Shown: piece by piece, positions 1 through 64,000 of the stretch
Layout of the letters: every line of letters starts with the position of its first letter
Numbering within the stretch: position 1 is the stretch's first letter
Origin: an uncultured Flavonifractor sp.
Lineage (GTDB): Bacteria; Bacillota; Clostridia; Oscillospirales; Oscillospiraceae
Assembly (NCBI RefSeq): GCF_944385615.1
Contig: NZ_CALWXV010000002.1
Coordinates: 57,285 to 121,284 of the forward strand
DNA length: 64,000 nt
Direction of reading: 5' to 3'
The notes under the pieces: model-generated
What the model saw: the letters and a program-made list of their open reading frames with translations, nothing else
Told to the model about the DNA's origin: nothing
Database searches by the model: none
Made by a program: the position numbers and the translations under genes

Positions 1-4
1 GGGT

Positions 5-646
5 ATGAGTGAACGGCTGAAAATCGCCATCACCAAGGGGCGGCTGCTGGATAAGAGTATGGAGCTTTTTGAGGCAGCGGGACTGGACTGTACTCCGATC
101 CGGGACCCCGGCCGTCGGCTGGTCCACTGTTTGCCCAATTACCCCCTGGATGCGGTGCTGGCCAAAGCTCCAGATGTCATTACCTATGTGGAGCATGGTG
201 TGTGTGACCTGGGTATCGTGGGAAAGGACACCATCCTGGAAAAGGGAGGCTCCTTTTATGAGGTGCTGGACCTGGGCTTCGGCAGGTGCCGGTTCGCCCT
301 TGCGGTACGGCAGGGGAGCGACTTTTATGGTACTTATAAGACCAGGCGTATTGCCTCTAAGTATCCAGAGGTGACCCGCTCCTTCTTTGCCAAGAAAGGC
401 ATGGATGTGGATATCATTAAAATTGAGGGCAGTGTGGAGCTGGCTCCTATTTTGAATCTGGCGGATGCCATCGTGGACATCGTAGAGACGGGAGCTACCT
501 TAAAAGCCAACGGTTTGGTACCCATTGAGGATGTGGCGCCGGTGTCCGCCCGGCTTATTGTCAATACCGCCAGTATGAAGCTGTATAAAAAAGAGATTGA
601 AGACTTTATTGCCCGGTGTGAGGGAGAATTGGAGAAACGGAAATGA
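5..646 (+). CDS. hisG: ATP phosphoribosyltransferase, short form (HisG)
   Basis: Catalyses the first step of histidine synthesis, joining PRPP to ATP. At 213 residues it is the short HisG form, which lacks the C-terminal feedback domain and in known cases needs the regulatory partner HisZ. Visible signatures are GVCDLGIVGKDT around residues 66-77 and the PRPP-binding segment DIVETGATLKANGL around 160-173. The ATG lies four bases from the window edge, so its ribosome site is mostly cut off. It overlaps hisD by four bases (ATGA), so it heads or sits inside the his operon. No hisZ is visible, but it could lie just upstream of the window. Identity is secure. Confidence 0.96.
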   Translation: MSERLKIAITKGRLLDKSMELFEAAGLDCTPIRDPGRRLVHCLPNYPLDAVLAKAPDVITYVEHGVCDLGIVGKDTILEKGGSFYEVLDLGFGRCRFALAVRQGSDFYGTYKTRRIASKYPEVTRSFFAKKGMDVDIIKIEGSVELAPILNLADAIVDIVETGATLKANGLVPIEDVAPVSARLIVNTASMKLYKKEIEDFIARCEGELEKRK

Positions 647-1917
647 TTCAAATTGTGAAAGCGGACGGTTCCGCCGAGCAAACGGTGATCAGCGCCATGA
701 AGGCCCGGGCGGCTCAGGCCAACCAGGCTATCGACGCCGCTGTGGCCAAGATTATGAATACGGTAAAGGAGGCGGGCTTTGAGGCAGTACGGGAGTACTC
801 GCTCCGCTTTGATAAAGCCGAGCCCCGGGAGATCAGCGGGGAAGAGGTGGAGGCGGCTTATAACCGTTGCCCGCAGCCGCTGATCGCAGCCTTGGAACGT
901 GCGGCCGCCAATATCAGGGACTATAACGAAAAGCTGCTGACTCGCACCTTAGAGTGGACCTCTCCCGATGGGGGCGTAGTGGGCCGCATCGTCCGTGGAC
1001 TCACTCGGGTGGGCATCTATGTCCCCGGCGGCACGGCGGCCTATCCCAGCAGTGTGTTGATGAATGCAGTGCCTGCCAAAGTAGCGGGGGTGGAGGAGAT
1101 CGTCATGGTGACGCCTCCTACCGAGAATCTGAATGACGCGGTACTGGCTGCCGCCAAGATCGCCGGGGTGGACCGGGTCATCGCTGTGGGAGGCGCCCAG
1201 GCGGTGGCCGCCCTGACTTATGGCGCCGGGTTTATTCCCCAGGTGGATAAGCTGGTGGGTCCAGGCAATGCCTATGTGGCCTCTGCCAAGCGGCAGGCCT
1301 ACGGGAAGCTGGATATCGACATGGTGGCCGGACCCTCCGAGGTGTTGGTCATTGCCGACGGCAAGGCCAATCCCAAGTTTGTGGCCGCCGACCTGCTGAG
1401 CCAGGCCGAGCACGACAAGCTGGCCTCCGCTGTCTTGCTCACTGACTCTTTGGAGTTGGCCCAAGCGGTGGATGCTGAAATTATTCGCCAGACCGGTTAC
1501 CTCAGCCGCTCCGAGATCATGGAGTGCTCTCTGCGGGACTTCGGCTGTGCCATCGTATGCGGCGATTTGGACGGCTGTGCCGCCCTGGCCAACGAGATCG
1601 CTCCAGAACATCTGGAGATTGTGACGGAGGACCCGCGGGCCCTGCTGCCTCAGATCCGCAATGCAGGGGCCGTCTTCCTGGGGGCATGGTCCCCGGAGCC
1701 TCTGGGGGACTATCTGGCCGGGCCTGACCACGTGCTGCCCACCAGCGGCACTGCCCGATTCTTCTCGCCCCTCAGTGTGGACAGTTTCCTCAAGACCATG
1801 AGTGTGATTCAATATGACCAAGGGAGTCTGGCCCCCATCAAGGACCAGATCATTACCCTGGCGGAGGCCGAGCACCTCACCGCCCATGCCAATTCCATCC
1901 GGGTGCGGTTTGAGTAA
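643..1917 (+). CDS. hisD: Histidinol dehydrogenase (HisD)
   Basis: Zinc- and NAD-dependent enzyme that oxidises L-histidinol in two steps to L-histidine, the last reaction of the pathway. The 424-residue length is typical. The chain shows the NAD-binding region with GPGNAYVASAKRQ, the GPSEVLVIAD segment, the zinc-ligand stretch LLSQAEHDKLAS and the catalytic Glu-His pair in IAPEHLEI. The ATG overlaps the hisG stop by four bases, implying translational coupling; hisB follows 12 bases after the stop, behind an AAAGGAG ribosome site. A long open frame on the opposite strand is only a shadow of this gene. Confidence 0.97.
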   Translation: MIQIVKADGSAEQTVISAMKARAAQANQAIDAAVAKIMNTVKEAGFEAVREYSLRFDKAEPREISGEEVEAAYNRCPQPLIAALERAAANIRDYNEKLLTRTLEWTSPDGGVVGRIVRGLTRVGIYVPGGTAAYPSSVLMNAVPAKVAGVEEIVMVTPPTENLNDAVLAAAKIAGVDRVIAVGGAQAVAALTYGAGFIPQVDKLVGPGNAYVASAKRQAYGKLDIDMVAGPSEVLVIADGKANPKFVAADLLSQAEHDKLASAVLLTDSLELAQAVDAEIIRQTGYLSRSEIMECSLRDFGCAIVCGDLDGCAALANEIAPEHLEIVTEDPRALLPQIRNAGAVFLGAWSPEPLGDYLAGPDHVLPTSGTARFFSPLSVDSFLKTMSVIQYDQGSLAPIKDQIITLAEAEHLTAHANSIRVRFE

Positions 1918-1929
1918 AGGAGCATAACT

Positions 1930-2505
1930 ATGAGAACAGCCCAACTGACCCGCACTACCAAGGAGACCGACATCAGGCTGTCCCTGTCCCTGGAGGGGGG
2001 AGCGGTGGAGATCCATACTGGTATCGGTTTTTTCGACCACATGCTCACCGCCTTTGCCTTTTATGGCGGCCTGGGCCTGGAGCTGACCGTCAAGGGCGAC
2101 CTGGAAGTAGACGGTCACCACACGGTGGAGGACGTAGGTATCGTTCTGGGACAAGCCATGAAGGAGGCCCTGGGGGATCGAAAGGGAATCCGCCGTTTTG
2201 CCTCCGCCTTTATCCCAATGGATGAGGCGCTGTGCTTCACCGCATTGGATTTTTCCAACCGGCCCTTCCTGGTGTTTGACGCGGAAATGCCCCAGCCTAT
2301 GATTGGCAGCTATGATTCCTGCCTCACCGAGGAGTTCATGAGAGCCTTTTCGGTGAACAGTGGATTAACTTTACATATGAAGTGCCACTATGGAAAGAAC
2401 GCCCATCACATCACCGAGGCTCTCTTCAAGTCTCTGGGTGTGGCGGTAAAAGAGGCGACGGCGGTCACCGGCACCGGCGTTACCTCCACCAAGGGGGTGC
2501 TGTAA
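1930..2505 (+). CDS. hisB: Imidazoleglycerol-phosphate dehydratase (HisB, monofunctional)
   Basis: Dehydrates imidazole glycerol phosphate to imidazole acetol phosphate using two manganese ions. The 191-residue protein consists only of the dehydratase domain; the N-terminal histidinol-phosphatase domain of the enterobacterial bifunctional HisB is absent. Metal-binding HHxxE motifs are visible as HHTVE (His63, His64, Glu67) and, near the C-terminus, HHITE. The stop codon overlaps the start of hisH in a TAATG junction. Since the phosphatase part is missing, histidinol-phosphate must be dephosphorylated by a protein encoded elsewhere. Confidence 0.97.
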   Translation: MRTAQLTRTTKETDIRLSLSLEGGAVEIHTGIGFFDHMLTAFAFYGGLGLELTVKGDLEVDGHHTVEDVGIVLGQAMKEALGDRKGIRRFASAFIPMDEALCFTALDFSNRPFLVFDAEMPQPMIGSYDSCLTEEFMRAFSVNSGLTLHMKCHYGKNAHHITEALFKSLGVAVKEATAVTGTGVTSTKGVL

Positions 2506-3113
2506 TGGGCTATACTGCGATTGTGGACTATGGTGTGGGCAACCTCAAGAGTGTGACCAATGCCATGGATTATCTGGGACTAAAGACCCGTATTACCAGC
2601 GATTCCAAGGAGCTGGAGTTGGCCGACGCCATCATCCTGCCCGGTGTGGGGGCCTTTCCCGATGCGGCGGACAAACTGCGGGGGACCGGGTTGGACCAGG
2701 TGTTGGTAGCCCAGGCAAAACAGAAGCCCATTCTGGGTATTTGTCTGGGTATGCAGTTACTCTTTGACCGGGGAGAAGAGGTGCGAGAGTGTAAAGGATT
2801 TAGCCTTGTAAGTGGTTGTGTCCGTAAGATTGAGACAAGCTTGAAATTACCCCACATCGGCTGGAACAGCCTGAGTTTCCCCAATCCGTCCCCCCTGTTT
2901 GCTGGGGTGGAGGAGGGTAGTTATGTCTACTTTGTCCACTCCTTTTGTGGTGTGGCGTCTGACCCTGCTGCTGTCATAGCACAGACTGACTATGGTGTGT
3001 CGGTGGTGGCGGCGGTACAGAATGGCAATGTATACGGCTGTCAGTTTCACCCGGAGAAGAGCGGCGAGGTTGGTTTGCAAATTTTGCGGAACTTTGGAGG
3101 GCTGAATGTATGA
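2505..3113 (+). CDS. hisH: Imidazole glycerol phosphate synthase, glutaminase subunit (HisH)
   Basis: Class I glutamine amidotransferase that releases ammonia from glutamine and passes it to HisF. The catalytic cysteine is Cys80 in GICLGMQ and the His/Glu partners are His182 and Glu184 in CQFHPEKSG. I place the start at the ATG sharing its A with the hisB stop (TAATG), giving 202 residues and the usual N-terminus MGYTAIVDYGVGN; the frame stays open for 41 codons upstream, but that part lies inside hisB and has no family similarity. It overlaps hisA by four bases (ATGA). Confidence 0.97.
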   Translation: MGYTAIVDYGVGNLKSVTNAMDYLGLKTRITSDSKELELADAIILPGVGAFPDAADKLRGTGLDQVLVAQAKQKPILGICLGMQLLFDRGEEVRECKGFSLVSGCVRKIETSLKLPHIGWNSLSFPNPSPLFAGVEEGSYVYFVHSFCGVASDPAAVIAQTDYGVSVVAAVQNGNVYGCQFHPEKSGEVGLQILRNFGGLNV

Positions 3114-3832
3114 TCCTGTTTCCGGCCATTGACTTAAAAAATGGTAAGGCTGTTCGGCTTTACAAGGGAGAATTTTCAACGGCTCACCAGGTGGCAGATG
3201 ACCCGCTGGCCACCGCCCGGGCTTTTTATGCGGCGGGGGCCCGTTACATCCACATGGTGGACTTGGACGGGGCCCGCAGCGGTTCCCGACAAAATGGAGC
3301 CATTGTACAAGCGGTAGCAAAAGACTCCGGTCTGAAGGTGGAACTGGGAGGGGGTATCCGCTCTATGGCTGACTTGGAGGACGTCTTTGCTCTGGGTGTG
3401 TGGCGTTGTGTCATTGGCTCTGCCGCCGTCAGTGACCCCGACTTTGTACGAGAGGCCGCTGCGAAATATGGTGAGCGCGTTGCTGTAGGCATTGACGCCA
3501 TGGACGGTATTGTTAAGACATCCGGATGGGAGCGGTCCTCCGGCCTCAATTATCTGGACTTTGCAAAGTCCATGGAAACAATGGGTGTAAAGACGATTAT
3601 CTTTACGGATATTGCCACAGATGGTATGCTGTCCGGTCCCTCTTTCGACCGGCTGGCGGCCTTACAAAAAACAGTTGCCTGCCGTATCACGGCCTCTGGT
3701 GGGGTATCCTCCAATGCGGATTTGGACCAGCTCAACACTATGGGCCTTTATGGAGCGATCATTGGCAAAGCTTATTATGCCGGGACGGTGGACCTAGCGG
3801 CAGCGGTAAAGGAGGCGGGGGAGCAGTGTTAG
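3110..3832 (+). CDS. hisA: ProFAR isomerase (HisA)
   Basis: Isomerises ProFAR to PRFAR on a (beta/alpha)8 barrel. The 240-residue chain begins [17 protein letters not shown], placing the catalytic aspartate at Asp8; the second-half barrel segment [15 protein letters not shown] contains the partner aspartate region, and the phosphate-binding ASGGVSS follows. Start overlaps hisH by four bases and the stop overlaps the start of hisF by seven. HisA and HisF are homologous barrels, and both are intact here. Confidence 0.97.
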
Positions 3833-4581
3833 CCAAACGGATCATTCCCTGTATGGACGTGCGGGACGGCCGGGTGGTGAAAGGGGTTAACTTTGTTAAC
3901 ATCCGGGATGCTGGTGATCCAGTGGAGCTGGCTAAATATTATTCCGACCAAGGGGCGGATGAAATTGTCTTTTTGGACATCACCGCTACCAGCGACGCAC
4001 GAGATACTGTGGCCGATGTGGTGGAGCGCACCGCCGCTCAGGTCTTTGTTCCACTAACGGTAGGGGGCGGCATCCGCACGTTGGAAGATTTTCAGCGACT
4101 GTTGCGGGCGGGGGCGGATAAAATCTCAGTCAACTCCGCGGCTGTGGCCCGACCGGAATTGATTTCCGAGGCTGCGGAGCGGTTTGGCTCCCAGTGTGTG
4201 GTGCTGGCAGTGGATGCCAGAGCCCGTGGGGACGGCACTTGGGAGGTAGTGGTGGCCGGAGGACGCAAGCCCACCGGTATGGACCTCATTGAGTGGGTCA
4301 AAAAAGGGGAGGCCCTGGGGGCGGGGGAAATTCTGCTCACCTCCATGGATGCCGATGGAACCAAGGCGGGCTTTGACCTGGCTATGACAAAAGCGGTTAC
4401 AGATGCCGTCTCCATCCCGGTTATCGCCTCCGGCGGCTGCGGTTCTCTGGCCCATTTTGCGGAAGTTTTTGAGCAGACCAACTGCGATGCCGCTTTGGCC
4501 GCGTCCTTATTCCATTTTGGGGAGTTGACAGTACCCCAGGTCAAGGAGTATCTTGAAAGCAGACAGATCCCAGTGCGATAA
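3826..4581 (+). CDS. hisF: Imidazole glycerol phosphate synthase, cyclase subunit (HisF)
   Basis: Uses ammonia supplied by HisH to convert PRFAR to imidazole glycerol phosphate and AICAR. I chose the GTG at 3826, which gives 251 residues beginning [16 protein letters not shown]; this puts catalytic Asp11 at its usual number and leaves an AGGAGG site at 3809-3814. The second catalytic aspartate is in [13 protein letters not shown], and [11 protein letters not shown] forms the phosphate site. The frame is open 100 codons upstream, but that part is the hisA coding region in another frame. The gene starts inside the last codons of hisA. Confidence 0.96.
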
Positions 4582-4602
4582 TCACACAAGGGGGACGAGT
4601 GT

Positions 4603-4845
4603 ATGCTGGACGACATTTTTGATCTGTTTTCTGATCTGGTCGGAGAAACCAACGTACATCGGCTGACAGGGCGGAAATCTCCTGCCCAAACGCCGGACCG
4701 GAAACCGTCCAAGCCGAGGACTGCTACCAGCCGAGCAACGCCAACTACGTCAGGCGGACAGAACAAGTTGACCGCCAGCAGAGACCGGCGTGGTGGAGAA
4801 GATCCCTGGGATTGGAAGGAAAAGAAGCCGCCCTGGGAATTTTGA
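4603..4845 (+). CDS. Unknown 80-residue protein inside the his operon
   Basis: An 80-codon frame between hisF (21 bases upstream) and hisI (10 bases downstream), with an ATG preceded by AAGGGGGACGAG. I do not recognise the family. The first 25 residues (MLDDIFDLFSDLVGETNVHR) look like an amphipathic helix. The middle, about 28-62, is rich in Lys, Arg, Pro, Ser and Thr and likely disordered. The end is acidic/aromatic, DPWDWKEKKPPWEF. No signal peptide, transmembrane segment or cysteine is visible. The tight fit between two his genes, its own ribosome site and the exact tiling favour a real gene. A role linked to the HisF/HisI step is only guilt by association. Confidence 0.7.
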   Translation: MLDDIFDLFSDLVGETNVHRLTGRKSPAQTPDRKPSKPRTATSRATPTTSGGQNKLTASRDRRGGEDPWDWKEKKPPWEF

Positions 4846-4855
4846 GGTGAGTATG

Positions 4856-5185
4856 ATGATAGCGCTGGACGATTTGTTCCAAAAGTCTGACCTGATTCCT
4901 GTTATTATCCAGGATGCGGAAACAGGCGAGGTCTTAATGCTGGGTTTTACCAAAAAAGAGGCAGTGGAGTTGACCCTAAAAACCAAAACCGCCTGGTTCT
5001 GGTCCCGCAGCCGACAGAAGCTGTGGAACAAGGGGGAGAGCTCCGGCCACTTCCTTCACGTGAAGAAGATAGTTACCGACTGCGATACCGATACCCTGCT
5101 CTATCTATGTACCCCGGAGGGGCCAACCTGCCACACCGGGGCCAGAAGCTGCTTTTTCAACATGATTTGGGAGGAGAAACCATGA
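4856..5185 (+). CDS. hisI: Phosphoribosyl-AMP cyclohydrolase (HisI)
   Basis: Opens the adenine ring of PR-AMP, a zinc- and magnesium-dependent step. The 109-residue protein is stand-alone rather than fused to HisE. It shows the typical WFWSRSRQKLWNKGE core and the zinc cysteines in DCDTDTLLYLC and CHTGARSCFF. Two ATGs occur at 4853 and 4856; I prefer 4856 because GAGGTGA ends at 4850, only two bases before the first. The frame extends upstream to 4790 but overlaps the 80-residue gene there. The stop overlaps the hisE start by four bases. Confidence 0.94.
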   Translation: MIALDDLFQKSDLIPVIIQDAETGEVLMLGFTKKEAVELTLKTKTAWFWSRSRQKLWNKGESSGHFLHVKKIVTDCDTDTLLYLCTPEGPTCHTGARSCFFNMIWEEKP

Positions 5186-5511
5186 GCGATACCATTTTGC
5201 GGGACCTGTATCAGGTGGTGCTGGGCCGTAAGAGCGATCCACAGGAGGGGTCCTATACCTGCTACCTGTTTGACAAGGGCCTGGATAAAATTTTAAAGAA
5301 GGTGGGGGAGGAGAGCGCCGAGACCATCATCGCTGCTAAGAACGGTAAGCAGGAGGATACGGTGGGAGAGATCTCCGATCTGATCTATCACCTGATGGTA
5401 CTCATGGCCGCTCAGGATATCCCTCTGGACGCAGTACTGGCCGAGCTGGAACGCCGCAGCCACAAGATTGGCAACCTGAAACAGATGAAGGTTGTGGACC
5501 ACGAGACGTAA
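5182..5511 (+). CDS. hisE: Phosphoribosyl-ATP pyrophosphohydrolase (HisE)
   Basis: Hydrolyses PR-ATP to PR-AMP and pyrophosphate, the second pathway step. It is a 109-residue all-helical MazG-like protein; the conserved stretch LKKVGEESAETIIAAKN and EISDLIYHLMVLMA carry the acidic magnesium ligands. The ATG sits in an ATGA overlap with hisI behind GGAGGAGAAACC. The frame is open further upstream only because it runs through hisI. It is the last his gene and is followed 30 bases later by a strong hairpin, so the visible operon ends here. Confidence 0.95.
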   Translation: MSDTILRDLYQVVLGRKSDPQEGSYTCYLFDKGLDKILKKVGEESAETIIAAKNGKQEDTVGEISDLIYHLMVLMAAQDIPLDAVLAELERRSHKIGNLKQMKVVDHET

Positions 5512-5540
5512 AGAAAGGTGGAAGATCTTTCTATTATCAC

Positions 5541-5580
5541 AAAGAAGACCTGCCGCAAACACTTGCGGCAGGCCTTCTTT
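5541..5580. terminator. Bidirectional terminator between hisE and the SleC-like cassette
   Basis: Inverted repeat AAAGAAG-A-CCTGCCGCAA against TTGCGGCAGG-C-CTTCTTT with one A/C mismatch and a four-base loop. A-rich and T-rich ends on both sides suit termination of hisE from the left and of the convergent minus-strand genes from the right. Confidence 0.85.
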
Positions 5581-5598
5581 GTATTTGGATCAAAAGGT

Positions 5599-6132
5599 CT
5601 ATTCCTTACCATAGGTGATAAACAGGGTGTACAACCGGCTGATGGTATTCCAGCTGTCTTGATCCAATACGCCGGTCTGAGTCCGGCCATCTAGCCGCTG
5701 TACCCATCGGATGTTATGTTGAGTGGCAGGATCGTTATAGCCGGTCACCGGGGCGGATTCCAGACCATCCAGCAGCCGAGCCAGTGCCCGGAACATGGAC
5801 TGCACCAAATAGAGGTGAATACTATCCTGATCTGGTTGGACAGAAAAGTCACAATTGGGGTAGCCACGGCAGGGAATGGGACCATTCAGCCTTGCCCTGG
5901 CCTGGAGGTAAAGGGCGGCGATGGCATCCCAGGTGGCTTGATCCACCCGCCCGGTGACTGGGGGAAAGAATTCCCGCTGGAATAGCATCACAGCTTCCAG
6001 CGTGCGCTCTCCAAAAACGCCGTCCGGCGTCAGCCGCGGCAGAAAGTCATAGAGAAAGGACAGCTCCCGCAGCATAGTTTGGAGGCTGCGGACAGGCTGA
6101 CCGATGAGGCGGATTTCCTGTGGAACGATCAT
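5599..6132 (-). CDS. Peptidoglycan-binding protein with two PG_binding_1-type modules
   Basis: A 177-residue protein made of two peptidoglycan-binding-type-1 repeats, about residues 12-75 (LRELSFLY...DGVFGERTLEAVMLFQREF) and 105-170 (QHNIRWVQRLDG...TGVLDQDSWNTISRLY). No signal peptide or catalytic domain is seen. Its ATG overlaps the stop of the SleC-like gene by four bases, so the two are translationally coupled. The modules resemble those at the C-terminus of the upstream protein, suggesting duplication or a helper wall-binding subunit. Cys88 and Cys94 in PCRGYPNC are the only notable cysteines. A role in spore cortex binding is inferred from the neighbour. Confidence 0.85.
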   Translation of the reverse strand: MIVPQEIRLIGQPVRSLQTMLRELSFLYDFLPRLTPDGVFGERTLEAVMLFQREFFPPVTGRVDQATWDAIAALYLQARARLNGPIPCRGYPNCDFSVQPDQDSIHLYLVQSMFRALARLLDGLESAPVTGYNDPATQHNIRWVQRLDGRTQTGVLDQDSWNTISRLYTLFITYGKE

Positions 6133-7349
6133 GCGGACGCTCCTCTCTGGTCGGCAGAGCCTAAGGTCATAGGCTGGCCGGGATACTGAGTCAGACCGGT
6201 GGCCTGGCTTTCAGGCAGGTCAGGACGGAACTCCTCGGGAATTACATTGGTATAGGTTTCCACTGTGTCCACAATGCCGGCGTATAGCCGGTAGAGCGCA
6301 ATCCAGCTTTGGGGTCCCATAATACCGTCCTGGGGCAGACCGCTCATGCGCTGAAGGGCAATGACAGCGTTTTTGGTGGCGGGTCCATAAATGCCGTCAA
6401 TTGCCACCCGGGGGATGTTGTCGTAGAACTCAGATACCACCGACAGAACATACTGAACCACCTTTACCGAGTCGCCTCTGGCACCCTCGGACAATACGTT
6501 GGGGAAGGGCTGGTCTCCACTGCCGGGATAGTAGGTCTGGCCCTGGCTGATAAGTTCTGCCAGATCCAACACCCCCACATAAAGAAATACCAGCTTATAC
6601 CAGGTTGAGTTGCCAACAATGCCATCGGGGGTAAGGTCAAAGATTTCCTGGAATTTTTTTACCGCGCCTTCGGTGGCGGAGCCGAAAATACCATCCACCG
6701 GATAGACTTTTGGGATGGCGGGATAATCCCTGGAAATGCGGTTGAGCATGACTTGGATGCGCTGGACAGCTTCGCCGCTGTCCCCGCGACGGATGGGGTA
6801 GCCAGGATAGGAGTAGCGGATGCCCCGGACCGGAGCATTGGTCACCAGCTCAATATTGTCCCCATAATAGGAGCGAAGAATGGTCATATAGTCTGCGCCG
6901 CCCTCTGCCATAGCCTGACTGCCCCACTGGGACAGGCCGTCACAGGTAACAGTGGTGCCATTGCAGAACTTGGCGGCTAGTGGCTCCACAAAGCCAATGC
7001 GCCGGATGTAGGAGTTGAACATCTCGTCCACCAACTGGCTGATGTTCTCAAAGATATTGCGGCCTTTGATGAATTTCTGATCATAGGCAGTGCTGGAGGT
7101 GATGTTGAAGGGATAACCCCGGCTGGGATAGAACTCCGTATATACCCGGTTTAGGGCAAAGGAGATGATGGCCAGGATGTTGGCCTGGAGGGCGGCGGTC
7201 TCCCAGGTCGGATAGATCTCACTGGAGGCCACGTTCTTGACGTACTCTGGAAAGGAGACGGTGACATTTTCCGCGCTGGAGCCGGGAGCGCCCAAATGAA
7301 CGGTGATGTACTGAGGTATGTAGGGGGTAATGGGTAAAGGTTCTGGCAT
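6129..7349 (-). CDS. sleC: SleC-like spore cortex-lytic enzyme (SpoIID/LytB domain plus two PG-binding modules)
   Basis: A 406-residue protein with a SpoIID/LytB-type domain at about 25-165, carrying VSFPEYVKNVASSEIYPTW and RGYPFNITSSTAYDQ, then two PG_binding_1 modules at about 190-255 and 285-355. From memory this order and these motifs match clostridial SleC, the lytic transglycosylase that degrades spore cortex at germination. Unlike SleC it has no N-terminal pro-region: that region appears as the separate upstream gene 7362-7751, in the same frame and separated by a single TAA. The ATG at 7349 has AGGAGG right behind that stop. No signal peptide is seen, as expected for a protein made in the mother cell or spore. 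Confidence 0.85.
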   Translation of the reverse strand: MPEPLPITPYIPQYITVHLGAPGSSAENVTVSFPEYVKNVASSEIYPTWETAALQANILAIISFALNRVYTEFYPSRGYPFNITSSTAYDQKFIKGRNIFENISQLVDEMFNSYIRRIGFVEPLAAKFCNGTTVTCDGLSQWGSQAMAEGGADYMTILRSYYGDNIELVTNAPVRGIRYSYPGYPIRRGDSGEAVQRIQVMLNRISRDYPAIPKVYPVDGIFGSATEGAVKKFQEIFDLTPDGIVGNSTWYKLVFLYVGVLDLAELISQGQTYYPGSGDQPFPNVLSEGARGDSVKVVQYVLSVVSEFYDNIPRVAIDGIYGPATKNAVIALQRMSGLPQDGIMGPQSWIALYRLYAGIVDTVETYTNVIPEEFRPDLPESQATGLTQYPGQPMTLGSADQRGASA

Positions 7350-7361
7350 GGTATCCCTCCT

Positions 7362-7751
7362 TTACAGATTTTGGGGTGGGACGTTCACGGGAGTTTCCGG
7401 CAGCAGAGTAGGGGAGCGCTCCGGCAGTGGAATCACTTCCAGCTCCTGAAGGGTTTGCGTGTCTGGGAAAATCTGAACGTTTTCCACCACCAAAAGCTCA
7501 TAGCCCGGAGATTCCACCCAGATATCACATACGGCAAAGGGGGCGGTGGTACCGGGAGATTCGCTGGCGGTGGCGTCTGGGGTATTGACCTGGACCGGGG
7601 CGGTGCGGCCGTTGGTGTCTGTGACCCGCAGGGCCAAAAGGGTATGGCGGCCTTCGGTCCCCCGTTGGGTAAAAGCTACGGTGGCGCCAACCACCGGAAT
7701 CTGAGCCCTGGAGGTAAAAACCCGGGTCAGAATGGTTCCTGTTGCGGCCAA
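7362..7751 (-). CDS. SleC pro-region-like protein (carboxypeptidase-regulatory-like beta domain)
   Basis: A 129-residue protein whose core (about 5-105) looks like a transthyretin/carboxypeptidase-regulatory-like beta sandwich, including VVGATVAFTQRG, VTDTNGRTAPVQV and WVESPGYELLVVENV; the tail is Pro-rich. From memory this resembles the N-terminal pro-domain of clostridial SleC. I place the start at TTG 7751 because AAGGAGG lies eight bases before it; the frame is open upstream to 8219, but that part lacks a ribosome site and runs into the divergent ruvC gene. Its TAA stop is followed in frame by four codons and the ATG of the SleC-like enzyme. Confidence 0.75.
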   Translation of the reverse strand: MAATGTILTRVFTSRAQIPVVGATVAFTQRGTEGRHTLLALRVTDTNGRTAPVQVNTPDATASESPGTTAPFAVCDIWVESPGYELLVVENVQIFPDTQTLQELEVIPLPERSPTLLPETPVNVPPQNL

Positions 7752-7859
7752 TCTGCATTCCTCCTTTTCCTTCCACTCTATGCTGATCGGGGCGAAAATG
7801 CCCTTCATGTATTCCGATGGGAGAAGTTGCCTTGTTTTACCAGACAGCTCAATTCCACC

Positions 7860-7888
7860 TTGCGCCGGTTCTGCCACCGTGGTACAAT
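7860..7888 (+). promoter_or_regulatory. Candidate sigma-A promoter of ruvC
   Basis: TTGCGC at 7860-7865 and TACAAT at 7883-7888 with a 17-base spacer, about 35 bases ahead of the ruvC start. Confidence 0.55.
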
Positions 7889-7923
7889 AAATTTTGTATG
7901 GAAACAGGAAGGAAACCGACGCT

Positions 7924-8457
7924 ATGCTGATTTTAGGGATCGACCCCGGCTTTGCCATTGTAGGCTTTGGACTGGTGGAGACAGCAGGGGGGAAGCAGCG
8001 ACTGGTCCAGTGTGGGGCCATCACTACCCCGGCGGGGGAACCTCTGCCCACCCGACTGGTGCAGATCGCCGACGATATGGACTTGTTGCTGGAGCAATTC
8101 CGCCCAGATGCTATGGCCATCGAGGAACTTTTCTTTAACAACAATATTACCACCGGCATCGGAGTAGCCCAAGCCCGTGGCGTGTTGCTATTGGCGGCAG
8201 AGCGGCGGCAGGTACCCATTTATGAATATTCCCCCAGCCAGGTCAAGCAGGCAGTGGTAGGGTATGGAAAGGCAGAGAAGCGGCAGGTTATGGACATGAC
8301 AAAACGGCTGCTGGGCCTGAAACATGTCCCCAAACCAGATGACGCCGCCGACGCTGTAGCCATCGCCCTATGCCACGCTCGGTCTTATACCTCCCGTCTC
8401 CAGCGGCCTGACGCTGCCCGTCCAGGCAGCGGCCGGTATGCTGTACGCAAGAATTAG
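7924..8457 (+). CDS. ruvC: Holliday junction endonuclease RuvC
   Basis: Resolves Holliday junctions by paired nicking. The 177-residue RNase-H-fold enzyme has the catalytic acids Asp7 in MLILGIDPG, Glu67/Glu68 in AIEELFF and the C-terminal DDAADAVAIALCH acidic cluster. The start is the ATG at 7924 behind AGGAAGG; ten further codons upstream are open but bear no RuvC similarity. ruvA starts 12 bases later, so the genes form one unit, ruvC-ruvA-unknown-ruvB. Confidence 0.96.
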   Translation: MLILGIDPGFAIVGFGLVETAGGKQRLVQCGAITTPAGEPLPTRLVQIADDMDLLLEQFRPDAMAIEELFFNNNITTGIGVAQARGVLLLAAERRQVPIYEYSPSQVKQAVVGYGKAEKRQVMDMTKRLLGLKHVPKPDDAADAVAIALCHARSYTSRLQRPDAARPGSGRYAVRKN

Positions 8458-8469
8458 GAGTAAACCGCT

Positions 8470-9075
8470 ATGTTTTACTATGTCAAAGGCACTGTGGCCC
8501 ATACCGCTCCTTATCTGGCAGTTATTGACTGCGGTGGGGTGGGTTACGCCTGCCGTACCACCAATAATACGCTTTCCGCTCTGAAAAAGGGAGAAAGTGC
8601 CAAGCTTTATACCCACCTGAACGTCCGGGAAGATGCTATGGAGCTCTACGGCTTTGCCACCGAAAACGAGCTCAACTGCTTCCAGCTTTTGCTCTCGGTA
8701 TCGGGTGTGGGGCCCAAGGCGGCTTTATCCATTCTGTCTGCCGCCACCCCTGAATCTTTGGCCATGAGTATTATCACCGGAGATGAAAAGGCCCTTACCA
8801 TAGCCCAGGGCATCGGCAAGAAAATTGCCCAGCGTATCATTCTGGAATTAAAAGATAAGCTGGCCAAAGGCCAGATTTCTCCCAGCGGTGAGAGTTATGG
8901 GGGCACTGGCGTGACGGTGATCCCGGAAAATAAGTCCTCTGAGGCCGCCGCCGCCTTGGCGGTGCTGGGGTATTCTCAGGCCGAAATCGGTATGGCCCTC
9001 AAAGGCATCGATGTGGACAGTCTGAGCCTGGAGGAGATCATCAAGCAGGCCCTGAAGAAGATGGTAAAAGGGTGA
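8470..9075 (+). CDS. ruvA: Holliday junction branch migration protein RuvA
   Basis: Binds four-way junctions and loads the RuvB motor. The 201-residue protein has the N-terminal OB-fold domain (about 1-63), two helix-hairpin-helix motifs, SVSGVGPKAALSIL and AQGIGKKIAQRIILEL, and the small C-terminal RuvB-contact domain (about 155-201) after a linker. ATG start with TTAGGAG upstream. The small unknown gene follows after 59 bases. Confidence 0.96.
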   Translation: MFYYVKGTVAHTAPYLAVIDCGGVGYACRTTNNTLSALKKGESAKLYTHLNVREDAMELYGFATENELNCFQLLLSVSGVGPKAALSILSAATPESLAMSIITGDEKALTIAQGIGKKIAQRIILELKDKLAKGQISPSGESYGGTGVTVIPENKSSEAAAALAVLGYSQAEIGMALKGIDVDSLSLEEIIKQALKKMVKG

Positions 9076-9134
9076 GTCTGTATGCTTGTCCATCGTCTGT
9101 CAGCTCACCTCTTATTATAAAAGGAGGTATATCC

Positions 9135-9473
9135 ATGGCCAAATTGGAACGAAACCTGACCGGAAATTTTAATGCCCTGCTGGACTATCTCCACGACGGT
9201 ATTTTAAACGGCAGCGCCTCGGCCAGCTGGGAGGACAGCAGCGACTATGATGGGGTTGGGTTTCGCTGTGCTGTGCGGGTCTATGAGCGATACAGCATGA
9301 TGGGCGGCAACCGGGTCAGCCTCAACCTGACACTGGTAGGGGAGGGCAACCGTCTATTCCTGTCCGCCATTACCTCCGGCGGCAGCCAGGCGGTATTTTT
9401 TAAGATCAATACCTTTGGAGAAGGGGCTTTTCTGGACTGTGTGGAAGAACTGCTGGACAGGTGGCAGGGCTGA
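9135..9473 (+). CDS. Small protein of unknown function between ruvA and ruvB
   Basis: A 112-residue protein. The ATG at 9135 is preceded by AAAAGGAGGTAT, a near-ideal ribosome site; the frame is open 21 codons further upstream, overlapping the ruvA end, but that part looks non-coding. Features are [13 protein letters not shown], a mixed alpha/beta middle with [31 protein letters not shown] and a C-terminal helix. It may belong to the DUF6054-type family, which I state with low certainty. No membrane segment, signal peptide or cysteine metal site is obvious. Its position in a ruv operon suggests co-expression with branch migration genes and no more. Confidence 0.75.
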
Positions 9474-9582
9474 TACAGGATTGCGGGCTACAATACCGCC
9501 GTCCCGAAGGAAAAGAAGAACTACGACTGGGCGGTCATCTGTGCCAATACAGGAAACCGGTTCCAAAAAGGGAAGTGAAACT

Positions 9583-10638
9583 TTGAGTATCGCATTTTCT
9601 GAAGATGGCTTTGAGACGGAGGAACCCCTGGTGACCACGTCCCTCACCCGGGATGATGAGAGCGAGGGTTCTCTGCGGCCCAAAACCCTAAAGGAATACA
9701 TCGGTCAGGAGAAAGCCAAGGGTAATCTGGAGGTGTTTATCCAGGCGGCCAAAATGCGCAGCGAGCCGCTGGACCATGTGTTGCTCCATGGCCCCCCTGG
9801 CCTGGGAAAAACCACCCTGTCCAACATCATCGCAAACGAGATGGGGGTCAATATCCGCATTACCTCCGGTCCTGCCATTGAAAAGCCGGGAGACTTGGCG
9901 GCGTTGCTCACCAACCTGGCGGAAAATGATATCCTGTTTGTAGATGAGATCCACCGGCTCAACCGGTCGGTGGAAGAGATTTTATATCCCGCTATGGAGG
10001 ACTTTGCCATTGACATTATTATCGGCAAGGGGCCTTCCGCCAACTCCATCCGGCTGGATCTGCCCAAGTTTACCCTGATCGGGGCAACCACCCGGGCGGG
10101 CCAGCTGTCCGCCCCTTTGCGGGACCGGTTCGGGGTGACCCTGCGGCTGGAACTGTATACCCCGGAGGAGTTGGCCCTCATTGTTACCCGATCAGCGGGC
10201 ATTCTGGAGGTTCCCATTGAGGCGGAAGGGGCCATGGAGATCGCTAAGCGCAGTCGTGGCACTCCCCGGATCGCCAACCGGATGCTCCGCCGGGTGCGGG
10301 ATTTCGCTCAGGTGAAGGCGGGGGGCGTTATCACCCAAGAAGTGGCCGACGCCGCCCTCACCGCTCTGGAGGTAGACCACCTGGGGCTGGATGCTATTGA
10401 CCGGCGTATGCTGGGCAGCATTATTGAGCACTATGGTGGCGGTCCGGTGGGTTTGGAGACGCTGGCAGCCACCATCAATGAAGAGGCTGTCACGCTGGAG
10501 GACGTCTACGAGCCCTATCTGATGCAGATGGGCTTTCTCACCCGCACCCCACGGGGCCGGTGCGTCACCCGGCGGGCCTATGAACACCTGGGTCTGTCTG
10601 TACCCGGCGGTGTTGGCATGGAACAGCTAAGCTTTTAA
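9583..10638 (+). CDS. ruvB: Holliday junction helicase motor RuvB
   Basis: AAA+ ATPase that drives branch migration with RuvA. The 351-residue protein has Walker [10 protein letters not shown] at 70-78, Walker B/DEIH in LFVDEIHRL, the sensor/arginine-finger stretch [18 protein letters not shown] and a C-terminal winged helix. I choose the TTG at 9583, giving [10 protein letters not shown] and a normal length, with GGGAAG upstream; the frame extends to 9415 but overlaps the preceding gene. A 109-base gap separates it from that gene, without a clear terminator. Confidence 0.95.
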
Positions 10639-10676
10639 CAACGCTTTGACGAGTTCGGTAGAAAGAGGTAATCAAT

Positions 10677-12029
<1,353 letters not shown>

Positions 12030-12056
12030 GAAAACGGAAATATTTTTGGGAATCAC

Positions 12057-12086
12057 TTGACAAAATCAGGCATCAACGCTTATAAT
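12057..12086 (+). promoter_or_regulatory. Sigma-A promoter of sigH
   Basis: TTGACA at 12057-12062 and TATAAT at 12081-12086 with an 18-base spacer. Only 17 bases separate the -10 from the ATG, so the start site should fall at about 12092-12094, on the AAGGAG ribosome site itself. Confidence 0.8.
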
Positions 12087-12103
12087 GTGCAAGGAGAAAC
12101 AGC

Positions 12104-12739
12104 ATGAGAGCTGACCATTTCCAACGGCTGGAGCCAGACGATGAAACGCTATGTACTCTGGCCGCCTCTGGTGACCGTCAGGCTGAGGAAGCTTTGGTGG
12201 TGCGCTACAACCGTTTGGTGCGCATCTGCGCACGGCCCTATTTTCTGGCTGGCGGGGACAGCGAAGATCTGATTCAGGAGGGAATGGTAGGGCTGTTGGC
12301 AGCCATCCGGGAGTATGATCCGGCCAAGGCGGCCTCCTTCCGCACCTATGCGGAGATATGTATCAAAAACCGGCTGTTCTCCGTTATCAAAGCAGCAGCA
12401 AGAGATAAGCACATACCGCTGAACAACTCAGTCTCGTTCGGAACCCCTCTTTTTAGTGGGAACGGCGATCCATTGACCTTCTGCGTGCCTGACGAGCAGG
12501 AAACGGACCCGGAGGAGATCCTCCTCAGCCGGGAATCCTTCCGGGAACGTCTGGATACGCTGATTGGTCAGCTGTCCGGGTTCGAGGCAAGCGTACTTCG
12601 GTTGTATCTGAACGGTTTGTCCTACTCCGAAATTGCAGCCGAGGTAAACAAGTCCCCCAAATCGGTGGACAACGCTGTGCAACGCATCCGGCGCAAGCTG
12701 GCGCAGCAAACATCATCCGGCGATATCAGCCAAAGCTGA
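12104..12739 (+). CDS. sigH: RNA polymerase sigma-H-type factor (SigH/Spo0H)
   Basis: A 211-residue sigma-70-family factor resembling Bacillus SigH, which directs transition-phase and early sporulation transcription. Region 2 is at about 28-95, with the core-binding GGDSEDLIQEGMVGLLAAI and ASFRTYAEICIKNRL stretches, followed by KHIPLNNSVSF, typical of SigH. Region 4 is at about 145-200, with the helix-turn-helix YSEIAAEVNKSPKSVDNAVQRIRRKL. Its own consensus promoter lies immediately upstream. The presence of spoIVA, yunB and a SleC-like gene fits a spore former. A different transition-phase ECF-like role cannot be excluded. Confidence 0.9.
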   Translation: MRADHFQRLEPDDETLCTLAASGDRQAEEALVVRYNRLVRICARPYFLAGGDSEDLIQEGMVGLLAAIREYDPAKAASFRTYAEICIKNRLFSVIKAAARDKHIPLNNSVSFGTPLFSGNGDPLTFCVPDEQETDPEEILLSRESFRERLDTLIGQLSGFEASVLRLYLNGLSYSEIAAEVNKSPKSVDNAVQRIRRKLAQQTSSGDISQS

Positions 12740-12810
12740 TCGCAATATTACACTGACCCAGCACATGGATCATCCGGACCTGGGCAAAGAAGCAAAGAGA
12801 GGGTAACATC

Positions 12811-13092
12811 ATGTACGAAGACAAGACTCTGGTATGTAAGGAATGTGGCCAGGAGTTCGTGTTCACCGCCGGTGAGCAGGAGTTCTACGCCGAGCGCGGC
12901 TTCCAGAACGAGCCCCAGCGCTGCAAGGCTTGCCGTGATGCCCGCAAGGCTGCCTCCCGCGGCCCCCGCGAGTACTTCACCGCTACCTGCGCTGCCTGCG
13001 GCGGCGAGGCTAAGGTGCCCTTCGAGCCCAAGTCTGATCGTCCCGTTTACTGCAGCGACTGCTTCGCCCGTATGCGCGGCGAGCAGCACTAA
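12811..13092 (+). CDS. Small protein with two zinc-ribbon (four-cysteine) sites
   Basis: A 93-residue protein with two likely four-cysteine zinc sites: Cys9/Cys12 with Cys38/Cys41 (CKECG and CKACRD), and Cys60/Cys63 with Cys81/Cys84 (CAACGG and CSDCF). The linker is basic. It resembles the widespread probable zinc-ribbon proteins (CxxC-CxxC type) of Bacillota, whose function is not established. Codons are strikingly biased toward common GC-rich ones, suggesting high expression. ATG start behind AGAGAGGG, and a strong terminator follows at once, so it is probably monocistronic or the tail of the sigH transcript. Confidence 0.85.
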   Translation: MYEDKTLVCKECGQEFVFTAGEQEFYAERGFQNEPQRCKACRDARKAASRGPREYFTATCAACGGEAKVPFEPKSDRPVYCSDCFARMRGEQH

Positions 13093-13099
13093 TTTGTGC

Positions 13100-13133
13100 A
13101 AAAAGGCCGTCCCCAAGGGGGGACGGCCTTTTT
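13100..13133. terminator. Terminator after the zinc-ribbon gene
   Basis: Perfect 15-pair hairpin, AAAAAGGCCGTCCCC against GGGGACGGCCTTTTT, with a four-base loop, ending in a T run. Convergent spoIVA ends at 13164, so it can serve both strands. Confidence 0.92.
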
Positions 13134-13163
13134 CTGTCTTTTGGGATACCGGCGATAGGTGGA

Positions 13164-14648
13164 TTATAGAATAATACAGATCAGCCCGCCGGAGCCCTCA
13201 TTGATGATGCGCTGCAATGTCTCCTGGAGCTTGGAGCGGGCATCCTCCGGCATCCGTTTCAGCTTTCCGTTCAGGTCCTCGCTGACCAGCTCATGGAAGG
13301 ACTTACCGAAAATGTTGGACTGCCAGATGGCCTTGGTGTCCCCCTCAAACTCCTGAAGCAGGAAGTTGACCATTTCCTCGCTCTGCTTTTCGTTCCCCAC
13401 AATGGGGGAGACTTCGGTCTCGATATCGGCCCGGATCATGTGGATGGAGGGAGCAGAAGCCTTCAGCCGTACCCCATAGCGGCCACCCTGGCGAACAATC
13501 TCCGGCTCTTCCAGCACCAGCTCGTCGGTGCCGGGGACCACAATGCCGTAGCCGGTGGCCTTGACCTCCTCCAGCGCCCCCGCCACCTTGTCATACTCAG
13601 CCTTGACTCTGGACAAACGGCTGAGCAGCTCCAACAAATCTCCATCGTCATGGATGGTAAAGCCGGACTGTTGGGAGAGGGTGTCGTAAAACAAACTGCG
13701 GGGTAGCTCCAAATCAGCGGAAGCCAGACCAGTACCCAGGTTCATAGAGGTGACCTGGGCCCGGCTCACTGTGTCGCAGTCCCCCATGGCCGCCACCGTG
13801 CCCTCCACATCCCGGATGCGGCGCATTCCCTTGGCACTTTCCCGAATGGCGGCGTACAGCCCGTGCTTGATGGGATGATCCCAGGGTAGAGCATCCACCC
13901 AGGGGGGGAGGAACAGATCCAGCTCCTTTACAGGGAATTCATACAAAACCCCCTTGATGATGCCGGTCACCGCCTCCTCACTCAGCTCCAGACAGTTGAC
14001 GCAGGTACAGGTCACATCATACCGGCTGGCGATATCCGCCCGGATAGCCTGGGCCCGGTCAGACTGGGGTTGAGCTGAGTTGAGCACAACCAGAAATGGT
14101 TTGCCCAACTCTTTCAGCTCGGTGATGACCCGCTCTTCCGCCTCCAGATAGTCCTCCCGGGGAATGTCGGTGATGGTACCGTCGGTGGTGACTACGATGC
14201 CAATGGTGGAGTGTTCCGCAATGACCTTCCGGGTACCGATCTCGGCGGCCTCGGTCATGGGAATAGGTTGCGGGAACCAGGGGGTGGTGACCATCCGGGG
14301 GGAATCGTCTTCCAGAGAGCCCACTGCCCCCGGTACCAGATAGCCCACACAGTCGATAAGCCGTACCTTGAAAGAGGCGCCGCTGTCCATCACCACCTCC
14401 ACCGCCTCTTCGGGAACAAATTTGGGCTCGGCGGTCATAATAGTGCGGCCTGAGCCGCTCTGGGGCAATTCATCCTTGGCCCGCTCCCGGCGGTAGACAT
14501 TTTCAATCCCCGGAATAACCATGGTTTCCATGAACCGCTTGATAAACGTGGATTTTCCAGTCCGCACCGGCCCCACCACGCCGATATAGATATCCCCCTC
14601 GGTCCGCAGGGCGATATCCTCATAGAGCTTGCGTTGTTCCACTGGCAA
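13164..14648 (-). CDS. spoIVA: Stage IV sporulation protein A (SpoIVA)
   Basis: Coat morphogenetic ATPase that polymerises on the forespore surface and anchors the spore coat. The 494-residue length matches the family. Walker A is GPVRTGKST (Gly26-Thr34, Lys32), with GGGS-type switch segments DSGASFKVRLIDCVGYL and TNSAQ-like VLNSAQPQ; the C-terminus ends GGLICIIL, as is usual for SpoIVA. The start is TTG at 14648, seven bases after GAAGGAGG. A sigma-E-like promoter candidate lies upstream. It is monocistronic as far as seen. Confidence 0.96.
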   Translation of the reverse strand: MPVEQRKLYEDIALRTEGDIYIGVVGPVRTGKSTFIKRFMETMVIPGIENVYRRERAKDELPQSGSGRTIMTAEPKFVPEEAVEVVMDSGASFKVRLIDCVGYLVPGAVGSLEDDSPRMVTTPWFPQPIPMTEAAEIGTRKVIAEHSTIGIVVTTDGTITDIPREDYLEAEERVITELKELGKPFLVVLNSAQPQSDRAQAIRADIASRYDVTCTCVNCLELSEEAVTGIIKGVLYEFPVKELDLFLPPWVDALPWDHPIKHGLYAAIRESAKGMRRIRDVEGTVAAMGDCDTVSRAQVTSMNLGTGLASADLELPRSLFYDTLSQQSGFTIHDDGDLLELLSRLSRVKAEYDKVAGALEEVKATGYGIVVPGTDELVLEEPEIVRQGGRYGVRLKASAPSIHMIRADIETEVSPIVGNEKQSEEMVNFLLQEFEGDTKAIWQSNIFGKSFHELVSEDLNGKLKRMPEDARSKLQETLQRIINEGSGGLICIIL

Positions 14649-14686
14649 TTCCTCCTTCGGCCGCGTCAGCCGGCGTTTTCTCTACA

Positions 14687-14715
14687 TACCTATGGGGATA
14701 AGCCGTGGAATATTC
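14687..14715 (-). promoter_or_regulatory. Candidate sigma-E-type promoter of spoIVA
   Basis: On the minus strand GAATATTC (14715-14708) is followed after 13 bases by CATAGGTA (14694-14687). This fits the Bacillus sigma-E pattern (GHATANNT, about 14 bases, CATACAHT) in the cores ATA and CATA, with mismatches outside. spoIVA is a sigma-E gene in Bacillus. Confidence 0.45.
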
Positions 14716-14734
14716 ATCCTGTGGGGCGGAAGTC

Positions 14735-14770
14735 AAAAATGGGTCCTGCGGTTATACCCGCAGGACCCAT
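14735..14770 (-). terminator. Terminator of the molybdenum hydroxylase operon
   Basis: Hairpin with 13-base arms, ATGGGTCCTGCGG and CCGCAGGACCCAT, at 14739-14770, followed on the minus strand by ATTTTTGAC. Confidence 0.85.
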
Positions 14771-14791
14771 AGAATTTTATAAAGGAAAAAA

Positions 14792-17077
14792 TTATTCTTC
14801 CCGGCCCATCAAAATCTTTTCAGCGGTGATAGGCAGAGAACGGACCCGCACGCCGGTGGCGTTATAGATGGCGTGGGCGATGGCGGGGGAGGGAGTGTTG
14901 ATGACCACCTCGCCGATAGACTTGGCTCCAAAGGGACCGTTTGGCTCGTAGCTCTCTTCAAAGTCCACCCGGATTTCGGGTAAATCTGTGCGGCAGGGGA
15001 TTTTATAAGTCATAAAGGTGGAGTTGACCATCTGGCCTTTTGGATCATAGTTGATATCCTCCAGCAGAGCCATGCCGATGCCCTGGGCGATGCCACCCTC
15101 GGCCTGGACCCGTGCCAGGTTCTTGTTGACCACAGTGCCGCAGTCTACAACACCCACATAGTCCACCACTTTGGCCTCGCCGGTCTCCAGATCCACCTCC
15201 ACTTGAGCAAAGCCTGCCATAAAGGGCGGGGGAGAGGTAGGGCTGCAATGACTGGCGGTGGCGGTAAGCCACTGGGTTCCCTCGCCCACCACCAAACTCT
15301 GGGCCAATTGGTCCAGGGTGATACAATGCTCTGGGTTGGTGCGGTCGTACACATTATCCCCGTCAAACTCCGCCCGCTCGGGGTGGATATTCAGGCGGCG
15401 GGCTCCCTCGGCCGCGATCTGCTCGTTAAGCTGGGTACAAGCCTTTACCACGGCAGCTCCGGTAACATAGGTGGTACTGGATGCATAGGAGCCGGTATCA
15501 AAGGGGGAGTGGTCGGTGTCCACCCCATCCACAGTGATGCGCTCCATGGGGCAGTTGAGGATTTCGGCAGCCATCTGAGCCAGTATGGTGTCACAGCCGG
15601 TGCCCATGTCGGTGGCACCGATCATCAGGGTATAGTAACCGTCGTCGTTGAGCTTGACGGTCACCGAGGCAGTATCCACACCGGAGATACCAGAGCCCTG
15701 CATGGTGATGGCCATACCCACCCCACGGACCCGATGGTCGTCCACCCGAACACAGGGGTAATTTTGCTCCCAGCCAATCATCTCCATGCCTCGCTGGATA
15801 CACTCGGGCAGCTTGGAGCTGGTGAGAGGCTCATTGTAATAGGCAGCCATGTGCTCGCCCACCTGGGGCAGGTTTTTCAGCCGCAGCTGGGCCGGGTCCA
15901 TGTTCAGTTTGACCGCCAACTCGTTGATAGCTGACTCCATGGCAAAGCAGCCTTGGGTGGCGCCGTACCCTCGGAAGGCACCGGCGGCCATGGTATTGGT
16001 GTACACCACCTCCCAGGAGAAGCGGAACGCAGCCTGCCGGGCATAGAGGGGGATGCTCTTGTGGCCCACCAGACCGATGGTGGTGGAGGCGTGCTCCCCG
16101 TAGGCCCCGGCGTTGGATAGGGCCTGCATGTCCACTGCCTTGATAGTGCCATCCCTCATAGCCCCCACTTTGACATGGACCCGCATCTGGTGGCGGCTGT
16201 TGGATGCCTGGAAGGACTCCTTTCGGGTGTATACAATCTTGGCGGGCTTGCCGGTGCGCAGTGTGACCAGAGCAGGGAAGAGCTCACTGACCAACGTCTG
16301 CTTGGCGCCAAAGCCGCCGCCGATGCGGGGCTTTACCACCCGCACCATATTTTTGGGCAGACCGAGCGCCCGGGCGATGGTACGGCGGCAATGGAAGGGC
16401 ACCTGGGTAGAGGTGACCACGTTGAGCCGCCGGTTGTGGTCCAGATAAGTATAGGTGCGGAAGGTCTCCATCATGGCCTGGGCATTGGCCTTGGTGTAGT
16501 AGGTCTGGTCCACCACCACGTCACAAGCTGCCAGGGCCGCCTCCACATCTCCATCAGAATCGCAGCCGCTGGCCACCAGGTTGCGCTTGGGGTCTCCGCC
16601 AATATCAAAATGGCGGAAATAGTCCTCCTCAGAGTGGACCACCGAAGGGTTGTCCAAAGCCTGCTCAAAGTCCAGCACCGGGTCCAGCAATTCATATTTC
16701 ACTTGGATCATCCGCATCGCCTTGGCCACACAGTCCTTGTCCCGGCCTGCTACAATAGCCACCGGGTCCCCCACATAACGGACAGTGCGCTCCAGGATAT
16801 AGCGGTCATAGGGGGAGGGCTCCGGATAGGACTGCCCCGCCAGGGTGTATCGGATCTGGGGTACATCCTCCCAAGTGAGGATACAGGAGATACCCGCCAC
16901 CCGGCTGGCGGCATCCTTGCGAATGGATTTGATGCGGGCAAAGGCGTGGGGGCTGCGGAGCACCTGCACCACCAGGCAGTCCCGGGGAACCATGTCCTCG
17001 GTGTATACCCCCTTACCGCCGGTAAGCGCTGCGCCATCCAGCTTGGGGACGGCCTGGTTCACATAGTTCAGATTCAT
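14792..17077 (-). CDS. Molybdenum hydroxylase, molybdopterin-binding catalytic subunit (xanthine dehydrogenase family)
   Basis: The 761-residue large subunit of a three-subunit xanthine-dehydrogenase-type enzyme that hydroxylates purines or other N-heterocycles. Visible are the fold start ALTGGKGVYTEDM, the Mo-domain GGGFGAKQ (IGGGFGAKQTLVSE), the active-site AGAFRGYGATQ and the C-terminal FGAKSIGE, which holds the catalytic glutamate. I choose ATG 17077, overlapping the iron-sulfur gene by four bases behind AAGGAGGGGCAGGT; 28 open codons upstream lie inside that gene. The substrate cannot be read from sequence. No XdhC-like or MocA-like maturation gene is nearby. Confidence 0.9.
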   Translation of the reverse strand: MNLNYVNQAVPKLDGAALTGGKGVYTEDMVPRDCLVVQVLRSPHAFARIKSIRKDAASRVAGISCILTWEDVPQIRYTLAGQSYPEPSPYDRYILERTVRYVGDPVAIVAGRDKDCVAKAMRMIQVKYELLDPVLDFEQALDNPSVVHSEEDYFRHFDIGGDPKRNLVASGCDSDGDVEAALAACDVVVDQTYYTKANAQAMMETFRTYTYLDHNRRLNVVTSTQVPFHCRRTIARALGLPKNMVRVVKPRIGGGFGAKQTLVSELFPALVTLRTGKPAKIVYTRKESFQASNSRHQMRVHVKVGAMRDGTIKAVDMQALSNAGAYGEHASTTIGLVGHKSIPLYARQAAFRFSWEVVYTNTMAAGAFRGYGATQGCFAMESAINELAVKLNMDPAQLRLKNLPQVGEHMAAYYNEPLTSSKLPECIQRGMEMIGWEQNYPCVRVDDHRVRGVGMAITMQGSGISGVDTASVTVKLNDDGYYTLMIGATDMGTGCDTILAQMAAEILNCPMERITVDGVDTDHSPFDTGSYASSTTYVTGAAVVKACTQLNEQIAAEGARRLNIHPERAEFDGDNVYDRTNPEHCITLDQLAQSLVVGEGTQWLTATASHCSPTSPPPFMAGFAQVEVDLETGEAKVVDYVGVVDCGTVVNKNLARVQAEGGIAQGIGMALLEDINYDPKGQMVNSTFMTYKIPCRTDLPEIRVDFEESYEPNGPFGAKSIGEVVINTPSPAIAHAIYNATGVRVRSLPITAEKILMGREE

Positions 17078-17547
17078 ACCTGCCCCTCCTTTTCCCAGGG
17101 CTTGTCGTGGAGCCAGGCCCGCAGGGCCCGGGTCTGTCCAGCGTAGCCGGAGCAGCGACACAGGTTGCCCGCCAGATAGTGGGCCACTTCTTCCTCAGTG
17201 GGATTGGTCAGTTCCCGGCGCATAGCCAGCGCCGCCATAATAAAGCCCGGGCTGCAATAGCCGCACTGTTCCACGCCCTGGGCGGTCATATACCTGCCAA
17301 AGGAGGCGGCCTCATCCTTCACACCCTCCAGGGTAGTGACATTCTTGCCGTCGGCCCGGGCGGCAGGGTAAGAGCAGGACAGCACCGGCTTACCCTCTAC
17401 CCATACAGTACACAGGCCGCAGTTGCTGGTGTCGCACCCCCGCTTTACGCTGACATAGCCGTATTTCCGCAAAAACTCCAGCAGCATCATGTCGTTGGGG
17501 ATATGCTTATTATACAGCATCCCGTTCACGGTGATCTTGACTTTCAT
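17074..17547 (-). CDS. Molybdenum hydroxylase, [2Fe-2S] subunit
   Basis: The 157-residue electron-transfer subunit with two [2Fe-2S] clusters. The plant-type cluster ligands are in CDTSNCGLC plus the downstream Cys of VLSCSYPA; the second, helical-domain cluster uses CGYCSPG and NLCRCSGY. It overlaps both neighbours by four bases (ATGA), the sign of a tight operon that makes FAD, iron-sulfur and Mo subunits in fixed ratio. Electrons would flow from the Mo site through these clusters to FAD. Confidence 0.95.
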   Translation of the reverse strand: MKVKITVNGMLYNKHIPNDMMLLEFLRKYGYVSVKRGCDTSNCGLCTVWVEGKPVLSCSYPAARADGKNVTTLEGVKDEAASFGRYMTAQGVEQCGYCSPGFIMAALAMRRELTNPTEEEVAHYLAGNLCRCSGYAGQTRALRAWLHDKPWEKEGQV

Positions 17548-18344
17548 CCCTTGTTCTCCCTCTCTATGCAGGTCTGAGCCGCCCGGCGCACCAGGACGGC
17601 GGCCAGCTTCTTTCGGTAGTCCGCCCCAGCCCGCAAATCGGTGCCAAAGGTCAGCTCCGCTCCAGCGGCAACCCCGGCGGCCTCCGGGCCGCGGCCATCA
17701 TTCAGGCAGCGGGCGGCCTCCTCCGCTTGTACCGCCCGGCCCGGCCGGGCTCCCACGGAGACCTTCCACCGACCGTCCAAACAGCTTACCGCTACCGCCA
17801 GAGTAGGAAAGTCGGTGGCAGAGCGGCGGACGCTTTGGTAGGCGGCACGGCGGCCGTCGTCCTTGATGCGTACTTTGAGCAGAATGTCGTCAAAAGCGAT
17901 GGGGGAGGCCATAAATTCCGCCAGCGGCACCTCGCCTCCGCGGTAGAGCACAACAGAGGCGTCCAGAGCCAGCAGAGCGCAGGTCAGATCGGAAAAGCCG
18001 AACCGGGAAAACACGGAACCGCCTACCGTGGCGCAGTTGCGGAAGGGAACCCCTACAATATGAGACACACTTTCCCCCAAAAGGCCGTCAAACCGGGCGG
18101 TGACGGCGGGGTGAGTTTCCAGCTGCCGGAGGGTGATGCAGGCCCCCAGTTCCAGGAAGCCATCCTTTACCTCAATCTGGTCCAGGCCAAGCCGGGTCAG
18201 GTCAATAGCCCAGCGGATGCGGCGGCGGCCCAGCTTGAGCCAACAGCAGCCCCCCAATACCGCGTTGTTCCGGCAATCCCGGTGGAGCAGCTCGTCGGCC
18301 TCTTCCAAAGACTCCGGGAATACATAGCTTTTGATGGTATACAA
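17544..18344 (-). CDS. Molybdenum hydroxylase, FAD-binding subunit
   Basis: The 266-residue FAD subunit of the CO-dehydrogenase/xanthine-dehydrogenase medium-chain type. The N-terminal half holds a FAD-binding region with NAVLGGCCWLKLG and the flavin motif in FRNCATVGGSVFSRFGFSDLT; the C-terminal domain begins after about residue 170. Note the CC pair in the first motif, where many homologues have a Gly-Thr type loop. The start is TTG 18344 behind GGGGGAGG. It is the first gene of the three-gene operon. Confidence 0.9.
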   Translation of the reverse strand: MYTIKSYVFPESLEEADELLHRDCRNNAVLGGCCWLKLGRRRIRWAIDLTRLGLDQIEVKDGFLELGACITLRQLETHPAVTARFDGLLGESVSHIVGVPFRNCATVGGSVFSRFGFSDLTCALLALDASVVLYRGGEVPLAEFMASPIAFDDILLKVRIKDDGRRAAYQSVRRSATDFPTLAVAVSCLDGRWKVSVGARPGRAVQAEEAARCLNDGRGPEAAGVAAGAELTFGTDLRAGADYRKKLAAVLVRRAAQTCIERENKG

Positions 18345-18398
18345 ATTTCTCGTACCTCCCCCACAATGTGCGGGTATTTTTCTTTTTTCGCGTGGAAT

Positions 18399-18427
18399 AT
18401 TATATCTGCTTTGGAGCAGAAAGTACA
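18399..18427 (-). promoter_or_regulatory. Candidate promoter of the molybdenum hydroxylase operon with inverted repeat in the spacer
   Basis: TATAAT at 18404-18399 on the minus strand with a weak -35 TGTACT at 18427-18422. The spacer is filled by an inverted repeat, TCTGCT and AGCAGA around four bases (18405-18420), a possible operator. Confidence 0.45.
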
Positions 18428-18454
18428 GGGCAGAAAGAAAAGATTTCTGAGAAA

Positions 18455-18494
18455 GTGAAAATTAGCCCTGGGCATCCAAGGGATGCCCAGGGCT
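18455..18494 (-). terminator. Terminator of the M14 carboxypeptidase gene
   Basis: Perfect 14-pair hairpin, AGCCCTGGGCATCC (18464-18477) with GGATGCCCAGGGCT (18481-18494) and loop AAG, followed on the minus strand by AATTTTCAC. Confidence 0.88.
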
Positions 18495-18515
18495 GAGAGA
18501 GTGTGCGGGGAACGG

Positions 18516-21500
18516 TTATTTGTCCAGGAAACGCTGGAGAATGACGGCAGCCTCGGCCCGGCTGGCCTGACCGGTGGGGTCCAGCAAATTACCAGTTTTA
18601 CCGGTAATCAGGCTCTGATTTACAGCCCACCCAAGACCCTCCGCCGCCCAGGCAGAGGTGGAGGCACCGTCGGTAAAGCCGGTAAGCGCGTTAGGAGCGG
18701 ATACCACTGCTATACCGGCATACGGAGCATAGCGATACAGAATGGTGGCGAACTGCTCCCGGGTGATGCTGTCGTTGGGGCCGAATAGGCCGTTGCCATA
18801 GCCGCCCACGATGTTATTGGCAGAGGCCCAGGCCACCCCGTCGGAGTACCACTGACCGGCGGCTACATCGGTGAAAGAGGCGCCGGTACCAGGAGTCTCA
18901 CCGCTAAGACGGTAGAGGATGGTCACCAGCATCCCACGAGAGAGGGGCATGGTGGGGGAGAAGTTGCTGCCGCCGGTACCCGACATCAGGCCCTGGCCGC
19001 TGACATAGGCCACACCTTCCGCCGCCCAGTGGTTGGCGGGCACATCGGCAAAGCTAACGCCAGGCTGGGGTTCTGGCTCGGTGGAGGGCTGGCTGCCCAG
19101 CAAGGCCTCCGCGGTGAGGACCTGGTCAGAGAGCATTTTGGCATAAATGGTGTTGGTTACATAGCGGTAGTCGTCCTGCTGATGGGCCCGATTGTTGACC
19201 GAGTTGGCAAAGATGGTCAGGTCCATGCTGCCTCTTTGGAGAGAGATGGCCTCTACATAGCCGTCGATGGGAGTGCCGTCCTCATTGAGACAGCAGCCGG
19301 CGATGAAGCTATCCTTGGCAGCTGCCTGGATAAGCACCTGGGCGCCCTCAGGCACCTGGGTGATGACGCCACAGCTATAGGTGTAGAGCATGTTATCTCC
19401 ATCGGCCACATAGCTGGCGGTGACCAGGCTGTCGGTGGGATAGGTAACGGTATGGAGCGCCTCCATGCCCAGAGTGTTATACTGGAGGTCAGGGACCAGG
19501 TTGTTGGAGATATAATCCAATGGACTGGAGCCGGTGGCGATGTAGGGAGTACCCGCCTTGACAGCGGACACAGCGGCGGCGCCTTTTTCTCCCTGATCCA
19601 GGGCAACGTTGCCCAGAATAATATCAGCCTTGGCCGGGTCGTCGGTGATGGTGAAGCCCAGCTGATCGGCGAAGGCCACCACGTCATAGTTGGAGGTGCC
19701 GTTGCTGTACACATTGCGGTAGTTGATATAGCCATATCCCTGGCTGAACCACTTGGAGAAGTATCCTTCGGTCACAGTGTTACCGGAGAAGGGGGCATAC
19801 CGGCCTGCCAGGAATACGGTTGGCTTGGAGATGGCTCTGGCCTCTGGCATCTCGGTGACCCGGGTAGCGGAGAGGACATACTGCTGAGAAATGGCGGCGT
19901 AATCCGCATAGGACAACACGAAGTCACTCTTGTAGGTCCCGGAGGTGACCATGCCCACCGTCTTGCCGCTGTTAAGCAGGGTGTTTACTGCACGGACAGC
20001 CTCGTTGCCGCTGTTGGACAGAACCACAAGATCGCCGGAGGTACCGGTGAGCTGAGAGGTACCGGTGACGGTGGTAATGGCGGTCAGCTTACCGGCAAAA
20101 GCGCCGGGGGAGGCGATAGCCAGACAGTCAAAGCCACGCATGGCAGGGAAGTTGGATACTGACTCAGAGTACAGATCGGGGAATCCAGAGGCAGAGGCGT
20201 CAGCGCCCTCCCACAGTACGGCGTTGGCGTAATTGCGCTTGGCCTGGTGCATATCCACCACCAGGGAGCCCGCCTTGTAGGTGGTACCGTTGACATAGAC
20301 GTCTTCCGTCAGTTTGGAAAGCTGCACTCCATTGCGCAGCAGGAACCGGCCCATCTCATAGGCGTCGGCCAGGTCCCGCTGGGAGGCGGAGTCTACGGGG
20401 ATGACGTAGTATTCAGGGAAGTAATTGTTGTTCTGCGCGTAGGGCACCCGCCAGGTATCGCTGTCCAGCTTGTTGTTGTTTACATCCACATACCACTTCT
20501 CCATATCCGCCCGGTGGTCCTCATTCTCAATACCACGGCGGAAGAATTCCAGCTGGTTATAGTAGATGTTGTCCTTGTTGTCCATGATATAGTCGATAAG
20601 TCCATACATACCATACTCAAACAGGTCGGTAGACGCCTGATTGTTGTAGGGGGTCTCAATCGTGTAGCCCAGAGCCCCACAGTTGAGCATGGCATAACTG
20701 GGACCGTAGTTGGTACACAGGTCGTCCCAGGCAGACCAGTGCATGGTAGAGGGATCGTAGTCATCCCGCAAGGGCGTATAGTAGGACCAGAAGAGAGAGT
20801 TGGGGTGCTCCTCCTTGGTGGCCGACATGGTGCCCAGAGCGGCGGTACCGAAGGCCTCTGCCCCCAGGGCAAAGTTTTTGACCAACAGGTCGTACTCCAG
20901 ATTGGGCTCATGGGGTGGCGTACATGGTTCCACCAGGAACTCATCCATATAACCGTGGAGCTCTACAAAGGCTACCGGGTTCCAGTCGTTGATGACCTGG
21001 ACCAAATTGGTGGTCTCGCTTTGGGTCTGGTTGGAGGCGTCCCGGTTCAGATCGAAACCGTTATCGTTGCGCCGGGCGTTGTAGGTGCGCCCGTCAGGGT
21101 TCTCATTGGGGCAAATGACGAAGATGATATCGTCCAGAATATCGTCTACCTTCAGGGTGATATCCCCGCTGATGGTGTACAGCTCACTGGCATCATTGAC
21201 GCCGGTATTGTTCTGGATCTTGCCGCTGGCATCAGTGGTAAACTTCTGAGAGCCCAGACCAGAGATGCCCAGGTCTACTACATCAGGGGCAAACAGCTTG
21301 GAGATATCCACGCTACTGTCCAGGAAACCGGTGAGGGTGTTATAGGTGATGGTTTCCTGAGTAGCTAGGGCCCGCAGCAGGTTGAGCTGGGCATCCACAC
21401 CAGGGTCCTCGTCAGGGTGTACGTTGTTGAGGAACAGCGGCACCCGATACTCGCCCAACGTGCCGTTATTCAACTTGAGCATCAGGGAGGCTGGATCGGT

Positions 21501-22238
21501 CTCCGCAATGGCGTTCATCTGCTGGAATGCGTCTACCGAGGCTTTGCTGTCGGACAGGGTGACATAATACTGATCCCGGCCTCCCTCACTCTTGCCGAAG
21601 GTAGTGACGGTGAGATAGCGGCCGGGGAGAGCGTCGGCGATAATGTCCTGGATCTTCTCATCTATGTCGTCATAGCGGGTGTAGCTGTCGTATGCGCTTA
21701 CCGTCATGACGGCGGAGGCCAGGGTGGTCTCCCCATTGCGGACTGAGAAGGTATAGTTCCCAATGAAGCTGGGCCACGCATTGCGTCCACTGGTAGAATC
21801 GCCGTTGATGCCCAGGAAGGACGTGGCGGTGAAGGGCAAGGTGACAGTGACCTTACCGCCCTCCTGGCGGGCAGTCACCTCACCCAAGGTAAACAGGGCA
21901 GTTCCGCCTTCGCCCCCATTCCATACCTGCCACAGGTCCAGCCGGTCGCCGGTATAATAATAAGGATACAGGGCGGTATTCTGAAATGCCTTGTCTCGGG
22001 TCAGATACCACTTCAGCCCTTTGGCCCAGGAGGTGGGATCAGCCCCGTTGAGCTGGGAAGCGTCCACCGTCAGGGTGGCGGCAAAAGCCTGATCCTTGTC
22101 TGCCAGGGCCAGCGTGGTGTCCGAAAGGGTAAGGGTAGCCGGTTCGGCGGCAGAGGAGAGGGCGCTCATGGAGAGCAGCATACTCAGTGCCAAAAGCAGG
22201 GAGAGAACACGGGCAAGGGATTTGCTCCTTACGTTCAT
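18516..22238 (-). CDS. Secreted M14 zinc carboxypeptidase with three S-layer homology domains
   Basis: A 1240-residue exported protein. The signal peptide is residues 1-30, with hydrophobic core LARVLSLLLALSMLL and a likely cut after SSA or AEP. A beta-rich region (30-185) precedes an M14 metallocarboxypeptidase domain at about 190-560: zinc ligands His274 and Glu277 (HPDE) and His428 (ELHGY), substrate residues Asn398-Arg399 (LNRD) and the catalytic Glu528 (TIETPY). A long middle region (560-1045) has no family I recognise. A Pro/Glu linker and three SLH domains (about 1062-1235) anchor it to secondary wall polymers. ATG 22238 has AAGGAGG upstream; 47 open codons before it lack a signal peptide context. 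Probably monocistronic. Confidence 0.9.
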   Translation of the reverse strand: MNVRSKSLARVLSLLLALSMLLSMSALSSAAEPATLTLSDTTLALADKDQAFAATLTVDASQLNGADPTSWAKGLKWYLTRDKAFQNTALYPYYYTGDRLDLWQVWNGGEGGTALFTLGEVTARQEGGKVTVTLPFTATSFLGINGDSTSGRNAWPSFIGNYTFSVRNGETTLASAVMTVSAYDSYTRYDDIDEKIQDIIADALPGRYLTVTTFGKSEGGRDQYYVTLSDSKASVDAFQQMNAIAETDPASLMLKLNNGTLGEYRVPLFLNNVHPDEDPGVDAQLNLLRALATQETITYNTLTGFLDSSVDISKLFAPDVVDLGISGLGSQKFTTDASGKIQNNTGVNDASELYTISGDITLKVDDILDDIIFVICPNENPDGRTYNARRNDNGFDLNRDASNQTQSETTNLVQVINDWNPVAFVELHGYMDEFLVEPCTPPHEPNLEYDLLVKNFALGAEAFGTAALGTMSATKEEHPNSLFWSYYTPLRDDYDPSTMHWSAWDDLCTNYGPSYAMLNCGALGYTIETPYNNQASTDLFEYGMYGLIDYIMDNKDNIYYNQLEFFRRGIENEDHRADMEKWYVDVNNNKLDSDTWRVPYAQNNNYFPEYYVIPVDSASQRDLADAYEMGRFLLRNGVQLSKLTEDVYVNGTTYKAGSLVVDMHQAKRNYANAVLWEGADASASGFPDLYSESVSNFPAMRGFDCLAIASPGAFAGKLTAITTVTGTSQLTGTSGDLVVLSNSGNEAVRAVNTLLNSGKTVGMVTSGTYKSDFVLSYADYAAISQQYVLSATRVTEMPEARAISKPTVFLAGRYAPFSGNTVTEGYFSKWFSQGYGYINYRNVYSNGTSNYDVVAFADQLGFTITDDPAKADIILGNVALDQGEKGAAAVSAVKAGTPYIATGSSPLDYISNNLVPDLQYNTLGMEALHTVTYPTDSLVTASYVADGDNMLYTYSCGVITQVPEGAQVLIQAAAKDSFIAGCCLNEDGTPIDGYVEAISLQRGSMDLTIFANSVNNRAHQQDDYRYVTNTIYAKMLSDQVLTAEALLGSQPSTEPEPQPGVSFADVPANHWAAEGVAYVSGQGLMSGTGGSNFSPTMPLSRGMLVTILYRLSGETPGTGASFTDVAAGQWYSDGVAWASANNIVGGYGNGLFGPNDSITREQFATILYRYAPYAGIAVVSAPNALTGFTDGASTSAWAAEGLGWAVNQSLITGKTGNLLDPTGQASRAEAAVILQRFLDK

Positions 22239-22351
22239 AGTCGATGCCTCCTTCAATGTTGTTGATGGGCAAGGTCCTGCTGGGGCGGGGTACTTTGCAA
22301 ACACACTACTGCTGCATGGGCGCCTCCTCCTCATTCGTTCAATTGTCAAAC

Positions 22352-22403
22352 GGGGAGACTTCTCCCCAAAAATTATCATATCTTATCCCAAAACTTCCGT
22401 CAA
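22352..22403 (-). promoter_or_regulatory. Promoter and 5' terminal hairpin of the M14 carboxypeptidase gene
   Basis: On the minus strand TTGACG (22403-22398), a 17-base spacer and TATGAT (22380-22375). The start should fall near 22368, exactly at a GGGGAGA/TCTCCCC hairpin (22352-22367), leaving a leader of about 130 bases. The hairpin may protect the long mRNA. Confidence 0.5.
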
Positions 22404-22466
22404 GATATCTATTCGGATTTTTTAAAGTCTTCATTTTATTGGGTAGATTGTACAAAACGATGGTGG

Positions 22467-23090
22467 TCAGCGACTGTCACCGCTGGCCAGATAGGCCTCC
22501 AGTCCGGCCCGGTCCAACAGACGCAGGCTCTTGTAGCCGGTTTTAATCCAACCTTTCTTATCAAACTCTCCCAAGACCCGGCTTACTGTCACCCGGCTTA
22601 CCCCTACCGAGGCGCCAATTTCTTCATGGGTGCAGTGTACTGTATCCTCTGGCCGGGGTAAAAGAGAGAGCAGGTGGCGGGCGATCCGCTTGTCAGCCTG
22701 GAGAAATTCGCTGTCCACATGGCCGGACAGCATCCGCACCCGGCGGGCCAGATCCTCCAGCATGGCGATAGCCAGATCGGGATGGGTAGAAAAGACCTGT
22801 TCCAGTCGCTGCCGGTTTACCGCCACCAGCTGACATTTGGTTACTGCCATGGCGGAAGACACCCGGGGTTGGCCATCGAAAAAGGCGGCCTCTCCCATCA
22901 GCTCTCCAGCGTGGGGGAGGGTGAGGATACGCTCTTCACCTTCTGGAGAGCTGATAAAGCACTTGGCGGTGCCCGATACAATATAATAAAAGCATTCTGC
23001 ACGGGTGTCCTGAAGATAGATCAGCTCTCCGGGCTCTTTGTGCTGGATGGGCTGGCCATCGGCCAGAGGGGTCCAAATATTGCGCAGCAT
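22467..23090 (-). CDS. Crp/Fnr-family transcription regulator
   Basis: A 207-residue regulator with an N-terminal cyclic-nucleotide-binding-type beta roll (about 10-120, including FYYIVSGTAKCFISSPEGEERIL and GELMGEAAFFDG) and a C-terminal winged helix-turn-helix (HEEIGASVGVSRVTVSRVLGEFDKKGWI). There is no N-terminal cysteine cluster like that of Fnr, so an oxygen-sensing iron-sulfur site is unlikely; Cys24, Cys33, Cys76 and Cys147 are scattered. Start is ATG 23090 after GGAGGTAACCGCC. It is divergent from leuCDB with promoters that overlap, so it may regulate that operon or itself. The effector is unknown. Confidence 0.88.
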   Translation of the reverse strand: MLRNIWTPLADGQPIQHKEPGELIYLQDTRAECFYYIVSGTAKCFISSPEGEERILTLPHAGELMGEAAFFDGQPRVSSAMAVTKCQLVAVNRQRLEQVFSTHPDLAIAMLEDLARRVRMLSGHVDSEFLQADKRIARHLLSLLPRPEDTVHCTHEEIGASVGVSRVTVSRVLGEFDKKGWIKTGYKSLRLLDRAGLEAYLASGDSR

Positions 23091-23155
23091 GGCGGTTACC
23101 TCCTTAATAAATAAAAAGCAGAGCGTAGAGGCGTATGTATCCGCCATCTGGTAAG

Positions 23156-23185
23156 ATTGTAGCATGGTTTACATTCTTGCGGCAA
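23156..23185 (-). promoter_or_regulatory. Promoter of the Crp/Fnr-family gene
   Basis: Minus strand TTGCCG (23185-23180), 18-base spacer, TACAAT (23161-23156). A short palindrome CTTGC-G-GCAAG (23176-23186) overlaps the -35. Confidence 0.5.
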
Positions 23186-23196
23186 GGGGGTATGTT
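23168..23196 (+). promoter_or_regulatory. Candidate promoter of leuCDB
   Basis: TTTACA at 23168-23173 and TATGTT at 23191-23196 with a 17-base spacer. It physically overlaps the divergent promoter of the Crp/Fnr-family gene. Confidence 0.5.
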
Positions 23197-23232
23197 ATCT
23201 TAATACCAATCAGAAAAAGGAGGCGCCCAAGT

Positions 23233-24492
23233 ATGGGAATGACCATGACCCAAAAGATCCTGGCCCGTCACGCCGGACTGGACCAGGTGGTACCCGGCCA
23301 GCTGGTGGAGGCCAAGCTGGACCTGGTGCTGGGCAACGACATCACCGCTCCGGTAGCCATCACCGAGTTCCGCAAGGCGGGACTGACGCAGGTATTTGAC
23401 AAGGATAAGATCGCCCTGGTGCTGGATCACTCCACCCCCTGTAAGGACATCAAGTCCGCACAGTTATGTGCCCAGGCCCGGGAATTTGCCAAGGAATTCA
23501 ATATCACCCACTTCTATGATGTGGGATGTATGGGTGTGGAACACGCCCTGCTGCCCGAAAAAGGCCTGACCGCCCCCGGCGAGTGCATGATCGGCGCTGA
23601 CTCTCACACCTGTACTTATGGTGCAGTGGGTATGTTCTCCACTGGTGTGGGCTCCACCGACATGGCCGCCGGCATGGCTACCGGCCTTGCCTGGTTCAAG
23701 GTGCCTGCCGCCATCAAGGTCACCCTGAAGGGCAAACTTCAGCCTTATGTGTCTGGCAAGGATGTGATTCTCCACCTCATCGGTACCATCGGAGTAGATG
23801 GGGCGCTGTACAAATCCCTGGAGTTTGCCGGGGAGGGGGTAGGGGAGCTGTCTATGGACGACCGCTTCACTATCGCCAACATGGCCATCGAGGCCGGGGC
23901 CAAGAACGGTATCTTCCCGGTGGATGACAAGACCCGGGCCTATCTGGCTGGCCGGGTGACCCGTCCCTGGGAGGCGGTGGAGGCTGACCCCGATGCAGTG
24001 TACGAGCAGGAGATCGTCATTGACCTGAATACCCTCCAGCCCACGGTGGCCCTGCCCCATCTGCCCTCCAATACCCGCACCATTGATCAGGTGGAGGGCA
24101 CCCCCATCCAGCAGGTGGTCATCGGCTCCTGCACCAACGGCCGCCTGGACGATTTGCGGCAGGCCGCAGCGGTGCTCAAGGGCCGCAAGGTGGCCGACGG
24201 TGTGCGGTGCATCGTCATCCCCGCTACCCAGCAGATCACCCTGGATGCCATGGCCGAGGGCCTGATCCAGATCTTTATTGAGGCGGGCTGCGCCGTGTCC
24301 ACCCCCACCTGCGGCCCCTGTCTGGGCGGTCACATGGGCGTTTTGTCCGACCATGAGCGAGCCATCTCCACCACCAACCGCAATTTTGTGGGCCGCATGG
24401 GTCCCGTGTCCTCTGAGATCATTCTGGCCAATCCGTCGGTGGCCGCCGCCTCTGCTGTGGCGGGCTGCGTGGCTGACCCGCGCAAGCTGTAA
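23233..24492 (+). CDS. leuC: 3-Isopropylmalate dehydratase large subunit (LeuC)
   Basis: Iron-sulfur hydro-lyase subunit that isomerises 2- to 3-isopropylmalate in leucine synthesis. At 419 residues it is the bacterial/archaeal LeuC2-like class. [4Fe-4S] ligands are in GSCTNGR and in CGPCLGGH. Other aconitase-family signatures include [12 protein letters not shown]. Start ATG 23233 follows AAAGGAGG with a good spacing; ATG at 23239 is a minor alternative. Homoaconitase or citramalate isomerase activity cannot be told apart by motif, but the leuD and leuB neighbours settle the assignment. Confidence 0.95.
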
Positions 24493-24507
24493 GGGAGGTT
24501 TATTGCC

Positions 24508-24993
24508 ATGAAAGTATATAAGTTCGGCGACAATGTGGATACCGACGTCATCATTCCCGCCCGGTATCTCAACGCCCCCGATGAAAAATCCTTGGCCTCC
24601 CACTGTATGGAGGACATCGACGCCAGCTTTGCCTCCTCTGTGGAGGCAGGGGACATCATCGTGGCGGGCTCCAACTTCGGCTGCGGCTCCTCCCGGGAGC
24701 ATGCCCCTCTGTCCATCAAGGCCTGCGGAGTGAAGTGCGTCATTGCCCCCTCTTTTGCCCGTATCTTTTACCGCAACGCCATCAACATCGGCCTACCCAT
24801 TATGGAGAGCCCCGAGGCGGCCGCCGAGATCCAGGCGGGGGACACGGTGAGTGTGGACTTTGCCACCGGCACCATCACCGACGAGACTCAGGGTAAGACC
24901 TGGCAGGCTGCTCCGTTCCCGGCCTTTGTCAACGGCATCATTGAAGCTGGTGGCCTGCTCAATTCTCTAAAGGCGAGAGGTGTGGCGAAATGA
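24508..24993 (+). CDS. leuD: 3-Isopropylmalate dehydratase small subunit (LeuD)
   Basis: The 161-residue swivel-domain partner of LeuC. It shows [16 protein letters not shown] at the N-terminus and the substrate loop [14 protein letters not shown] typical of LeuD/aconitase domain 4. It starts 15 bases after leuC behind AAGGGAGG and overlaps leuB by four bases (ATGA), so the three genes are co-translated. Confidence 0.96.
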
Positions 24994-26066
24994 ATTATAA
25001 AATCGCATTGATCCGGGGCGATGGTATCGGCCCCGAGGTGGTCAATGAGGCTGTGAAAGTGCTGGAGGCCGTGGGCAAAAAATTTGGGCATACCTTTACC
25101 TATGAAGATGTTCTGTTGGGCGGCTGCGCCACCGACGCGGTGGGGAAGAGCTACCCCGACGGCACTGCGGAGAAGTGCAAGGCCTGCGACGCTGTGCTGC
25201 TGGGCGCTGTAGGCGGCCCCAAATGGGGAAGCGACAAGCCCGCTGAGCAGCGGCCTGAGACCGCCCTGCTGGCCATCCGCAAGGATTTAGGCCTGTACGC
25301 CAACCTGCGCCCCGCCGCTCTGCGGCCCGCCATGGCCGACGCCTGCCCCCTGAAGAAGGAGACGGCGGAAAAGGGCATTGATCTGATGATGGTACGGGAG
25401 CTCACCGGCGGCATCTATTTTGGTCAGCGGGAGAAGTACGACACCCCCGACCGGGGCATGGAGTGCGCCGACCGGATGGCCTACTCCGAGAAGGAGATCG
25501 AGCGCATCGGCCGCCGTGCCTTCGAGTTGGCCCGGCTCCGCCGGAAAAAGGTGTCCTCCGTGGACAAAGCCAATGTGCTGGAGACCTCCCGTCTGTGGCG
25601 GTCCGTCATGCACCGGCTGGCGGAGGAATATTCTGACGTGGAGTACGAGGACGTGCTGGTGGATAACTGCGCCATGCAGCTGGTGCGGGACCCCGGCCAG
25701 TTTGACGTGGTGGTTACGGAAAATATGTTCGGTGATATCCTCTCCGACGAGGCCAGCATGGTTACCGGCTCCATTGGTCTGCTGCCCTCCGCCTCCATCG
25801 GAGACACTGCTCCCGGCCTGTATGAGCCCATTCACGGCTCCGCTCCCGATATCGCCGGTCAGGACAAAGCCAACCCCATCGCCACCATCCTGTCGGTGGC
25901 CATGATGTTCCGCTACTCCTTCCATCTGGCCGCCGAGGCCGACGCAGTAGAGGCAGCGGTGGACGCGGTACTGGCAGAGGGCTGGCGTACCGCCGATATC
26001 GCAGAGCCCGGCGTCACCCCCATCGGCACAAAACAGATGGGGGAGCTGATTTGCTCCAAGATCTGA
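24990..26066 (+). CDS. leuB: 3-Isopropylmalate dehydrogenase (LeuB)
   Basis: NAD-dependent oxidative decarboxylase forming 2-ketoisocaproate. The 358-residue protein has GDGIGPEVV, the substrate-binding arginines in LRKD-like [14 protein letters not shown] and [12 protein letters not shown], the NAD/metal motif [19 protein letters not shown] and GSAPDIAGQ. Overlaps leuD by four bases. No leuA is in the window; isopropylmalate synthase must be encoded elsewhere. Confidence 0.97.
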
Positions 26067-26074
26067 GCTTCAAG

Positions 26075-26123
26075 CGTGGAGCTACGGTATTCGGTATTCC
26101 CGGAGGCCGTAGCTCCACGTCTT
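26075..26123 (+). terminator. Probable terminator of leuCDB
   Basis: Perfect 13-pair stem, CGTGGAGCTACGG (26075-26087) with CCGTAGCTCCACG (26107-26119), and a 19-base loop. The following TCTTCTGT is a weak U tract, so efficiency is uncertain. Confidence 0.6.
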
Positions 26124-26139
26124 CTGTATCACTCTTTCC

Positions 26140-26168
26140 TTGACGCTTTGGGACAGAACTGCTAAAAT
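26140..26168 (+). promoter_or_regulatory. Promoter of coaX
   Basis: TTGACG at 26140-26145 and TAAAAT at 26163-26168 with a 17-base spacer, about 28 bases before the coaX start. Confidence 0.65.
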
Positions 26169-26195
26169 GTCTGGAGAAAAAGTGGAGGGGTGTCC

Positions 26196-26984
26196 ATGAT
26201 TCTGGCAATAGATGTAGGCAATTCCACCACCACGGTAGGCCTGTTCGACAGGGAGGGGAAACTCCTGTTCCGGGCAACCCTGGAAACCACCCGCAGTAAG
26301 ACACAGGACCAGTGTGCCATCGATCTGCTTGGGGTGTTTCGGCTCTATGGGGCTGACATCCGGGGGGTGGACGGCTCCATCCTGTCCAGCGTGGTACCCC
26401 CTCTGACCGCCATCTTCACTGAGGCCATGACCCGTCTCACCGGGAAAGTCCCTATGGTGGTGGGCCCCGGTATTAAAACCGGTCTCAACATCAAGGCGGA
26501 AATCCATAACCAGCTGGGCAGCGACATTGTGGCCTCTTCTGTGGCGGCTATCGCCGCCTACCCAAGTCCTATCGTTATGGTGGACCTGGGCACCGCCACA
26601 TCCGCCTCCTTAATTATAGGTAGCGTATATGAGGGGTGTGTCATCATGCCGGGACTCACCCTTGCTCTGGAGGCTATGTGGTCCCGAGCCGATGCTCTGC
26701 CCCCCATTTCTCTGGAGAGTACCGCTCCGGTGGAGTTGCTGGGCCGCACCACTGAGGAGTCCATGCGCTCCGGTGCTCTCTACGGACACGCCGCCATGCT
26801 GGAGGGCATCATTGACCGGATGGAGGGGGCTGCGGGCAGTTCTGTCACTGTGGTGGCCACTGGTGGGGAAGCCCCCCGCATTTTGCGTTACTGTAAACGC
26901 ACTGTCCACTACGACGCCGACTTGGCCATGCGGGGTCTCTATCTGCTCTACCAGAAGAACACCCGTAAGCCCCGGCGTTCCTGA
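26196..26984 (+). CDS. coaX: Type III pantothenate kinase (CoaX)
   Basis: Phosphorylates pantothenate, the first step of coenzyme A synthesis, using the ASKHA fold and needing a monovalent cation. The 262-residue chain has the phosphate-1 motif MILAIDVGNSTTTVGLF, the GPGIKTG loop, the second-domain motif MVDLGTATSAS and the C-terminal VVATGGEAPRIL. I choose ATG 26196 over the GTG at 26190, which overlaps the GGAGGGG ribosome site. The ECF S-component gene downstream may supply its substrate. Confidence 0.95.
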   Translation: MILAIDVGNSTTTVGLFDREGKLLFRATLETTRSKTQDQCAIDLLGVFRLYGADIRGVDGSILSSVVPPLTAIFTEAMTRLTGKVPMVVGPGIKTGLNIKAEIHNQLGSDIVASSVAAIAAYPSPIVMVDLGTATSASLIIGSVYEGCVIMPGLTLALEAMWSRADALPPISLESTAPVELLGRTTEESMRSGALYGHAAMLEGIIDRMEGAAGSSVTVVATGGEAPRILRYCKRTVHYDADLAMRGLYLLYQKNTRKPRRS

Positions 26985-27072
26985 ACTGGTACTCAACGGC
27001 GTTGTCCGTGGGTAAATACATGCGCTGCATCCTTTATAAAGAGAGAGGAGCGGCAGCAGGAGGGAAATTTCT

Positions 27073-27672
27073 ATGAGAGCAAGTGAGAAAACAAGACGCC
27101 TGACTGGACTAGCCCTGATGACGGCCATTATCGTAGTCCTGCAGGTAGTCGCCAGCTTCGTCAAGTTTGGGCCGTTCCCCATCACCCTGGCCCTGGCCCC
27201 CATCATCATCGGGGCGGCTCTGTACGGCCCCAAGGCAGGAGCCTATCTGGGTGGTGTATTCGGCATTGTCGTGTTGCTGGCCTGTATCCTGGGTTGGGAC
27301 AGCGGCGGCAGCATCCTGTGGAATGCCAACCCCTTTCTCACCGCTGTGATCTGCCTGGGCAAGGGTATTCTGTCCGGTCTGTGTGCCGGTCTGGTCTACC
27401 GGGCTGTAGCAGGAAGCGGCAGATCCCATGGAAGAATGTTAGGCGGTTCCATTCTGGCCGGTATTGTGAGCCCGGTGGTCAACACTGGTCTGTTCTGCCT
27501 GTGCCTGACACTGCTGTTCCATGACATTCTGCTGTCCTGGGCTGGTGGTACAGAGGTAATCTATTACATCCTGTTCGTCCTCACCGGGATCAACTTCCTG
27601 GTGGAGCTGGCCGTCAACCTGGTACTCAGCACCGTTATTGTTCGGGTGGTAGGGGCCAGAATGCACGCATAA
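27073..27672 (+). CDS. ECF transporter substrate-binding (S) component, possibly for pantothenate
   Basis: A 199-residue membrane protein with five or six hydrophobic helices. The N-terminus has the ECF S-component signature LALMTAIIVVLQVVAS, then PITLALAPIIIGAALYGPKAGAYLG, and the end is VNLVLSTVIVRVVG. It is 88 bases after coaX, with GGAGGG upstream of the ATG. The PanT-like look plus the pantothenate-kinase neighbour suggests pantothenate uptake, an inference. It would share the energising EcfAAT module, which is not in this window. A strong terminator follows. Confidence 0.85.
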   Translation: MRASEKTRRLTGLALMTAIIVVLQVVASFVKFGPFPITLALAPIIIGAALYGPKAGAYLGGVFGIVVLLACILGWDSGGSILWNANPFLTAVICLGKGILSGLCAGLVYRAVAGSGRSHGRMLGGSILAGIVSPVVNTGLFCLCLTLLFHDILLSWAGGTEVIYYILFVLTGINFLVELAVNLVLSTVIVRVVGARMHA

Positions 27673-27681
27673 GCTGTTTCA

Positions 27682-27715
27682 GAGACGTCCGCCTGCAAGG
27701 TGGGCGCCTCTTTTT
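27682..27715 (+). terminator. Terminator after the ECF S-component gene
   Basis: Thirteen-position stem, GAGACGTCCGCCT with AGGTGGGCGCCTC (one mismatch, two wobbles), loop GCA, and five T's. Confidence 0.85.
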
Positions 27716-27768
27716 GCATTTTTACATGCTTACTCATTCAAAAACCAGGAAGTTTCTGAAATAAGGGC

Positions 27769-27797
27769 TTGCTTTTTTGCAAGTCAACGCATATAAT
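27769..27797 (+). promoter_or_regulatory. Promoter of the aminotransferase gene
   Basis: TTGCTT at 27769-27774 and TATAAT at 27792-27797 with a 17-base spacer. Confidence 0.65.
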
Positions 27798-27832
27798 ATG
27801 TCAAGAAATTGTGTGACAAGGGAGAGATTCCA

Positions 27833-29023
27833 TTGAAAGAGCTGTCTACCATCGCCCAGGCCGTCCGGGCCTCCACCACCATGGCTATCGACGCCATGTT
27901 CAAGCAGATGAAGGCCGACGGCGTGGATGTCATCGGCTTTGGCGCGGGAGAACCCGACTTCGACACCCCTGAGTTCATTAAGGATGCCGGCATTGCCGCC
28001 ATCCAGAACAACGTGACCCGCTACACCCCCGCCGCCGGTACTGTGGAGCTGCGTCAGGCGGTGTGCGACCGGATGAAGGCGGACTTTGGCCTGGACTACA
28101 AGCCTGCCCAGGTGGTGGTGAGCAGCGGCGCCAAGCATTTGGTCTATCTGGCCCTGCGGGCACTGGTAAATCCTGGGGATGAGGTAATCCTGCCCGCGCC
28201 CTACTGGGTGAGCTACATTGAGCTGATCCGTATGGTGGGCGGCGTGCCTGTGGTAGTCACTGCCACCGAGGCCGAGCACTTCAAGCTTACCGCAGAAAAA
28301 CTGGAGAAAGCCATTACCCCCAAGACCAAGGCCATTATGCTCAACAACCCCTCCAACCCCACCGGCATGATGTACAGCAGGGAGGAGCTGGAGGCCCTGG
28401 CGGCGGTGTGTGCCAAGGCAGATCTGTATGTTATCTCCGATGAGATCTACGCCTGCCTGGTGTATGATGGCCGCAAGTTCACCAGCTTTGCCTCCCTCAG
28501 CGAGGATGCCAAGGAGCGTACCATTCTCATCAACGGTGTGTCCAAGGCCTATGCCATGACTGGCTGGCGCATCGGCTATGCCTGCGCCAATGAGAAGATC
28601 GCCAAGGTGATGGCCAACTATGTCAGCCACTCCACCGGCTCTCCCGTAGCTATCTCCCAAAAAGCCTCTGCTGCTGCCCTCAGCGGTCCCCAGGATGAGG
28701 TGGAGACCATGCGTCAGGCCTTTGAGGAGCGCCGCAACTACATTGTGGAGCGCATGAACCAGATCCACGGCGTCAGCTGCATTATGCCGGAAGGCGCGTT
28801 CTATGTGATGATGAACCTGGAGCAGCTCATCGGCAAGACCATCCACGGGGTGGAGATCACCAACGACGACGTATTTGCCGATGCCTTCCTGAAGTACGGC
28901 CTGGTGGCTGTGGTGCCCGGCTCCGGCTTTGGTGCCCCCAACTTCGTTCGTTGGTCTTATGCCACCTCTATGGATAACATCAAAGAGGGCCTGGCCCGTC
29001 TGGAGAAATTCCTGGCGGAGTAA
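27833..29023 (+). CDS. Class I pyridoxal-phosphate aminotransferase (aspartate aminotransferase-like)
   Basis: A 396-residue fold-type I transaminase. The PLP lysine is in NGVSKAYAMTGWRIGYA, the cofactor ring contact in NNPSNPTG and DEIYACLVYDG, and the substrate arginine in the C-terminal PNFVRWSYATS. The N-terminal GAGEPDFDTPEFI is typical of subgroup I-gamma/Ib aspartate aminotransferases (AspB-like). The start is TTG 27833 after GGGAGAG; an upstream TTG at 27809 lacks a ribosome site. Monocistronic between a promoter and a terminator. Substrate range cannot be fixed from sequence; it could also serve as a prephenate or other transaminase. Confidence 0.9.
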   Translation: MKELSTIAQAVRASTTMAIDAMFKQMKADGVDVIGFGAGEPDFDTPEFIKDAGIAAIQNNVTRYTPAAGTVELRQAVCDRMKADFGLDYKPAQVVVSSGAKHLVYLALRALVNPGDEVILPAPYWVSYIELIRMVGGVPVVVTATEAEHFKLTAEKLEKAITPKTKAIMLNNPSNPTGMMYSREELEALAAVCAKADLYVISDEIYACLVYDGRKFTSFASLSEDAKERTILINGVSKAYAMTGWRIGYACANEKIAKVMANYVSHSTGSPVAISQKASAAALSGPQDEVETMRQAFEERRNYIVERMNQIHGVSCIMPEGAFYVMMNLEQLIGKTIHGVEITNDDVFADAFLKYGLVAVVPGSGFGAPNFVRWSYATSMDNIKEGLARLEKFLAE

Positions 29024-29036
29024 TCCTTGTTGCTTC

Positions 29037-29075
29037 AAGGCGCGCCGCAAGCAGAGCAGCTTGCAGCGCGCCTTT
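29037..29075 (+). terminator. Terminator after the aminotransferase gene
   Basis: GGCGCGC-C-GCAAGC pairs with GCTTGC-A-GCGCGCC, six-base loop, then five T's. Confidence 0.88.
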
Positions 29076-29114
29076 TTCTGTTGGACGGAAACCGGCAGCA
29101 AAAGCGGTCATGGA

Positions 29115-29143
29115 TTGAATTTTTTACTCAGGTGGGATATAAT
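29115..29143 (+). promoter_or_regulatory. Promoter of the murD operon
   Basis: TTGAAT at 29115-29120 and TATAAT at 29138-29143, spacer 17. Leader of about 125 bases before murD; I see no clear structure in it beyond a 22-codon frame at 29173-29241 without a ribosome site. Confidence 0.6.
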
Positions 29144-29274
29144 AACTTTTACTGGACTCCACCGCCGGTTCCATGACTATCCGCAGAACAGCAGACCTTA
29201 CCGGATGGCTCACGGCTTATCAGGTGTTTGGTTCCATATAAGTTTGTAAAATCATGAGATAGGGAGGAACTGTT

Positions 29275-30666
29275 ATGAAGCGTTCCACCATACAGGAATA
29301 CCTGGCCAGCCTGCGCGGCAAGCGGGTGGCCGTCATCGGCATCGGTGTCTCCAATACGCCTCTGATCAAAATGCTGCTGCGGGCGGGTATCAAGGTCACC
29401 GCCTGCGATAAAAAGCCCATGAGCGCCTTTGCCGGTTTGGCTGAGGAGCTGGAGAGCCTGGGTGCTGTTCTTAAGCTGGGGGAGGACTACCTGGAGGACT
29501 TGGACTTTGAGGTCATTTTCCGCACCCCAGGTATGCGGCCAGACCTGCCCCAACTGGTGGCCGCCCTTCAAAAGGGGGCCATCCTTACCTCTGAGATGGA
29601 AGTATTTTTCCAGGTCTGCCCCTGCCGCACCATCGCCGTCACTGGCAGTGACGGTAAAACCACCACTACCACCATCATTGCCGAGCTTCTGAAAGCGGCG
29701 GGGCAGACAGTGTATGTGGGAGGCAACATCGGCAAACCGCTGCTGCCTGATGTGGACGGCATGGAGCCGGAGGATATCGCGGTATTGGAGCTGTCCTCTT
29801 TCCAACTGATGACCATGGACCAGAGCCCTGACATTGCCGTGGTCACCAATCTGGCTCCCAATCACCTGGACGTTCACAAGTCCATGGAGGAGTACATTGA
29901 GGCCAAGGAGAACATCTTCCTCCACCAGGAAGAGCAGGATCTGCTGGTTATCAACGCAGACAATCCCTATACCAGAAGCTTTGAGAATATGGCCCCTGGA
30001 CGGCTGTCTATGTTCAGCCGGGAGGAGGAACCCAAGCGGGGCGCTTTCCTGCGGGATGGGGTGATTTGGGTCCGAAACGAGATGCACGAGCGTCCAGTGC
30101 TGCCGGTGGCTGACATTCTGCTCCCCGGTATCCATAATGTAGAAAACTATATGGCCGCCATTGCCGCTCTGGATGGGCTGGTGCCTGACCAGGTAGTGCG
30201 GGACTTTGCCCGGAAATTTGCCGGAGTGGAACACCGCATTGAGCTGGTACGTACGCTGAACGGGGTAAAGTATTATAATGACTCTATCGCCTCCAGCCCC
30301 TCCCGTACCATCGCCGGCCTGCGTTCCTTCCACCAGAAAGTGATCCTCATCGCCGGCGGCTATGATAAGCACATTCCCTTTGACGTGCTTGGCCCAGAGA
30401 TCATAGAACATGTAAAGGCATTATTCCTGACAGGAGATACAGCGGGAAAGATCAAGGCTGCGGTGGAGCAATGTCCTGATTATCTCCCCGCCGCTCTGCC
30501 CATCGCCATTATCCCTGACTTTGATAAGGCGGTACTGGCCGCCCACCTGACGGCTCAGCCCGGCGATGTGGTGATCCTGTCGCCCGCCTGCGCCTCCTTT
30601 GACAAGTTCAAGAATTTTATGGAGCGGGGAGCCGCCTTTAAAAAGATTATTTACAGCTTGGAGTGA
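29275..30666 (+). CDS. murD: UDP-N-acetylmuramoyl-L-alanine--D-glutamate ligase (MurD)
   Basis: ATP-dependent cytoplasmic ligase that adds D-glutamate to the peptidoglycan precursor. The 463-residue protein has the N-terminal Rossmann-like UDP-binding domain (GKRVAVIGIGVSN), the ATP loop VTGSDGKTTTTT, the central LELSSFQL and NLAPNHLDVHKS motifs, and the C-terminal Mur ligase domain with YYNDSIASSPSRT. ATG behind AGGGAGG. Downstream M42 genes start 59 bases later with no terminator between, so they may be co-transcribed. murD here is isolated from the usual mur/fts cluster. Confidence 0.97.
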   Translation: MKRSTIQEYLASLRGKRVAVIGIGVSNTPLIKMLLRAGIKVTACDKKPMSAFAGLAEELESLGAVLKLGEDYLEDLDFEVIFRTPGMRPDLPQLVAALQKGAILTSEMEVFFQVCPCRTIAVTGSDGKTTTTTIIAELLKAAGQTVYVGGNIGKPLLPDVDGMEPEDIAVLELSSFQLMTMDQSPDIAVVTNLAPNHLDVHKSMEEYIEAKENIFLHQEEQDLLVINADNPYTRSFENMAPGRLSMFSREEEPKRGAFLRDGVIWVRNEMHERPVLPVADILLPGIHNVENYMAAIAALDGLVPDQVVRDFARKFAGVEHRIELVRTLNGVKYYNDSIASSPSRTIAGLRSFHQKVILIAGGYDKHIPFDVLGPEIIEHVKALFLTGDTAGKIKAAVEQCPDYLPAALPIAIIPDFDKAVLAAHLTAQPGDVVILSPACASFDKFKNFMERGAAFKKIIYSLE

Positions 30667-30725
30667 CAGGCGGCTCTTACAGCCTCCCACCCAATGCATA
30701 CCCCCTGATAAGGAGGAATCTGAAT

Positions 30726-31745
30726 TTGGATATGAGACAAGTGCTGGAGACGCTGTGCGGCTGTACAGCGCCCTCCGGCTTTGAGGGCCCGGCGGCTGAG
30801 GCTGCCAAAGCCCTGCTGGCCCCGCTGGTGGACGAGGTATCCATCGACCGCATGGGTAACCTGATCGGTGTGCACCGCTGCGGCATAGAGGGGGCCAAAA
30901 CCATCCTGCTGGATGCCCATTTGGATGAGATCGGCCTCATTGTCACCGGGGCGGAGGAGGGGTTTCTCCGTTTTCGCACCATCGGCGGGGTAGACCCCCG
31001 GATGCTGCCTGGTCGGGAGGTAACCATCCTGACCACGCCTCCCATCGTTGGCATAGTAGCCAGCCCTACCCCTCAGCAGTCTGATATGGATAAGGCGGTC
31101 CCCATCCAGGACTTGGTGATAGATGCCGGCCTGACCCAGGAGCAGGCGGAAGGACTGGTGGGCACTCCTATGGTGTATCGTGGTGCCTGTTTCCCTCTGG
31201 GAGAGGACCAGGTGTGCGGCAAGGCTATGGACGACCGTTCCTGTTTTGCCATCCTGCTGCGCTGCCTGGAGCTGCTGAAGGACAAGGAGCTGGATGTGGA
31301 CGTATACGTCATGGGCTCTACCCGGGAGGAAGTATCCGGGGTGGGGGCTACGGTAGGTACCTGGGCGGTACAGCCGAACTGCTGTATCGCTGTGGACGTG
31401 ACCCACGGCCGCACCCCCGATGGTCCCGCAGACAAGACCTTTGTTCTTGGGGGTGGCCCCGCCATCGGCGTAGGGCCCAATATGACCCGTTGGATGACCC
31501 AGCGGCTGCTGGATAAGGCCAAAGAACGGGAAATTCCCTTCCAGCAGGAGGTCATGTCTGGCCATACTGGTACCAACGGTTGGGAGATGCAGATCAGCCG
31601 GGAGGGCGTGGCTACGGCGGTGCTCTCCCTGCCCTTGAAATACATGCACAGCCCCATTGAAGTGCTCTCCCTCACTGACCTGGAGCACACTGCGGCTCTG
31701 CTGGCCGCCTTTGTAGAGGAGTTGGGAAAGGAGGGGCCGCTGTGA
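30726..31745 (+). CDS. M42-family metallo-aminopeptidase, copy 1
   Basis: A 339-residue member of the M42 (glutamyl aminopeptidase/TET) family, dinuclear metal peptidases that form large tetrahedral complexes. Expected active-site residues are all present: His65/Asp67 (DAHLDE), bridging Asp169 (AMDDRS), general base Glu201 with metal ligand Glu202 (STREEVSG), Asp224 (AVDVTHG) and His308 (KYMHSP). I take TTG 30726, nine bases after AGGAGG, over ATG 30732. First of three adjacent paralogues; its stop overlaps the next start by four bases. Confidence 0.9.
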   Translation: MDMRQVLETLCGCTAPSGFEGPAAEAAKALLAPLVDEVSIDRMGNLIGVHRCGIEGAKTILLDAHLDEIGLIVTGAEEGFLRFRTIGGVDPRMLPGREVTILTTPPIVGIVASPTPQQSDMDKAVPIQDLVIDAGLTQEQAEGLVGTPMVYRGACFPLGEDQVCGKAMDDRSCFAILLRCLELLKDKELDVDVYVMGSTREEVSGVGATVGTWAVQPNCCIAVDVTHGRTPDGPADKTFVLGGGPAIGVGPNMTRWMTQRLLDKAKEREIPFQQEVMSGHTGTNGWEMQISREGVATAVLSLPLKYMHSPIEVLSLTDLEHTAALLAAFVEELGKEGPL

Positions 31746-32767
31746 AAGAACTGCTGAAACGCCTGTGCTCCATTCCCGGCGTGTCCAGCTGGGAGGACCA
31801 GGTGCGGGACTGCGTTATGGAGGTGGCAGGGCAGTACGCCACCGAGCTGCGGGTAGACGCCATGGGCAATGTCATCGCCTTCAAAGAGGGTACAAAACCC
31901 ACCGGCAACAAGCTGTTGCTCACCGCCCACATGGACGAGGTGGGCTTGATGGTGCGCTCCATTACAGATGAGGGCTATCTGAAATTTGATACCGTTGGCT
32001 CCATTGACCGGCGGGTATTGCTGGGAAAGCGGGTGTTGGTAGGCTCCAAGCTCATCCCTGCTGTGGTTGGGCTGAAGGCCTACCACCTGGTGAGCCGGGA
32101 TGAGGAGAAGAATGTCCCCAAGCTGGAGGATTTTTATCTGGATATCGGGGCCAAGAACAAGGAGGAGGCCCAGGCTCTGGTGAACCTGGGAGATATAGCC
32201 GCCTTTGACAGCCCTCCGGAGGAACTCGTGCCTAATCTGCTGAAGGGGAGAGCTCTGGACAGCCGGGTGGGCTGTGCGGTTCTGCTGTGGCTCATGCGGG
32301 AAAATCTTCCTATGGACTGTACCTTTGTCTTTACCGCACAGAAGGAGGTAGGGGCTCGGGGCGCTTTTGGCGCGGCCTTCTCAGTCAAACCGGAGATCGC
32401 TCTGGTGCTGGAGGGAGCCCCCACCTTCGATATAGCCGGAGTTCCCGCCCATAAAAAGAGCTGTGCTCTGGGCAAGGGTGTGGTAATCTCCTTTATGGAT
32501 AAGGGTATCATTGCTGACCGGGCCCTCTTCGAGATGCTACGCTCCCTGGCAGAGACACAGGGTATCCCCTGGCAGCTGCGGGAAAACACCACCGGCTCAG
32601 GGGACGCTATGGCGGTTCAGCGTGCGGCCTCCGGTGTACGGACAGCGTCCATCGCCGTGCCGGTACGCTACTCCCACACGCCTGCCACCCTGGCCAACGC
32701 CGCCGATATTGAAGCGGTGTACCAATTGACCCGTGCCTTTATCATCCGCTTGTCCAAGGAGGACTGA
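31742..32767 (+). CDS. M42-family protein, copy 2, with Lys at the general-base position
   Basis: A 341-residue M42 paralogue starting at GTG 31742, behind AAAGGAGGGG and overlapping copy 1 by four bases. Metal-ligand positions look kept: His63/Asp65 (TAHMDE), Asp173 (ALDSRV), Glu202, acidic Glu224 (VLEGAP) in place of Asp, and His312 (RYSHTP). At the position of the catalytic base, where copies 1 and 3 have EE, this protein has Lys201-Glu202 (TAQKEVGARG; codons AAG GAG). It may therefore be inactive or altered and act as a structural or regulatory subunit; that is inference. Confidence 0.88.
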   Translation: MKELLKRLCSIPGVSSWEDQVRDCVMEVAGQYATELRVDAMGNVIAFKEGTKPTGNKLLLTAHMDEVGLMVRSITDEGYLKFDTVGSIDRRVLLGKRVLVGSKLIPAVVGLKAYHLVSRDEEKNVPKLEDFYLDIGAKNKEEAQALVNLGDIAAFDSPPEELVPNLLKGRALDSRVGCAVLLWLMRENLPMDCTFVFTAQKEVGARGAFGAAFSVKPEIALVLEGAPTFDIAGVPAHKKSCALGKGVVISFMDKGIIADRALFEMLRSLAETQGIPWQLRENTTGSGDAMAVQRAASGVRTASIAVPVRYSHTPATLANAADIEAVYQLTRAFIIRLSKED

Positions 32768-32773
32768 CCATAT

Positions 32774-33769
32774 ATGGATATGTTAGAGATCATGCAGACC
32801 CTCAACGCCTGTCACGGCCCCTCAGGAGACGAGAGAGAGGTAGCCGAGGCCATCCGCAAGCTGGCTGCCCCCTATGTGGACGAGATTTCCACCGACACTC
32901 TGGGCAGCCTTATCTGCCACAAAAAGGGGAGCGGCCCCCGCATAATGTTTGCCGCCCACATGGATTCCATCGGCTGCATCGTCACCCACATTGACAAAAA
33001 GGGTTATCTCCGCTTTGGGCAAATCGGCGGCCTGTCTCCCCATGATCTGCCCGGTACCCCTGTCCGCTTCAAAAACGGCGTTCGTGGCGTCATAGCGGTT
33101 CAGGGCAAGGTGGAGCCAAAGGAGTGGAAGCTGGAACACCTTTACATTGATGTGGGCGCAAAGGATGAGGCCGACGCCCACGCCATGGTGCAGGTGGGTG
33201 ACACCGCTGTATTTGACACCGCCCCCTTTGTCACCGGCAGGAAATTGTTTTCCCCCTATTTGGACGACCGCATCGCCTGTGCCATCCTGCTCTCCAGTCT
33301 GGAGCGCATCAAAAAAAGCGACAACGACCTGTACTTTGTCTTTACCGTCCAGGAGGAGGTGGGTCTGCGGGGCGCTCGTACCGCCGCTTATGGTATCGAT
33401 CCAGACTACGGTATCGCCGTGGACGTGACCGACTCCGACGATATCCCTGACGCTCCCCACGAGTGCTCCAGTGCGGCAGGCAAGGGTGCCGCCATTAAGG
33501 TGATGGACAGCTCGGTAATCTGCCACTCGGCAGTGGTGAAAAAGCTGGAGGAATTGGCACAAGCAAGGGATATCCCTTGTCAGCGTGACATCCTCTGCTT
33601 TGGTGGGACTGACGCCGGAGCCATCCACCAGACCCGGGCAGGCGTGTATACCGGCGGCATTTCTGTACCCACCCGGTATGTCCATACACCCCTGGAGGTG
33701 GCTGACCTGGACGACATTGAGGCTTGCGCCGCACTGGTAGCCGCCTTTGCACAGGCCAAGCTGGACTGA
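32774..33769 (+). CDS. M42-family metallo-aminopeptidase, copy 3
   Basis: A 331-residue M42 enzyme with a complete site: His62/Asp64 (AAHMDS), Asp164 (YLDDRI), Glu194/Glu195 (TVQEEVGLRG), Asp217 (AVDVTDS) and the C-terminal His in RYVHTP. Starts six bases after copy 2, with AAGGAGG before the ATG. The tight arrangement of three related genes suggests that their products assemble together, as shown for archaeal TET hetero-complexes. The next gene follows after 71 bases. Confidence 0.91.
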   Translation: MDMLEIMQTLNACHGPSGDEREVAEAIRKLAAPYVDEISTDTLGSLICHKKGSGPRIMFAAHMDSIGCIVTHIDKKGYLRFGQIGGLSPHDLPGTPVRFKNGVRGVIAVQGKVEPKEWKLEHLYIDVGAKDEADAHAMVQVGDTAVFDTAPFVTGRKLFSPYLDDRIACAILLSSLERIKKSDNDLYFVFTVQEEVGLRGARTAAYGIDPDYGIAVDVTDSDDIPDAPHECSSAAGKGAAIKVMDSSVICHSAVVKKLEELAQARDIPCQRDILCFGGTDAGAIHQTRAGVYTGGISVPTRYVHTPLEVADLDDIEACAALVAAFAQAKLD

Positions 33770-33840
33770 GCTTACAAGGGTTGGAAACAGATCGCCTAAA
33801 AAGCTATAAACCATTGATAGAACAGGGTGAAGCAAGCAAA

Positions 33841-35088
33841 ATGACTTTACAGATAAGTGAGAAAGTAACGGCCTTGGCGTCCCAGGCCCAGGCCGATTTG
33901 GCGGCGCAGTTTGAACGCATCGACGCCATTGCGGAGGAGAACACCCAGAAGGTGCTGGCCGCTTTCCAAAAACATCGGGTGGCTGAGGCCCACTTTGCTG
34001 GTACCACCGGCTATGGCTATGACGATCTGGGCCGGGATACCCTGGATCTGATCTATGCCGATATCTTCCACACTGAGGACGCCCTGGTGCGGGTACAGTT
34101 TGTCAATGGTACTCATGCTATCACCTGCGCCCTCTTTGGGGCCTTAAAGCCCGGCGATATTCTGGTGTCCGCCGTTGGGGCCCCCTATGACACCATGCTG
34201 GGGGTTATTGGTGTGGTGGATAAGGGACCCGGTTCGCTAAAAAATTACGGAATCAAGTATAGGCAAGTAGAATTACTTGACAATAAGCCGGACCCTGTTG
34301 GACTGGCAGAGGCGGTAAAAGACCCCCGAGTGAAGGCGGTGCTGATCCAGCGGTCCCGTGGCTACGCCACCCGAGCGTCCCTGTCGGTGGCGGAGATTGG
34401 GGCCTTGGCGAAGGTAGTCAAGGACAACAACCCAGGCGCTGCTGTGCTGGTGGACAACTGCTACGGTGAGTTTGTGGAAACCATAGAGCCCACCCAAGTG
34501 GGGGCTGACCTGGTGGTGGGCTCTCTCATCAAAAATCCCGGCGGCGGGCTGGCGCCCACCGGCGGCTACATCGCCGGGCGGCACGATCTGATTGAAGGGG
34601 CCGCCATGCGGCTCACTACCCCCGGCATTGGGAAGGAGTGCGGCTCCACCTTTGGGGCCAACCGCAGCCTCTATCAGGGCCTTTTTCTTGCTCCCCACAT
34701 CACCGCTCAGGCAGTCAAGACCGCTGTCTTTGCCGCCCGTATTATGGAACTTCTGGGCTATCAGGTGGACCCGGCCTCCGATACAGTACGGCATGACATC
34801 ATCCAGATGGTCCACTTTGGGTCCCCGGAGCCCCTGAAAAAGTTCTGCAAGGGCATCCAGTTCGGCGCGCCGGTGGACTCCTACGTTACACCGGAGCCCT
34901 GGGATATGCCGGGGTACGACTGTCAGGTTATCATGGCCGCCGGGGCCTTCATCCAGGGGGCTTCCATCGAACTGTCCTGCGACGCTCCCATGCGGGAGCC
35001 ATACACCGCCTATTTCCAGGGTGGGCTCACCTATGAGAGCGGCAAGGCCGGCGTCATGCTGGCTGTGGAGGAACTGCTGAAGGCATAG
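33841..35088 (+). CDS. PLP-dependent 'aluminium resistance'/methionine gamma-lyase family protein (YnbB-like)
   Basis: A 415-residue fold-type I PLP protein of the family annotated from an old aluminium-resistance report and related to methionine gamma-lyase. The likely PLP lysine is in VVGSLIKNPGGGLAPTGGY, with the aspartate contact in AAVLVDNCYGEF and the aromatic stack region in FVNGTHAITCALFGAL. I choose ATG 33841; the frame is open 39 codons upstream but overlaps copy 3 of the M42 genes. The ribosome site is weak (AACAGGGTGAAG). Its true reaction is unknown. In the operon after three peptidases, an amino acid-cleaving role would be plausible. Confidence 0.85.
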   Translation: MTLQISEKVTALASQAQADLAAQFERIDAIAEENTQKVLAAFQKHRVAEAHFAGTTGYGYDDLGRDTLDLIYADIFHTEDALVRVQFVNGTHAITCALFGALKPGDILVSAVGAPYDTMLGVIGVVDKGPGSLKNYGIKYRQVELLDNKPDPVGLAEAVKDPRVKAVLIQRSRGYATRASLSVAEIGALAKVVKDNNPGAAVLVDNCYGEFVETIEPTQVGADLVVGSLIKNPGGGLAPTGGYIAGRHDLIEGAAMRLTTPGIGKECGSTFGANRSLYQGLFLAPHITAQAVKTAVFAARIMELLGYQVDPASDTVRHDIIQMVHFGSPEPLKKFCKGIQFGAPVDSYVTPEPWDMPGYDCQVIMAAGAFIQGASIELSCDAPMREPYTAYFQGGLTYESGKAGVMLAVEELLKA

Positions 35089-35112
35089 GACGATCCCTTT
35101 TATGCATAGCCT
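35083..35112 (+). promoter_or_regulatory. Candidate sigma-E-type promoter of yunB
   Basis: GCATAGGA at 35083-35090, 14 bases, then CATAGCCT at 35105-35112, similar to the Bacillus sigma-E pattern. It overlaps the stop of the preceding gene and lies 20 bases before the yunB ATG. Confidence 0.4.
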
Positions 35113-35131
35113 GCCCTGTGGGGGTGAGGCA

Positions 35132-35803
35132 ATGAGACGGCCTTTACGCACTTGGCTGTGCCGCCCGTTTCTGCCACGGCAGGGAGGCGGTCTGTTGCTG
35201 GCTGCTATCATAGGGACGGCCCTGGCGGTGCTGGTGATCTGGATGGTGGACGCTGCTCTGCGGCCCACTGTCACCACCCTGGCCACCGTCCAGGCGGAGA
35301 ACAAAATTACCGGCATTGTCAATGATGCGGTAGCTGCCACCTTGGCCGACCAGGGGGTGGCCTATTCTGACCTGGTCACGCTGGAGAAGGACGAGGAAGG
35401 GCGGGTGACCCTTTTATCCATAGACTCTGTAAAGCTCAACACCTTGCGAACCAAAATCTTGGAGCAGGTGTTGGAACAGGTAGAGGGGCTGGATGCCCAG
35501 GAGTTGGGCGTGTCTCTGGGCAGCCTTACCGGCTTTGCCACTGCCTCCGACTGGGGCCCTATGCTGCCGGTGGGTGTGCTGACTGCAGCAGCTCCCAAAG
35601 CGGAATTTTCCAACCGGTTTACCGCTCAAGGTATCAATCAGACCCTGCACCAGATCCTGCTGGATATTCAGGTGGATGTGACCTTGCTCATTCCAGGTGG
35701 ACGGACCGAAACCAGCGTTACTGCCCAGGTGTGTGTGGCCGAGACCTTGCTGGTGGGGGAGGTTCCCAATTCCTATCTGGAACTGCCCGCTGCCGGTTCG
35801 TAA
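35132..35803 (+). CDS. yunB: Sporulation protein YunB
   Basis: A 223-residue protein with a basic N-terminus, one transmembrane helix (about 20-41, LLLAAIIGTALAVLVIWMV) and an outside domain. It shows the YunB features: ENKITGIVNDAVAATLAD, DEEGRVTLLSIDSVKLNTLRTKI, the SLGSLTGFA motif and a C-terminal TLLIPG. In Bacillus yunB is a sigma-E gene needed for efficient sporulation; the biochemical role is unknown. I prefer ATG 35132 behind GGGGGTGAGG over the ATG at 35102. Confidence 0.9.
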   Translation: MRRPLRTWLCRPFLPRQGGGLLLAAIIGTALAVLVIWMVDAALRPTVTTLATVQAENKITGIVNDAVAATLADQGVAYSDLVTLEKDEEGRVTLLSIDSVKLNTLRTKILEQVLEQVEGLDAQELGVSLGSLTGFATASDWGPMLPVGVLTAAAPKAEFSNRFTAQGINQTLHQILLDIQVDVTLLIPGGRTETSVTAQVCVAETLLVGEVPNSYLELPAAGS

Positions 35804-35884
35804 GAAAAGTGTAAGACCCCTGTAAGGTGGCTATAAAAACCCTGTGGTACTATGGGAGCACACCAGAAAAAAGGGGGCGATTCC

Positions 35885-38493
<2,609 letters not shown>

Positions 38494-38495
<2 letters not shown>

Positions 38496-38536
38496 AAAAG
38501 CTCAGACCGGACATGCTTCCGGTCTGAGCCTTTTTT
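38494..38536. terminator. Bidirectional terminator between ligA and the PPK2 gene
   Basis: Perfect 12-pair stem, GCTCAGACCGGA (38500-38511) with TCCGGTCTGAGC (38518-38529), flanked by an A run and a T run. Confidence 0.92.
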
Positions 38537-38541
38537 CTGGA

Positions 38542-40017
38542 CTAGAGCTGTTTCATGACCTCCTCCAAGGCTTCAATCACAATCTTCATAGCCTTGACAC
38601 GGGCATATTTCTTGTCCACCGACTCCAAAATGTGCCAGGGAGCAAAGGTGGTGCTGGTGCGGGCCAGCATCTCATTGACTGCCGTCTCATAAGCATCCCA
38701 CTTATCCCGGTTGCGCCAGTCCTCCTCAGTGATCTTCCGCTGTTTGGCTGGGTCAGCCTGCCGCTCGTTGAATCGGGTCAGCTGGGTGTCCTTGTCAATC
38801 TGCACCCAGAACTTGATTACCACCATACCTTCGTCCGAAAGCTCTTTTTCAAACTCGTTGATCTCATCATAAGCCCGCTGCCAGTCGTCGGTGGTACAAA
38901 AGCCCTCCAGCCGCTCCACCATTACCCGGCCATACCAGCTGCGGTCAAAAATGGCGATATGGCCTGTTTTGGGCAGCCGGGTCCAAAATCGCCATAAATA
39001 GTGGCGGGCCAGCTCGTCCTTGGTGGGGGCGGCGATGGGGAGGACCTCATACCCCCTGGGGTCCAATGCGGAGGCCAGACGTTTGATGTTGCCCCCCTTG
39101 CCGGCAGCATCCCAACCTTCGTATACGATGACCACTGGTATCTTCCTGCGGTAGAGCTCGTTATGAAGATCAGCCAACTTTTTACGGCATTTCTTTAGTT
39201 GCTTGCGGTAGTCTTTTTCCGCCAGAGTCTTATCCAGCGCCACCTGAGCCAGAGGCAGGGTAGGGGCCAGAGGCCAATGGTATTCCGGATGCTCCGGTAC
39301 CGGACAGGCCTCCAGTGCAGCGCAGATCTGGCTGTACACCCAGTCCGCCGCCGCCAGATTGGCCTTGGCTGCGTCTGTGCTGTCAATAATCTTCCAGGGG
39401 GCCCATGGCTTGTTGGTGGCGGACAGATAGCGGTCAAAGGCCGCCAGATCCCGGTCGTAGTTTTTATTCTGTCGCCGGTCGGCTTCGTTGACCCGCCAAG
39501 CGGTGTCTTTGTCAGCAGCCAGGTGGTCCAGCCGCTCTTTCTGGCACTGTGGGTCGATGTGGAGGAATAGCTTGACCAACAAATACCCGCCTGCGGCTAA
39601 CTGCCGCTCAAAGATGTTGATGCTCTCCAGCCGTTTTTCGTATTCTTTGTCGGACAGTTCCCCCCGCTGATAGGCCCGCACACTTTCCTCCATCCAGCCG
39701 GTGTCCAGAAAAAGCACCTTTCCAGCGGCGGGGATGGGATCAAAATGACGCTTGAGGAAGGGCCAGCGCAGCTCGGTTGGAGTTGGATCGTTGACGGTGA
39801 GCACTTTGAAAAACCGAGGGTCCAGCTCCCGGATGAGGGACTGGATAGTACGGCCCTTTCCGGAAGCACTCCAGCCCTCCAACAACACGATCACCGGTAA
39901 TTTGGCCTGCTCCAGCCGCTGCTGCAAGCCAGCCAACTCCTTCCGGCGGACTTTTAACAGAGCCTTGCACTCCGCCTCTGTTCGGCGCTCGGTATGAAAA
40001 GAAAAGTCACTGAGCAT
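38542..40017 (-). CDS. Polyphosphate kinase 2 family, tandem-domain (PAP type)
   Basis: A 491-residue protein with two fused PPK2 kinase domains, the layout of class II PPK2 (polyphosphate:AMP phosphotransferase), which makes ADP from AMP and polyphosphate. Walker A is GWSASGKG at 48-55 in the first and GWDAAGKG at 301-308 in the second. The second domain keeps the lid/catalytic motif DRSWYGR (358-364); the first has DTGWMEE (105-111) instead, so catalysis probably rests with the C-terminal half. ATG with AAGGAGG upstream. Monocistronic. Confidence 0.93.
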   Translation of the reverse strand: MLSDFSFHTERRTEAECKALLKVRRKELAGLQQRLEQAKLPVIVLLEGWSASGKGRTIQSLIRELDPRFFKVLTVNDPTPTELRWPFLKRHFDPIPAAGKVLFLDTGWMEESVRAYQRGELSDKEYEKRLESINIFERQLAAGGYLLVKLFLHIDPQCQKERLDHLAADKDTAWRVNEADRRQNKNYDRDLAAFDRYLSATNKPWAPWKIIDSTDAAKANLAAADWVYSQICAALEACPVPEHPEYHWPLAPTLPLAQVALDKTLAEKDYRKQLKKCRKKLADLHNELYRRKIPVVIVYEGWDAAGKGGNIKRLASALDPRGYEVLPIAAPTKDELARHYLWRFWTRLPKTGHIAIFDRSWYGRVMVERLEGFCTTDDWQRAYDEINEFEKELSDEGMVVIKFWVQIDKDTQLTRFNERQADPAKQRKITEEDWRNRDKWDAYETAVNEMLARTSTTFAPWHILESVDKKYARVKAMKIVIEALEEVMKQL

Positions 40018-40154
40018 GGTCTCTGCCTCCTTAGTATGAGTTCCCCTTCAGTTTACACCTGGAAACTACCTCTGGCAAGCATTCAAACCACAAGATAGGC
40101 ATTGTATTCTAACGGGAGAAGTTGGCTGTCCCAGGAGGAAATGTCCTTCAGACG

Positions 40155-40183
40155 TTGACATCCAAGGCAGTTTTGAGTAAACT
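40155..40183 (+). promoter_or_regulatory. Promoter of rex
   Basis: TTGACA at 40155-40160 and TAAACT at 40178-40183, spacer 17. I see no convincing Rex operator (TTGTG-N8-CACAA) between it and the gene. Confidence 0.55.
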
Positions 40184-40222
40184 GAATAGGAAAGATATCC
40201 TCTGGAACGAGTGTGATTGAGC

Positions 40223-40855
40223 ATGAGAAAGCAAAAGGTGTCCAGTGCGGTGATCCGGCGGCTGCCCCGATATTACCGTCATCTGACTGACCTGCATCTG
40301 ACTGGGGTAGAGCGTATTTCATCCAGCGCTTTGGGCCGGTCTATGGGGCTGACCGCCTCCCAGATCCGGCAGGACCTGTCCTGCTTTGGTGAGTTTGGAC
40401 AACAGGGATATGGCTATAATGTAGAAAAGCTGCGTGGAGAGATTGCAGACATTCTGGGAATGAACCGCGGGCACACGGCTGTGATTCTGGGTGCGGGCAA
40501 CCTGGGCCGGGCGCTGATGGAAAATTTTCATTTTGAGCGTTCTGGTGTGGCGCTGGCCGCCGCCTTTGACGTGGCCCCTGAGATCGTGGGGCAGGTCCGC
40601 TCTGGTGTGCCGGTCTACCATGTGGACAAGCTGGAGGACTATCTGGCCCAAAACCCAGCCAGTATTGGGGTGCTCACTGTGCCGCGCAGTGTGGCAAATG
40701 CCACTGCCAGCCGTCTGGTCCGGGCAGGGGTGCGGGGTATCTGGAACTTTACCAACAGCGAGTTGACAGTAGACGCGCCGGGGGTGGTCATTGAAGATGT
40801 CCACTTTGCGGACAGCCTTTTGGCTCTTAGTTATATGATTTCGGAGGAAACATGA
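40223..40855 (+). CDS. rex: Redox-sensing transcription repressor Rex
   Basis: A 210-residue repressor that reads the NADH/NAD ratio and controls fermentation and anaerobic genes. N-terminal winged helix at about 10-75 (LGRSMGLTASQIRQDLSCFGEFGQQGYGY), Rossmann domain with AVILGAGNLGRAL and the dimer-swapped C-terminal helix region NFTNSELTVDAPGVVIEDVHFADSL. Start ATG 40223 (MRKQKVSSAV); a TTG two codons earlier is also possible, and the ribosome site is weak. Its stop overlaps the next gene by four bases. Confidence 0.95.
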   Translation: MRKQKVSSAVIRRLPRYYRHLTDLHLTGVERISSSALGRSMGLTASQIRQDLSCFGEFGQQGYGYNVEKLRGEIADILGMNRGHTAVILGAGNLGRALMENFHFERSGVALAAAFDVAPEIVGQVRSGVPVYHVDKLEDYLAQNPASIGVLTVPRSVANATASRLVRAGVRGIWNFTNSELTVDAPGVVIEDVHFADSLLALSYMISEET

Positions 40856-41997
40856 AAAAAGCAGCGGCACTTTTACTTACCGGTGTTATTTTGGTGAGTT
40901 TCGGGGCGGTGGTAGCCGCCAGTAATCAGTCTCTGGTTACAAAAAGTTATGTGGATACGACCTTTACCAATCAGGCTCTGGAGCAGGCAGGCACCCAGGC
41001 TGAGTCCCAGATGAGTACAGTCTACAACCAGGCACTGAATGATTTGAACAATAAACACGCCGGTTATCTGGCGCAGGCCGGAACTGGTGGGAATGGCTCA
41101 AGCATTACGCCAGGTGAGGATGGGCTCAGTGACCTGCGCTTCAAGAAGGGGGATGTGCTCACCCTGTCCTCCGGGTCCGGGGTGATGCTGCTGGCGGGGA
41201 GCGCTGTTGCTTCCGGTGGTATTATGGTAGATACTACAGATGGAGTGACAATGTCCTCGGGCAGTGGACTGACGATTCGCCATCGCTGTCTGGCGGGAGA
41301 GAGTATCGCCGTGGCGGTAACGGTGACCTCAGATACCGCTGTTCTTTGCCTGGAGGGGAAGTATACCCTGTCGGAAAGCGGAAACGTGGATTATAACGCC
41401 ATGGCTGATGGTTTAACCGAGATGGGGCTGCTTCAGGGCACTGGTACTGCCTATGGCTCTGGTTATGAACTGGAGCGGCAGGCCATGCGGGTAGAAGGTA
41501 TGGTTATGTTTATCCGCCTGATGGGGGAGGAGCAGGCTGCCCTGTCCAGCACAGCGAAAAATCCATTTGTGGACAGTCCCAGCTGGGCCGACCGCTATCT
41601 GGCCTATGCCTACGAAAAGGGTTACACCACTGGAGTCGGACAGGATACCTCTGGTAGACTATATTTTGGACCCAATCAGACCATTTCAGTTGGGGAATAT
41701 ATGACCTTTGTCCTTCGTGCTCTGGGCTATTCTGAAAGCGGGACCAATCCCGACTTTTCCTGGCAGACTGCCATGGAGGCTGGGGTAAGGCTGGGTGTGA
41801 TCCGCCAGAGTGAGCGGACCATGCTGGAGAGAAGCAGTTTCCTTCGGGCTCAGGTGGTTTATCTTTCTGTATGTGCCCTCTCCGCTCCCACCAAGAGCGG
41901 CGGAATTTTGCTGAACCAGACAGCCATCAACAGCGGCCTCAATCAGACCGCCATGCAGACGGTTTTGAACCGGATTTCCCCTTTGAGACTGGACTAA
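40852..41997 (+). CDS. Secreted protein with S-layer homology-like repeats, overlapping rex
   Basis: A 381-residue protein with a signal peptide (residues 1-23, KKAAALLLTGVILVSFGAVV, likely cut near AAS). Residues 25-80 look coiled or helical and Gln/Asn-rich. A Gly/Ser-rich beta region at 90-170 includes KGDVLTLSSGSGVMLLAG. Residues 183-345 hold two or three degenerate SLH repeats (MADGLTEMGLLQG, FVDSPSWADRYLAYAYEKG...FGPNQTISVGEYMTFVLRALGY, and WQTAMEAGVRLGVI). It would bind the wall or S-layer. Starting in an ATGA overlap with rex, it is translationally coupled to the redox repressor. No enzymatic domain is recognised. Confidence 0.85.
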   Translation: MKKAAALLLTGVILVSFGAVVAASNQSLVTKSYVDTTFTNQALEQAGTQAESQMSTVYNQALNDLNNKHAGYLAQAGTGGNGSSITPGEDGLSDLRFKKGDVLTLSSGSGVMLLAGSAVASGGIMVDTTDGVTMSSGSGLTIRHRCLAGESIAVAVTVTSDTAVLCLEGKYTLSESGNVDYNAMADGLTEMGLLQGTGTAYGSGYELERQAMRVEGMVMFIRLMGEEQAALSSTAKNPFVDSPSWADRYLAYAYEKGYTTGVGQDTSGRLYFGPNQTISVGEYMTFVLRALGYSESGTNPDFSWQTAMEAGVRLGVIRQSERTMLERSSFLRAQVVYLSVCALSAPTKSGGILLNQTAINSGLNQTAMQTVLNRISPLRLD

Positions 41998-42002
41998 AAG
42001 CA

Positions 42003-42034
42003 GAAACGCGAGCCGATCGGCTCGCGTTTCTTTT
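42003..42034. terminator. Bidirectional terminator between the SLH gene and the P-type ATPase
   Basis: A 28-base perfect palindrome (arms GAAACGCGAGCC and GGCTCGCGTTTC around GATC) followed by TTTTATAT. Confidence 0.88.
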
Positions 42035-43889
42035 ATATCTTATTTCTTGGATTTCGCATAGCCCGCATGGCGTTGAGGATGGCAATGACTGACACGCCTA
42101 CATCGGCAAACACGGCCTGCCACAGGTTTGCCTGTCCCAAGGCGCTGAGCACCAAAACAAATAGTTTTACCGCCAGGGCAAACACGATGTTTTGCCGCAC
42201 AATAGCCAGTGTATGCCGGGCGATAGCAATGGCCTGGGCCAGTTTGGAAGGCTTGTCGTCCATTAAGACGATATCTGCCGCCTCGATGGCGGCATCGGAG
42301 CCCAATCCGCCCATGGCGATGCCCACATCTGCCCGGGAGAGAACAGGGGCGTCATTGATACCGTCCCCCACAAAAGCCAGAGCGCCTTTGGGGGAGACTT
42401 GCTTCAATAGTCTCTCCACTTGGTCCACCTTGTCGGCGGGGAGGAGCTGCGCGTGTACCTCGTCCAGTCCCAACTGAGCGGCCACCGCTTCGCCCACCGG
42501 CTTGGCGTCTCCGGTGAGCATCACTGTTTTGCGGACGCCCGCTGCCTTCAGAGTGGAAATAGCCTCCTTTGCGTCGGGCTTGACCTGGTCGGAAATGACG
42601 ATGTGGCCCAGATAGACCCCGTCTGCCGCCACATGGACCGTGGTACCAACATGGTGACAAGGGTGCCACGTGACGCCGATCTCCTCCATCAGCTTATCAT
42701 TGCCTGCACAAATGACCTTGCCGTCCACTATGGCTCTGACACCCCGGCCGGACAACTCTTCCGCCTGAGTTACCCGGCTGCGGTCGGGAAGCTCCCCCCA
42801 GGCCTCCAGAAGGGAACGGGAGATGGGGTGGTCGGAAACACACTCCGCCAGGGCTGCCAGTTCCAGCAGATGGCTCTGGTCACAGTGGTCGGGATGGATG
42901 GCGGTGACGTTAAAGACCCCCTGGGTCAAGGTACCTGTTTTGTCGAATACAACGATTTCAGCTTTGGCCAGCACCTCCAGATAGTTGCTGCCCTTGACCA
43001 GAATTCCATCCCGGGAGGCGCCGCCAATGCCGCCGAAAAAGGAGAGGGGCACTGAGATCACCAGGGCACAGGGACAGGAAACTACCAGGAAATTCAAGGC
43101 TCGCTGAATGGAATCCAACCAGCCGATGGCAGTGAAGAGGGGAGGCAGAACAGCCAGCGCTACAGCAGCCAGCACTACCACTGGGGTGTAATACCGGGCA
43201 AAGCGGGTGATAAAGTGCTCTGCCTTAGCCTTTTTACTGCTGGAGTTCTCCACCAGATCCAAAATTTTGGATACGGTGGACTCCTGAAAGGCCTTGGTGA
43301 CCTGGACCTTCAGCAGCCCAGACAGATTGACACAGCCGGAAATCACATCATCGCCAGACTGGACCTGCCGGGGGAGCGACTCGCCGGTGAGGGCGGCGGT
43401 ATCCAGGGTTGAAGCACCCTCCAGTACTACGCCGTCCAACGGGATGCGCTCTCCCGCCTTAATGACGATGGTGTCTCCCACCGCCACCTCCTCCGGGTCC
43501 ACCTGCTGCAGCTGTCCGTCCACCTCAATGTTGGCATAGTCGGGGCGGATATCCATCAAAGCGGCGATGGATTTGCGGGACTGGTTGACTGCATAGCTCT
43601 GAAAGAGCTCGCCTACCTGATAAAACAGCATGACAAAGACAGCTTCGGGATATTCGCCAATGGCCAGCGCCCCGATGGTAGCCAAAGCCATGAGAAAGTT
43701 TTCGTCAAAGATCTGACCATGGGCGATGTTGCGCACAGCCCGCCACAGCACATCCCATCCAATGACGGCGTAAGGAACCAGAAAAACGGCCAGCTTGGCC
43801 CAGCCCTCCAGAGGAAGGGCAAGCGCCGCGCCGAAAAGTCCTCCGCTGACCAGGATCCGAATCAGCATCCGGGTCTGCTTTTTGGTCAT
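42033..43889 (-). CDS. P1B-type heavy-metal ATPase, zinc/cadmium/lead class
   Basis: A 618-residue metal-efflux pump without an N-terminal HMA domain, since that is a separate gene just upstream. Motifs: TGES 168-171, intramembrane CPC (Cys272-Pro-Cys274), phosphorylated Asp316 in DKTGT, His354-Pro355 in SDHP, GDGIND 508-513, Lys575 in TM7 and DxG (Asp596-Gly598) in TM8. The last two mark the P1B-2 Zn/Cd/Pb class (ZntA/CadA). ATG 43889 follows AAGGAGG; upstream open codons lie in the intergenic region and the HMA gene. Third gene of the sensor-chaperone-pump operon. Confidence 0.95.
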   Translation of the reverse strand: MTKKQTRMLIRILVSGGLFGAALALPLEGWAKLAVFLVPYAVIGWDVLWRAVRNIAHGQIFDENFLMALATIGALAIGEYPEAVFVMLFYQVGELFQSYAVNQSRKSIAALMDIRPDYANIEVDGQLQQVDPEEVAVGDTIVIKAGERIPLDGVVLEGASTLDTAALTGESLPRQVQSGDDVISGCVNLSGLLKVQVTKAFQESTVSKILDLVENSSSKKAKAEHFITRFARYYTPVVVLAAVALAVLPPLFTAIGWLDSIQRALNFLVVSCPCALVISVPLSFFGGIGGASRDGILVKGSNYLEVLAKAEIVVFDKTGTLTQGVFNVTAIHPDHCDQSHLLELAALAECVSDHPISRSLLEAWGELPDRSRVTQAEELSGRGVRAIVDGKVICAGNDKLMEEIGVTWHPCHHVGTTVHVAADGVYLGHIVISDQVKPDAKEAISTLKAAGVRKTVMLTGDAKPVGEAVAAQLGLDEVHAQLLPADKVDQVERLLKQVSPKGALAFVGDGINDAPVLSRADVGIAMGGLGSDAAIEAADIVLMDDKPSKLAQAIAIARHTLAIVRQNIVFALAVKLFVLVLSALGQANLWQAVFADVGVSVIAILNAMRAMRNPRNKI

Positions 43890-43944
43890 GATGTATCCCT
43901 CCTTGATATACCCCCAGGCGGCCAAGGCTGCCTGGGGGCGTTTG

Positions 43945-44166
43945 TTACCGCACGATAATGGTACAGTCCGGTTCCACCTTTTTGCACACCTTGACTGCCT
44001 GCTGGAGAATGGCATCAAATTTGGCGTCGTCAGCATCCAGGGTGAGCTTTTGGGTCATGAAGCTGACAGTGGCATTGTTGACCCCGTCCAGCTTTTTGAT
44101 GGCATCTTCCATTTTAGCGGCGCAGTTGGCGCAGTCCAGATCTTGCAGTTTAAATGTCTTTTTCAT
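43945..44166 (-). CDS. HMA-domain heavy-metal-binding protein
   Basis: A 73-residue ferredoxin-like heavy-metal-associated domain. The metal pair is Cys12/Cys15 in DLDCANCAAKME, the DCxxC form found in the N-terminal domains of Zn/Cd ATPases. Two more cysteines occur near the C-terminus (Cys60 and Cys68). The start is ATG 44166; an upstream ATG at 44184 overlaps the regulator stop and is less likely. Placed 55 bases ahead of the ATPase gene, it is probably the detached metal-binding domain of that pump. Confidence 0.92.
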   Translation of the reverse strand: MKKTFKLQDLDCANCAAKMEDAIKKLDGVNNATVSFMTQKLTLDADDAKFDAILQQAVKVCKKVEPDCTIIVR

Positions 44167-44180
44167 GGTAAAAACCCCTT

Positions 44181-44543
44181 TCACTCCGCAATATGCTCCA
44201 TGCCCTGGCCCAAAATGGTGCGGACATGACCATCCGCCAGGGAGTAGAATACCGTTTTGCCTTCCCGGCGGTATTTGACCAGTTTACTCTGCTTCAGCGC
44301 CCGAAGCTGATGGGAGATCGCCGACTGGGTCATGCCCAGCAGCTTTGCGATATCGCACACACACATTTCCGACTCAAAAAGCACATACAGGATCTTGATT
44401 CGGGTGGAATCCCCAAAAATCTTGAACAGCTCCGCCAGATCATAGAGGATCTCATCCTCCGGCATGGTGCGCTCCACCTTTTCCACGATTTCCTCGTGAA
44501 CGTGACTATATTCGCACCGCTCCACACCGTTTTGGTCCGTCAT
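44181..44543 (-). CDS. ArsR/SmtB-family metal-sensing repressor
   Basis: A 120-residue winged-helix repressor released from DNA by metal. It carries both classical sites. The alpha-5 site is complete: Asp104, His106, His117 and Glu120 (DGHVRT...EHIAE), the same spacing as SmtB, for zinc. The alpha-3 CVC pair is Cys61/Cys63, with N-terminal Cys10, His14 and His16, as in CadC/ZiaR for cadmium, lead or zinc. Recognition helix is around TQSAISHQLRALKQS. Start ATG 44543; 13 upstream codons fall in the operator. First gene of the pump operon and surely autoregulatory. Confidence 0.94.
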   Translation of the reverse strand: MTDQNGVERCEYSHVHEEIVEKVERTMPEDEILYDLAELFKIFGDSTRIKILYVLFESEMCVCDIAKLLGMTQSAISHQLRALKQSKLVKYRREGKTVFYSLADGHVRTILGQGMEHIAE

Positions 44544-44561
44544 GATAATCACACTCCATAT

Positions 44562-44587
44562 AACATATGAATTATTGTTCATATGTT
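44562..44587. promoter_or_regulatory. ArsR/SmtB-type operator
   Basis: Perfect inverted repeat with arms AACATATGAA (44562-44571) and TTCATATGTT (44578-44587) and a six-base centre, similar in form to SmtB/CadC operators. It lies directly downstream of the -10 of the pump operon, across the expected transcription start. Confidence 0.85.
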
Positions 44588-44615
44588 ATTATATACAGTT
44601 TTGCGGAGATGTCAA
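44588..44615 (-). promoter_or_regulatory. Promoter of the metal sensor-pump operon
   Basis: Minus strand TTGACA (44615-44610), 16-base spacer, TATAAT (44593-44588): both hexamers are perfect consensus, consistent with a strong promoter held off by the repressor. Confidence 0.85.
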
Positions 44616-44634
44616 GAGGAAAGCAATATTTTTC

Positions 44635-44663
44635 TTGCGGTGGTGAGAGAAGGGGGGTATGAT
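44635..44663 (+). promoter_or_regulatory. Candidate promoter of the pyridoxamine-oxidase-like gene
   Basis: TTGCGG at 44635-44640 and TATGAT at 44658-44663, spacer 17. Confidence 0.45.
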
Positions 44664-44695
44664 AGAGAAAAAGCGATCAGAAGGGAAGGATGACT

Positions 44696-45154
44696 ATGAA
44701 GCGGGAGGAAGGACGAGAGGTGGGCCTGCAGGCTTTGGACCAATGCGAATATATGGTGCTGGCTGTGATAGATGAGGAGGGATTGCCCTATTGTATGCCG
44801 CTAAACGGGGTTCGGGTAGGGGAAGCAGTTTACTTTCACAGTGCCAAGCGGGGAGAGAAGCTGACTTGCCTACGGTTCCATCCCCAGGTATGTCTCACCG
44901 CTGTGGGCAGTCAGCAGGTAGTACAGCAGGCCTATGAAACAGAGTTCACCAGCGCTGTGGCCCGGGGAACTGCCCATGAAGTCACGGACCCTGAAGAGCA
45001 GAAGGCAGCCCTGCGGGCAATCTGCCGTAAATACGCGCCAGATTGCCCAGATCGGGTAGAGGAAGTGATAGAGAGGCATCTGTCCAACACTGCAGTGTGG
45101 CGTGTGGAGCTGGAGATGGTCAGCGGACGGGAACGTGTGTACACAAAGGGATAA
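44696..45154 (+). CDS. Pyridoxamine 5'-phosphate oxidase-like flavin protein (NimA-like)
   Basis: A 152-residue split-barrel FMN-binding protein of the family that includes 5-nitroimidazole reductase NimA. Typical segments are YMVLAVIDEEGLPYCMPLN, AVYFHSAKRGEKLTCLRFHP and the C-terminal VWRVELEMVSGRE. The conserved GRKMD-like N-terminal motif is absent or altered (MKREEGREVG). Start is ATG 44696 after GGGAAGGA; an ATG two codons earlier is possible. Substrate unknown. It stands alone between divergent and convergent units. Confidence 0.85.
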   Translation: MKREEGREVGLQALDQCEYMVLAVIDEEGLPYCMPLNGVRVGEAVYFHSAKRGEKLTCLRFHPQVCLTAVGSQQVVQQAYETEFTSAVARGTAHEVTDPEEQKAALRAICRKYAPDCPDRVEEVIERHLSNTAVWRVELEMVSGRERVYTKG

Positions 45155-45199
45155 AAATAGGGTGCTGCGCAATGCACATTGCGCGGCACCCTATTTTTA
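45153..45199. terminator. Bidirectional terminator between the flavin protein gene and uvrA
   Basis: AAAAATAGGGTGC-T-GCGCAAT pairs with ATTGCGC-G-GCACCCTATTTTT, four-base loop, A/T runs at both ends. Confidence 0.9.
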
Positions 45200-45258
45200 T
45201 CCGCTGTTAAGACCGTATTTTCCTATCAGCGTACTGCCTTAGAGCGTTTCATTATGAT

Positions 45259-48081
45259 TCAAAGCATCCGCTTCAGATATTGCCCAGTGTAGCTTTCTGG
45301 GCAGGCGGCGATTTCTTCCGGCGTGCCGGTGGCTACAATCGTGCCGCCGCCGCTGCCGCCCTCAGGGCCCAGATCAACGACATAATCAGCGGTTTTGATT
45401 ACGTCCAGATTGTGCTCGATGACCACCACAGTGTTGCCCGCCTCCACCAGCTTTTGTAGGACCTCAATCAGCTTATGGACGTCGGCGGTGTGCAGGCCGG
45501 TGGTGGGTTCGTCCAGGATATAAATGGTCTTGCCGGTGGAGCGTTTGGCCAACTCAGTGGCCAGCTTGACCCGTTGGGCCTCGCCGCCGGACAGCTCAGT
45601 GGAGGGCTGACCCAGCTTCACATAGCTGAGTCCAACCTCGTAGAGGGTCTGGAGTTTGTTGTACAGCTTGGGCAGGTGCTCGAAGAAGGGGAGGGCTTCC
45701 TCCACCGTCATGTCCAGCACCTCATAGATGTTTTTACCCTTGTAGCGCACCTCCAGGGTCTCCCGGTTGTACCGCTTGCCTTTACATACCTCGCAGGGCA
45801 CATAGATATCGGGGAGAAAGTGCATCTCAATTTTAATAAGACCGTCTCCCTGGCAGGCCTCACAACGGCCGCCTCGGACGTTGAAAGAGAAACGGCCTGG
45901 GCCATAACCTCTGGCCTTGGCATCCGGGGTGGAGGCAAACAGGTCCCGGATGTCATTGAAGAGCCCAGTGTAAGTGGCCGGATTGGACCGTGGGGTGCGG
46001 CCGATGGGGGACTGGTCGATGGCGATGATCTTATCCAGAAATTCCTCGCCCTCGATGTCCTTGTGCTTACCTGCCCGGGTCTTGGCCCGGTTCAGGTCTG
46101 CGGCCAGCCGTTTATAGAGAATCTCGTTGACCAGAGAGGACTTGCCGCTGCCTGATACGCCAGTAACGCAGGTAAAGGTCCCCAGGAGAATGGACACATC
46201 AATATTTTGCAGGTTGTTTTCTGCCGCTCCCCGAACGGTGAGAAGATGGCCGTTGCCGGTCCGCCGCTCCGTTGGAACGGGAATCTTCTTTCGGCCTGAA
46301 AGGTAATCCCCAGTGACCGAACCGGGAGTATTCATCACTTCTTCCGCGGTACCGCAAGCCACCACTTGACCGCCATGAACGCCGGCACCGGGACCGATAT
46401 CCACGATATAGTCGGCCTCCCGCATGGTGTCCTCATCATGCTCTACCACCAACAGGGTATTGCCCAGATCCCGCAGGTGTTTCAGAGTGGCCAACAGCTT
46501 GTCGTTGTCCCGTTGGTGCAGACCAATGGAGGGCTCGTCCAAAATATAGAGTACCCCCATCAGAGAGGAACCGATCTGGGTGGCCAGCCGGATGCGCTGG
46601 CTCTCGCCGCCGGAGAGGGTAGCAGCCGCCCGGCTCAGGGTCAGATATTGCAGTCCGACGCTCTGGAGAAAGCCCAACCGGTTTTTGATCTCCTTTAAAA
46701 TCCGGTCGGCAATGAGCATTTTCTGAGGGGAGAGCTCCAGCTGATCCACAAATTCCAGTGCCTCGGTCACAGATTTGCGGCAGAAGGCGTCAATGTTGAT
46801 ACCGCCTACAGTGACGGCCAGAGCCTCCTTCCGCAGCCGCTTGCCGCCACAGTCGGGACAGGGCCGCTCACTCATGCAGTCCTCCAGATCCCGGCGCATA
46901 GCATCAGACTGGGTTTCCCGGTAGCGGCGCTCCAGATTGTTGATGATACCCTCAAAGGGCTGCATCAGGGTGCCATGGCCGTTTTCCCGCTCATAGGTCA
47001 GCTTCAGCTTTTCCCCCTTGGTTCCATAGAGAATGATGTCCAGAATCTCCGGGGGCAGTTCTCCAATAGGCGTGGTCAGCTTGAAGTTGTATTTTTTGGA
47101 GAGGGCCTCAAAGTACATCCGGGAGATGGAATCCCCCTTGATGTTGTTCCAGCCGGAGGCGGTGATGGCCCCCTCCAGAATGGACAGCTCCTTGTTAGGG
47201 ATGATAAGGTCGGGATCTACCTTCAGCTGGGCCCCCAGGCCGGTGCAGGTGGGGCAGGCCCCAAAGGGATTGTTAAAGGAAAACATCCGGGGGGAGAGTT
47301 CCTCAATGGAGATGCCGCAGTCCTCACAGGCGTAGTTCTGGGAGAAGAGAATATCCCGGTCCTCGCCTACAATATTGATTACCACCAGACCGCCTGCCAG
47401 GTTGGAGGCCACTTCCACCGAGTCGGTGAGACGGCGGGCAATATCCTCCTTAATGACCAACCGGTCCACTACGATTTCGATGTTGTGCTTTTTGTTTTTG
47501 TCCAGCTGGATCTCTTCCGTCAAGTCATACAGGGAGCCATCCACCCGGCAGCGTACATAACCCGACTTGCGGGCATCCTCCAACAGCTTTTGGTGGGTGC
47601 CCTTTTTGCCACGCACCACTGGGGCCATTACCTGGATGCGGGTGGCCTCGGGCAGCTCCAGCACCTGGTCGATGATCTGGTCAATGGTCTGCTGCTGGAT
47701 CTCCTTGCCACATTTGGGGCAGTGGGGGGTGCCCACCCGAGCCCACAGCAGACGCAGGTAGTCGTAGATCTCTGTGACGGTACCCACAGTGGACCGGGGA
47801 TTTTTAGAGGTAGTCTTTTGGTCAATGGAGATGGCAGGGGAGAGGCCGTCGATATAATCCACGTCAGGCTTCTCCATCTGGCCTAAAAACATTCGGGCGT
47901 AGGAGGACAGGGACTCCACATAGCGGCGCTGTCCCTCAGCATAGATGGTGTCGAAGGCCAGAGAGGACTTACCGCTGCCCGACAGACCGGTGAGCACCAC
48001 CAGCTTATCCCGGGGGATATCCACGTCGATATTTTTCAAATTGTTGGCCCGTGCGCCTTTGACGGAAATGTGATCAAGCAT
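45259..48081 (-). CDS. uvrA: Excinuclease ABC subunit A (UvrA)
   Basis: Damage-recognition ATPase of nucleotide excision repair. The 940-residue protein has two ABC ATPase halves: Walker [10 protein letters not shown] near residue 31 and GVSGSGKSS in the second half, each with LSGGE signature motifs (LSGGESQRI and LSGGEAQRV), plus zinc-finger cysteines in CEDCG and CEACQGDG...CEVCKGKRY. Start ATG 48081 after AAAGGAG; 20 upstream open codons overlap the CPCC gene region. It is the last gene of the SOS-type operon that begins at uvrB. Confidence 0.97.
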
Positions 48082-48106
48082 AGGTATTGGTCTCCTTTTT
48101 TGGGTA

Positions 48107-48448
48107 TCAAGGCAGTTCTTCCAGCCGGGGCGGACGGGCACAGTTCACCAGGTCCTTCCGAACCGCACCCCATTTTTGGTAATTTTCCCGTCCCTGCTTC
48201 AGGGTCATACCCCTGTTCTCATCGCTAGGGGTGTCCTCGCCAGGGGCAAATACATCGTTTTCCCAGTAGCAGACTGGACAGATGAAGGCCAGCGCCTCTT
48301 CCTGAGGCACAGGAAAGGTGCGGTATCCGCAGCAGGGGCATGGAAATCGGACAGCTGGTTCCGCAAAGGCTAGTGCAGGCTCTTCAAATGGGCAGGAATC
48401 CTCTTGGGAGGCATGGGGCAGGTAGAGAAATTTCTTCTTCGGTACCAT
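48107..48448 (-). CDS. CPCC-type cysteine-rich protein
   Basis: A 113-residue protein with a central cysteine-rich motif of the CPCC family: [11 protein letters not shown] and [11 protein letters not shown], which together offer four to five cysteines for a zinc site, followed by the conserved tail [17 protein letters not shown]. The function of the family is not known. Start ATG 48448 after GGAGGGG, six codons inside the longest frame. Spacing to the aldo/keto reductase (22 bases) and uvrA (25 bases) puts it in the uvrB-uvrA operon. Confidence 0.85.
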
Positions 48449-48470
48449 AGAGTGCCCCTCCTTCAAAGGA

Positions 48471-49484
48471 TCAATAGCCGAACAGCTTTGCTACGTCCTC
48501 CAGCATATCCCGGATGGGCAGGTTGTAGGGGCAGCGTCTCTCACAGGCGCCGCACTGGACGCAGGAGCCTGCGTGGTACTGCATGGCATCATACCGGGCC
48601 TTGGCCCAGTCGGCCAGGCCGTACTTGCGGGCATAGTTGGCCATCAGGAAACAATTGGGGATGCTGATACCATTAGGACAGGGGGCGCAATAGTTACACC
48701 GGCGGCAGAACTGGTTGCCCAACTCCTTACGGATGCGATCACACTGCTCCAGCTCCTCCTGGGTAAGAGGTGAGAAGTGCTCAGCAGCCTCGGCATTGCG
48801 GTCGGCCTCCTCGGGGGAACCCATACCAGGGATGGCGATATCGATTACCCCGGAGGCGGCGATAAACCGCAGGGCCAGCTTCCAGTCGTCCAGATTGCCG
48901 CCGGCCATGGGCTTCATGGCGATGGTGCCGATGCCCATCTCTCTGGCCTGCTTCAGAACCTCGTGGCCCTGGGTCTCCACAATATTGTAGGGGAACATAA
49001 TGGTTTCGATCTGATCCCCATGGAGCTCCAGCATTTTTTTCAGTGCGTCGATGTTGTGGGCGGTGACTCCAAGATGACCAATCTTACCGGCGGCTTTGGC
49101 CTCCTCCAGAGCCTGCCAGGCTCCACCCTCGCCGAACACCTTGTCGATCTCCTTTTCCGGCAGGTTGTGGATCTGGTAGACGTCGATATGGTCAGTGCGC
49201 AGATGTTTCAGGCTGATGTCGATATCCTTGGCCATAGATTCCTTGTCCCGGGCCATGCTTTTGGTGGCCAAAATGAACTTTTCCCGGCGGCCCTCCAGGG
49301 CAGCGCCCAGATATTCCTCGGACACCGTGTAACCCCGGGCGGTATCGATGTAGTTCATGCCGTACTGCTCCAGCTTGTCCACGACAGCGCGGGTGTTGGC
49401 GGCATCGGAGCGCTGGATGGGAATGCCGCCAAAGGAGACCACAGCGGCCTTAAGACCAGTTTTGCCCAGAGTGACGTAATTCAT
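48471..49484 (-). CDS. Aldo/keto reductase with C-terminal 4Fe-4S ferredoxin-like domain
   Basis: A 337-residue protein with an aldo/keto reductase barrel (about 1-260) and a ferredoxin-type C-terminus (about 265-337). The AKR tetrad is seen as Asp and Tyr in YIDTARGYTVSE, Lys in FILATKSM and His in VYQIHNL. Iron-sulfur cysteines are in FCRRCNYCAPCPNG and CVQCGACERRCPYN, enough for two clusters. Physiological substrate unknown. It lies between the membrane protein and CPCC genes with 20-25-base gaps, so it should respond to the uvrB SOS promoter. Confidence 0.9.
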   Translation of the reverse strand: MNYVTLGKTGLKAAVVSFGGIPIQRSDAANTRAVVDKLEQYGMNYIDTARGYTVSEEYLGAALEGRREKFILATKSMARDKESMAKDIDISLKHLRTDHIDVYQIHNLPEKEIDKVFGEGGAWQALEEAKAAGKIGHLGVTAHNIDALKKMLELHGDQIETIMFPYNIVETQGHEVLKQAREMGIGTIAMKPMAGGNLDDWKLALRFIAASGVIDIAIPGMGSPEEADRNAEAAEHFSPLTQEELEQCDRIRKELGNQFCRRCNYCAPCPNGISIPNCFLMANYARKYGLADWAKARYDAMQYHAGSCVQCGACERRCPYNLPIRDMLEDVAKLFGY

Positions 49485-49508
49485 GACAAAAACCTCGCTT
49501 TATAATCG

Positions 49509-50267
49509 TTATGGATAGATCAGGATCAATCCGGCCATAAAAACGCCGAAGGAAACGGCGGTCAGCCCAATCCAGCCCAAGACACGGGAAACCAGCTCCC
49601 AGTCGGAGGGCTCGGCGTCCTCCGGATGCCTGACCCGGAAGAACAGGTGAAGGCGGAACAGGGTGTCGTCGAACCGAATCAGCAGGATAGTGACTCCGGA
49701 TAGGAAAAGACCCAGAAACCACATCAGGGGGTGGCCCCGGCGGGCATCCGCTTCAGGCAGGTGGGAGAAGCAGAGGAGGGACCTTAGACTAGGCTGGTGG
49801 GGGTCCACCACATTGCCGTTTGCGTCATGGTAAACCCCGTTGACCGAATAGGTAGCATAGGAGGTACTGGAATCAAGCTTGCCGTCTTCCCGAATCAACA
49901 CAAGCAAATCGGAAGTATATCCCCCACGAAAGAGCACGGTGTCTCCCTCCCTGATTTCCACACCGGTAAGATCCAGATCATACCACTCTCCACCGGGAGC
50001 GGCGGTGGGGTCCTCTTGGATGGTATAGGGGCCGTAGACCGTGTCCCCCCAGCGGTAGGTGACGGTATCCTTTTCCACGGTGAAGGAAGCGTGCGTTCCT
50101 TTCACCGTGGCAGAATATACCGTAGTGTCACCCTCCAAATTGGGGAAGTAGAGGGCGTCTGCGTACTCCACGCCGTACTGGCGGCCAATGAAGAAGTAGA
50201 GGACAGAAAATACCACCACTATCACGATCAATAGAATGGGCAGAACTTTCTTCAGGCGGTCATACAT
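49509..50267 (-). CDS. Unknown membrane protein in the uvr operon
   Basis: A 252-residue protein I do not recognise. An N-terminal transmembrane helix (about 9-28, LPILLIVIVVVFSVLYFFIG) is followed by an extracytoplasmic domain of about 145 residues rich in beta-type pattern (VEKDTVTYRWGDTVYGPYTI). Two C-terminal helices follow (about 180-198, FLGLFLSGVTILLI, and 229-250, IGLTAVSFGVFMAGLILI) around a charged loop. ATG start behind AAGGAGG. It lies 24 bases from uvrB and 24 from the aldo/keto reductase. Confidence 0.82.
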   Translation of the reverse strand: MYDRLKKVLPILLIVIVVVFSVLYFFIGRQYGVEYADALYFPNLEGDTTVYSATVKGTHASFTVEKDTVTYRWGDTVYGPYTIQEDPTAAPGGEWYDLDLTGVEIREGDTVLFRGGYTSDLLVLIREDGKLDSSTSYATYSVNGVYHDANGNVVDPHQPSLRSLLCFSHLPEADARRGHPLMWFLGLFLSGVTILLIRFDDTLFRLHLFFRVRHPEDAEPSDWELVSRVLGWIGLTAVSFGVFMAGLILIYP

Positions 50268-50291
50268 AACAGCAACCCTCCTTGTAGGAGG

Positions 50292-52253
50292 TCACCCCCG
50301 GCCCCGCAGTTCGATAATACGGTCACGCAAGACGGCAGCATATTCAAACTCCAACCGCTTGCTGGCCTCCCGCATTTCTTTCTCCAGCTTGGCGATGGCG
50401 GCCTCCTTCTCCTTTTTGGACAGAGCTTTCTTGGAATGGGTCAGCTCCTCTTTGCCCTCCGACAGATCAATGACATCCCGTACTGATTTGATGACGGTCT
50501 TGGGCACGATGCCATGTTCTTTGTTGAAGGCGTCCTGCTTGGTCCGCCTCCGCTCGGTCTCATCAATGGCCCGGCGCATGGAGGGAGTAATGGTATCAGC
50601 GTACATGACCACCAGACCGTCGGCGTTCCGGGCCGCCCGACCGATGGTTTGGATCAGAGAGGTTTCCGAGCGCAGGAAGCCCTCCTTATCGGCGTCCAGA
50701 ATAGCCACCAGACTGACTTCCGGCAGGTCCAGACCCTCCCGCAGCAGATTGATGCCCACCAACACATCGAAGGTACCCAGCCGCAGATCCCGGATGATCT
50801 CCATCCGCTCGATGGTGTCGATATCATGGTGCATATACCGCACCTTGATTCCGGCATTGGTGAGATAGGCAGTCAAGTCTTCCGCCATCTTCTTGGTGAG
50901 GGTGGTGACCAGCACCCGCTCCTTTCGGGCAGTACGGTCATTGATCTCGCCAATGAGATCGTCAATCTGACCCTCTACTGGGCGCACCTCAATTTTGGGG
51001 TCCAGCAGGCCGGTGGGGCGGATGACCTGCTCCACGATTTGACCGGAGCGCTCCCGCTCGTACTCGCCGGGGGTAGCGGAGACGTATACCACCTGGTTGA
51101 GCCGTTTCTGGAACTCCTCAAACTTCAGGGGGCGGTTATCAAAGGCGCAGGGGAGACGGAAGCCGTAGTCCACCAGAGAGGTCTTGCGGGCCCGGTCGCC
51201 GTTATACATGGCCCGGACTTGGGGTAGGGTGACGTGGCTCTCATCAATGAAAAGGACGAAATCTTTGGGGAAATAGTCCAGCAGGGTGTGAGGAGGAGAC
51301 CCGGCAGGGCGGCCCTCAATGACCCGGCTGTAGTTTTCAATGCCGGTGCAATAGCCCAGCTCCTGCATCATCTCTACGTCGTACATGGTGCGCTGTTTGA
51401 TGCGCTGGGCCTCAATGAGCTTGCCTTCCCGCTCAAAATAGGCTACCCGCTCCTCCAGCTCTTTGTAGATTTCCTGGATGGCGGCGTCCATTTTTTCCTT
51501 GGGGGTAACATAGTGGGTGGCAGGCCACACGGGGATGGTATTCAGCCGACGGATGGGAGCGCCTGTGACCACATTGATCTCAGAAATGCGGTCGATTTCG
51601 TCCCCAAAAAACTCTACCCGGATGGCGGAATCCTTCCAATAGGCGGGGAAGATCTCCACCGTATCCCCACGTACTCGAAACATATTGCGTTCAAAGGCAA
51701 TGTCGTTGCGCTCATAGCGAATGGCTACCAGCTTTTTCAGCAGCTCATCCCGTTCCATGGTGGCTCCAACCCGGAGAGAGACCATCATCTTGGCAAAATC
51801 CTCCGGTTCGCCCAGACCATAGATGCAGGACACTGAGGATACCACGATCACATCCCGACGTTCCATCAGGGAGGCAGTGGCAGCTAACCGCAGCCGGTCG
51901 ATCTCCTCATTCACCGCCGAGTCCTTTTCAATAAAGGTGTCAGTATGGGGGATATAGGCCTCCGGCTGATAGTAATCGTAGTAGGAGACAAAATATTCCA
52001 CCGCGTTGTGGGGGAAGAACTCCTTGAACTCAGCGCACAGCTGGGCCGCCAGGGTCTTGTTGTGGGCCAGTACTAAAGTGGGACGCTGGACCGCCTCAAT
52101 GACCTTGGCCATGGTGAAGGTCTTGCCCGAGCCGGTGACCCCCAGCAGCGTCTGCTCATCCAGGCCGTTTTCGATGCCCGTCGCCAGAGATGCAATGGCC
52201 TCTGGCTGATCGCCGGCAGGGGAGTATTCGCTGACCACTTCAAATTTCGGCAT
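50292..52253 (-). CDS. uvrB: Excinuclease ABC subunit B (UvrB)
   Basis: Helicase-fold damage-verifying subunit of nucleotide excision repair. The 653-residue chain has Walker A GVTGSGKT, the beta-hairpin region [30 protein letters not shown] as Walker B, helicase motifs including [14 protein letters not shown] and QTIGRAARN, and a C-terminal UVR domain ([22 protein letters not shown]). Start ATG 52253 ([10 protein letters not shown]) after GAGGTGAT. Two LexA-type boxes lie in its promoter region. Head of the uvrB-uvrA operon. Confidence 0.97.
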
Positions 52254-52272
52254 ACCATCACCTCGTACATCC

Positions 52273-52301
52273 ATTCTATCAGAACGTAAGTTCTATTGCA
52301 A
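52273..52301 (-). promoter_or_regulatory. SOS promoter of uvrB
   Basis: Minus strand TTGCAA (52301-52296), 17-base spacer, TAGAAT (52278-52273). A LexA box fills the spacer. Confidence 0.8.
52281..52294. promoter_or_regulatory. LexA box in the uvrB promoter
   Basis: AGAACGTAAGTTCT contains the perfect GAAC-N4-GTTC core of the Bacillota LexA/DinR operator and lies between the -35 and -10 of uvrB. Confidence 0.85.
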
Positions 52302-52310
52302 CTAAAAATG

Positions 52311-52324
52311 CGAAAGAATGTTCT
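52311..52324. promoter_or_regulatory. Second, weaker LexA-like box upstream of uvrB
   Basis: CGAAAGAATGTTCT, one mismatch from CGAAC-N4-GTTC, centred 30 bases upstream of the first box and touching the radC stop codon. Confidence 0.5.
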
Positions 52325-52997
52325 ATGGTTTGTAAAAGCCGCTGTCCCGAAGAGAGACCATGTCGTCATCCACAAAAATCACATGGTCCACCAGCTCTAT
52401 CCCCAGTTTGGCCAGAAAAGGGGCCAAACTTTCTGTGGTGGCAATGTCTTCGTCAGAGGGAAGGGCAATACCGGAAACGTGGTTGTGTGCCAGTACCACA
52501 GCAGCAGCGTTGAGGGAGAGGGCGGCTTCCGCCAACAGGCGGGGGGTGATATTGACGGAATTCACATTGCCCTCACCCAGCTTGCGGATGCCCAGCACCT
52601 TGTGCTTGCCGTCCATGCACAGCAGGTAGAGCAGTTCTCTCTGAGCGCCGAAAAAATAATACCGGAGCTGACTGAAGTAGTCCCTGGAATTACGGGCAAT
52701 GTCGTCCATCTGAGTGCGGACGGTCAGATAGCGGCCGGACAGCTCTTTGGCCGCTTTAAAGAGAACGGCAGCGTGCTCACCCACACCCTTGACCTTTTGC
52801 AGTTCTTCCGGTGAGGCGTCCAGCACCCCGGCCAGAGAGCCAAACCGTTCCAATAGCTCATGGGCCAGGGGATTTGTATCACTGCGTGGGTTGGCATAGA
52901 AGAGGAGCAGCTCCAATAGCTTGTGGTCGGGGAAGGAGTCCGGCCGGGCCAGAAATTCGGTTTTCAGACGCTGGCGGTGACCGTCGTGAGTACCCAT
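52323..52997 (-). CDS. radC: RadC-family JAB-domain protein
   Basis: A 224-residue protein with an N-terminal helix-hairpin-helix (LQKVKGVGEHAAVLFKAAKEL, about 67-88) and a C-terminal JAMM metalloprotease-like domain. The metal motif is complete: His171, His173, Ser181 and Asp184 (HNHVSGIALPSDED), with Val where most relatives have Pro in HNHPSG. Named after a radiation-sensitive locus, but a repair role is unproven. It is 49 bases after pyrE and 69 bases before uvrB on the same strand. Confidence 0.93.
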   Translation of the reverse strand: MGTHDGHRQRLKTEFLARPDSFPDHKLLELLLFYANPRSDTNPLAHELLERFGSLAGVLDASPEELQKVKGVGEHAAVLFKAAKELSGRYLTVRTQMDDIARNSRDYFSQLRYYFFGAQRELLYLLCMDGKHKVLGIRKLGEGNVNSVNITPRLLAEAALSLNAAAVVLAHNHVSGIALPSDEDIATTESLAPFLAKLGIELVDHVIFVDDDMVSLRDSGFYKP

Positions 52998-53046
52998 AGC
53001 CGGACTCTCTCCTCTCTTTTACACAAATATAAGGTATCTGATCAGC

Positions 53047-53718
53047 TTACCGAGCGCCGTACTCCTTCAGATAAGCCTCCATTTTGCCCTTCATCTCATC
53101 GTCGATATACACTTTACCGTCGATTTCCTTATTATGAAGGAAGGCGATGATCTCCTTGACAGTGACGATGGGGTAGACAGAAATGCCATAGTCCTCCCGC
53201 AGCTCATCCAAAGTGGAGCAGTCCCGGGTGCCGCGCTCCATCCGGTCCACCGACACAATGAGGGCCTTCATATTGACATTGGCCACATGCTTGAACAGCT
53301 CAATGGTCTCCCGAACGGCAGTACCAGCGGTGACTACATCCTCCACGATGACCACATCGTCTCCATCCTGGGGCTTGTAGCCCACCATGGAGCCACCCTC
53401 GCCGTGGTCCTTGGCCTCCTTGCGGTTGAAGCAGTAGGGCAGGTCCCGGTCGTAGTTGCGGTATAGGGAGGCGGCGGCAGTGACGGCCAGAGGGATACCC
53501 TTGTAGGCCGGCCCAAAGAGGCAGGTGACTCCATCAGGCAGATTTTCCTGGATACAGGCGGCATAGTAGTCTCCCAGCTTAGCGGCCTGGGCGCCGGTCT
53601 TATAATTGCCGGTATTGATAAAGTAGGGAGTCTTGCGGCCGGACTTGGTGGTGAAATCTCCGAAGGTCAGCACGCCGGAGCGCACCATGAAAGTAATAAA
53701 TTCTTCCTTGTAGGTCAT
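53047..53718 (-). CDS. pyrE: Orotate phosphoribosyltransferase (PyrE)
   Basis: Joins orotate to PRPP to make OMP in pyrimidine synthesis. The 223-residue enzyme has the PRPP-binding motif DDVVIVEDVVTAGTA, the KSGRKTPYFINTG N-terminal segment and the flexible loop NRKEAKDHGEGG. Start ATG 53718 (MTYKEEF), GTGAGG upstream. It is isolated from other pyr genes. No PyrR-type attenuator is seen in its short leader, but a strong palindrome overlaps its -35. Confidence 0.96.
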   Translation of the reverse strand: MTYKEEFITFMVRSGVLTFGDFTTKSGRKTPYFINTGNYKTGAQAAKLGDYYAACIQENLPDGVTCLFGPAYKGIPLAVTAAASLYRNYDRDLPYCFNRKEAKDHGEGGSMVGYKPQDGDDVVIVEDVVTAGTAVRETIELFKHVANVNMKALIVSVDRMERGTRDCSTLDELREDYGISVYPIVTVKEIIAFLHNKEIDGKVYIDDEMKGKMEAYLKEYGAR

Positions 53719-53752
53719 GTCAAAAAACCTCACTTCCCAAAATAGTCAAAAT

Positions 53753-53781
53753 ATTATATCACTTATCACGGAACGGAACAA
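53753..53781 (-). promoter_or_regulatory. Promoter of pyrE
   Basis: Minus strand TTGTTC (53781-53776), 17-base spacer, TATAAT (53758-53753). Confidence 0.7.
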
Positions 53782-53794
53782 GGGCTTGTTCCGT
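53773..53794. promoter_or_regulatory. Perfect 22-base palindrome in the pyrE/export-protein divergent region
   Basis: Arms ACGGAACAAG and CTTGTTCCGT with a two-base centre GG. It overlaps the pyrE -35 and lies about 30 bases before the divergent promoter. No T run follows on either strand, so an operator is more likely than a terminator. The binding protein is unknown. Confidence 0.6.
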
Positions 53795-53825
53795 CTAAGA
53801 AAAAAGCTATTTTATGAAATTTTAA

Positions 53826-53855
53826 TTGGTCTTTTTCCAGTCTGTGTGATACAAT
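53826..53855 (+). promoter_or_regulatory. Candidate promoter of the small-multidrug-export-like gene
   Basis: TTGGTC at 53826-53831, 18-base spacer, TACAAT at 53850-53855. Confidence 0.5.
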
Positions 53856-53885
53856 ACAAAAACAAAATCTGCGAGGTGTTTTTGA

Positions 53886-54377
53886 GTGGAACTGTTAGAG
53901 TGGCTTACGTCCAATGATCTGGGCGAGCTGTTTTTTACCATGTTGGTGTCTATGGTGCCGATTATCGAGCTGCGGGGCGGGGTGCCCTTCGGTACCGCTC
54001 TGGGGCTTGCTCCGGGAGCGGCTTTGGTTGCCGCCATCATTGGTAATATGCTGCCCATCCCCTTTATCATCGTCTATATTCGGCGGATCTTTCTGTGGAT
54101 GCGCCGCAAATCCCCTAAGCTTAACACCTTGGTGGATAAGCTGGAGAAAAAAGCCCATCTGAAGGGACAGAAGGTGACCAAGTACAAATACATTGGTCTG
54201 TGGCTTTTTGTGGCCATCCCTCTGCCGGGTACCGGCGCCTGGACCGGCGCGCTGGCCGCCGCCTTTCTTAACATGCCTCTGCGGAAGGCTCTGCCCTCTA
54301 TTTTCCTGGGTGTGGTCACCGCCGGTCTTATCATGACCTTTGCCACCGGTATTGTGGTATCTACCATCGGCGGCTGA
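53886..54377 (+). CDS. Small multidrug-export-like membrane protein (COG2426 type)
   Basis: A 163-residue integral membrane protein with four or five helices. Family marks are VPIIELRGGVPFGTALGL near residues 24-41, a basic cytoplasmic loop (YIRRIFLWMRRKSPKLN) and the second half IPLPGTGAWTGALAAAFLNMP. The two similar halves each hold a short polar motif, as in DedA/SNARE-associated relatives. GTG start 53886 with GCGAGGTG upstream. A real drug-export role is not established for the family. Confidence 0.85.
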   Translation: MELLEWLTSNDLGELFFTMLVSMVPIIELRGGVPFGTALGLAPGAALVAAIIGNMLPIPFIIVYIRRIFLWMRRKSPKLNTLVDKLEKKAHLKGQKVTKYKYIGLWLFVAIPLPGTGAWTGALAAAFLNMPLRKALPSIFLGVVTAGLIMTFATGIVVSTIGG

Positions 54378-54424
54378 GACCATTTCACTTCTGGGCGCAT
54401 AGAATGGGCCGGAGGTGAAGGAAT

Positions 54425-54760
54425 TTGGACGGGATTTTACAGGTGGTGCTGACTGTGCTGGCGGCAATCGGCCTGCTGGCTTTAGGCTGGACGGCGTTTG
54501 ACAGGCTGGCAGCTCCGGCGGACTGGGGCGGACCGGTTTATGCCGTGGTACCAGCGGCGGGAGACGGTACTTATCTGGAACAGAATGTAAAAAGTCTTTT
54601 GTGGCTGCGCGGCAAACGAAACAGCCGGTTTACCATTGTTATTGCAGATGACGGTCTGAATCCCGCTGGACGGGCGGTGGCCGCCGCACTGCTCACTGAC
54701 GCCACCGGTGTGGTAGTCTGTCCAATTGACCGGCTGGGCGAGTATATCAGAGAGAAATAA
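54425..54760 (+). CDS. Small membrane-anchored protein of unknown function
   Basis: A 111-residue protein with one N-terminal hydrophobic helix (about 4-24, ILQVVLTVLAAIGLLALGW) and a soluble part (YAVVPAAGDGTYLEQNVKSLLWLRGKR...FTIVIADDGLNPAGRAVAAALL) that looks like a short alpha/beta fold; the IVIADDGLN piece is reminiscent of glycosyltransferase cores but far too short. TTG start 54425 with GGAGGTGAAGG upstream. It lies between the export-like gene and recD2. Function unknown. Confidence 0.72.
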   Translation: MDGILQVVLTVLAAIGLLALGWTAFDRLAAPADWGGPVYAVVPAAGDGTYLEQNVKSLLWLRGKRNSRFTIVIADDGLNPAGRAVAAALLTDATGVVVCPIDRLGEYIREK

Positions 54761-54762
54761 AG

Positions 54763-54792
54763 TTCGACAAATCCGCTGATAGATGGTATCAT
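54763..54792 (+). promoter_or_regulatory. Candidate promoter of recD2
   Basis: TTCGAC at 54763-54768, 18-base spacer, TATCAT at 54787-54792. Confidence 0.4.
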
Positions 54793-54820
54793 ATCCCTGA
54801 CAGGAAGAGGAGGGGCAGCC

Positions 54821-57031
54821 ATGCAGGAGGCGGAACAGGATTATATGCAGGGCACCGTGTCAGCCGTGATCTACCAGAATGAGGAGAACGGCTACACGGT
54901 GCTTCGTCTTGACGTGGGAGACGGAGCACTGGTGACCGTGGTGGGCTGTATGCCTGGGGTGGCTCCCGGAGAAGGCATCTCGGTCCAGGGCAGCTGGACC
55001 CGCCACACCTCCTATGGGGAGCAGTTCAAGGCGGAGGCGGTAGAACGGCGTCTGCCTGCGGGAACCAAGGCTATTTATGATTATCTGGCCTCTGGAGCGG
55101 TGCGTGGAATCGGCGCCGCCACTGCCCGGCGGATGATTGAGGAATTTGGGGAGGATGCCCTGACGGTACTGGAGGAGCATCCGGAGCAGCTTACCAAAAT
55201 CAAAGGGATCACCCGTAAGCGGGCCTTGACGATCGGGGAACAGTTCCGGCTTCAAATGGGGATGCGGCGGCTGTTGTCCTTTTTGGGAGAGCATGAGGTA
55301 CCTCTCCAGCTGGCCATGCCGCTGTACCGCAGGTATGGGGACCGGGCCCTGGAGGTCATACGGGGCAACCCCTATTTAATGGTGGATGAAGAACTGGGAG
55401 TAGATTTCTCAACCGCCGATCAGCTGGCCCTGTCCATGGGCATGGAAGGGGATGATCCCCAGCGGGTGGAGGCGGCTCTGCTTTTTGAGCTGACCTACAA
55501 TCTGAACAATGGCCACGCCTTTCTGCCCCATCGTAAGCTATTGGCTGCCACTTCCCAGCTTATTGGTGTGGAAGGGGAGGTGCTGGAGGACGCACTGGAA
55601 ACCCTGCTGGAGCGGGGGGAGGCCGTTCAGGAGTTGGTAGCCGGTGAGGAGGCGGTATACCTCCATGGACTGTATGAGGCCGAGCAGTATGTGGCCTGGC
55701 GGCTGAGCGAGATGTCCAGAGGAGAATTGACCCTGCCCCATGGACTGGACAGCCTCATCGACCAGATTCAGGCTGACCAGGGTATCGTATACGCGCCCCA
55801 GCAGCGGGAGGCGGTGGCGTTGGCGGCCACCAGCCAGGTGATGCTGCTTACCGGCGGTCCAGGCACCGGCAAGACCACCTCACTGCGGGGCGTGTTGGCT
55901 CTCTTTGACCAGCTGGGACTGGAGACCGCTCTGGCTGCCCCAACCGGCAGGGCTGCCAAGCGGCTTGGAGATCTGTGCGGGGCGGAGGGGTACACCATCC
56001 ACCGATTATTGGAGACCCAATATGATCCCCGTTCCGGCCGGTTGATTTTTGCCCACGACGAGAGCGATCCTTTGAAGGCAGACGCAGTCATTGTGGACGA
56101 GACCTCCATGGTGGATATTGTGCTGATGCAGGGACTGCTGTCCGCTCTCCGGGAGGACTGCCGCCTGATTTTGGTGGGGGACCCGGACCAGCTGCCCAGC
56201 GTGGGGCCGGGCAATCTGTTTTCCGATCTGATCCGCAGCGGAGCCATTCCCATGGTGCGCCTCACTGAGATCTTCCGACAGGCCGCCGAGAGCGCCATTG
56301 TCCGCAACGCCCATGGGGTGAATCGGGGAGAAGTCCCCAACCTGCGCGACAACAAGAAGGACTTTTTCTTCCTCCGGCGAAAAGATCCAGCCAGAGCGGC
56401 GGAAACCATTGTGGAGCTGATCCAGACCCGTTTGCCCAAAAATATGGGAATCCCCGCCGACCAGATCCAGGTGCTCTCCCCAACCCGCAAGCGGGTGACC
56501 GGTACCGCCTCCCTGAACCGGGCCATCCAGGAGGCGGTGAACCCCGCCGGTCCGGACAAGCCGGAACGGCGGTTTGGGGAGTATGTGTTCCGCCAGGGGG
56601 ACCGGGTCATGCAGGTGCGCAATAACTACGACGTGGTTTGGAAGGACGGTGCCGAAAGCGGTATGGGCATCTTCAATGGGGATATCGGCACCATCCTTCG
56701 GGTGGACAACCGGGAGCAGATTGTCACTGTAGATTTTGAGGGCAGGGAAGTGGAGTATACCCCCGATATGCTGGTGGAACTGGAACCGGCCTATGCCATA
56801 ACTGTCCATAAGGCCCAAGGCAGCGAGTACCGTGCGGTGATTTTGGCGGTCAGCGAGGGAGCGCCCATGCTGCTGACGCGAGGTGTGCTGTATACGGCTA
56901 TCACCCGAGCCAGAGAGCTGCTGATCCTGGTGGGTGACGAGGAAGTGGTCGCCCGGATGACTGCCAACGATCGCCAGCAGAGGCGGTACTCCGGCCTGCG
57001 CTGGCGGCTGGTACAAATGAAAGAGTCCTAG
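54821..57031 (+). CDS. recD2: RecD2-type SF1B DNA helicase
   Basis: A 736-residue ATP-dependent 5'-3' helicase of the RecD-like (RecD2/YrrC) type, which acts without RecBC. It has the long N-terminal domain with OB-like start and helix-hairpin-helix segments (GAVRGIGAATARRMIEEFG and IKGITRKRALTIGEQF), Walker A LTGGPGTGKTT, Walker B VIVDETSMVD, motif III GDPDQLPSVGPG and the C-terminal TVHKAQGSEY and YTAITRARELL. ATG behind GAGGAGGGG. A terminator follows 32 bases after the stop. Confidence 0.95.
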   Translation: MQEAEQDYMQGTVSAVIYQNEENGYTVLRLDVGDGALVTVVGCMPGVAPGEGISVQGSWTRHTSYGEQFKAEAVERRLPAGTKAIYDYLASGAVRGIGAATARRMIEEFGEDALTVLEEHPEQLTKIKGITRKRALTIGEQFRLQMGMRRLLSFLGEHEVPLQLAMPLYRRYGDRALEVIRGNPYLMVDEELGVDFSTADQLALSMGMEGDDPQRVEAALLFELTYNLNNGHAFLPHRKLLAATSQLIGVEGEVLEDALETLLERGEAVQELVAGEEAVYLHGLYEAEQYVAWRLSEMSRGELTLPHGLDSLIDQIQADQGIVYAPQQREAVALAATSQVMLLTGGPGTGKTTSLRGVLALFDQLGLETALAAPTGRAAKRLGDLCGAEGYTIHRLLETQYDPRSGRLIFAHDESDPLKADAVIVDETSMVDIVLMQGLLSALREDCRLILVGDPDQLPSVGPGNLFSDLIRSGAIPMVRLTEIFRQAAESAIVRNAHGVNRGEVPNLRDNKKDFFFLRRKDPARAAETIVELIQTRLPKNMGIPADQIQVLSPTRKRVTGTASLNRAIQEAVNPAGPDKPERRFGEYVFRQGDRVMQVRNNYDVVWKDGAESGMGIFNGDIGTILRVDNREQIVTVDFEGREVEYTPDMLVELEPAYAITVHKAQGSEYRAVILAVSEGAPMLLTRGVLYTAITRARELLILVGDEEVVARMTANDRQQRRYSGLRWRLVQMKES

Positions 57032-57063
57032 AGAACAGCCTCTGCGGTTAAAATCGGTAAAAT

Positions 57064-57103
57064 AAAAATGGTTCTCTTCCAAAATGGAGGAGAACCATTT
57101 TTT
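57064..57103. terminator. Bidirectional terminator between recD2 and upp
   Basis: A 17-pair stem with one wobble, AAAAATGGTTCTCTTCC (57064-57080) and its partner at 57086-57102, loop AAAAT. Confidence 0.9.
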
Positions 57104-57113
57104 GTAAAACCAT

Positions 57114-57749
57114 TTACTTTGTGCCGAAGATCCGGTCTCCGGCATCGCCCAGACCGGGGACAATATAGCCGTGCTCATTGAGCTTTTCGTCCAGAGCGGC
57201 ACAGTAGATGTCCACGTCGGGATGATCGTGATGGACCCGCTCAATGCCCTCGGGAGCGGCGATGATGTTCATCAGCTTAATGTGCTTGACCTCATAGTTT
57301 TTGATGAACTGGATCGCAGCGGAAGCGGAGCCGCCGGTGGCCAGCATGGGATCCAGGATGATAACCTCCCGCTCGGCAATGTCGGTAGGCATCTTGCAGT
57401 AATATTCCACCGGCTCCAGCGTGTCAGGGTCCCGATACAGGCCGATATGGCCCACCTTGGCGGAGGGGATCAGGGTCAGGATGCCGTCCACCATGCCCAG
57501 ACCAGCCCGCAGAACGGGGACAATGGCCAGCTTCTTACCGGCGATGGTCTTGAACTTGCCGGTGGTGATGGGGGTCTTGATCTCCACCTCCTCCATGGGC
57601 AGATCCCGGGTGGCTTCATAGCACATGAGGGTGGCGATCTCGGAGACTACCTGACGGAAGTCTTTGACGCCGGTGTTCTCATCCCGAAGGATAGAGAGCT
57701 TGTGCTGCAAAAGCGGATGATCAAGAATGTGTACTTTTTCCATATCCAT
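57114..57749 (-). CDS. upp: Uracil phosphoribosyltransferase (Upp)
   Basis: Salvages uracil to UMP with PRPP. The 211-residue protein has the PRPP motif [17 protein letters not shown], the uracil-contact end [17 protein letters not shown] and the N-terminal [17 protein letters not shown]. Start ATG 57749 after AAAGGGG; a second ATG two codons on is possible. The longest frame runs back to 58004 but overlaps tsaB. The start lies 29 bases inside the end of tsaB, so the two are tightly linked. Confidence 0.96.
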
Positions 57750-58464
57750 GGCGTGATTCCCCTTTGCTTTCTTCTTTTGCCAGCCGCTCCCGTTCAGCCT
57801 GGGAGAGCCGGTGATAGTTGGGTGCCAGACCTGACGCATCAGTGAGCAGGCCCTGCCGAGCCAGCTCCAGGCCGCACCGGGCCACACCCCACGCGCTCTG
57901 GAACCGCAGGTGGGGGGGCGCCAGACGGACGTCCAGCCCCAGCTCTTTGAGGGTAGTATAGCATAAAACAGCGCCGTCTCCAACCAGTAATTGTGTTTTT
58001 CCACTGATTTTTAATTCAGCGGCCAATTCCTCCAGAGAGATGGCCCGGTCCGGGCACAGCCGTGTCAGGCCCTGACCGTCACTGGAAAAGCGGGCATTGT
58101 ATACCTGATGCCGGCGGGCATCCATGACGGCGCAGATCTCCAGCCCGGTGTGGGCCAAGTTCCAGGCCATAGACTCCAGGGTGGAGCAGGCGGCACAGGG
58201 AAGATTTCCAGGCCAGGCCAGGCCCTTGGCCGCGGCCACACCGATCCGCAAGCCGGTAAAAGAGCCGGGACCTGCCGCCACGGCGATCAGATCCACCTGC
58301 TCCAAGGTGATACCGCACCCGGCCAGCAGGGAAGTGGTCATAGGCATGAGCGTCACGGAATGGGTGAGACCATTGTTTTGATAAGACTGGGCAATGAGTG
58401 TTTCATCCTCGCACAAAGCCACTGAGCAAGCGGCGGCAGAGGACTCCAGAGCCAGGATCTTCAT
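57721..58464 (-). CDS. tsaB: tRNA threonylcarbamoyladenosine biosynthesis protein TsaB
   Basis: An ASKHA-fold partner of TsaD that is needed for the t6A modification at position 37 of ANN-decoding tRNAs. The 247-residue chain shows [28 protein letters not shown], the [19 protein letters not shown] hallmark and the [15 protein letters not shown] segment. The C-terminal tail ([22 protein letters not shown]) is charged and overlaps the upp start, probably unstructured. It overlaps tsaE by four bases. tsaD is not in the window. Confidence 0.94.
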
Positions 58465-58889
58465 CCTTGACCACCTCCCGTAATTGTGATGACACGCTGG
58501 CCGTCATGTTCTCCCCGGCGGATATCTACACGAATGGTATCTTCCTCCAAGGCATCGGCGATGTTTTCGCTCCACTCCACAGCACACACGCCCCCCCGGG
58601 CCAGATAGTCCTCCCAGCCGATGTCGAAGAGTTCGTCTGCCGAGCCCAGACGGTACATATCAAAATGAAACAGGGGCAGTCGGCCTCCCTCATACTCATT
58701 GACGATGGTAAAGGTGGGGCTGGTGACTCGCTCCTCGATCCCCAGTCCCTTGGCCAGTCCACGGGTAAAGGCAGTCTTACCGGCCCCCAGATCTCCGGTG
58801 AAAGCAATTACGCTTCCTGGTTCCAGCGTGGCGGCCAAAGACGCCCCGACCGCTTCGGTCTCAGTAGGGGAATTGGTTGTAATTTCCAT
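58461..58889 (-). CDS. tsaE: tRNA threonylcarbamoyladenosine biosynthesis ATPase TsaE
   Basis: A P-loop ATPase that works with TsaB and TsaD in t6A formation. The 142-residue protein has Walker [15 protein letters not shown] at about 32-45, the switch region [14 protein letters not shown] and [22 protein letters not shown]. Start ATG 58889 after GAAGAGGTG; 21 open codons upstream lie in the promoter region. It leads the tsaE-tsaB-upp operon. Confidence 0.95.
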
Positions 58890-58923
58890 ATAGCACCTCT
58901 TCAATTGTGAAGATTCTGACAAG

Positions 58924-58952
58924 ATTATATCACAGCTGTTTACCAAACGCAA
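58924..58952 (-). promoter_or_regulatory. Promoter of tsaE-tsaB-upp
   Basis: Minus strand TTGCGT (58952-58947), 17-base spacer, TATAAT (58929-58924). Confidence 0.65.
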
Positions 58953-58966
58953 AAAAGATGGTAAAC
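58938..58966. promoter_or_regulatory. Inverted repeat across divergent tsaE and SEDS-gene promoters
   Basis: Eight-base arms GTTTACCA (58938-58945) and TGGTAAAC (58959-58966) with a 13-base centre. Plus-strand -35 TTTACC and -10 TAAACT (58939-58944 and 58962-58967, spacer 17) fall in the arms, and the tsaE -35 lies in the centre. A shared operator is possible. Confidence 0.5.
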
Positions 58967-59027
58967 TAATTCGGTGCCTGCACAGCGCCTTGCGGCAGAG
59001 TTGCAGGCAGAAAAGGGAGGTGAGCCA

Positions 59028-60218
59028 TTGTCCTGGCTGAGAGATTCCATCCGCTCCTTCTGGCAGCAGGGAGACCGCGTGCTGCTGACCCTGTGTTTGC
59101 TGGCCAGTGGATATGGCTTGGTGCTTATTTTCAGCGCCACCCGCTACTTGGGTGAGGCAGATGGGATGCGCTGTATGATCGTACAGACCGTTGCTATTCT
59201 GCTGGGTATTGTAATCTATATGCTCATGTCCTCGGTGGATATTGAGCTGTTTGTGGAAAAATCCTGGAAGTGGCTTCTGGCATTCAACGTAATCATCAAT
59301 GCCTTGGTGCGCACACCTCTAGGTATCGAGGTCAATGGCAACCGCAGCTGGCTCCACATTCCCGGTTTTCCCGTCAATCTTCAGCCGGCGGAGATCGCTA
59401 AGCTGACCTTCGTGCTGCTGTTGGCCTGGCAGATAAGCCGCCTGCGGGAAAAAGGCATCAGCAAGCCTTCTTCGGTGTTCCAAATCGCTGGACATACCCT
59501 GTTTATGTTTGGTGTGGTAGCGGTCACCTCAGGCGACTTCGGTATGGGTCTGACTTATCTGGCCATTTTTGTCATTATGGCCTGGTCCGCCGGAGTAAAA
59601 AAGCGCTGGTTCCTGCTGGCCCTGATGGTGTGCGTGGTGGGTGTGGTGCTTATCTGGCCCCATGTAAAGGACCTGTACTTCATGAAACGCTTTACCGTGG
59701 TTATCGACCACATTACAGGTAACCCTGATACCATTGGTGACCAGACCCTGGGCCAAGGCTGGCAGCAGACCCGCAGTATTCTGGCCATCGGCAGCGGCGG
59801 ACTCACCGGTATGGGTTATCTTCAGGGTATCCAGACCCAAAGCAGTTATAAATCCAACCTGCCCGCTCGTGAGACCGACGAAATCTTCGCCGTCTGCGGG
59901 GAGGAATTCGGTATGGTCGGCTGTTTGCTGCTGCTCCTGTTGCTGGCGGCCATCATCCTGCGGTGCGTCTGGGTGGCCCGTCGGGCCTGTTCGCCACAGA
60001 GTGCTCTGATTGCTATGGGCTACGGCGGCATGCTGCTGGCCCAGGTGGCGGTCAATGTGGGAATGTGCCTCTATGTGTTCCCGGTGGTAGGCCTGACCCT
60101 GCCCTTTATCAGCTATGGCGGCTCTTCTATTATTACCATGTATGCCGCCATGGGTATCGTATCCAGTATTAAAATGCGCTCTCTGCCCAGCTGGCTGCGG
60201 GACCGCAGCAGACTGTAG
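59028..60218 (+). CDS. SEDS-family peptidoglycan glycosyltransferase (FtsW/RodA/SpoVE)
   Basis: A 396-residue polytopic protein with about ten helices, a polymerase of lipid II into glycan strands. Family marks are GNRSWLHIPGFPVNLQPAEIAKL, IAIGSGGLTGMGYLQGIQTQ, RETDEIFAVCGEEFGMVG (which holds the position of the catalytic Asp of RodA) and LPFISYGGSS. The text looks nearer RodA than FtsW, but sub-type is uncertain. Start TTG 59028 after GGGAGGTGAG; 18 open codons upstream lack a ribosome site. No cognate class B PBP is adjacent. Two M16 genes and lgt follow. Confidence 0.9.
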   Translation: MSWLRDSIRSFWQQGDRVLLTLCLLASGYGLVLIFSATRYLGEADGMRCMIVQTVAILLGIVIYMLMSSVDIELFVEKSWKWLLAFNVIINALVRTPLGIEVNGNRSWLHIPGFPVNLQPAEIAKLTFVLLLAWQISRLREKGISKPSSVFQIAGHTLFMFGVVAVTSGDFGMGLTYLAIFVIMAWSAGVKKRWFLLALMVCVVGVVLIWPHVKDLYFMKRFTVVIDHITGNPDTIGDQTLGQGWQQTRSILAIGSGGLTGMGYLQGIQTQSSYKSNLPARETDEIFAVCGEEFGMVGCLLLLLLLAAIILRCVWVARRACSPQSALIAMGYGGMLLAQVAVNVGMCLYVFPVVGLTLPFISYGGSSIITMYAAMGIVSSIKMRSLPSWLRDRSRL

Positions 60219-60290
60219 GTGGAAGTATGTATAGAGCCTGCCTTCTGTGGCAGGCTATGGTCGTAAGGAAGAAAGGACGGATCGCAGCAC

Positions 60291-61565
60291 ATGAAGGTCA
60301 CAAGGATCGAATTGCAGCCCGGCGTCTGGCTGACGGCGGTACAGACAAAAAAATTCAAATCCAGTGTATTGGGGGCCCGGTTTCTCACTCCGCTGACGGC
60401 AGAGACCGCCGCCTGCAACGCACTGATTCCCATGGTGCTCCGCCGGGGCACCCAGTCGCATCCCGACCTGGAGTCCATTTCCGCCGTTTTGGATGAGTTG
60501 TACGGCGGCTCTCTGGAGCCTGTGGTACGGAAAAAAGGGGAGACCCAGTGCGTGGGTTTTGTAGGCAGCTTTCTGGATGACGCCTACACCTTAGAGAAAG
60601 AAAAAATACTGGAGCCGGCGGTTGCGCTGTTGGCGGAGTTGATCGGCAATCCCTATACGCAAAACGGAACTTTCTGCCCTGAGTATACCAAGCAGGAAAA
60701 GGCCAATCTCACGGACCAGATCCGGGCCCAGGTCAATGACAAGCAGCAGTATGCTCAAATGCGGGTAGTAGCCGAGATGTGCGCCGGAGAGCCCTTTGGC
60801 GTGGACAAGCTGGGCAGCGAGCCTGCGGTTGAGGCTATCACCCACCAGTCCTTGTGGGACGGTTATCAGAATCTGCTGAGAGAGGCTCGGGTGGAGCTCT
60901 ATTACTGTGGTTCAGCGGACCCGGACCGGGTCCAGGCGGCGTTTGGCCCTCTGCTGGCGGTTCTGCCCAAGGATGGCAATCGGACCGGGTTGATCCGCCC
61001 CGCCAAGAAAAAGGCCCCCAAGCAGCCTCGCCGGGTAGAGGAAGCCCTGGATGTGACCCAAGGCAAGCTGTCTATGGGATTCCGCACAAACACGGATGCA
61101 TGGGATGAGCAGTATCCCGCCCTGGCGTTGATTAACGCGATCTATGGCGGAACCACTACCTCCAAACTATTTATGAACGTGCGGGAAAAGTTGAGTCTGT
61201 GCTACTATGCCAGCTCCGGCTTGATGAAGTATAAAGATGTGATGCTGGTTTCCTCCGGTGTGGAGTTTGACAAGGTGGGACAGGCGGAGGCGGAGATCCT
61301 CTCCCAGCTTTACAAGTGCCAGACCGGTGACTTTTCCGATGACGAGCTGGAGTGGGCCCGCCGGTCGGTGGTGAGTACGCTGCGTACCACACTGGACAAC
61401 CAGAGCCGGTTGGAGGATTACTGGCTGGGACAGGGAGCCGCCGGACTGACCGAGGGACCGGATGAGCTGGCAGAACGGGTGGAGGCAGTCACCAGAGCCC
61501 AGGTAGTGGAGGCCGCCCAGGATTTGACTCTGGACACGGTATATTTCCTGAAAGGCAGGGAGTGA
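60291..61565 (+). CDS. M16-family protein without the zinc motif (YmfF-like)
   Basis: A 424-residue M16 peptidase homologue that lacks the HxxEH zinc motif in its first domain, so it is likely the non-catalytic partner of the next gene. It matches the YmfF type (annotated as EF-P 5-aminopentanol modification-associated). Visible are LGARFLTPLTAETAACNALIPMVLRRGT in place of the active-site helix, QGKLSMGFRTNT and the C-terminal subdomain with YGGTTTSKLFMNVREKLSLCYYASS. ATG with AAGAAAGGA upstream; four bases before ymfH-like start. Confidence 0.9.
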   Translation: MKVTRIELQPGVWLTAVQTKKFKSSVLGARFLTPLTAETAACNALIPMVLRRGTQSHPDLESISAVLDELYGGSLEPVVRKKGETQCVGFVGSFLDDAYTLEKEKILEPAVALLAELIGNPYTQNGTFCPEYTKQEKANLTDQIRAQVNDKQQYAQMRVVAEMCAGEPFGVDKLGSEPAVEAITHQSLWDGYQNLLREARVELYYCGSADPDRVQAAFGPLLAVLPKDGNRTGLIRPAKKKAPKQPRRVEEALDVTQGKLSMGFRTNTDAWDEQYPALALINAIYGGTTTSKLFMNVREKLSLCYYASSGLMKYKDVMLVSSGVEFDKVGQAEAEILSQLYKCQTGDFSDDELEWARRSVVSTLRTTLDNQSRLEDYWLGQGAAGLTEGPDELAERVEAVTRAQVVEAAQDLTLDTVYFLKGRE

Positions 61566-61569
61566 ACCT

Positions 61570-62850
61570 ATGGTAAGCAAACAGTATCCCCGGTTGGGGG
61601 AGACCGTATTTCATGAAATTTTAGAAAATGGGCTCCATATCTATGTGGACCGCCGCCGAAATTTCCAGAAGAGCTATGCCTTTTTTGCCACCAACTATGG
61701 CGGTATGGATATGCGCTTCCACCAGGACGGACGTTGGAAGGACACGCCGGCGGGAGTGGCCCATTTTCTCGAGCACAAGATGTTCGACACCAAGGATGGC
61801 AATGCGCTCCAGGATCTGGCGGCCAACGGGGCCTCTCCCAACGCCTTTACCAGTTCCGCCCTCACGGGTTACTACTTTGAGAGCACCGAGAAGTTTTTTG
61901 ATAACCTGAAAATTTTGTTGTCCTTTGTGTCTGTTCCTTATTTTACGGAGGAGAGCGTGGACAAGGAGCAGGGCATCATCGGCCAGGAGATCCGCATGGT
62001 GGAGGATGACCCGGACAACCAGGTCTTTTACGCCCTGATGGAGTGTCTGTACGACCATCACCCCATTCGGGTCCCCATTGCCGGCACCCAGGCGTCCATC
62101 GCCAAGATCACCGCCGGCACACTTTATTCCTGCCACAAGGCCTTTTATAACCCGGCCAATATGGTGCTCACCGTGGCGGGGGATGTAGACCCCGAACAGG
62201 TATGTGCCATCGCCAAGGAGATCCTGCCCAATGAGTCCTTGCCTCAGATTGACCGGGACTACGGCGGCGAAGAGGACTCCAACGCCGCTTGTGGGGAGAA
62301 GGAACTGACCATGGAGGTGTCCACCCCCATTTTCCAACTGGGCTTCAAATGCGATCCAGCCCAGCGGGGTGAAGCGTGGCTGCAGCGGGAGCTGACAGGG
62401 GAATTGGCCTGTGAGGCCCTGCTGGGCAGCTCCAGCCCTCTGTACGCCAAGCTGTACAGCCAGGGGCTGATCAACAAGAATTTCGGCTATGGCTTTGAAC
62501 TCTATCCCGGCTGCGCCCTCATGGTGGCCGGCGGCGAGAGCCGGGACCCTCGGGCCGTGCGGGACGCAGTGCTTGCAGAAGGGGAGCGGCTGGCCCAGGA
62601 GGGAATTGACCCCGATCTGTTCCAGCGGCTGAAGAAGGGTGTCTATGGCGCCAAGGTCCGGGGGCTCAACTCCTTTGAGTTTACCTGCATCTCCATGGCC
62701 CAGTCTCACTTTGCCGGGGTGGATTATTTCCGGTTCCCTGAGCTGTTTGACGGCATTACCAAGGAGACCGTGGAGGATGGGATTCGCCGCTGGGTGACCG
62801 CTCAGCGGTGCGGTCTGGCTGTGGTGCGCCCAGGGGAGGGAAAGGCATGA
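61570..62850 (+). CDS. M16-family zinc peptidase (YmfH-like)
   Basis: A 426-residue inverzincin. The zinc motif HxxEH is intact: His65, Glu68 and His69 in GVAHFLEHKMFD, with the downstream third ligand in EQGIIGQEIRMVEDDP. It pairs with the preceding inactive homologue, like bacterial YmfF/YmfH, which in Bacillus subtilis are linked to 5-aminopentanol modification of elongation factor P. ATG behind AGGGAG. It overlaps lgt by four bases. No efp or YmfI-like reductase is in the window, so the role is inferred from family only. Confidence 0.92.
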   Translation: MVSKQYPRLGETVFHEILENGLHIYVDRRRNFQKSYAFFATNYGGMDMRFHQDGRWKDTPAGVAHFLEHKMFDTKDGNALQDLAANGASPNAFTSSALTGYYFESTEKFFDNLKILLSFVSVPYFTEESVDKEQGIIGQEIRMVEDDPDNQVFYALMECLYDHHPIRVPIAGTQASIAKITAGTLYSCHKAFYNPANMVLTVAGDVDPEQVCAIAKEILPNESLPQIDRDYGGEEDSNAACGEKELTMEVSTPIFQLGFKCDPAQRGEAWLQRELTGELACEALLGSSSPLYAKLYSQGLINKNFGYGFELYPGCALMVAGGESRDPRAVRDAVLAEGERLAQEGIDPDLFQRLKKGVYGAKVRGLNSFEFTCISMAQSHFAGVDYFRFPELFDGITKETVEDGIRRWVTAQRCGLAVVRPGEGKA

Positions 62851-63917
62851 TGGGGACTGTCTCTTTTCCTGGATTGGGACTGGAGTTTCAGCTAAACCGG
62901 ATCGCCTTTCATGTGGGCAGCTGGCCTGTCTACTGGTACGGCATTATCATCGCCGCCGGCTTTTTGCTGGCGGTGGTATTCTGTTCCAGAAAGGCGCCCC
63001 AGTTTGGTATCCGCCAGGATGATATCATTGACATGCTCTTTTTTGCCGTGCCCCTGTCCATCATCGGGGCTCGGCTATACTACATCATTTTCTATCTGGA
63101 CCTTTACCGCCGGGAGGACGGTTCCCTGGATTTTGGGGCCATGGTGCGGATTTGGGATGGCGGTCTGGCTATCTATGGCGGCGTTATCGCCGCGGTCATC
63201 ACCCTGTTTGTATTCTGCAAGGTTCGGAAGATTAAATTCTTAGCTTTTGCTGATCTGGGTTCCTTCGGGATGCTGATTGGCCAGATGGTAGGACGGTGGG
63301 GCAATTTTGTCAATATCGAGGCCTACGGCGGGCCCACCGATCTGCCCTGGCGGATGGGAATCTATCAGTATGTAGACGGGGCGCGGCAGTATGTAGAGGT
63401 CCATCCCACCTTTCTCTATGAATCCCTGTGGAATCTGGTGGGGCTGGGCCTGCTCATTCTGATCGCCAAAAAATGGCGCAAGTTTGACGGCCAGATCTTC
63501 CTGAGCTACTTTGCCTGGTATGGCGTGGGCCGGGGCTTTATCGAGGGCCTGCGTACCGACAGCCTGTACTTCTTCAACACACCTATTCGGGTGTCCCAGG
63601 TGTTTGGCTTTGCCACTGCTCTCATTGCCATCGTGCTGCTGGTCTATTTGTTGGTTTTCCGCAAGCATGATCCGTCTACGCTGTGGATCCATCAGATGAA
63701 GGCCCACCCTCGGCGGGTAGCGGTGGTCTACCCTGAGGGACAGGGCGGTGCCTGGCTTGCCAAGCAGAAGAAACGTTTGGAACGGGATTTTGCCTGTACC
63801 GAAGAGTATGCTCTGCCGGCGGAGGCTGACCCGTCGGAGAAATCCGACCTGATTGCCGCATTGAGGGTACGCTCCGATCTGAAAGAAGTTCTGGTCATGG
63901 ATGAGAAAAAGAAATAA
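62847..63917 (+). CDS. lgt: Prolipoprotein diacylglyceryl transferase (Lgt) with long C-terminal tail
   Basis: Membrane enzyme that transfers diacylglycerol from phosphatidylglycerol to the lipobox cysteine of prolipoproteins. The 356-residue protein has about seven helices and the Lgt signature GQMVGRWGNFVNIEAYG (about 151-167), plus HPTFLYESLWN and YGVGRGFIEGLRTD. After the last helix (about 265-287) it has an extra charged tail of some 70 residues (QMKAHPRRVAVVYPEG...KEVLVMDEKKK), longer than usual Lgt proteins. Two ATGs (62847 and 62850) overlap the previous stop; GGGGAGGG precedes them. Confidence 0.94.
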   Translation: MMGTVSFPGLGLEFQLNRIAFHVGSWPVYWYGIIIAAGFLLAVVFCSRKAPQFGIRQDDIIDMLFFAVPLSIIGARLYYIIFYLDLYRREDGSLDFGAMVRIWDGGLAIYGGVIAAVITLFVFCKVRKIKFLAFADLGSFGMLIGQMVGRWGNFVNIEAYGGPTDLPWRMGIYQYVDGARQYVEVHPTFLYESLWNLVGLGLLILIAKKWRKFDGQIFLSYFAWYGVGRGFIEGLRTDSLYFFNTPIRVSQVFGFATALIAIVLLVYLLVFRKHDPSTLWIHQMKAHPRRVAVVYPEGQGGAWLAKQKKRLERDFACTEEYALPAEADPSEKSDLIAALRVRSDLKEVLVMDEKKK

Positions 63918-63923
63918 ATGAGT

Positions 63924-63963
63924 AGGGCGCGTTGCAGAAATGAAATCTGCAGCGCGCCCTTTT
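63924..63963 (+). terminator. Terminator of the SEDS-ymfFH-lgt operon
   Basis: A 15-pair stem with one wobble, AGGGCGCGTTGCAGA and TCTGCAGCGCGCCCT, seven-base loop and TTT. From here to the window end (64000) I see no gene. Confidence 0.85.
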
Positions 63964-64000
63964 ATGCGCCGTCCAAAGGAGTATGTAGCCGATAGGTTGT

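Follow-up and report, generated by a model that had tools for sequence, protein, structure and literature searches.

Proteolysis by Csp proteases is the established route of SleC activation in clostridia (PMC3567191; PMC6021603), YabG cleaves C. difficile preproSleC after R119, leaving QSELI, and C. perfringens SleC after R114 (PMC6464247), and sleC of C. difficile is sigma-K dependent (PMC3738446). Two further systems have been described: SleC2a and SleC2b, multi-peptidoglycan (PG)-binding proteins with 4–5 PG-binding domains, have been reported in C. botulinum Group II (PMC5083711), and in SleB-YpeB a separately encoded non-covalent partner has been proposed to keep the cortex-lytic SleB inactive until germination (PMC13393411). 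Among the open-access matches listed on SleC, SleC2, CspB and YabG, no title or beginning of an abstract describes a split SleC. The stage II sporulation protein D (SpoIID) has a role in engulfment, and to our knowledge it has neither a pre-domain partner nor a PG-binding array.

Here we describe a cluster of three minus-strand genes, encoding proteins of 129, 406 and 177 aa, in an uncultured Flavonifractor sp. (contig NZ_CALWXV010000002.1, positions 57,285 to 121,284; this whole stretch of 64,000 nucleotides is the window referred to below). On the evidence of sequence comparison, the cluster encodes, in pieces, a spore peptidoglycan lyase of the SleC/SleC2 type. It resembles canonical SleC, that of C. 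difficile and C. perfringens, in the order of the N-domain, the SpoIID domain and the first PG-binding domain and in a conserved catalytic-type Glu; however, the pre-, pro- and catalytic parts that canonical SleC carries in one chain are separate proteins here, and to the one PG-binding domain of canonical SleC are added extra ones and a third gene. SleC2a/SleC2b-type proteins are likewise one chain, with 4–5 PG-binding domains, whereas here there are two or three genes, with four such domains over two of them; our label “SleC2-type” refers to the domain make-up given in the description (PMC5083711) and not to named SleC2 sequences. SleB-YpeB shares the principle of an enzyme with a separate non-covalent partner and would serve as a works-like comparison only, its enzyme and partner being unrelated to those found here.

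Organization of the Locus

An earlier note on this DNA had described two genes, of 129 and 406 residues, lying in one frame and separated by a TAA, the codons AGG AGG GAT ACC and then an ATG. Translation of 7751-6129 on the minus strand gave exactly this arrangement (129 residues, TAA, RRDT and the 406-residue protein), and both genes stand at the coordinates claimed, but a third gene, at 6132-5599, had been missed (Table 1).

Table 1. Features of the three-gene locus (positions in the window)
Feature	Position	Strand	Remark
Gene 1, 129 aa, TTG start, ends VPPQNL	7365..7751	-	pre-domain homologue, free protein
Gene 1 fold, transthyretin/CarboxypepD_reg-like beta-sandwich	7365..7751	-	predicted model
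Gene 1 TAA stop, in frame with gene 2	7362..7364	-	frame not kept in relatives
AGGAGG, ribosome-binding site of gene 2, immediately 3' of TAA	7356..7361	-	
Gene 2, 406 aa, SpoIID-type catalytic domain and two PG_binding_1; equivalent of mature SleC	6129..7349	-	
Gene 3, 177 aa, two PG_binding_1 domains, ATGA overlap with gene 2	5599..6132	-	Pfam
AAAAGGAGG, ribosome-binding site of gene 1	7760..7768	-	upstream of TTG at 7751
GCATA motif	7779..7783	-	kept in 16/16 aligned Flavonifractor-clade loci; -35 part not resolved

The uncommon TTG start of gene 1 (7751-7749) is shared by all of the 16 Flavonifractor-clade loci examined, L033-L047 among them (one of the 16, L034, is labelled only Clostridiales bacterium). 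Judged by dN/dS in seven Flavonifractor-clade species pairs, genes 1 (0.07-0.27) and 2 (0.035-0.15) are both under purifying selection; for gene 3, seven Flavonifractor-clade pairs gave 0.03-0.26. The GCATA upstream of the operon, although a short motif, would fit a -10 element for the mother-cell factors sigma-K/sigma-E, given the consensus that we assume for these factors, and a CATA-type motif in this place recalls the sigma-K-dependent sleC of C. difficile. A search of window positions 5000-9000 against Rfam gave no match.

That gene 2 corresponds to the SpoIID and PG-binding part of SleC, as the earlier note had proposed, was borne out. Against PDB sequences, the 406-aa protein matched the SleC pre-pro-form 9h68 (E=1.2e-73), its residues 8-266 aligning to 216-476 of the chain, and Pfam placed in it a SpoIID domain (approximately residues 8-166) and two PG_binding_1 domains. 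Glu44, within SSEIYPTW, occurs in every one of the 107 classified rows and is presumably the catalytic residue of the SpoIID-type domain. Downstream of gene 2, a PG-binding ORF is present at 46 of the 64 split loci, compared with 0/33 canonical and 0/10 long fused loci. The gene 3 profile fits best to PG-binding domains 4-5 of two long proteins (L098 and L099); because other repeats fit best in other long proteins, an origin of gene 3 by detachment of the two C-terminal PG-binding domains from a SleC2-type protein is only a possibility. The SleC2-type combination of SpoIID with 4–5 PG-binding domains is reached only when gene 3 is counted (2 + 2 domains).

The Gene 1 Protein and the Position of the Break

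Searched alone, the 129-aa protein gave nothing above cut-off in Pfam or NCBIfam, and in PDB it found 9h68 only weakly (E=0.15), at the correct place (75-166) but second in the list to an unrelated protein. A profile of 18 split-form N-proteins, searched against PDB sequences, matched 9h68 with E=1.6e-16 (next best 0.024), and hhalign aligned the 18 split N-proteins with 18 canonical SleC N-regions over 127 columns (E=9.5e-33). It took the family profiles to settle the homology of gene 1 to the SleC N-domain, proposed in the earlier note; by profile comparison, gene 1 encodes the N-terminal pre-domain of SleC. CarboxypepD_reg is matched weakly by 11 of the 18 split N-proteins, the window's own protein being without a match.

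Folded alone, the 129-aa family gave a transthyretin-like model (pLDDT 85.4, pTM 0.74). In an AlphaFold model of the tethered chain, in which the stop was read as Gln and which was built from 32 aligned rows (9 read-through chains and 2 fused SleC among them), the 129-aa domain is predicted to dock in the manner of the C. difficile zymogen, crystal 9h68, to which 284 residues fit at 2.4 Å; the pTM is only 0.58, and the 2.4 Å covers model residues 1-311 only. Over the whole chain, Foldseek gave an rmsd of 19.7 Å and a TM of 0.66 against 9h68; we think that the PG-binding domain is placed differently in model and crystal.

The linker between the N-domain and SpoIID has a median length of 45 aa in 33 fused short loci and 41.5 aa in 10 fused long loci, against 20 aa in the 64 split loci, where the tail of the first protein and the leader of the second were summed. 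Canonical linkers carry, ahead of the SpoIID domain, a PPKIPE-type propeptide stretch (strict pattern 21/33; loose pattern P.K.[PA]E 31/33), whereas the loose pattern occurs in 0/64 split tail-leader pairs and 0/10 long fused linkers, an absence that the SleC2-type forms share with the split form. In addition, the last residues are Q-x-L in 35 of the 64 N-proteins of split loci (in most of them as PQNL or a variant of it), and these ends align with the canonical I.I.P.L motif, downstream of the YabG site, which is seen, for example, in the linker of L109 as SFSRQSELI; the remaining split N-proteins, those of family f38 and of Bacilli-type loci among them, have no such end. As judged from these alignments, the gene break sits inside the propeptide, and gene 1 comprises the pre-domain and the start of the propeptide. 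The earlier note had spoken of the pro-region made as a free protein; the N-terminal part is indeed separate, but it corresponds to the pre-domain with the propeptide start and not to the pro-region released by Csp. The Csp cut of C. perfringens SleC lies, as we assume, at residue 149/150. A placement of the stop exactly at the Csp site was dropped, as the reported YabG site, used as the anchor (PMC6464247), puts the stop inside the propeptide.

Distribution and Evolution of the Split Form

Relatives were gathered by genome searches and one scan of named genomes, the closest hits of which put the window in Flavonifractor. An HMM built up from the 129-aa protein served to classify the loci; the N-domain is present in every classified locus partly because it served as the criterion. 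Of the 109 loci in the tree, 107 were classified: 64 are split, 33 are of the fused short kind, with a single PG-binding domain (canonical SleC), and 10 of the fused long kind, with several such domains. Of the other two, L092 is also split but has a wider spacer, and L051 stops at a contig edge. Taken for duplicates of L033-L047 or L001, L002 and L004-L020 do not enter the counts for tree, linkers, frames and third gene; two of them, L016 and L017, are in fact not duplicates but additional Flavonifractor-clade genomes. L120 was dropped as too short, and L003, L021, L048 and L065 for an incomplete SpoIID start. Matches outside the locus set include second ones in G029, G119, G253, G391 and G440, and also those in G037 and G054.

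When 33 of the 109 rows were left out, a careful tree of the remaining 76 gave the split loci as one clade (bootstrap 98, SH-aLRT 88), distinct from the canonical SleC clade (100/100); the latter excludes the window's locus. The nearest fused relatives of the split form in this tree are the long multi-PG-binding SleC2-type proteins and not canonical SleC. The separation of pre-domain and catalytic protein is, as far as sequences tell, an old and widespread operon form of one clade. Fused and split forms are separated by one change on the unrooted tree, so that the direction of this change depends on the root. That single change would also suit an ancestral split form, with a single gene fusion giving rise to SleC and SleC2 as fused proteins; we consider this rather improbable, as midpoint rooting leaves fused forms on both sides and nests the split form beside the SleC2-type forms. 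Gene fission rather than fusion is thus the direction given by midpoint rooting only.

The earlier note had read the locus as a SleC gene split by one in-frame stop, and had proposed a survey of relatives for the same TAA and ribosome site. All 16 Flavonifractor-clade loci keep the TTG start, the TAA and a ribosome site, with the spacer in frame 0 in 14 and in frame 2 in two; L016 and L017, outside the 16, are also split and in frame 0. In the other 48 split loci, by contrast, frames 0, 1 and 2 occur 10, 12 and 26 times, and gene 1 stops with TAA in 22, TAG in 20 and TGA in 6. Thus the same-frame arrangement is real, but it belongs to an old multi-gene form with SleC2-type proteins as its nearest fused relatives, and the common frame of genes 1 and 2 is, by this comparison, incidental.

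These variations also bear on the suggested low-level read-through of the TAA, by which a fused form of approximately 540 residues would be the regulated species. Although the frame 0 of most Flavonifractor-clade loci (14/16, plus L016 and L017) and the predicted zymogen-like fold of the fused chain would suit it, the genes are out of frame in 2/16 Flavonifractor-clade and 38/48 other split loci, stop codon and spacer length vary along with the frame, and the last two spacer codons vary with the ribosome site kept. Read-through is not a conserved feature, because frames and stops vary among split loci, and we regard it as very improbable. A single gene broken by a private mutation or assembly error, for which nothing but the in-frame arrangement itself speaks, has a negligible probability: the split loci form one clade with spacers in all three frames, two genes make up the locus in 16/16 members of the Flavonifractor clade, as they do in 12 coded families and others besides, and both genes are under purifying selection.

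Csp and YabG Proteases

No PF00082 match was found in the window's own genome (89.55% complete), and 23 of a relatives list of 60 genomes have one. The Csp profile, one member of which matches CspB 4i0w (E=6.5e-151) and which also gives matches in the class draw described below, found nothing at E<=1e-20 in these 60 genomes, own included, and 20 genomes of the genus, several of them incomplete, likewise gave no Csp. Similarly, no YabG was found in 19 relatives-list genomes, 13 of them of the genus, several of these again incomplete. With no Csp in 20 genus genomes and no YabG in 13, Csp activation is unlikely, in agreement with the expectation that activation here differs from the Csp route. 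We also considered whether fused SleC goes with subtilases of any kind within the order, but this failed, since PF00082 matches occur in fused and split genomes; the Csp profile alone separated the two groups. Judged by eye, the starts of the PF00082 matches looked at are mostly like those of secreted proteins, with L066 as an exception; matches within the genus include G011 and G016.

For the class, one draw of 393 Clostridia genomes was scored on the best few candidates per genome (four for SleC, three for Csp, six for YabG), and 64 genomes had a SleC-family match, 30 Csp and 83 YabG. Within these limits, the split form is about as common as canonical SleC among SleC-carrying genomes (29 split-only and 28 canonical fused). 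Neither Csp nor YabG was found in the 29 split-only genomes, as in the genus genomes, compared with Csp in 27 and YabG in 18 of the 28 canonical-fused ones (Fisher p=2e-15 and p=4e-8, the genomes being related and kinship uncorrected); YabG is missing from the other 10/28. These tests excluded the one genome with both forms (G192; Csp, no YabG), the one with only the long form (G210; neither) and five unclear genomes (G440, G197, G151, G338 and G345), of which G440 has Csp and none has YabG; G197, the genome of L092 that was later seen to be split, has neither. G253 is canonical-fused without Csp at 1e-40, and G420 has Csp yet no SleC match, both on the best candidates scored. Genomes only or mainly with long SleC2-type forms (G210; G051, G041 and G029) also lack Csp, so that the split may be younger than the independence from Csp.

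Csp genes appear to follow single-chain SleC, as suggested by natural CspB-SleC fusions and by G192 (family f38), which has both a split operon and fused SleC (L127, L117) and in which two csp genes adjoin the fused copy, suggesting that csp and fused SleC travel together. The fusions (L131:698-3898 and L134:621-3863, in G270 and G202 of family f58) join a CspB-type protease to canonical SleC in one open frame of 1067 and 1080 aa, respectively, that of L131 matching CspB with E=2e-160 and SleC with E=1.9e-120. In family f48 (e.g., L122, L124, L129 and L141), genomes with Csp and fused SleC have no YabG among the best six candidates, and the linkers are without the Arg-Gln YabG cut site, which is present in many f58 and f74 linkers.

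A Model for Activation and a Possible Role in Spore Formation

Separate neighboring genes, together with Csp and YabG not being found, suggest another route for switching on the enzyme. As the best explanation, with a probability of roughly 0.6, we propose a SleC-type lyase in pieces that would work with a non-covalent pre-domain partner and without Csp/YabG processing. Genes 1-3 would form one mother-cell operon, and their products, inspected by eye, appear to be without signal peptides. The 129-aa protein may dock non-covalently on the catalytic domain, at the place that the pre-domain takes in the SleC zymogen, as the predicted model suggests, where it would be a folding partner and probably a restraint, the gene break taking over from the proteolytic cuts. 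At germination, downstream of GerA-type receptors, the partner might be released by hydration, by ions or by its own degradation, in analogy to what has been proposed for YpeB-SleB, and the freed lyase would then degrade the cortex. It is a more tentative suggestion, to which we give somewhat less than an even chance, that this large gut spore-former lineage has a cortex-lytic zymogen without proteolysis, in which fission made an inhibitory partner, YabG and Csp are absent, and the enzyme is switched on by loss or dissociation of that partner.

SpoIID-family lyases can act in sporulation, and the split SleC2-type system could work in spore formation (cortex or coat assembly), with germination left to SleB and with the 129-aa protein as an assembly chaperone only. 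Hydrolase_2 (SleB/CwlJ-type) genes in the own and 12/12 other Flavonifractor genomes searched would suit such a role, as would the occurrence of long SleC2-type forms beside canonical SleC in several genomes, e.g., G119 and G391, and the description of SleC2 considered here (PMC5083711) gives no role for it. However, the predicted zymogen-like docking of the pre-domain would exceed the needs of assembly, and each split-only genome has a single SleC-family match (E<=1e-25, best four candidates scored), for which reason the split form is probably the only SleC-family enzyme there. We therefore hold a role in spore formation to be unlikely, though less so than the other alternatives above.

If the lyase in pieces works with a non-covalent partner, as we prefer, the pre-domain could be added or withheld in such a two-protein system, and the association of the split form with absence of the Csp/YabG route suggests that gut commensals have a second way of regulating the enzyme. 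The window's own genome has genes for a GerA receptor, a SleB-type hydrolase and SpoIVA. Elsewhere in the window, 18516-22379 (-) encodes a protein of 1287 aa, in which an S-layer homology domain, close to the C-terminus, is the only Pfam match at 1e-10, and another sporulation gene, that of SpoIVA with all three domains, lies at 13164-14648 (-).
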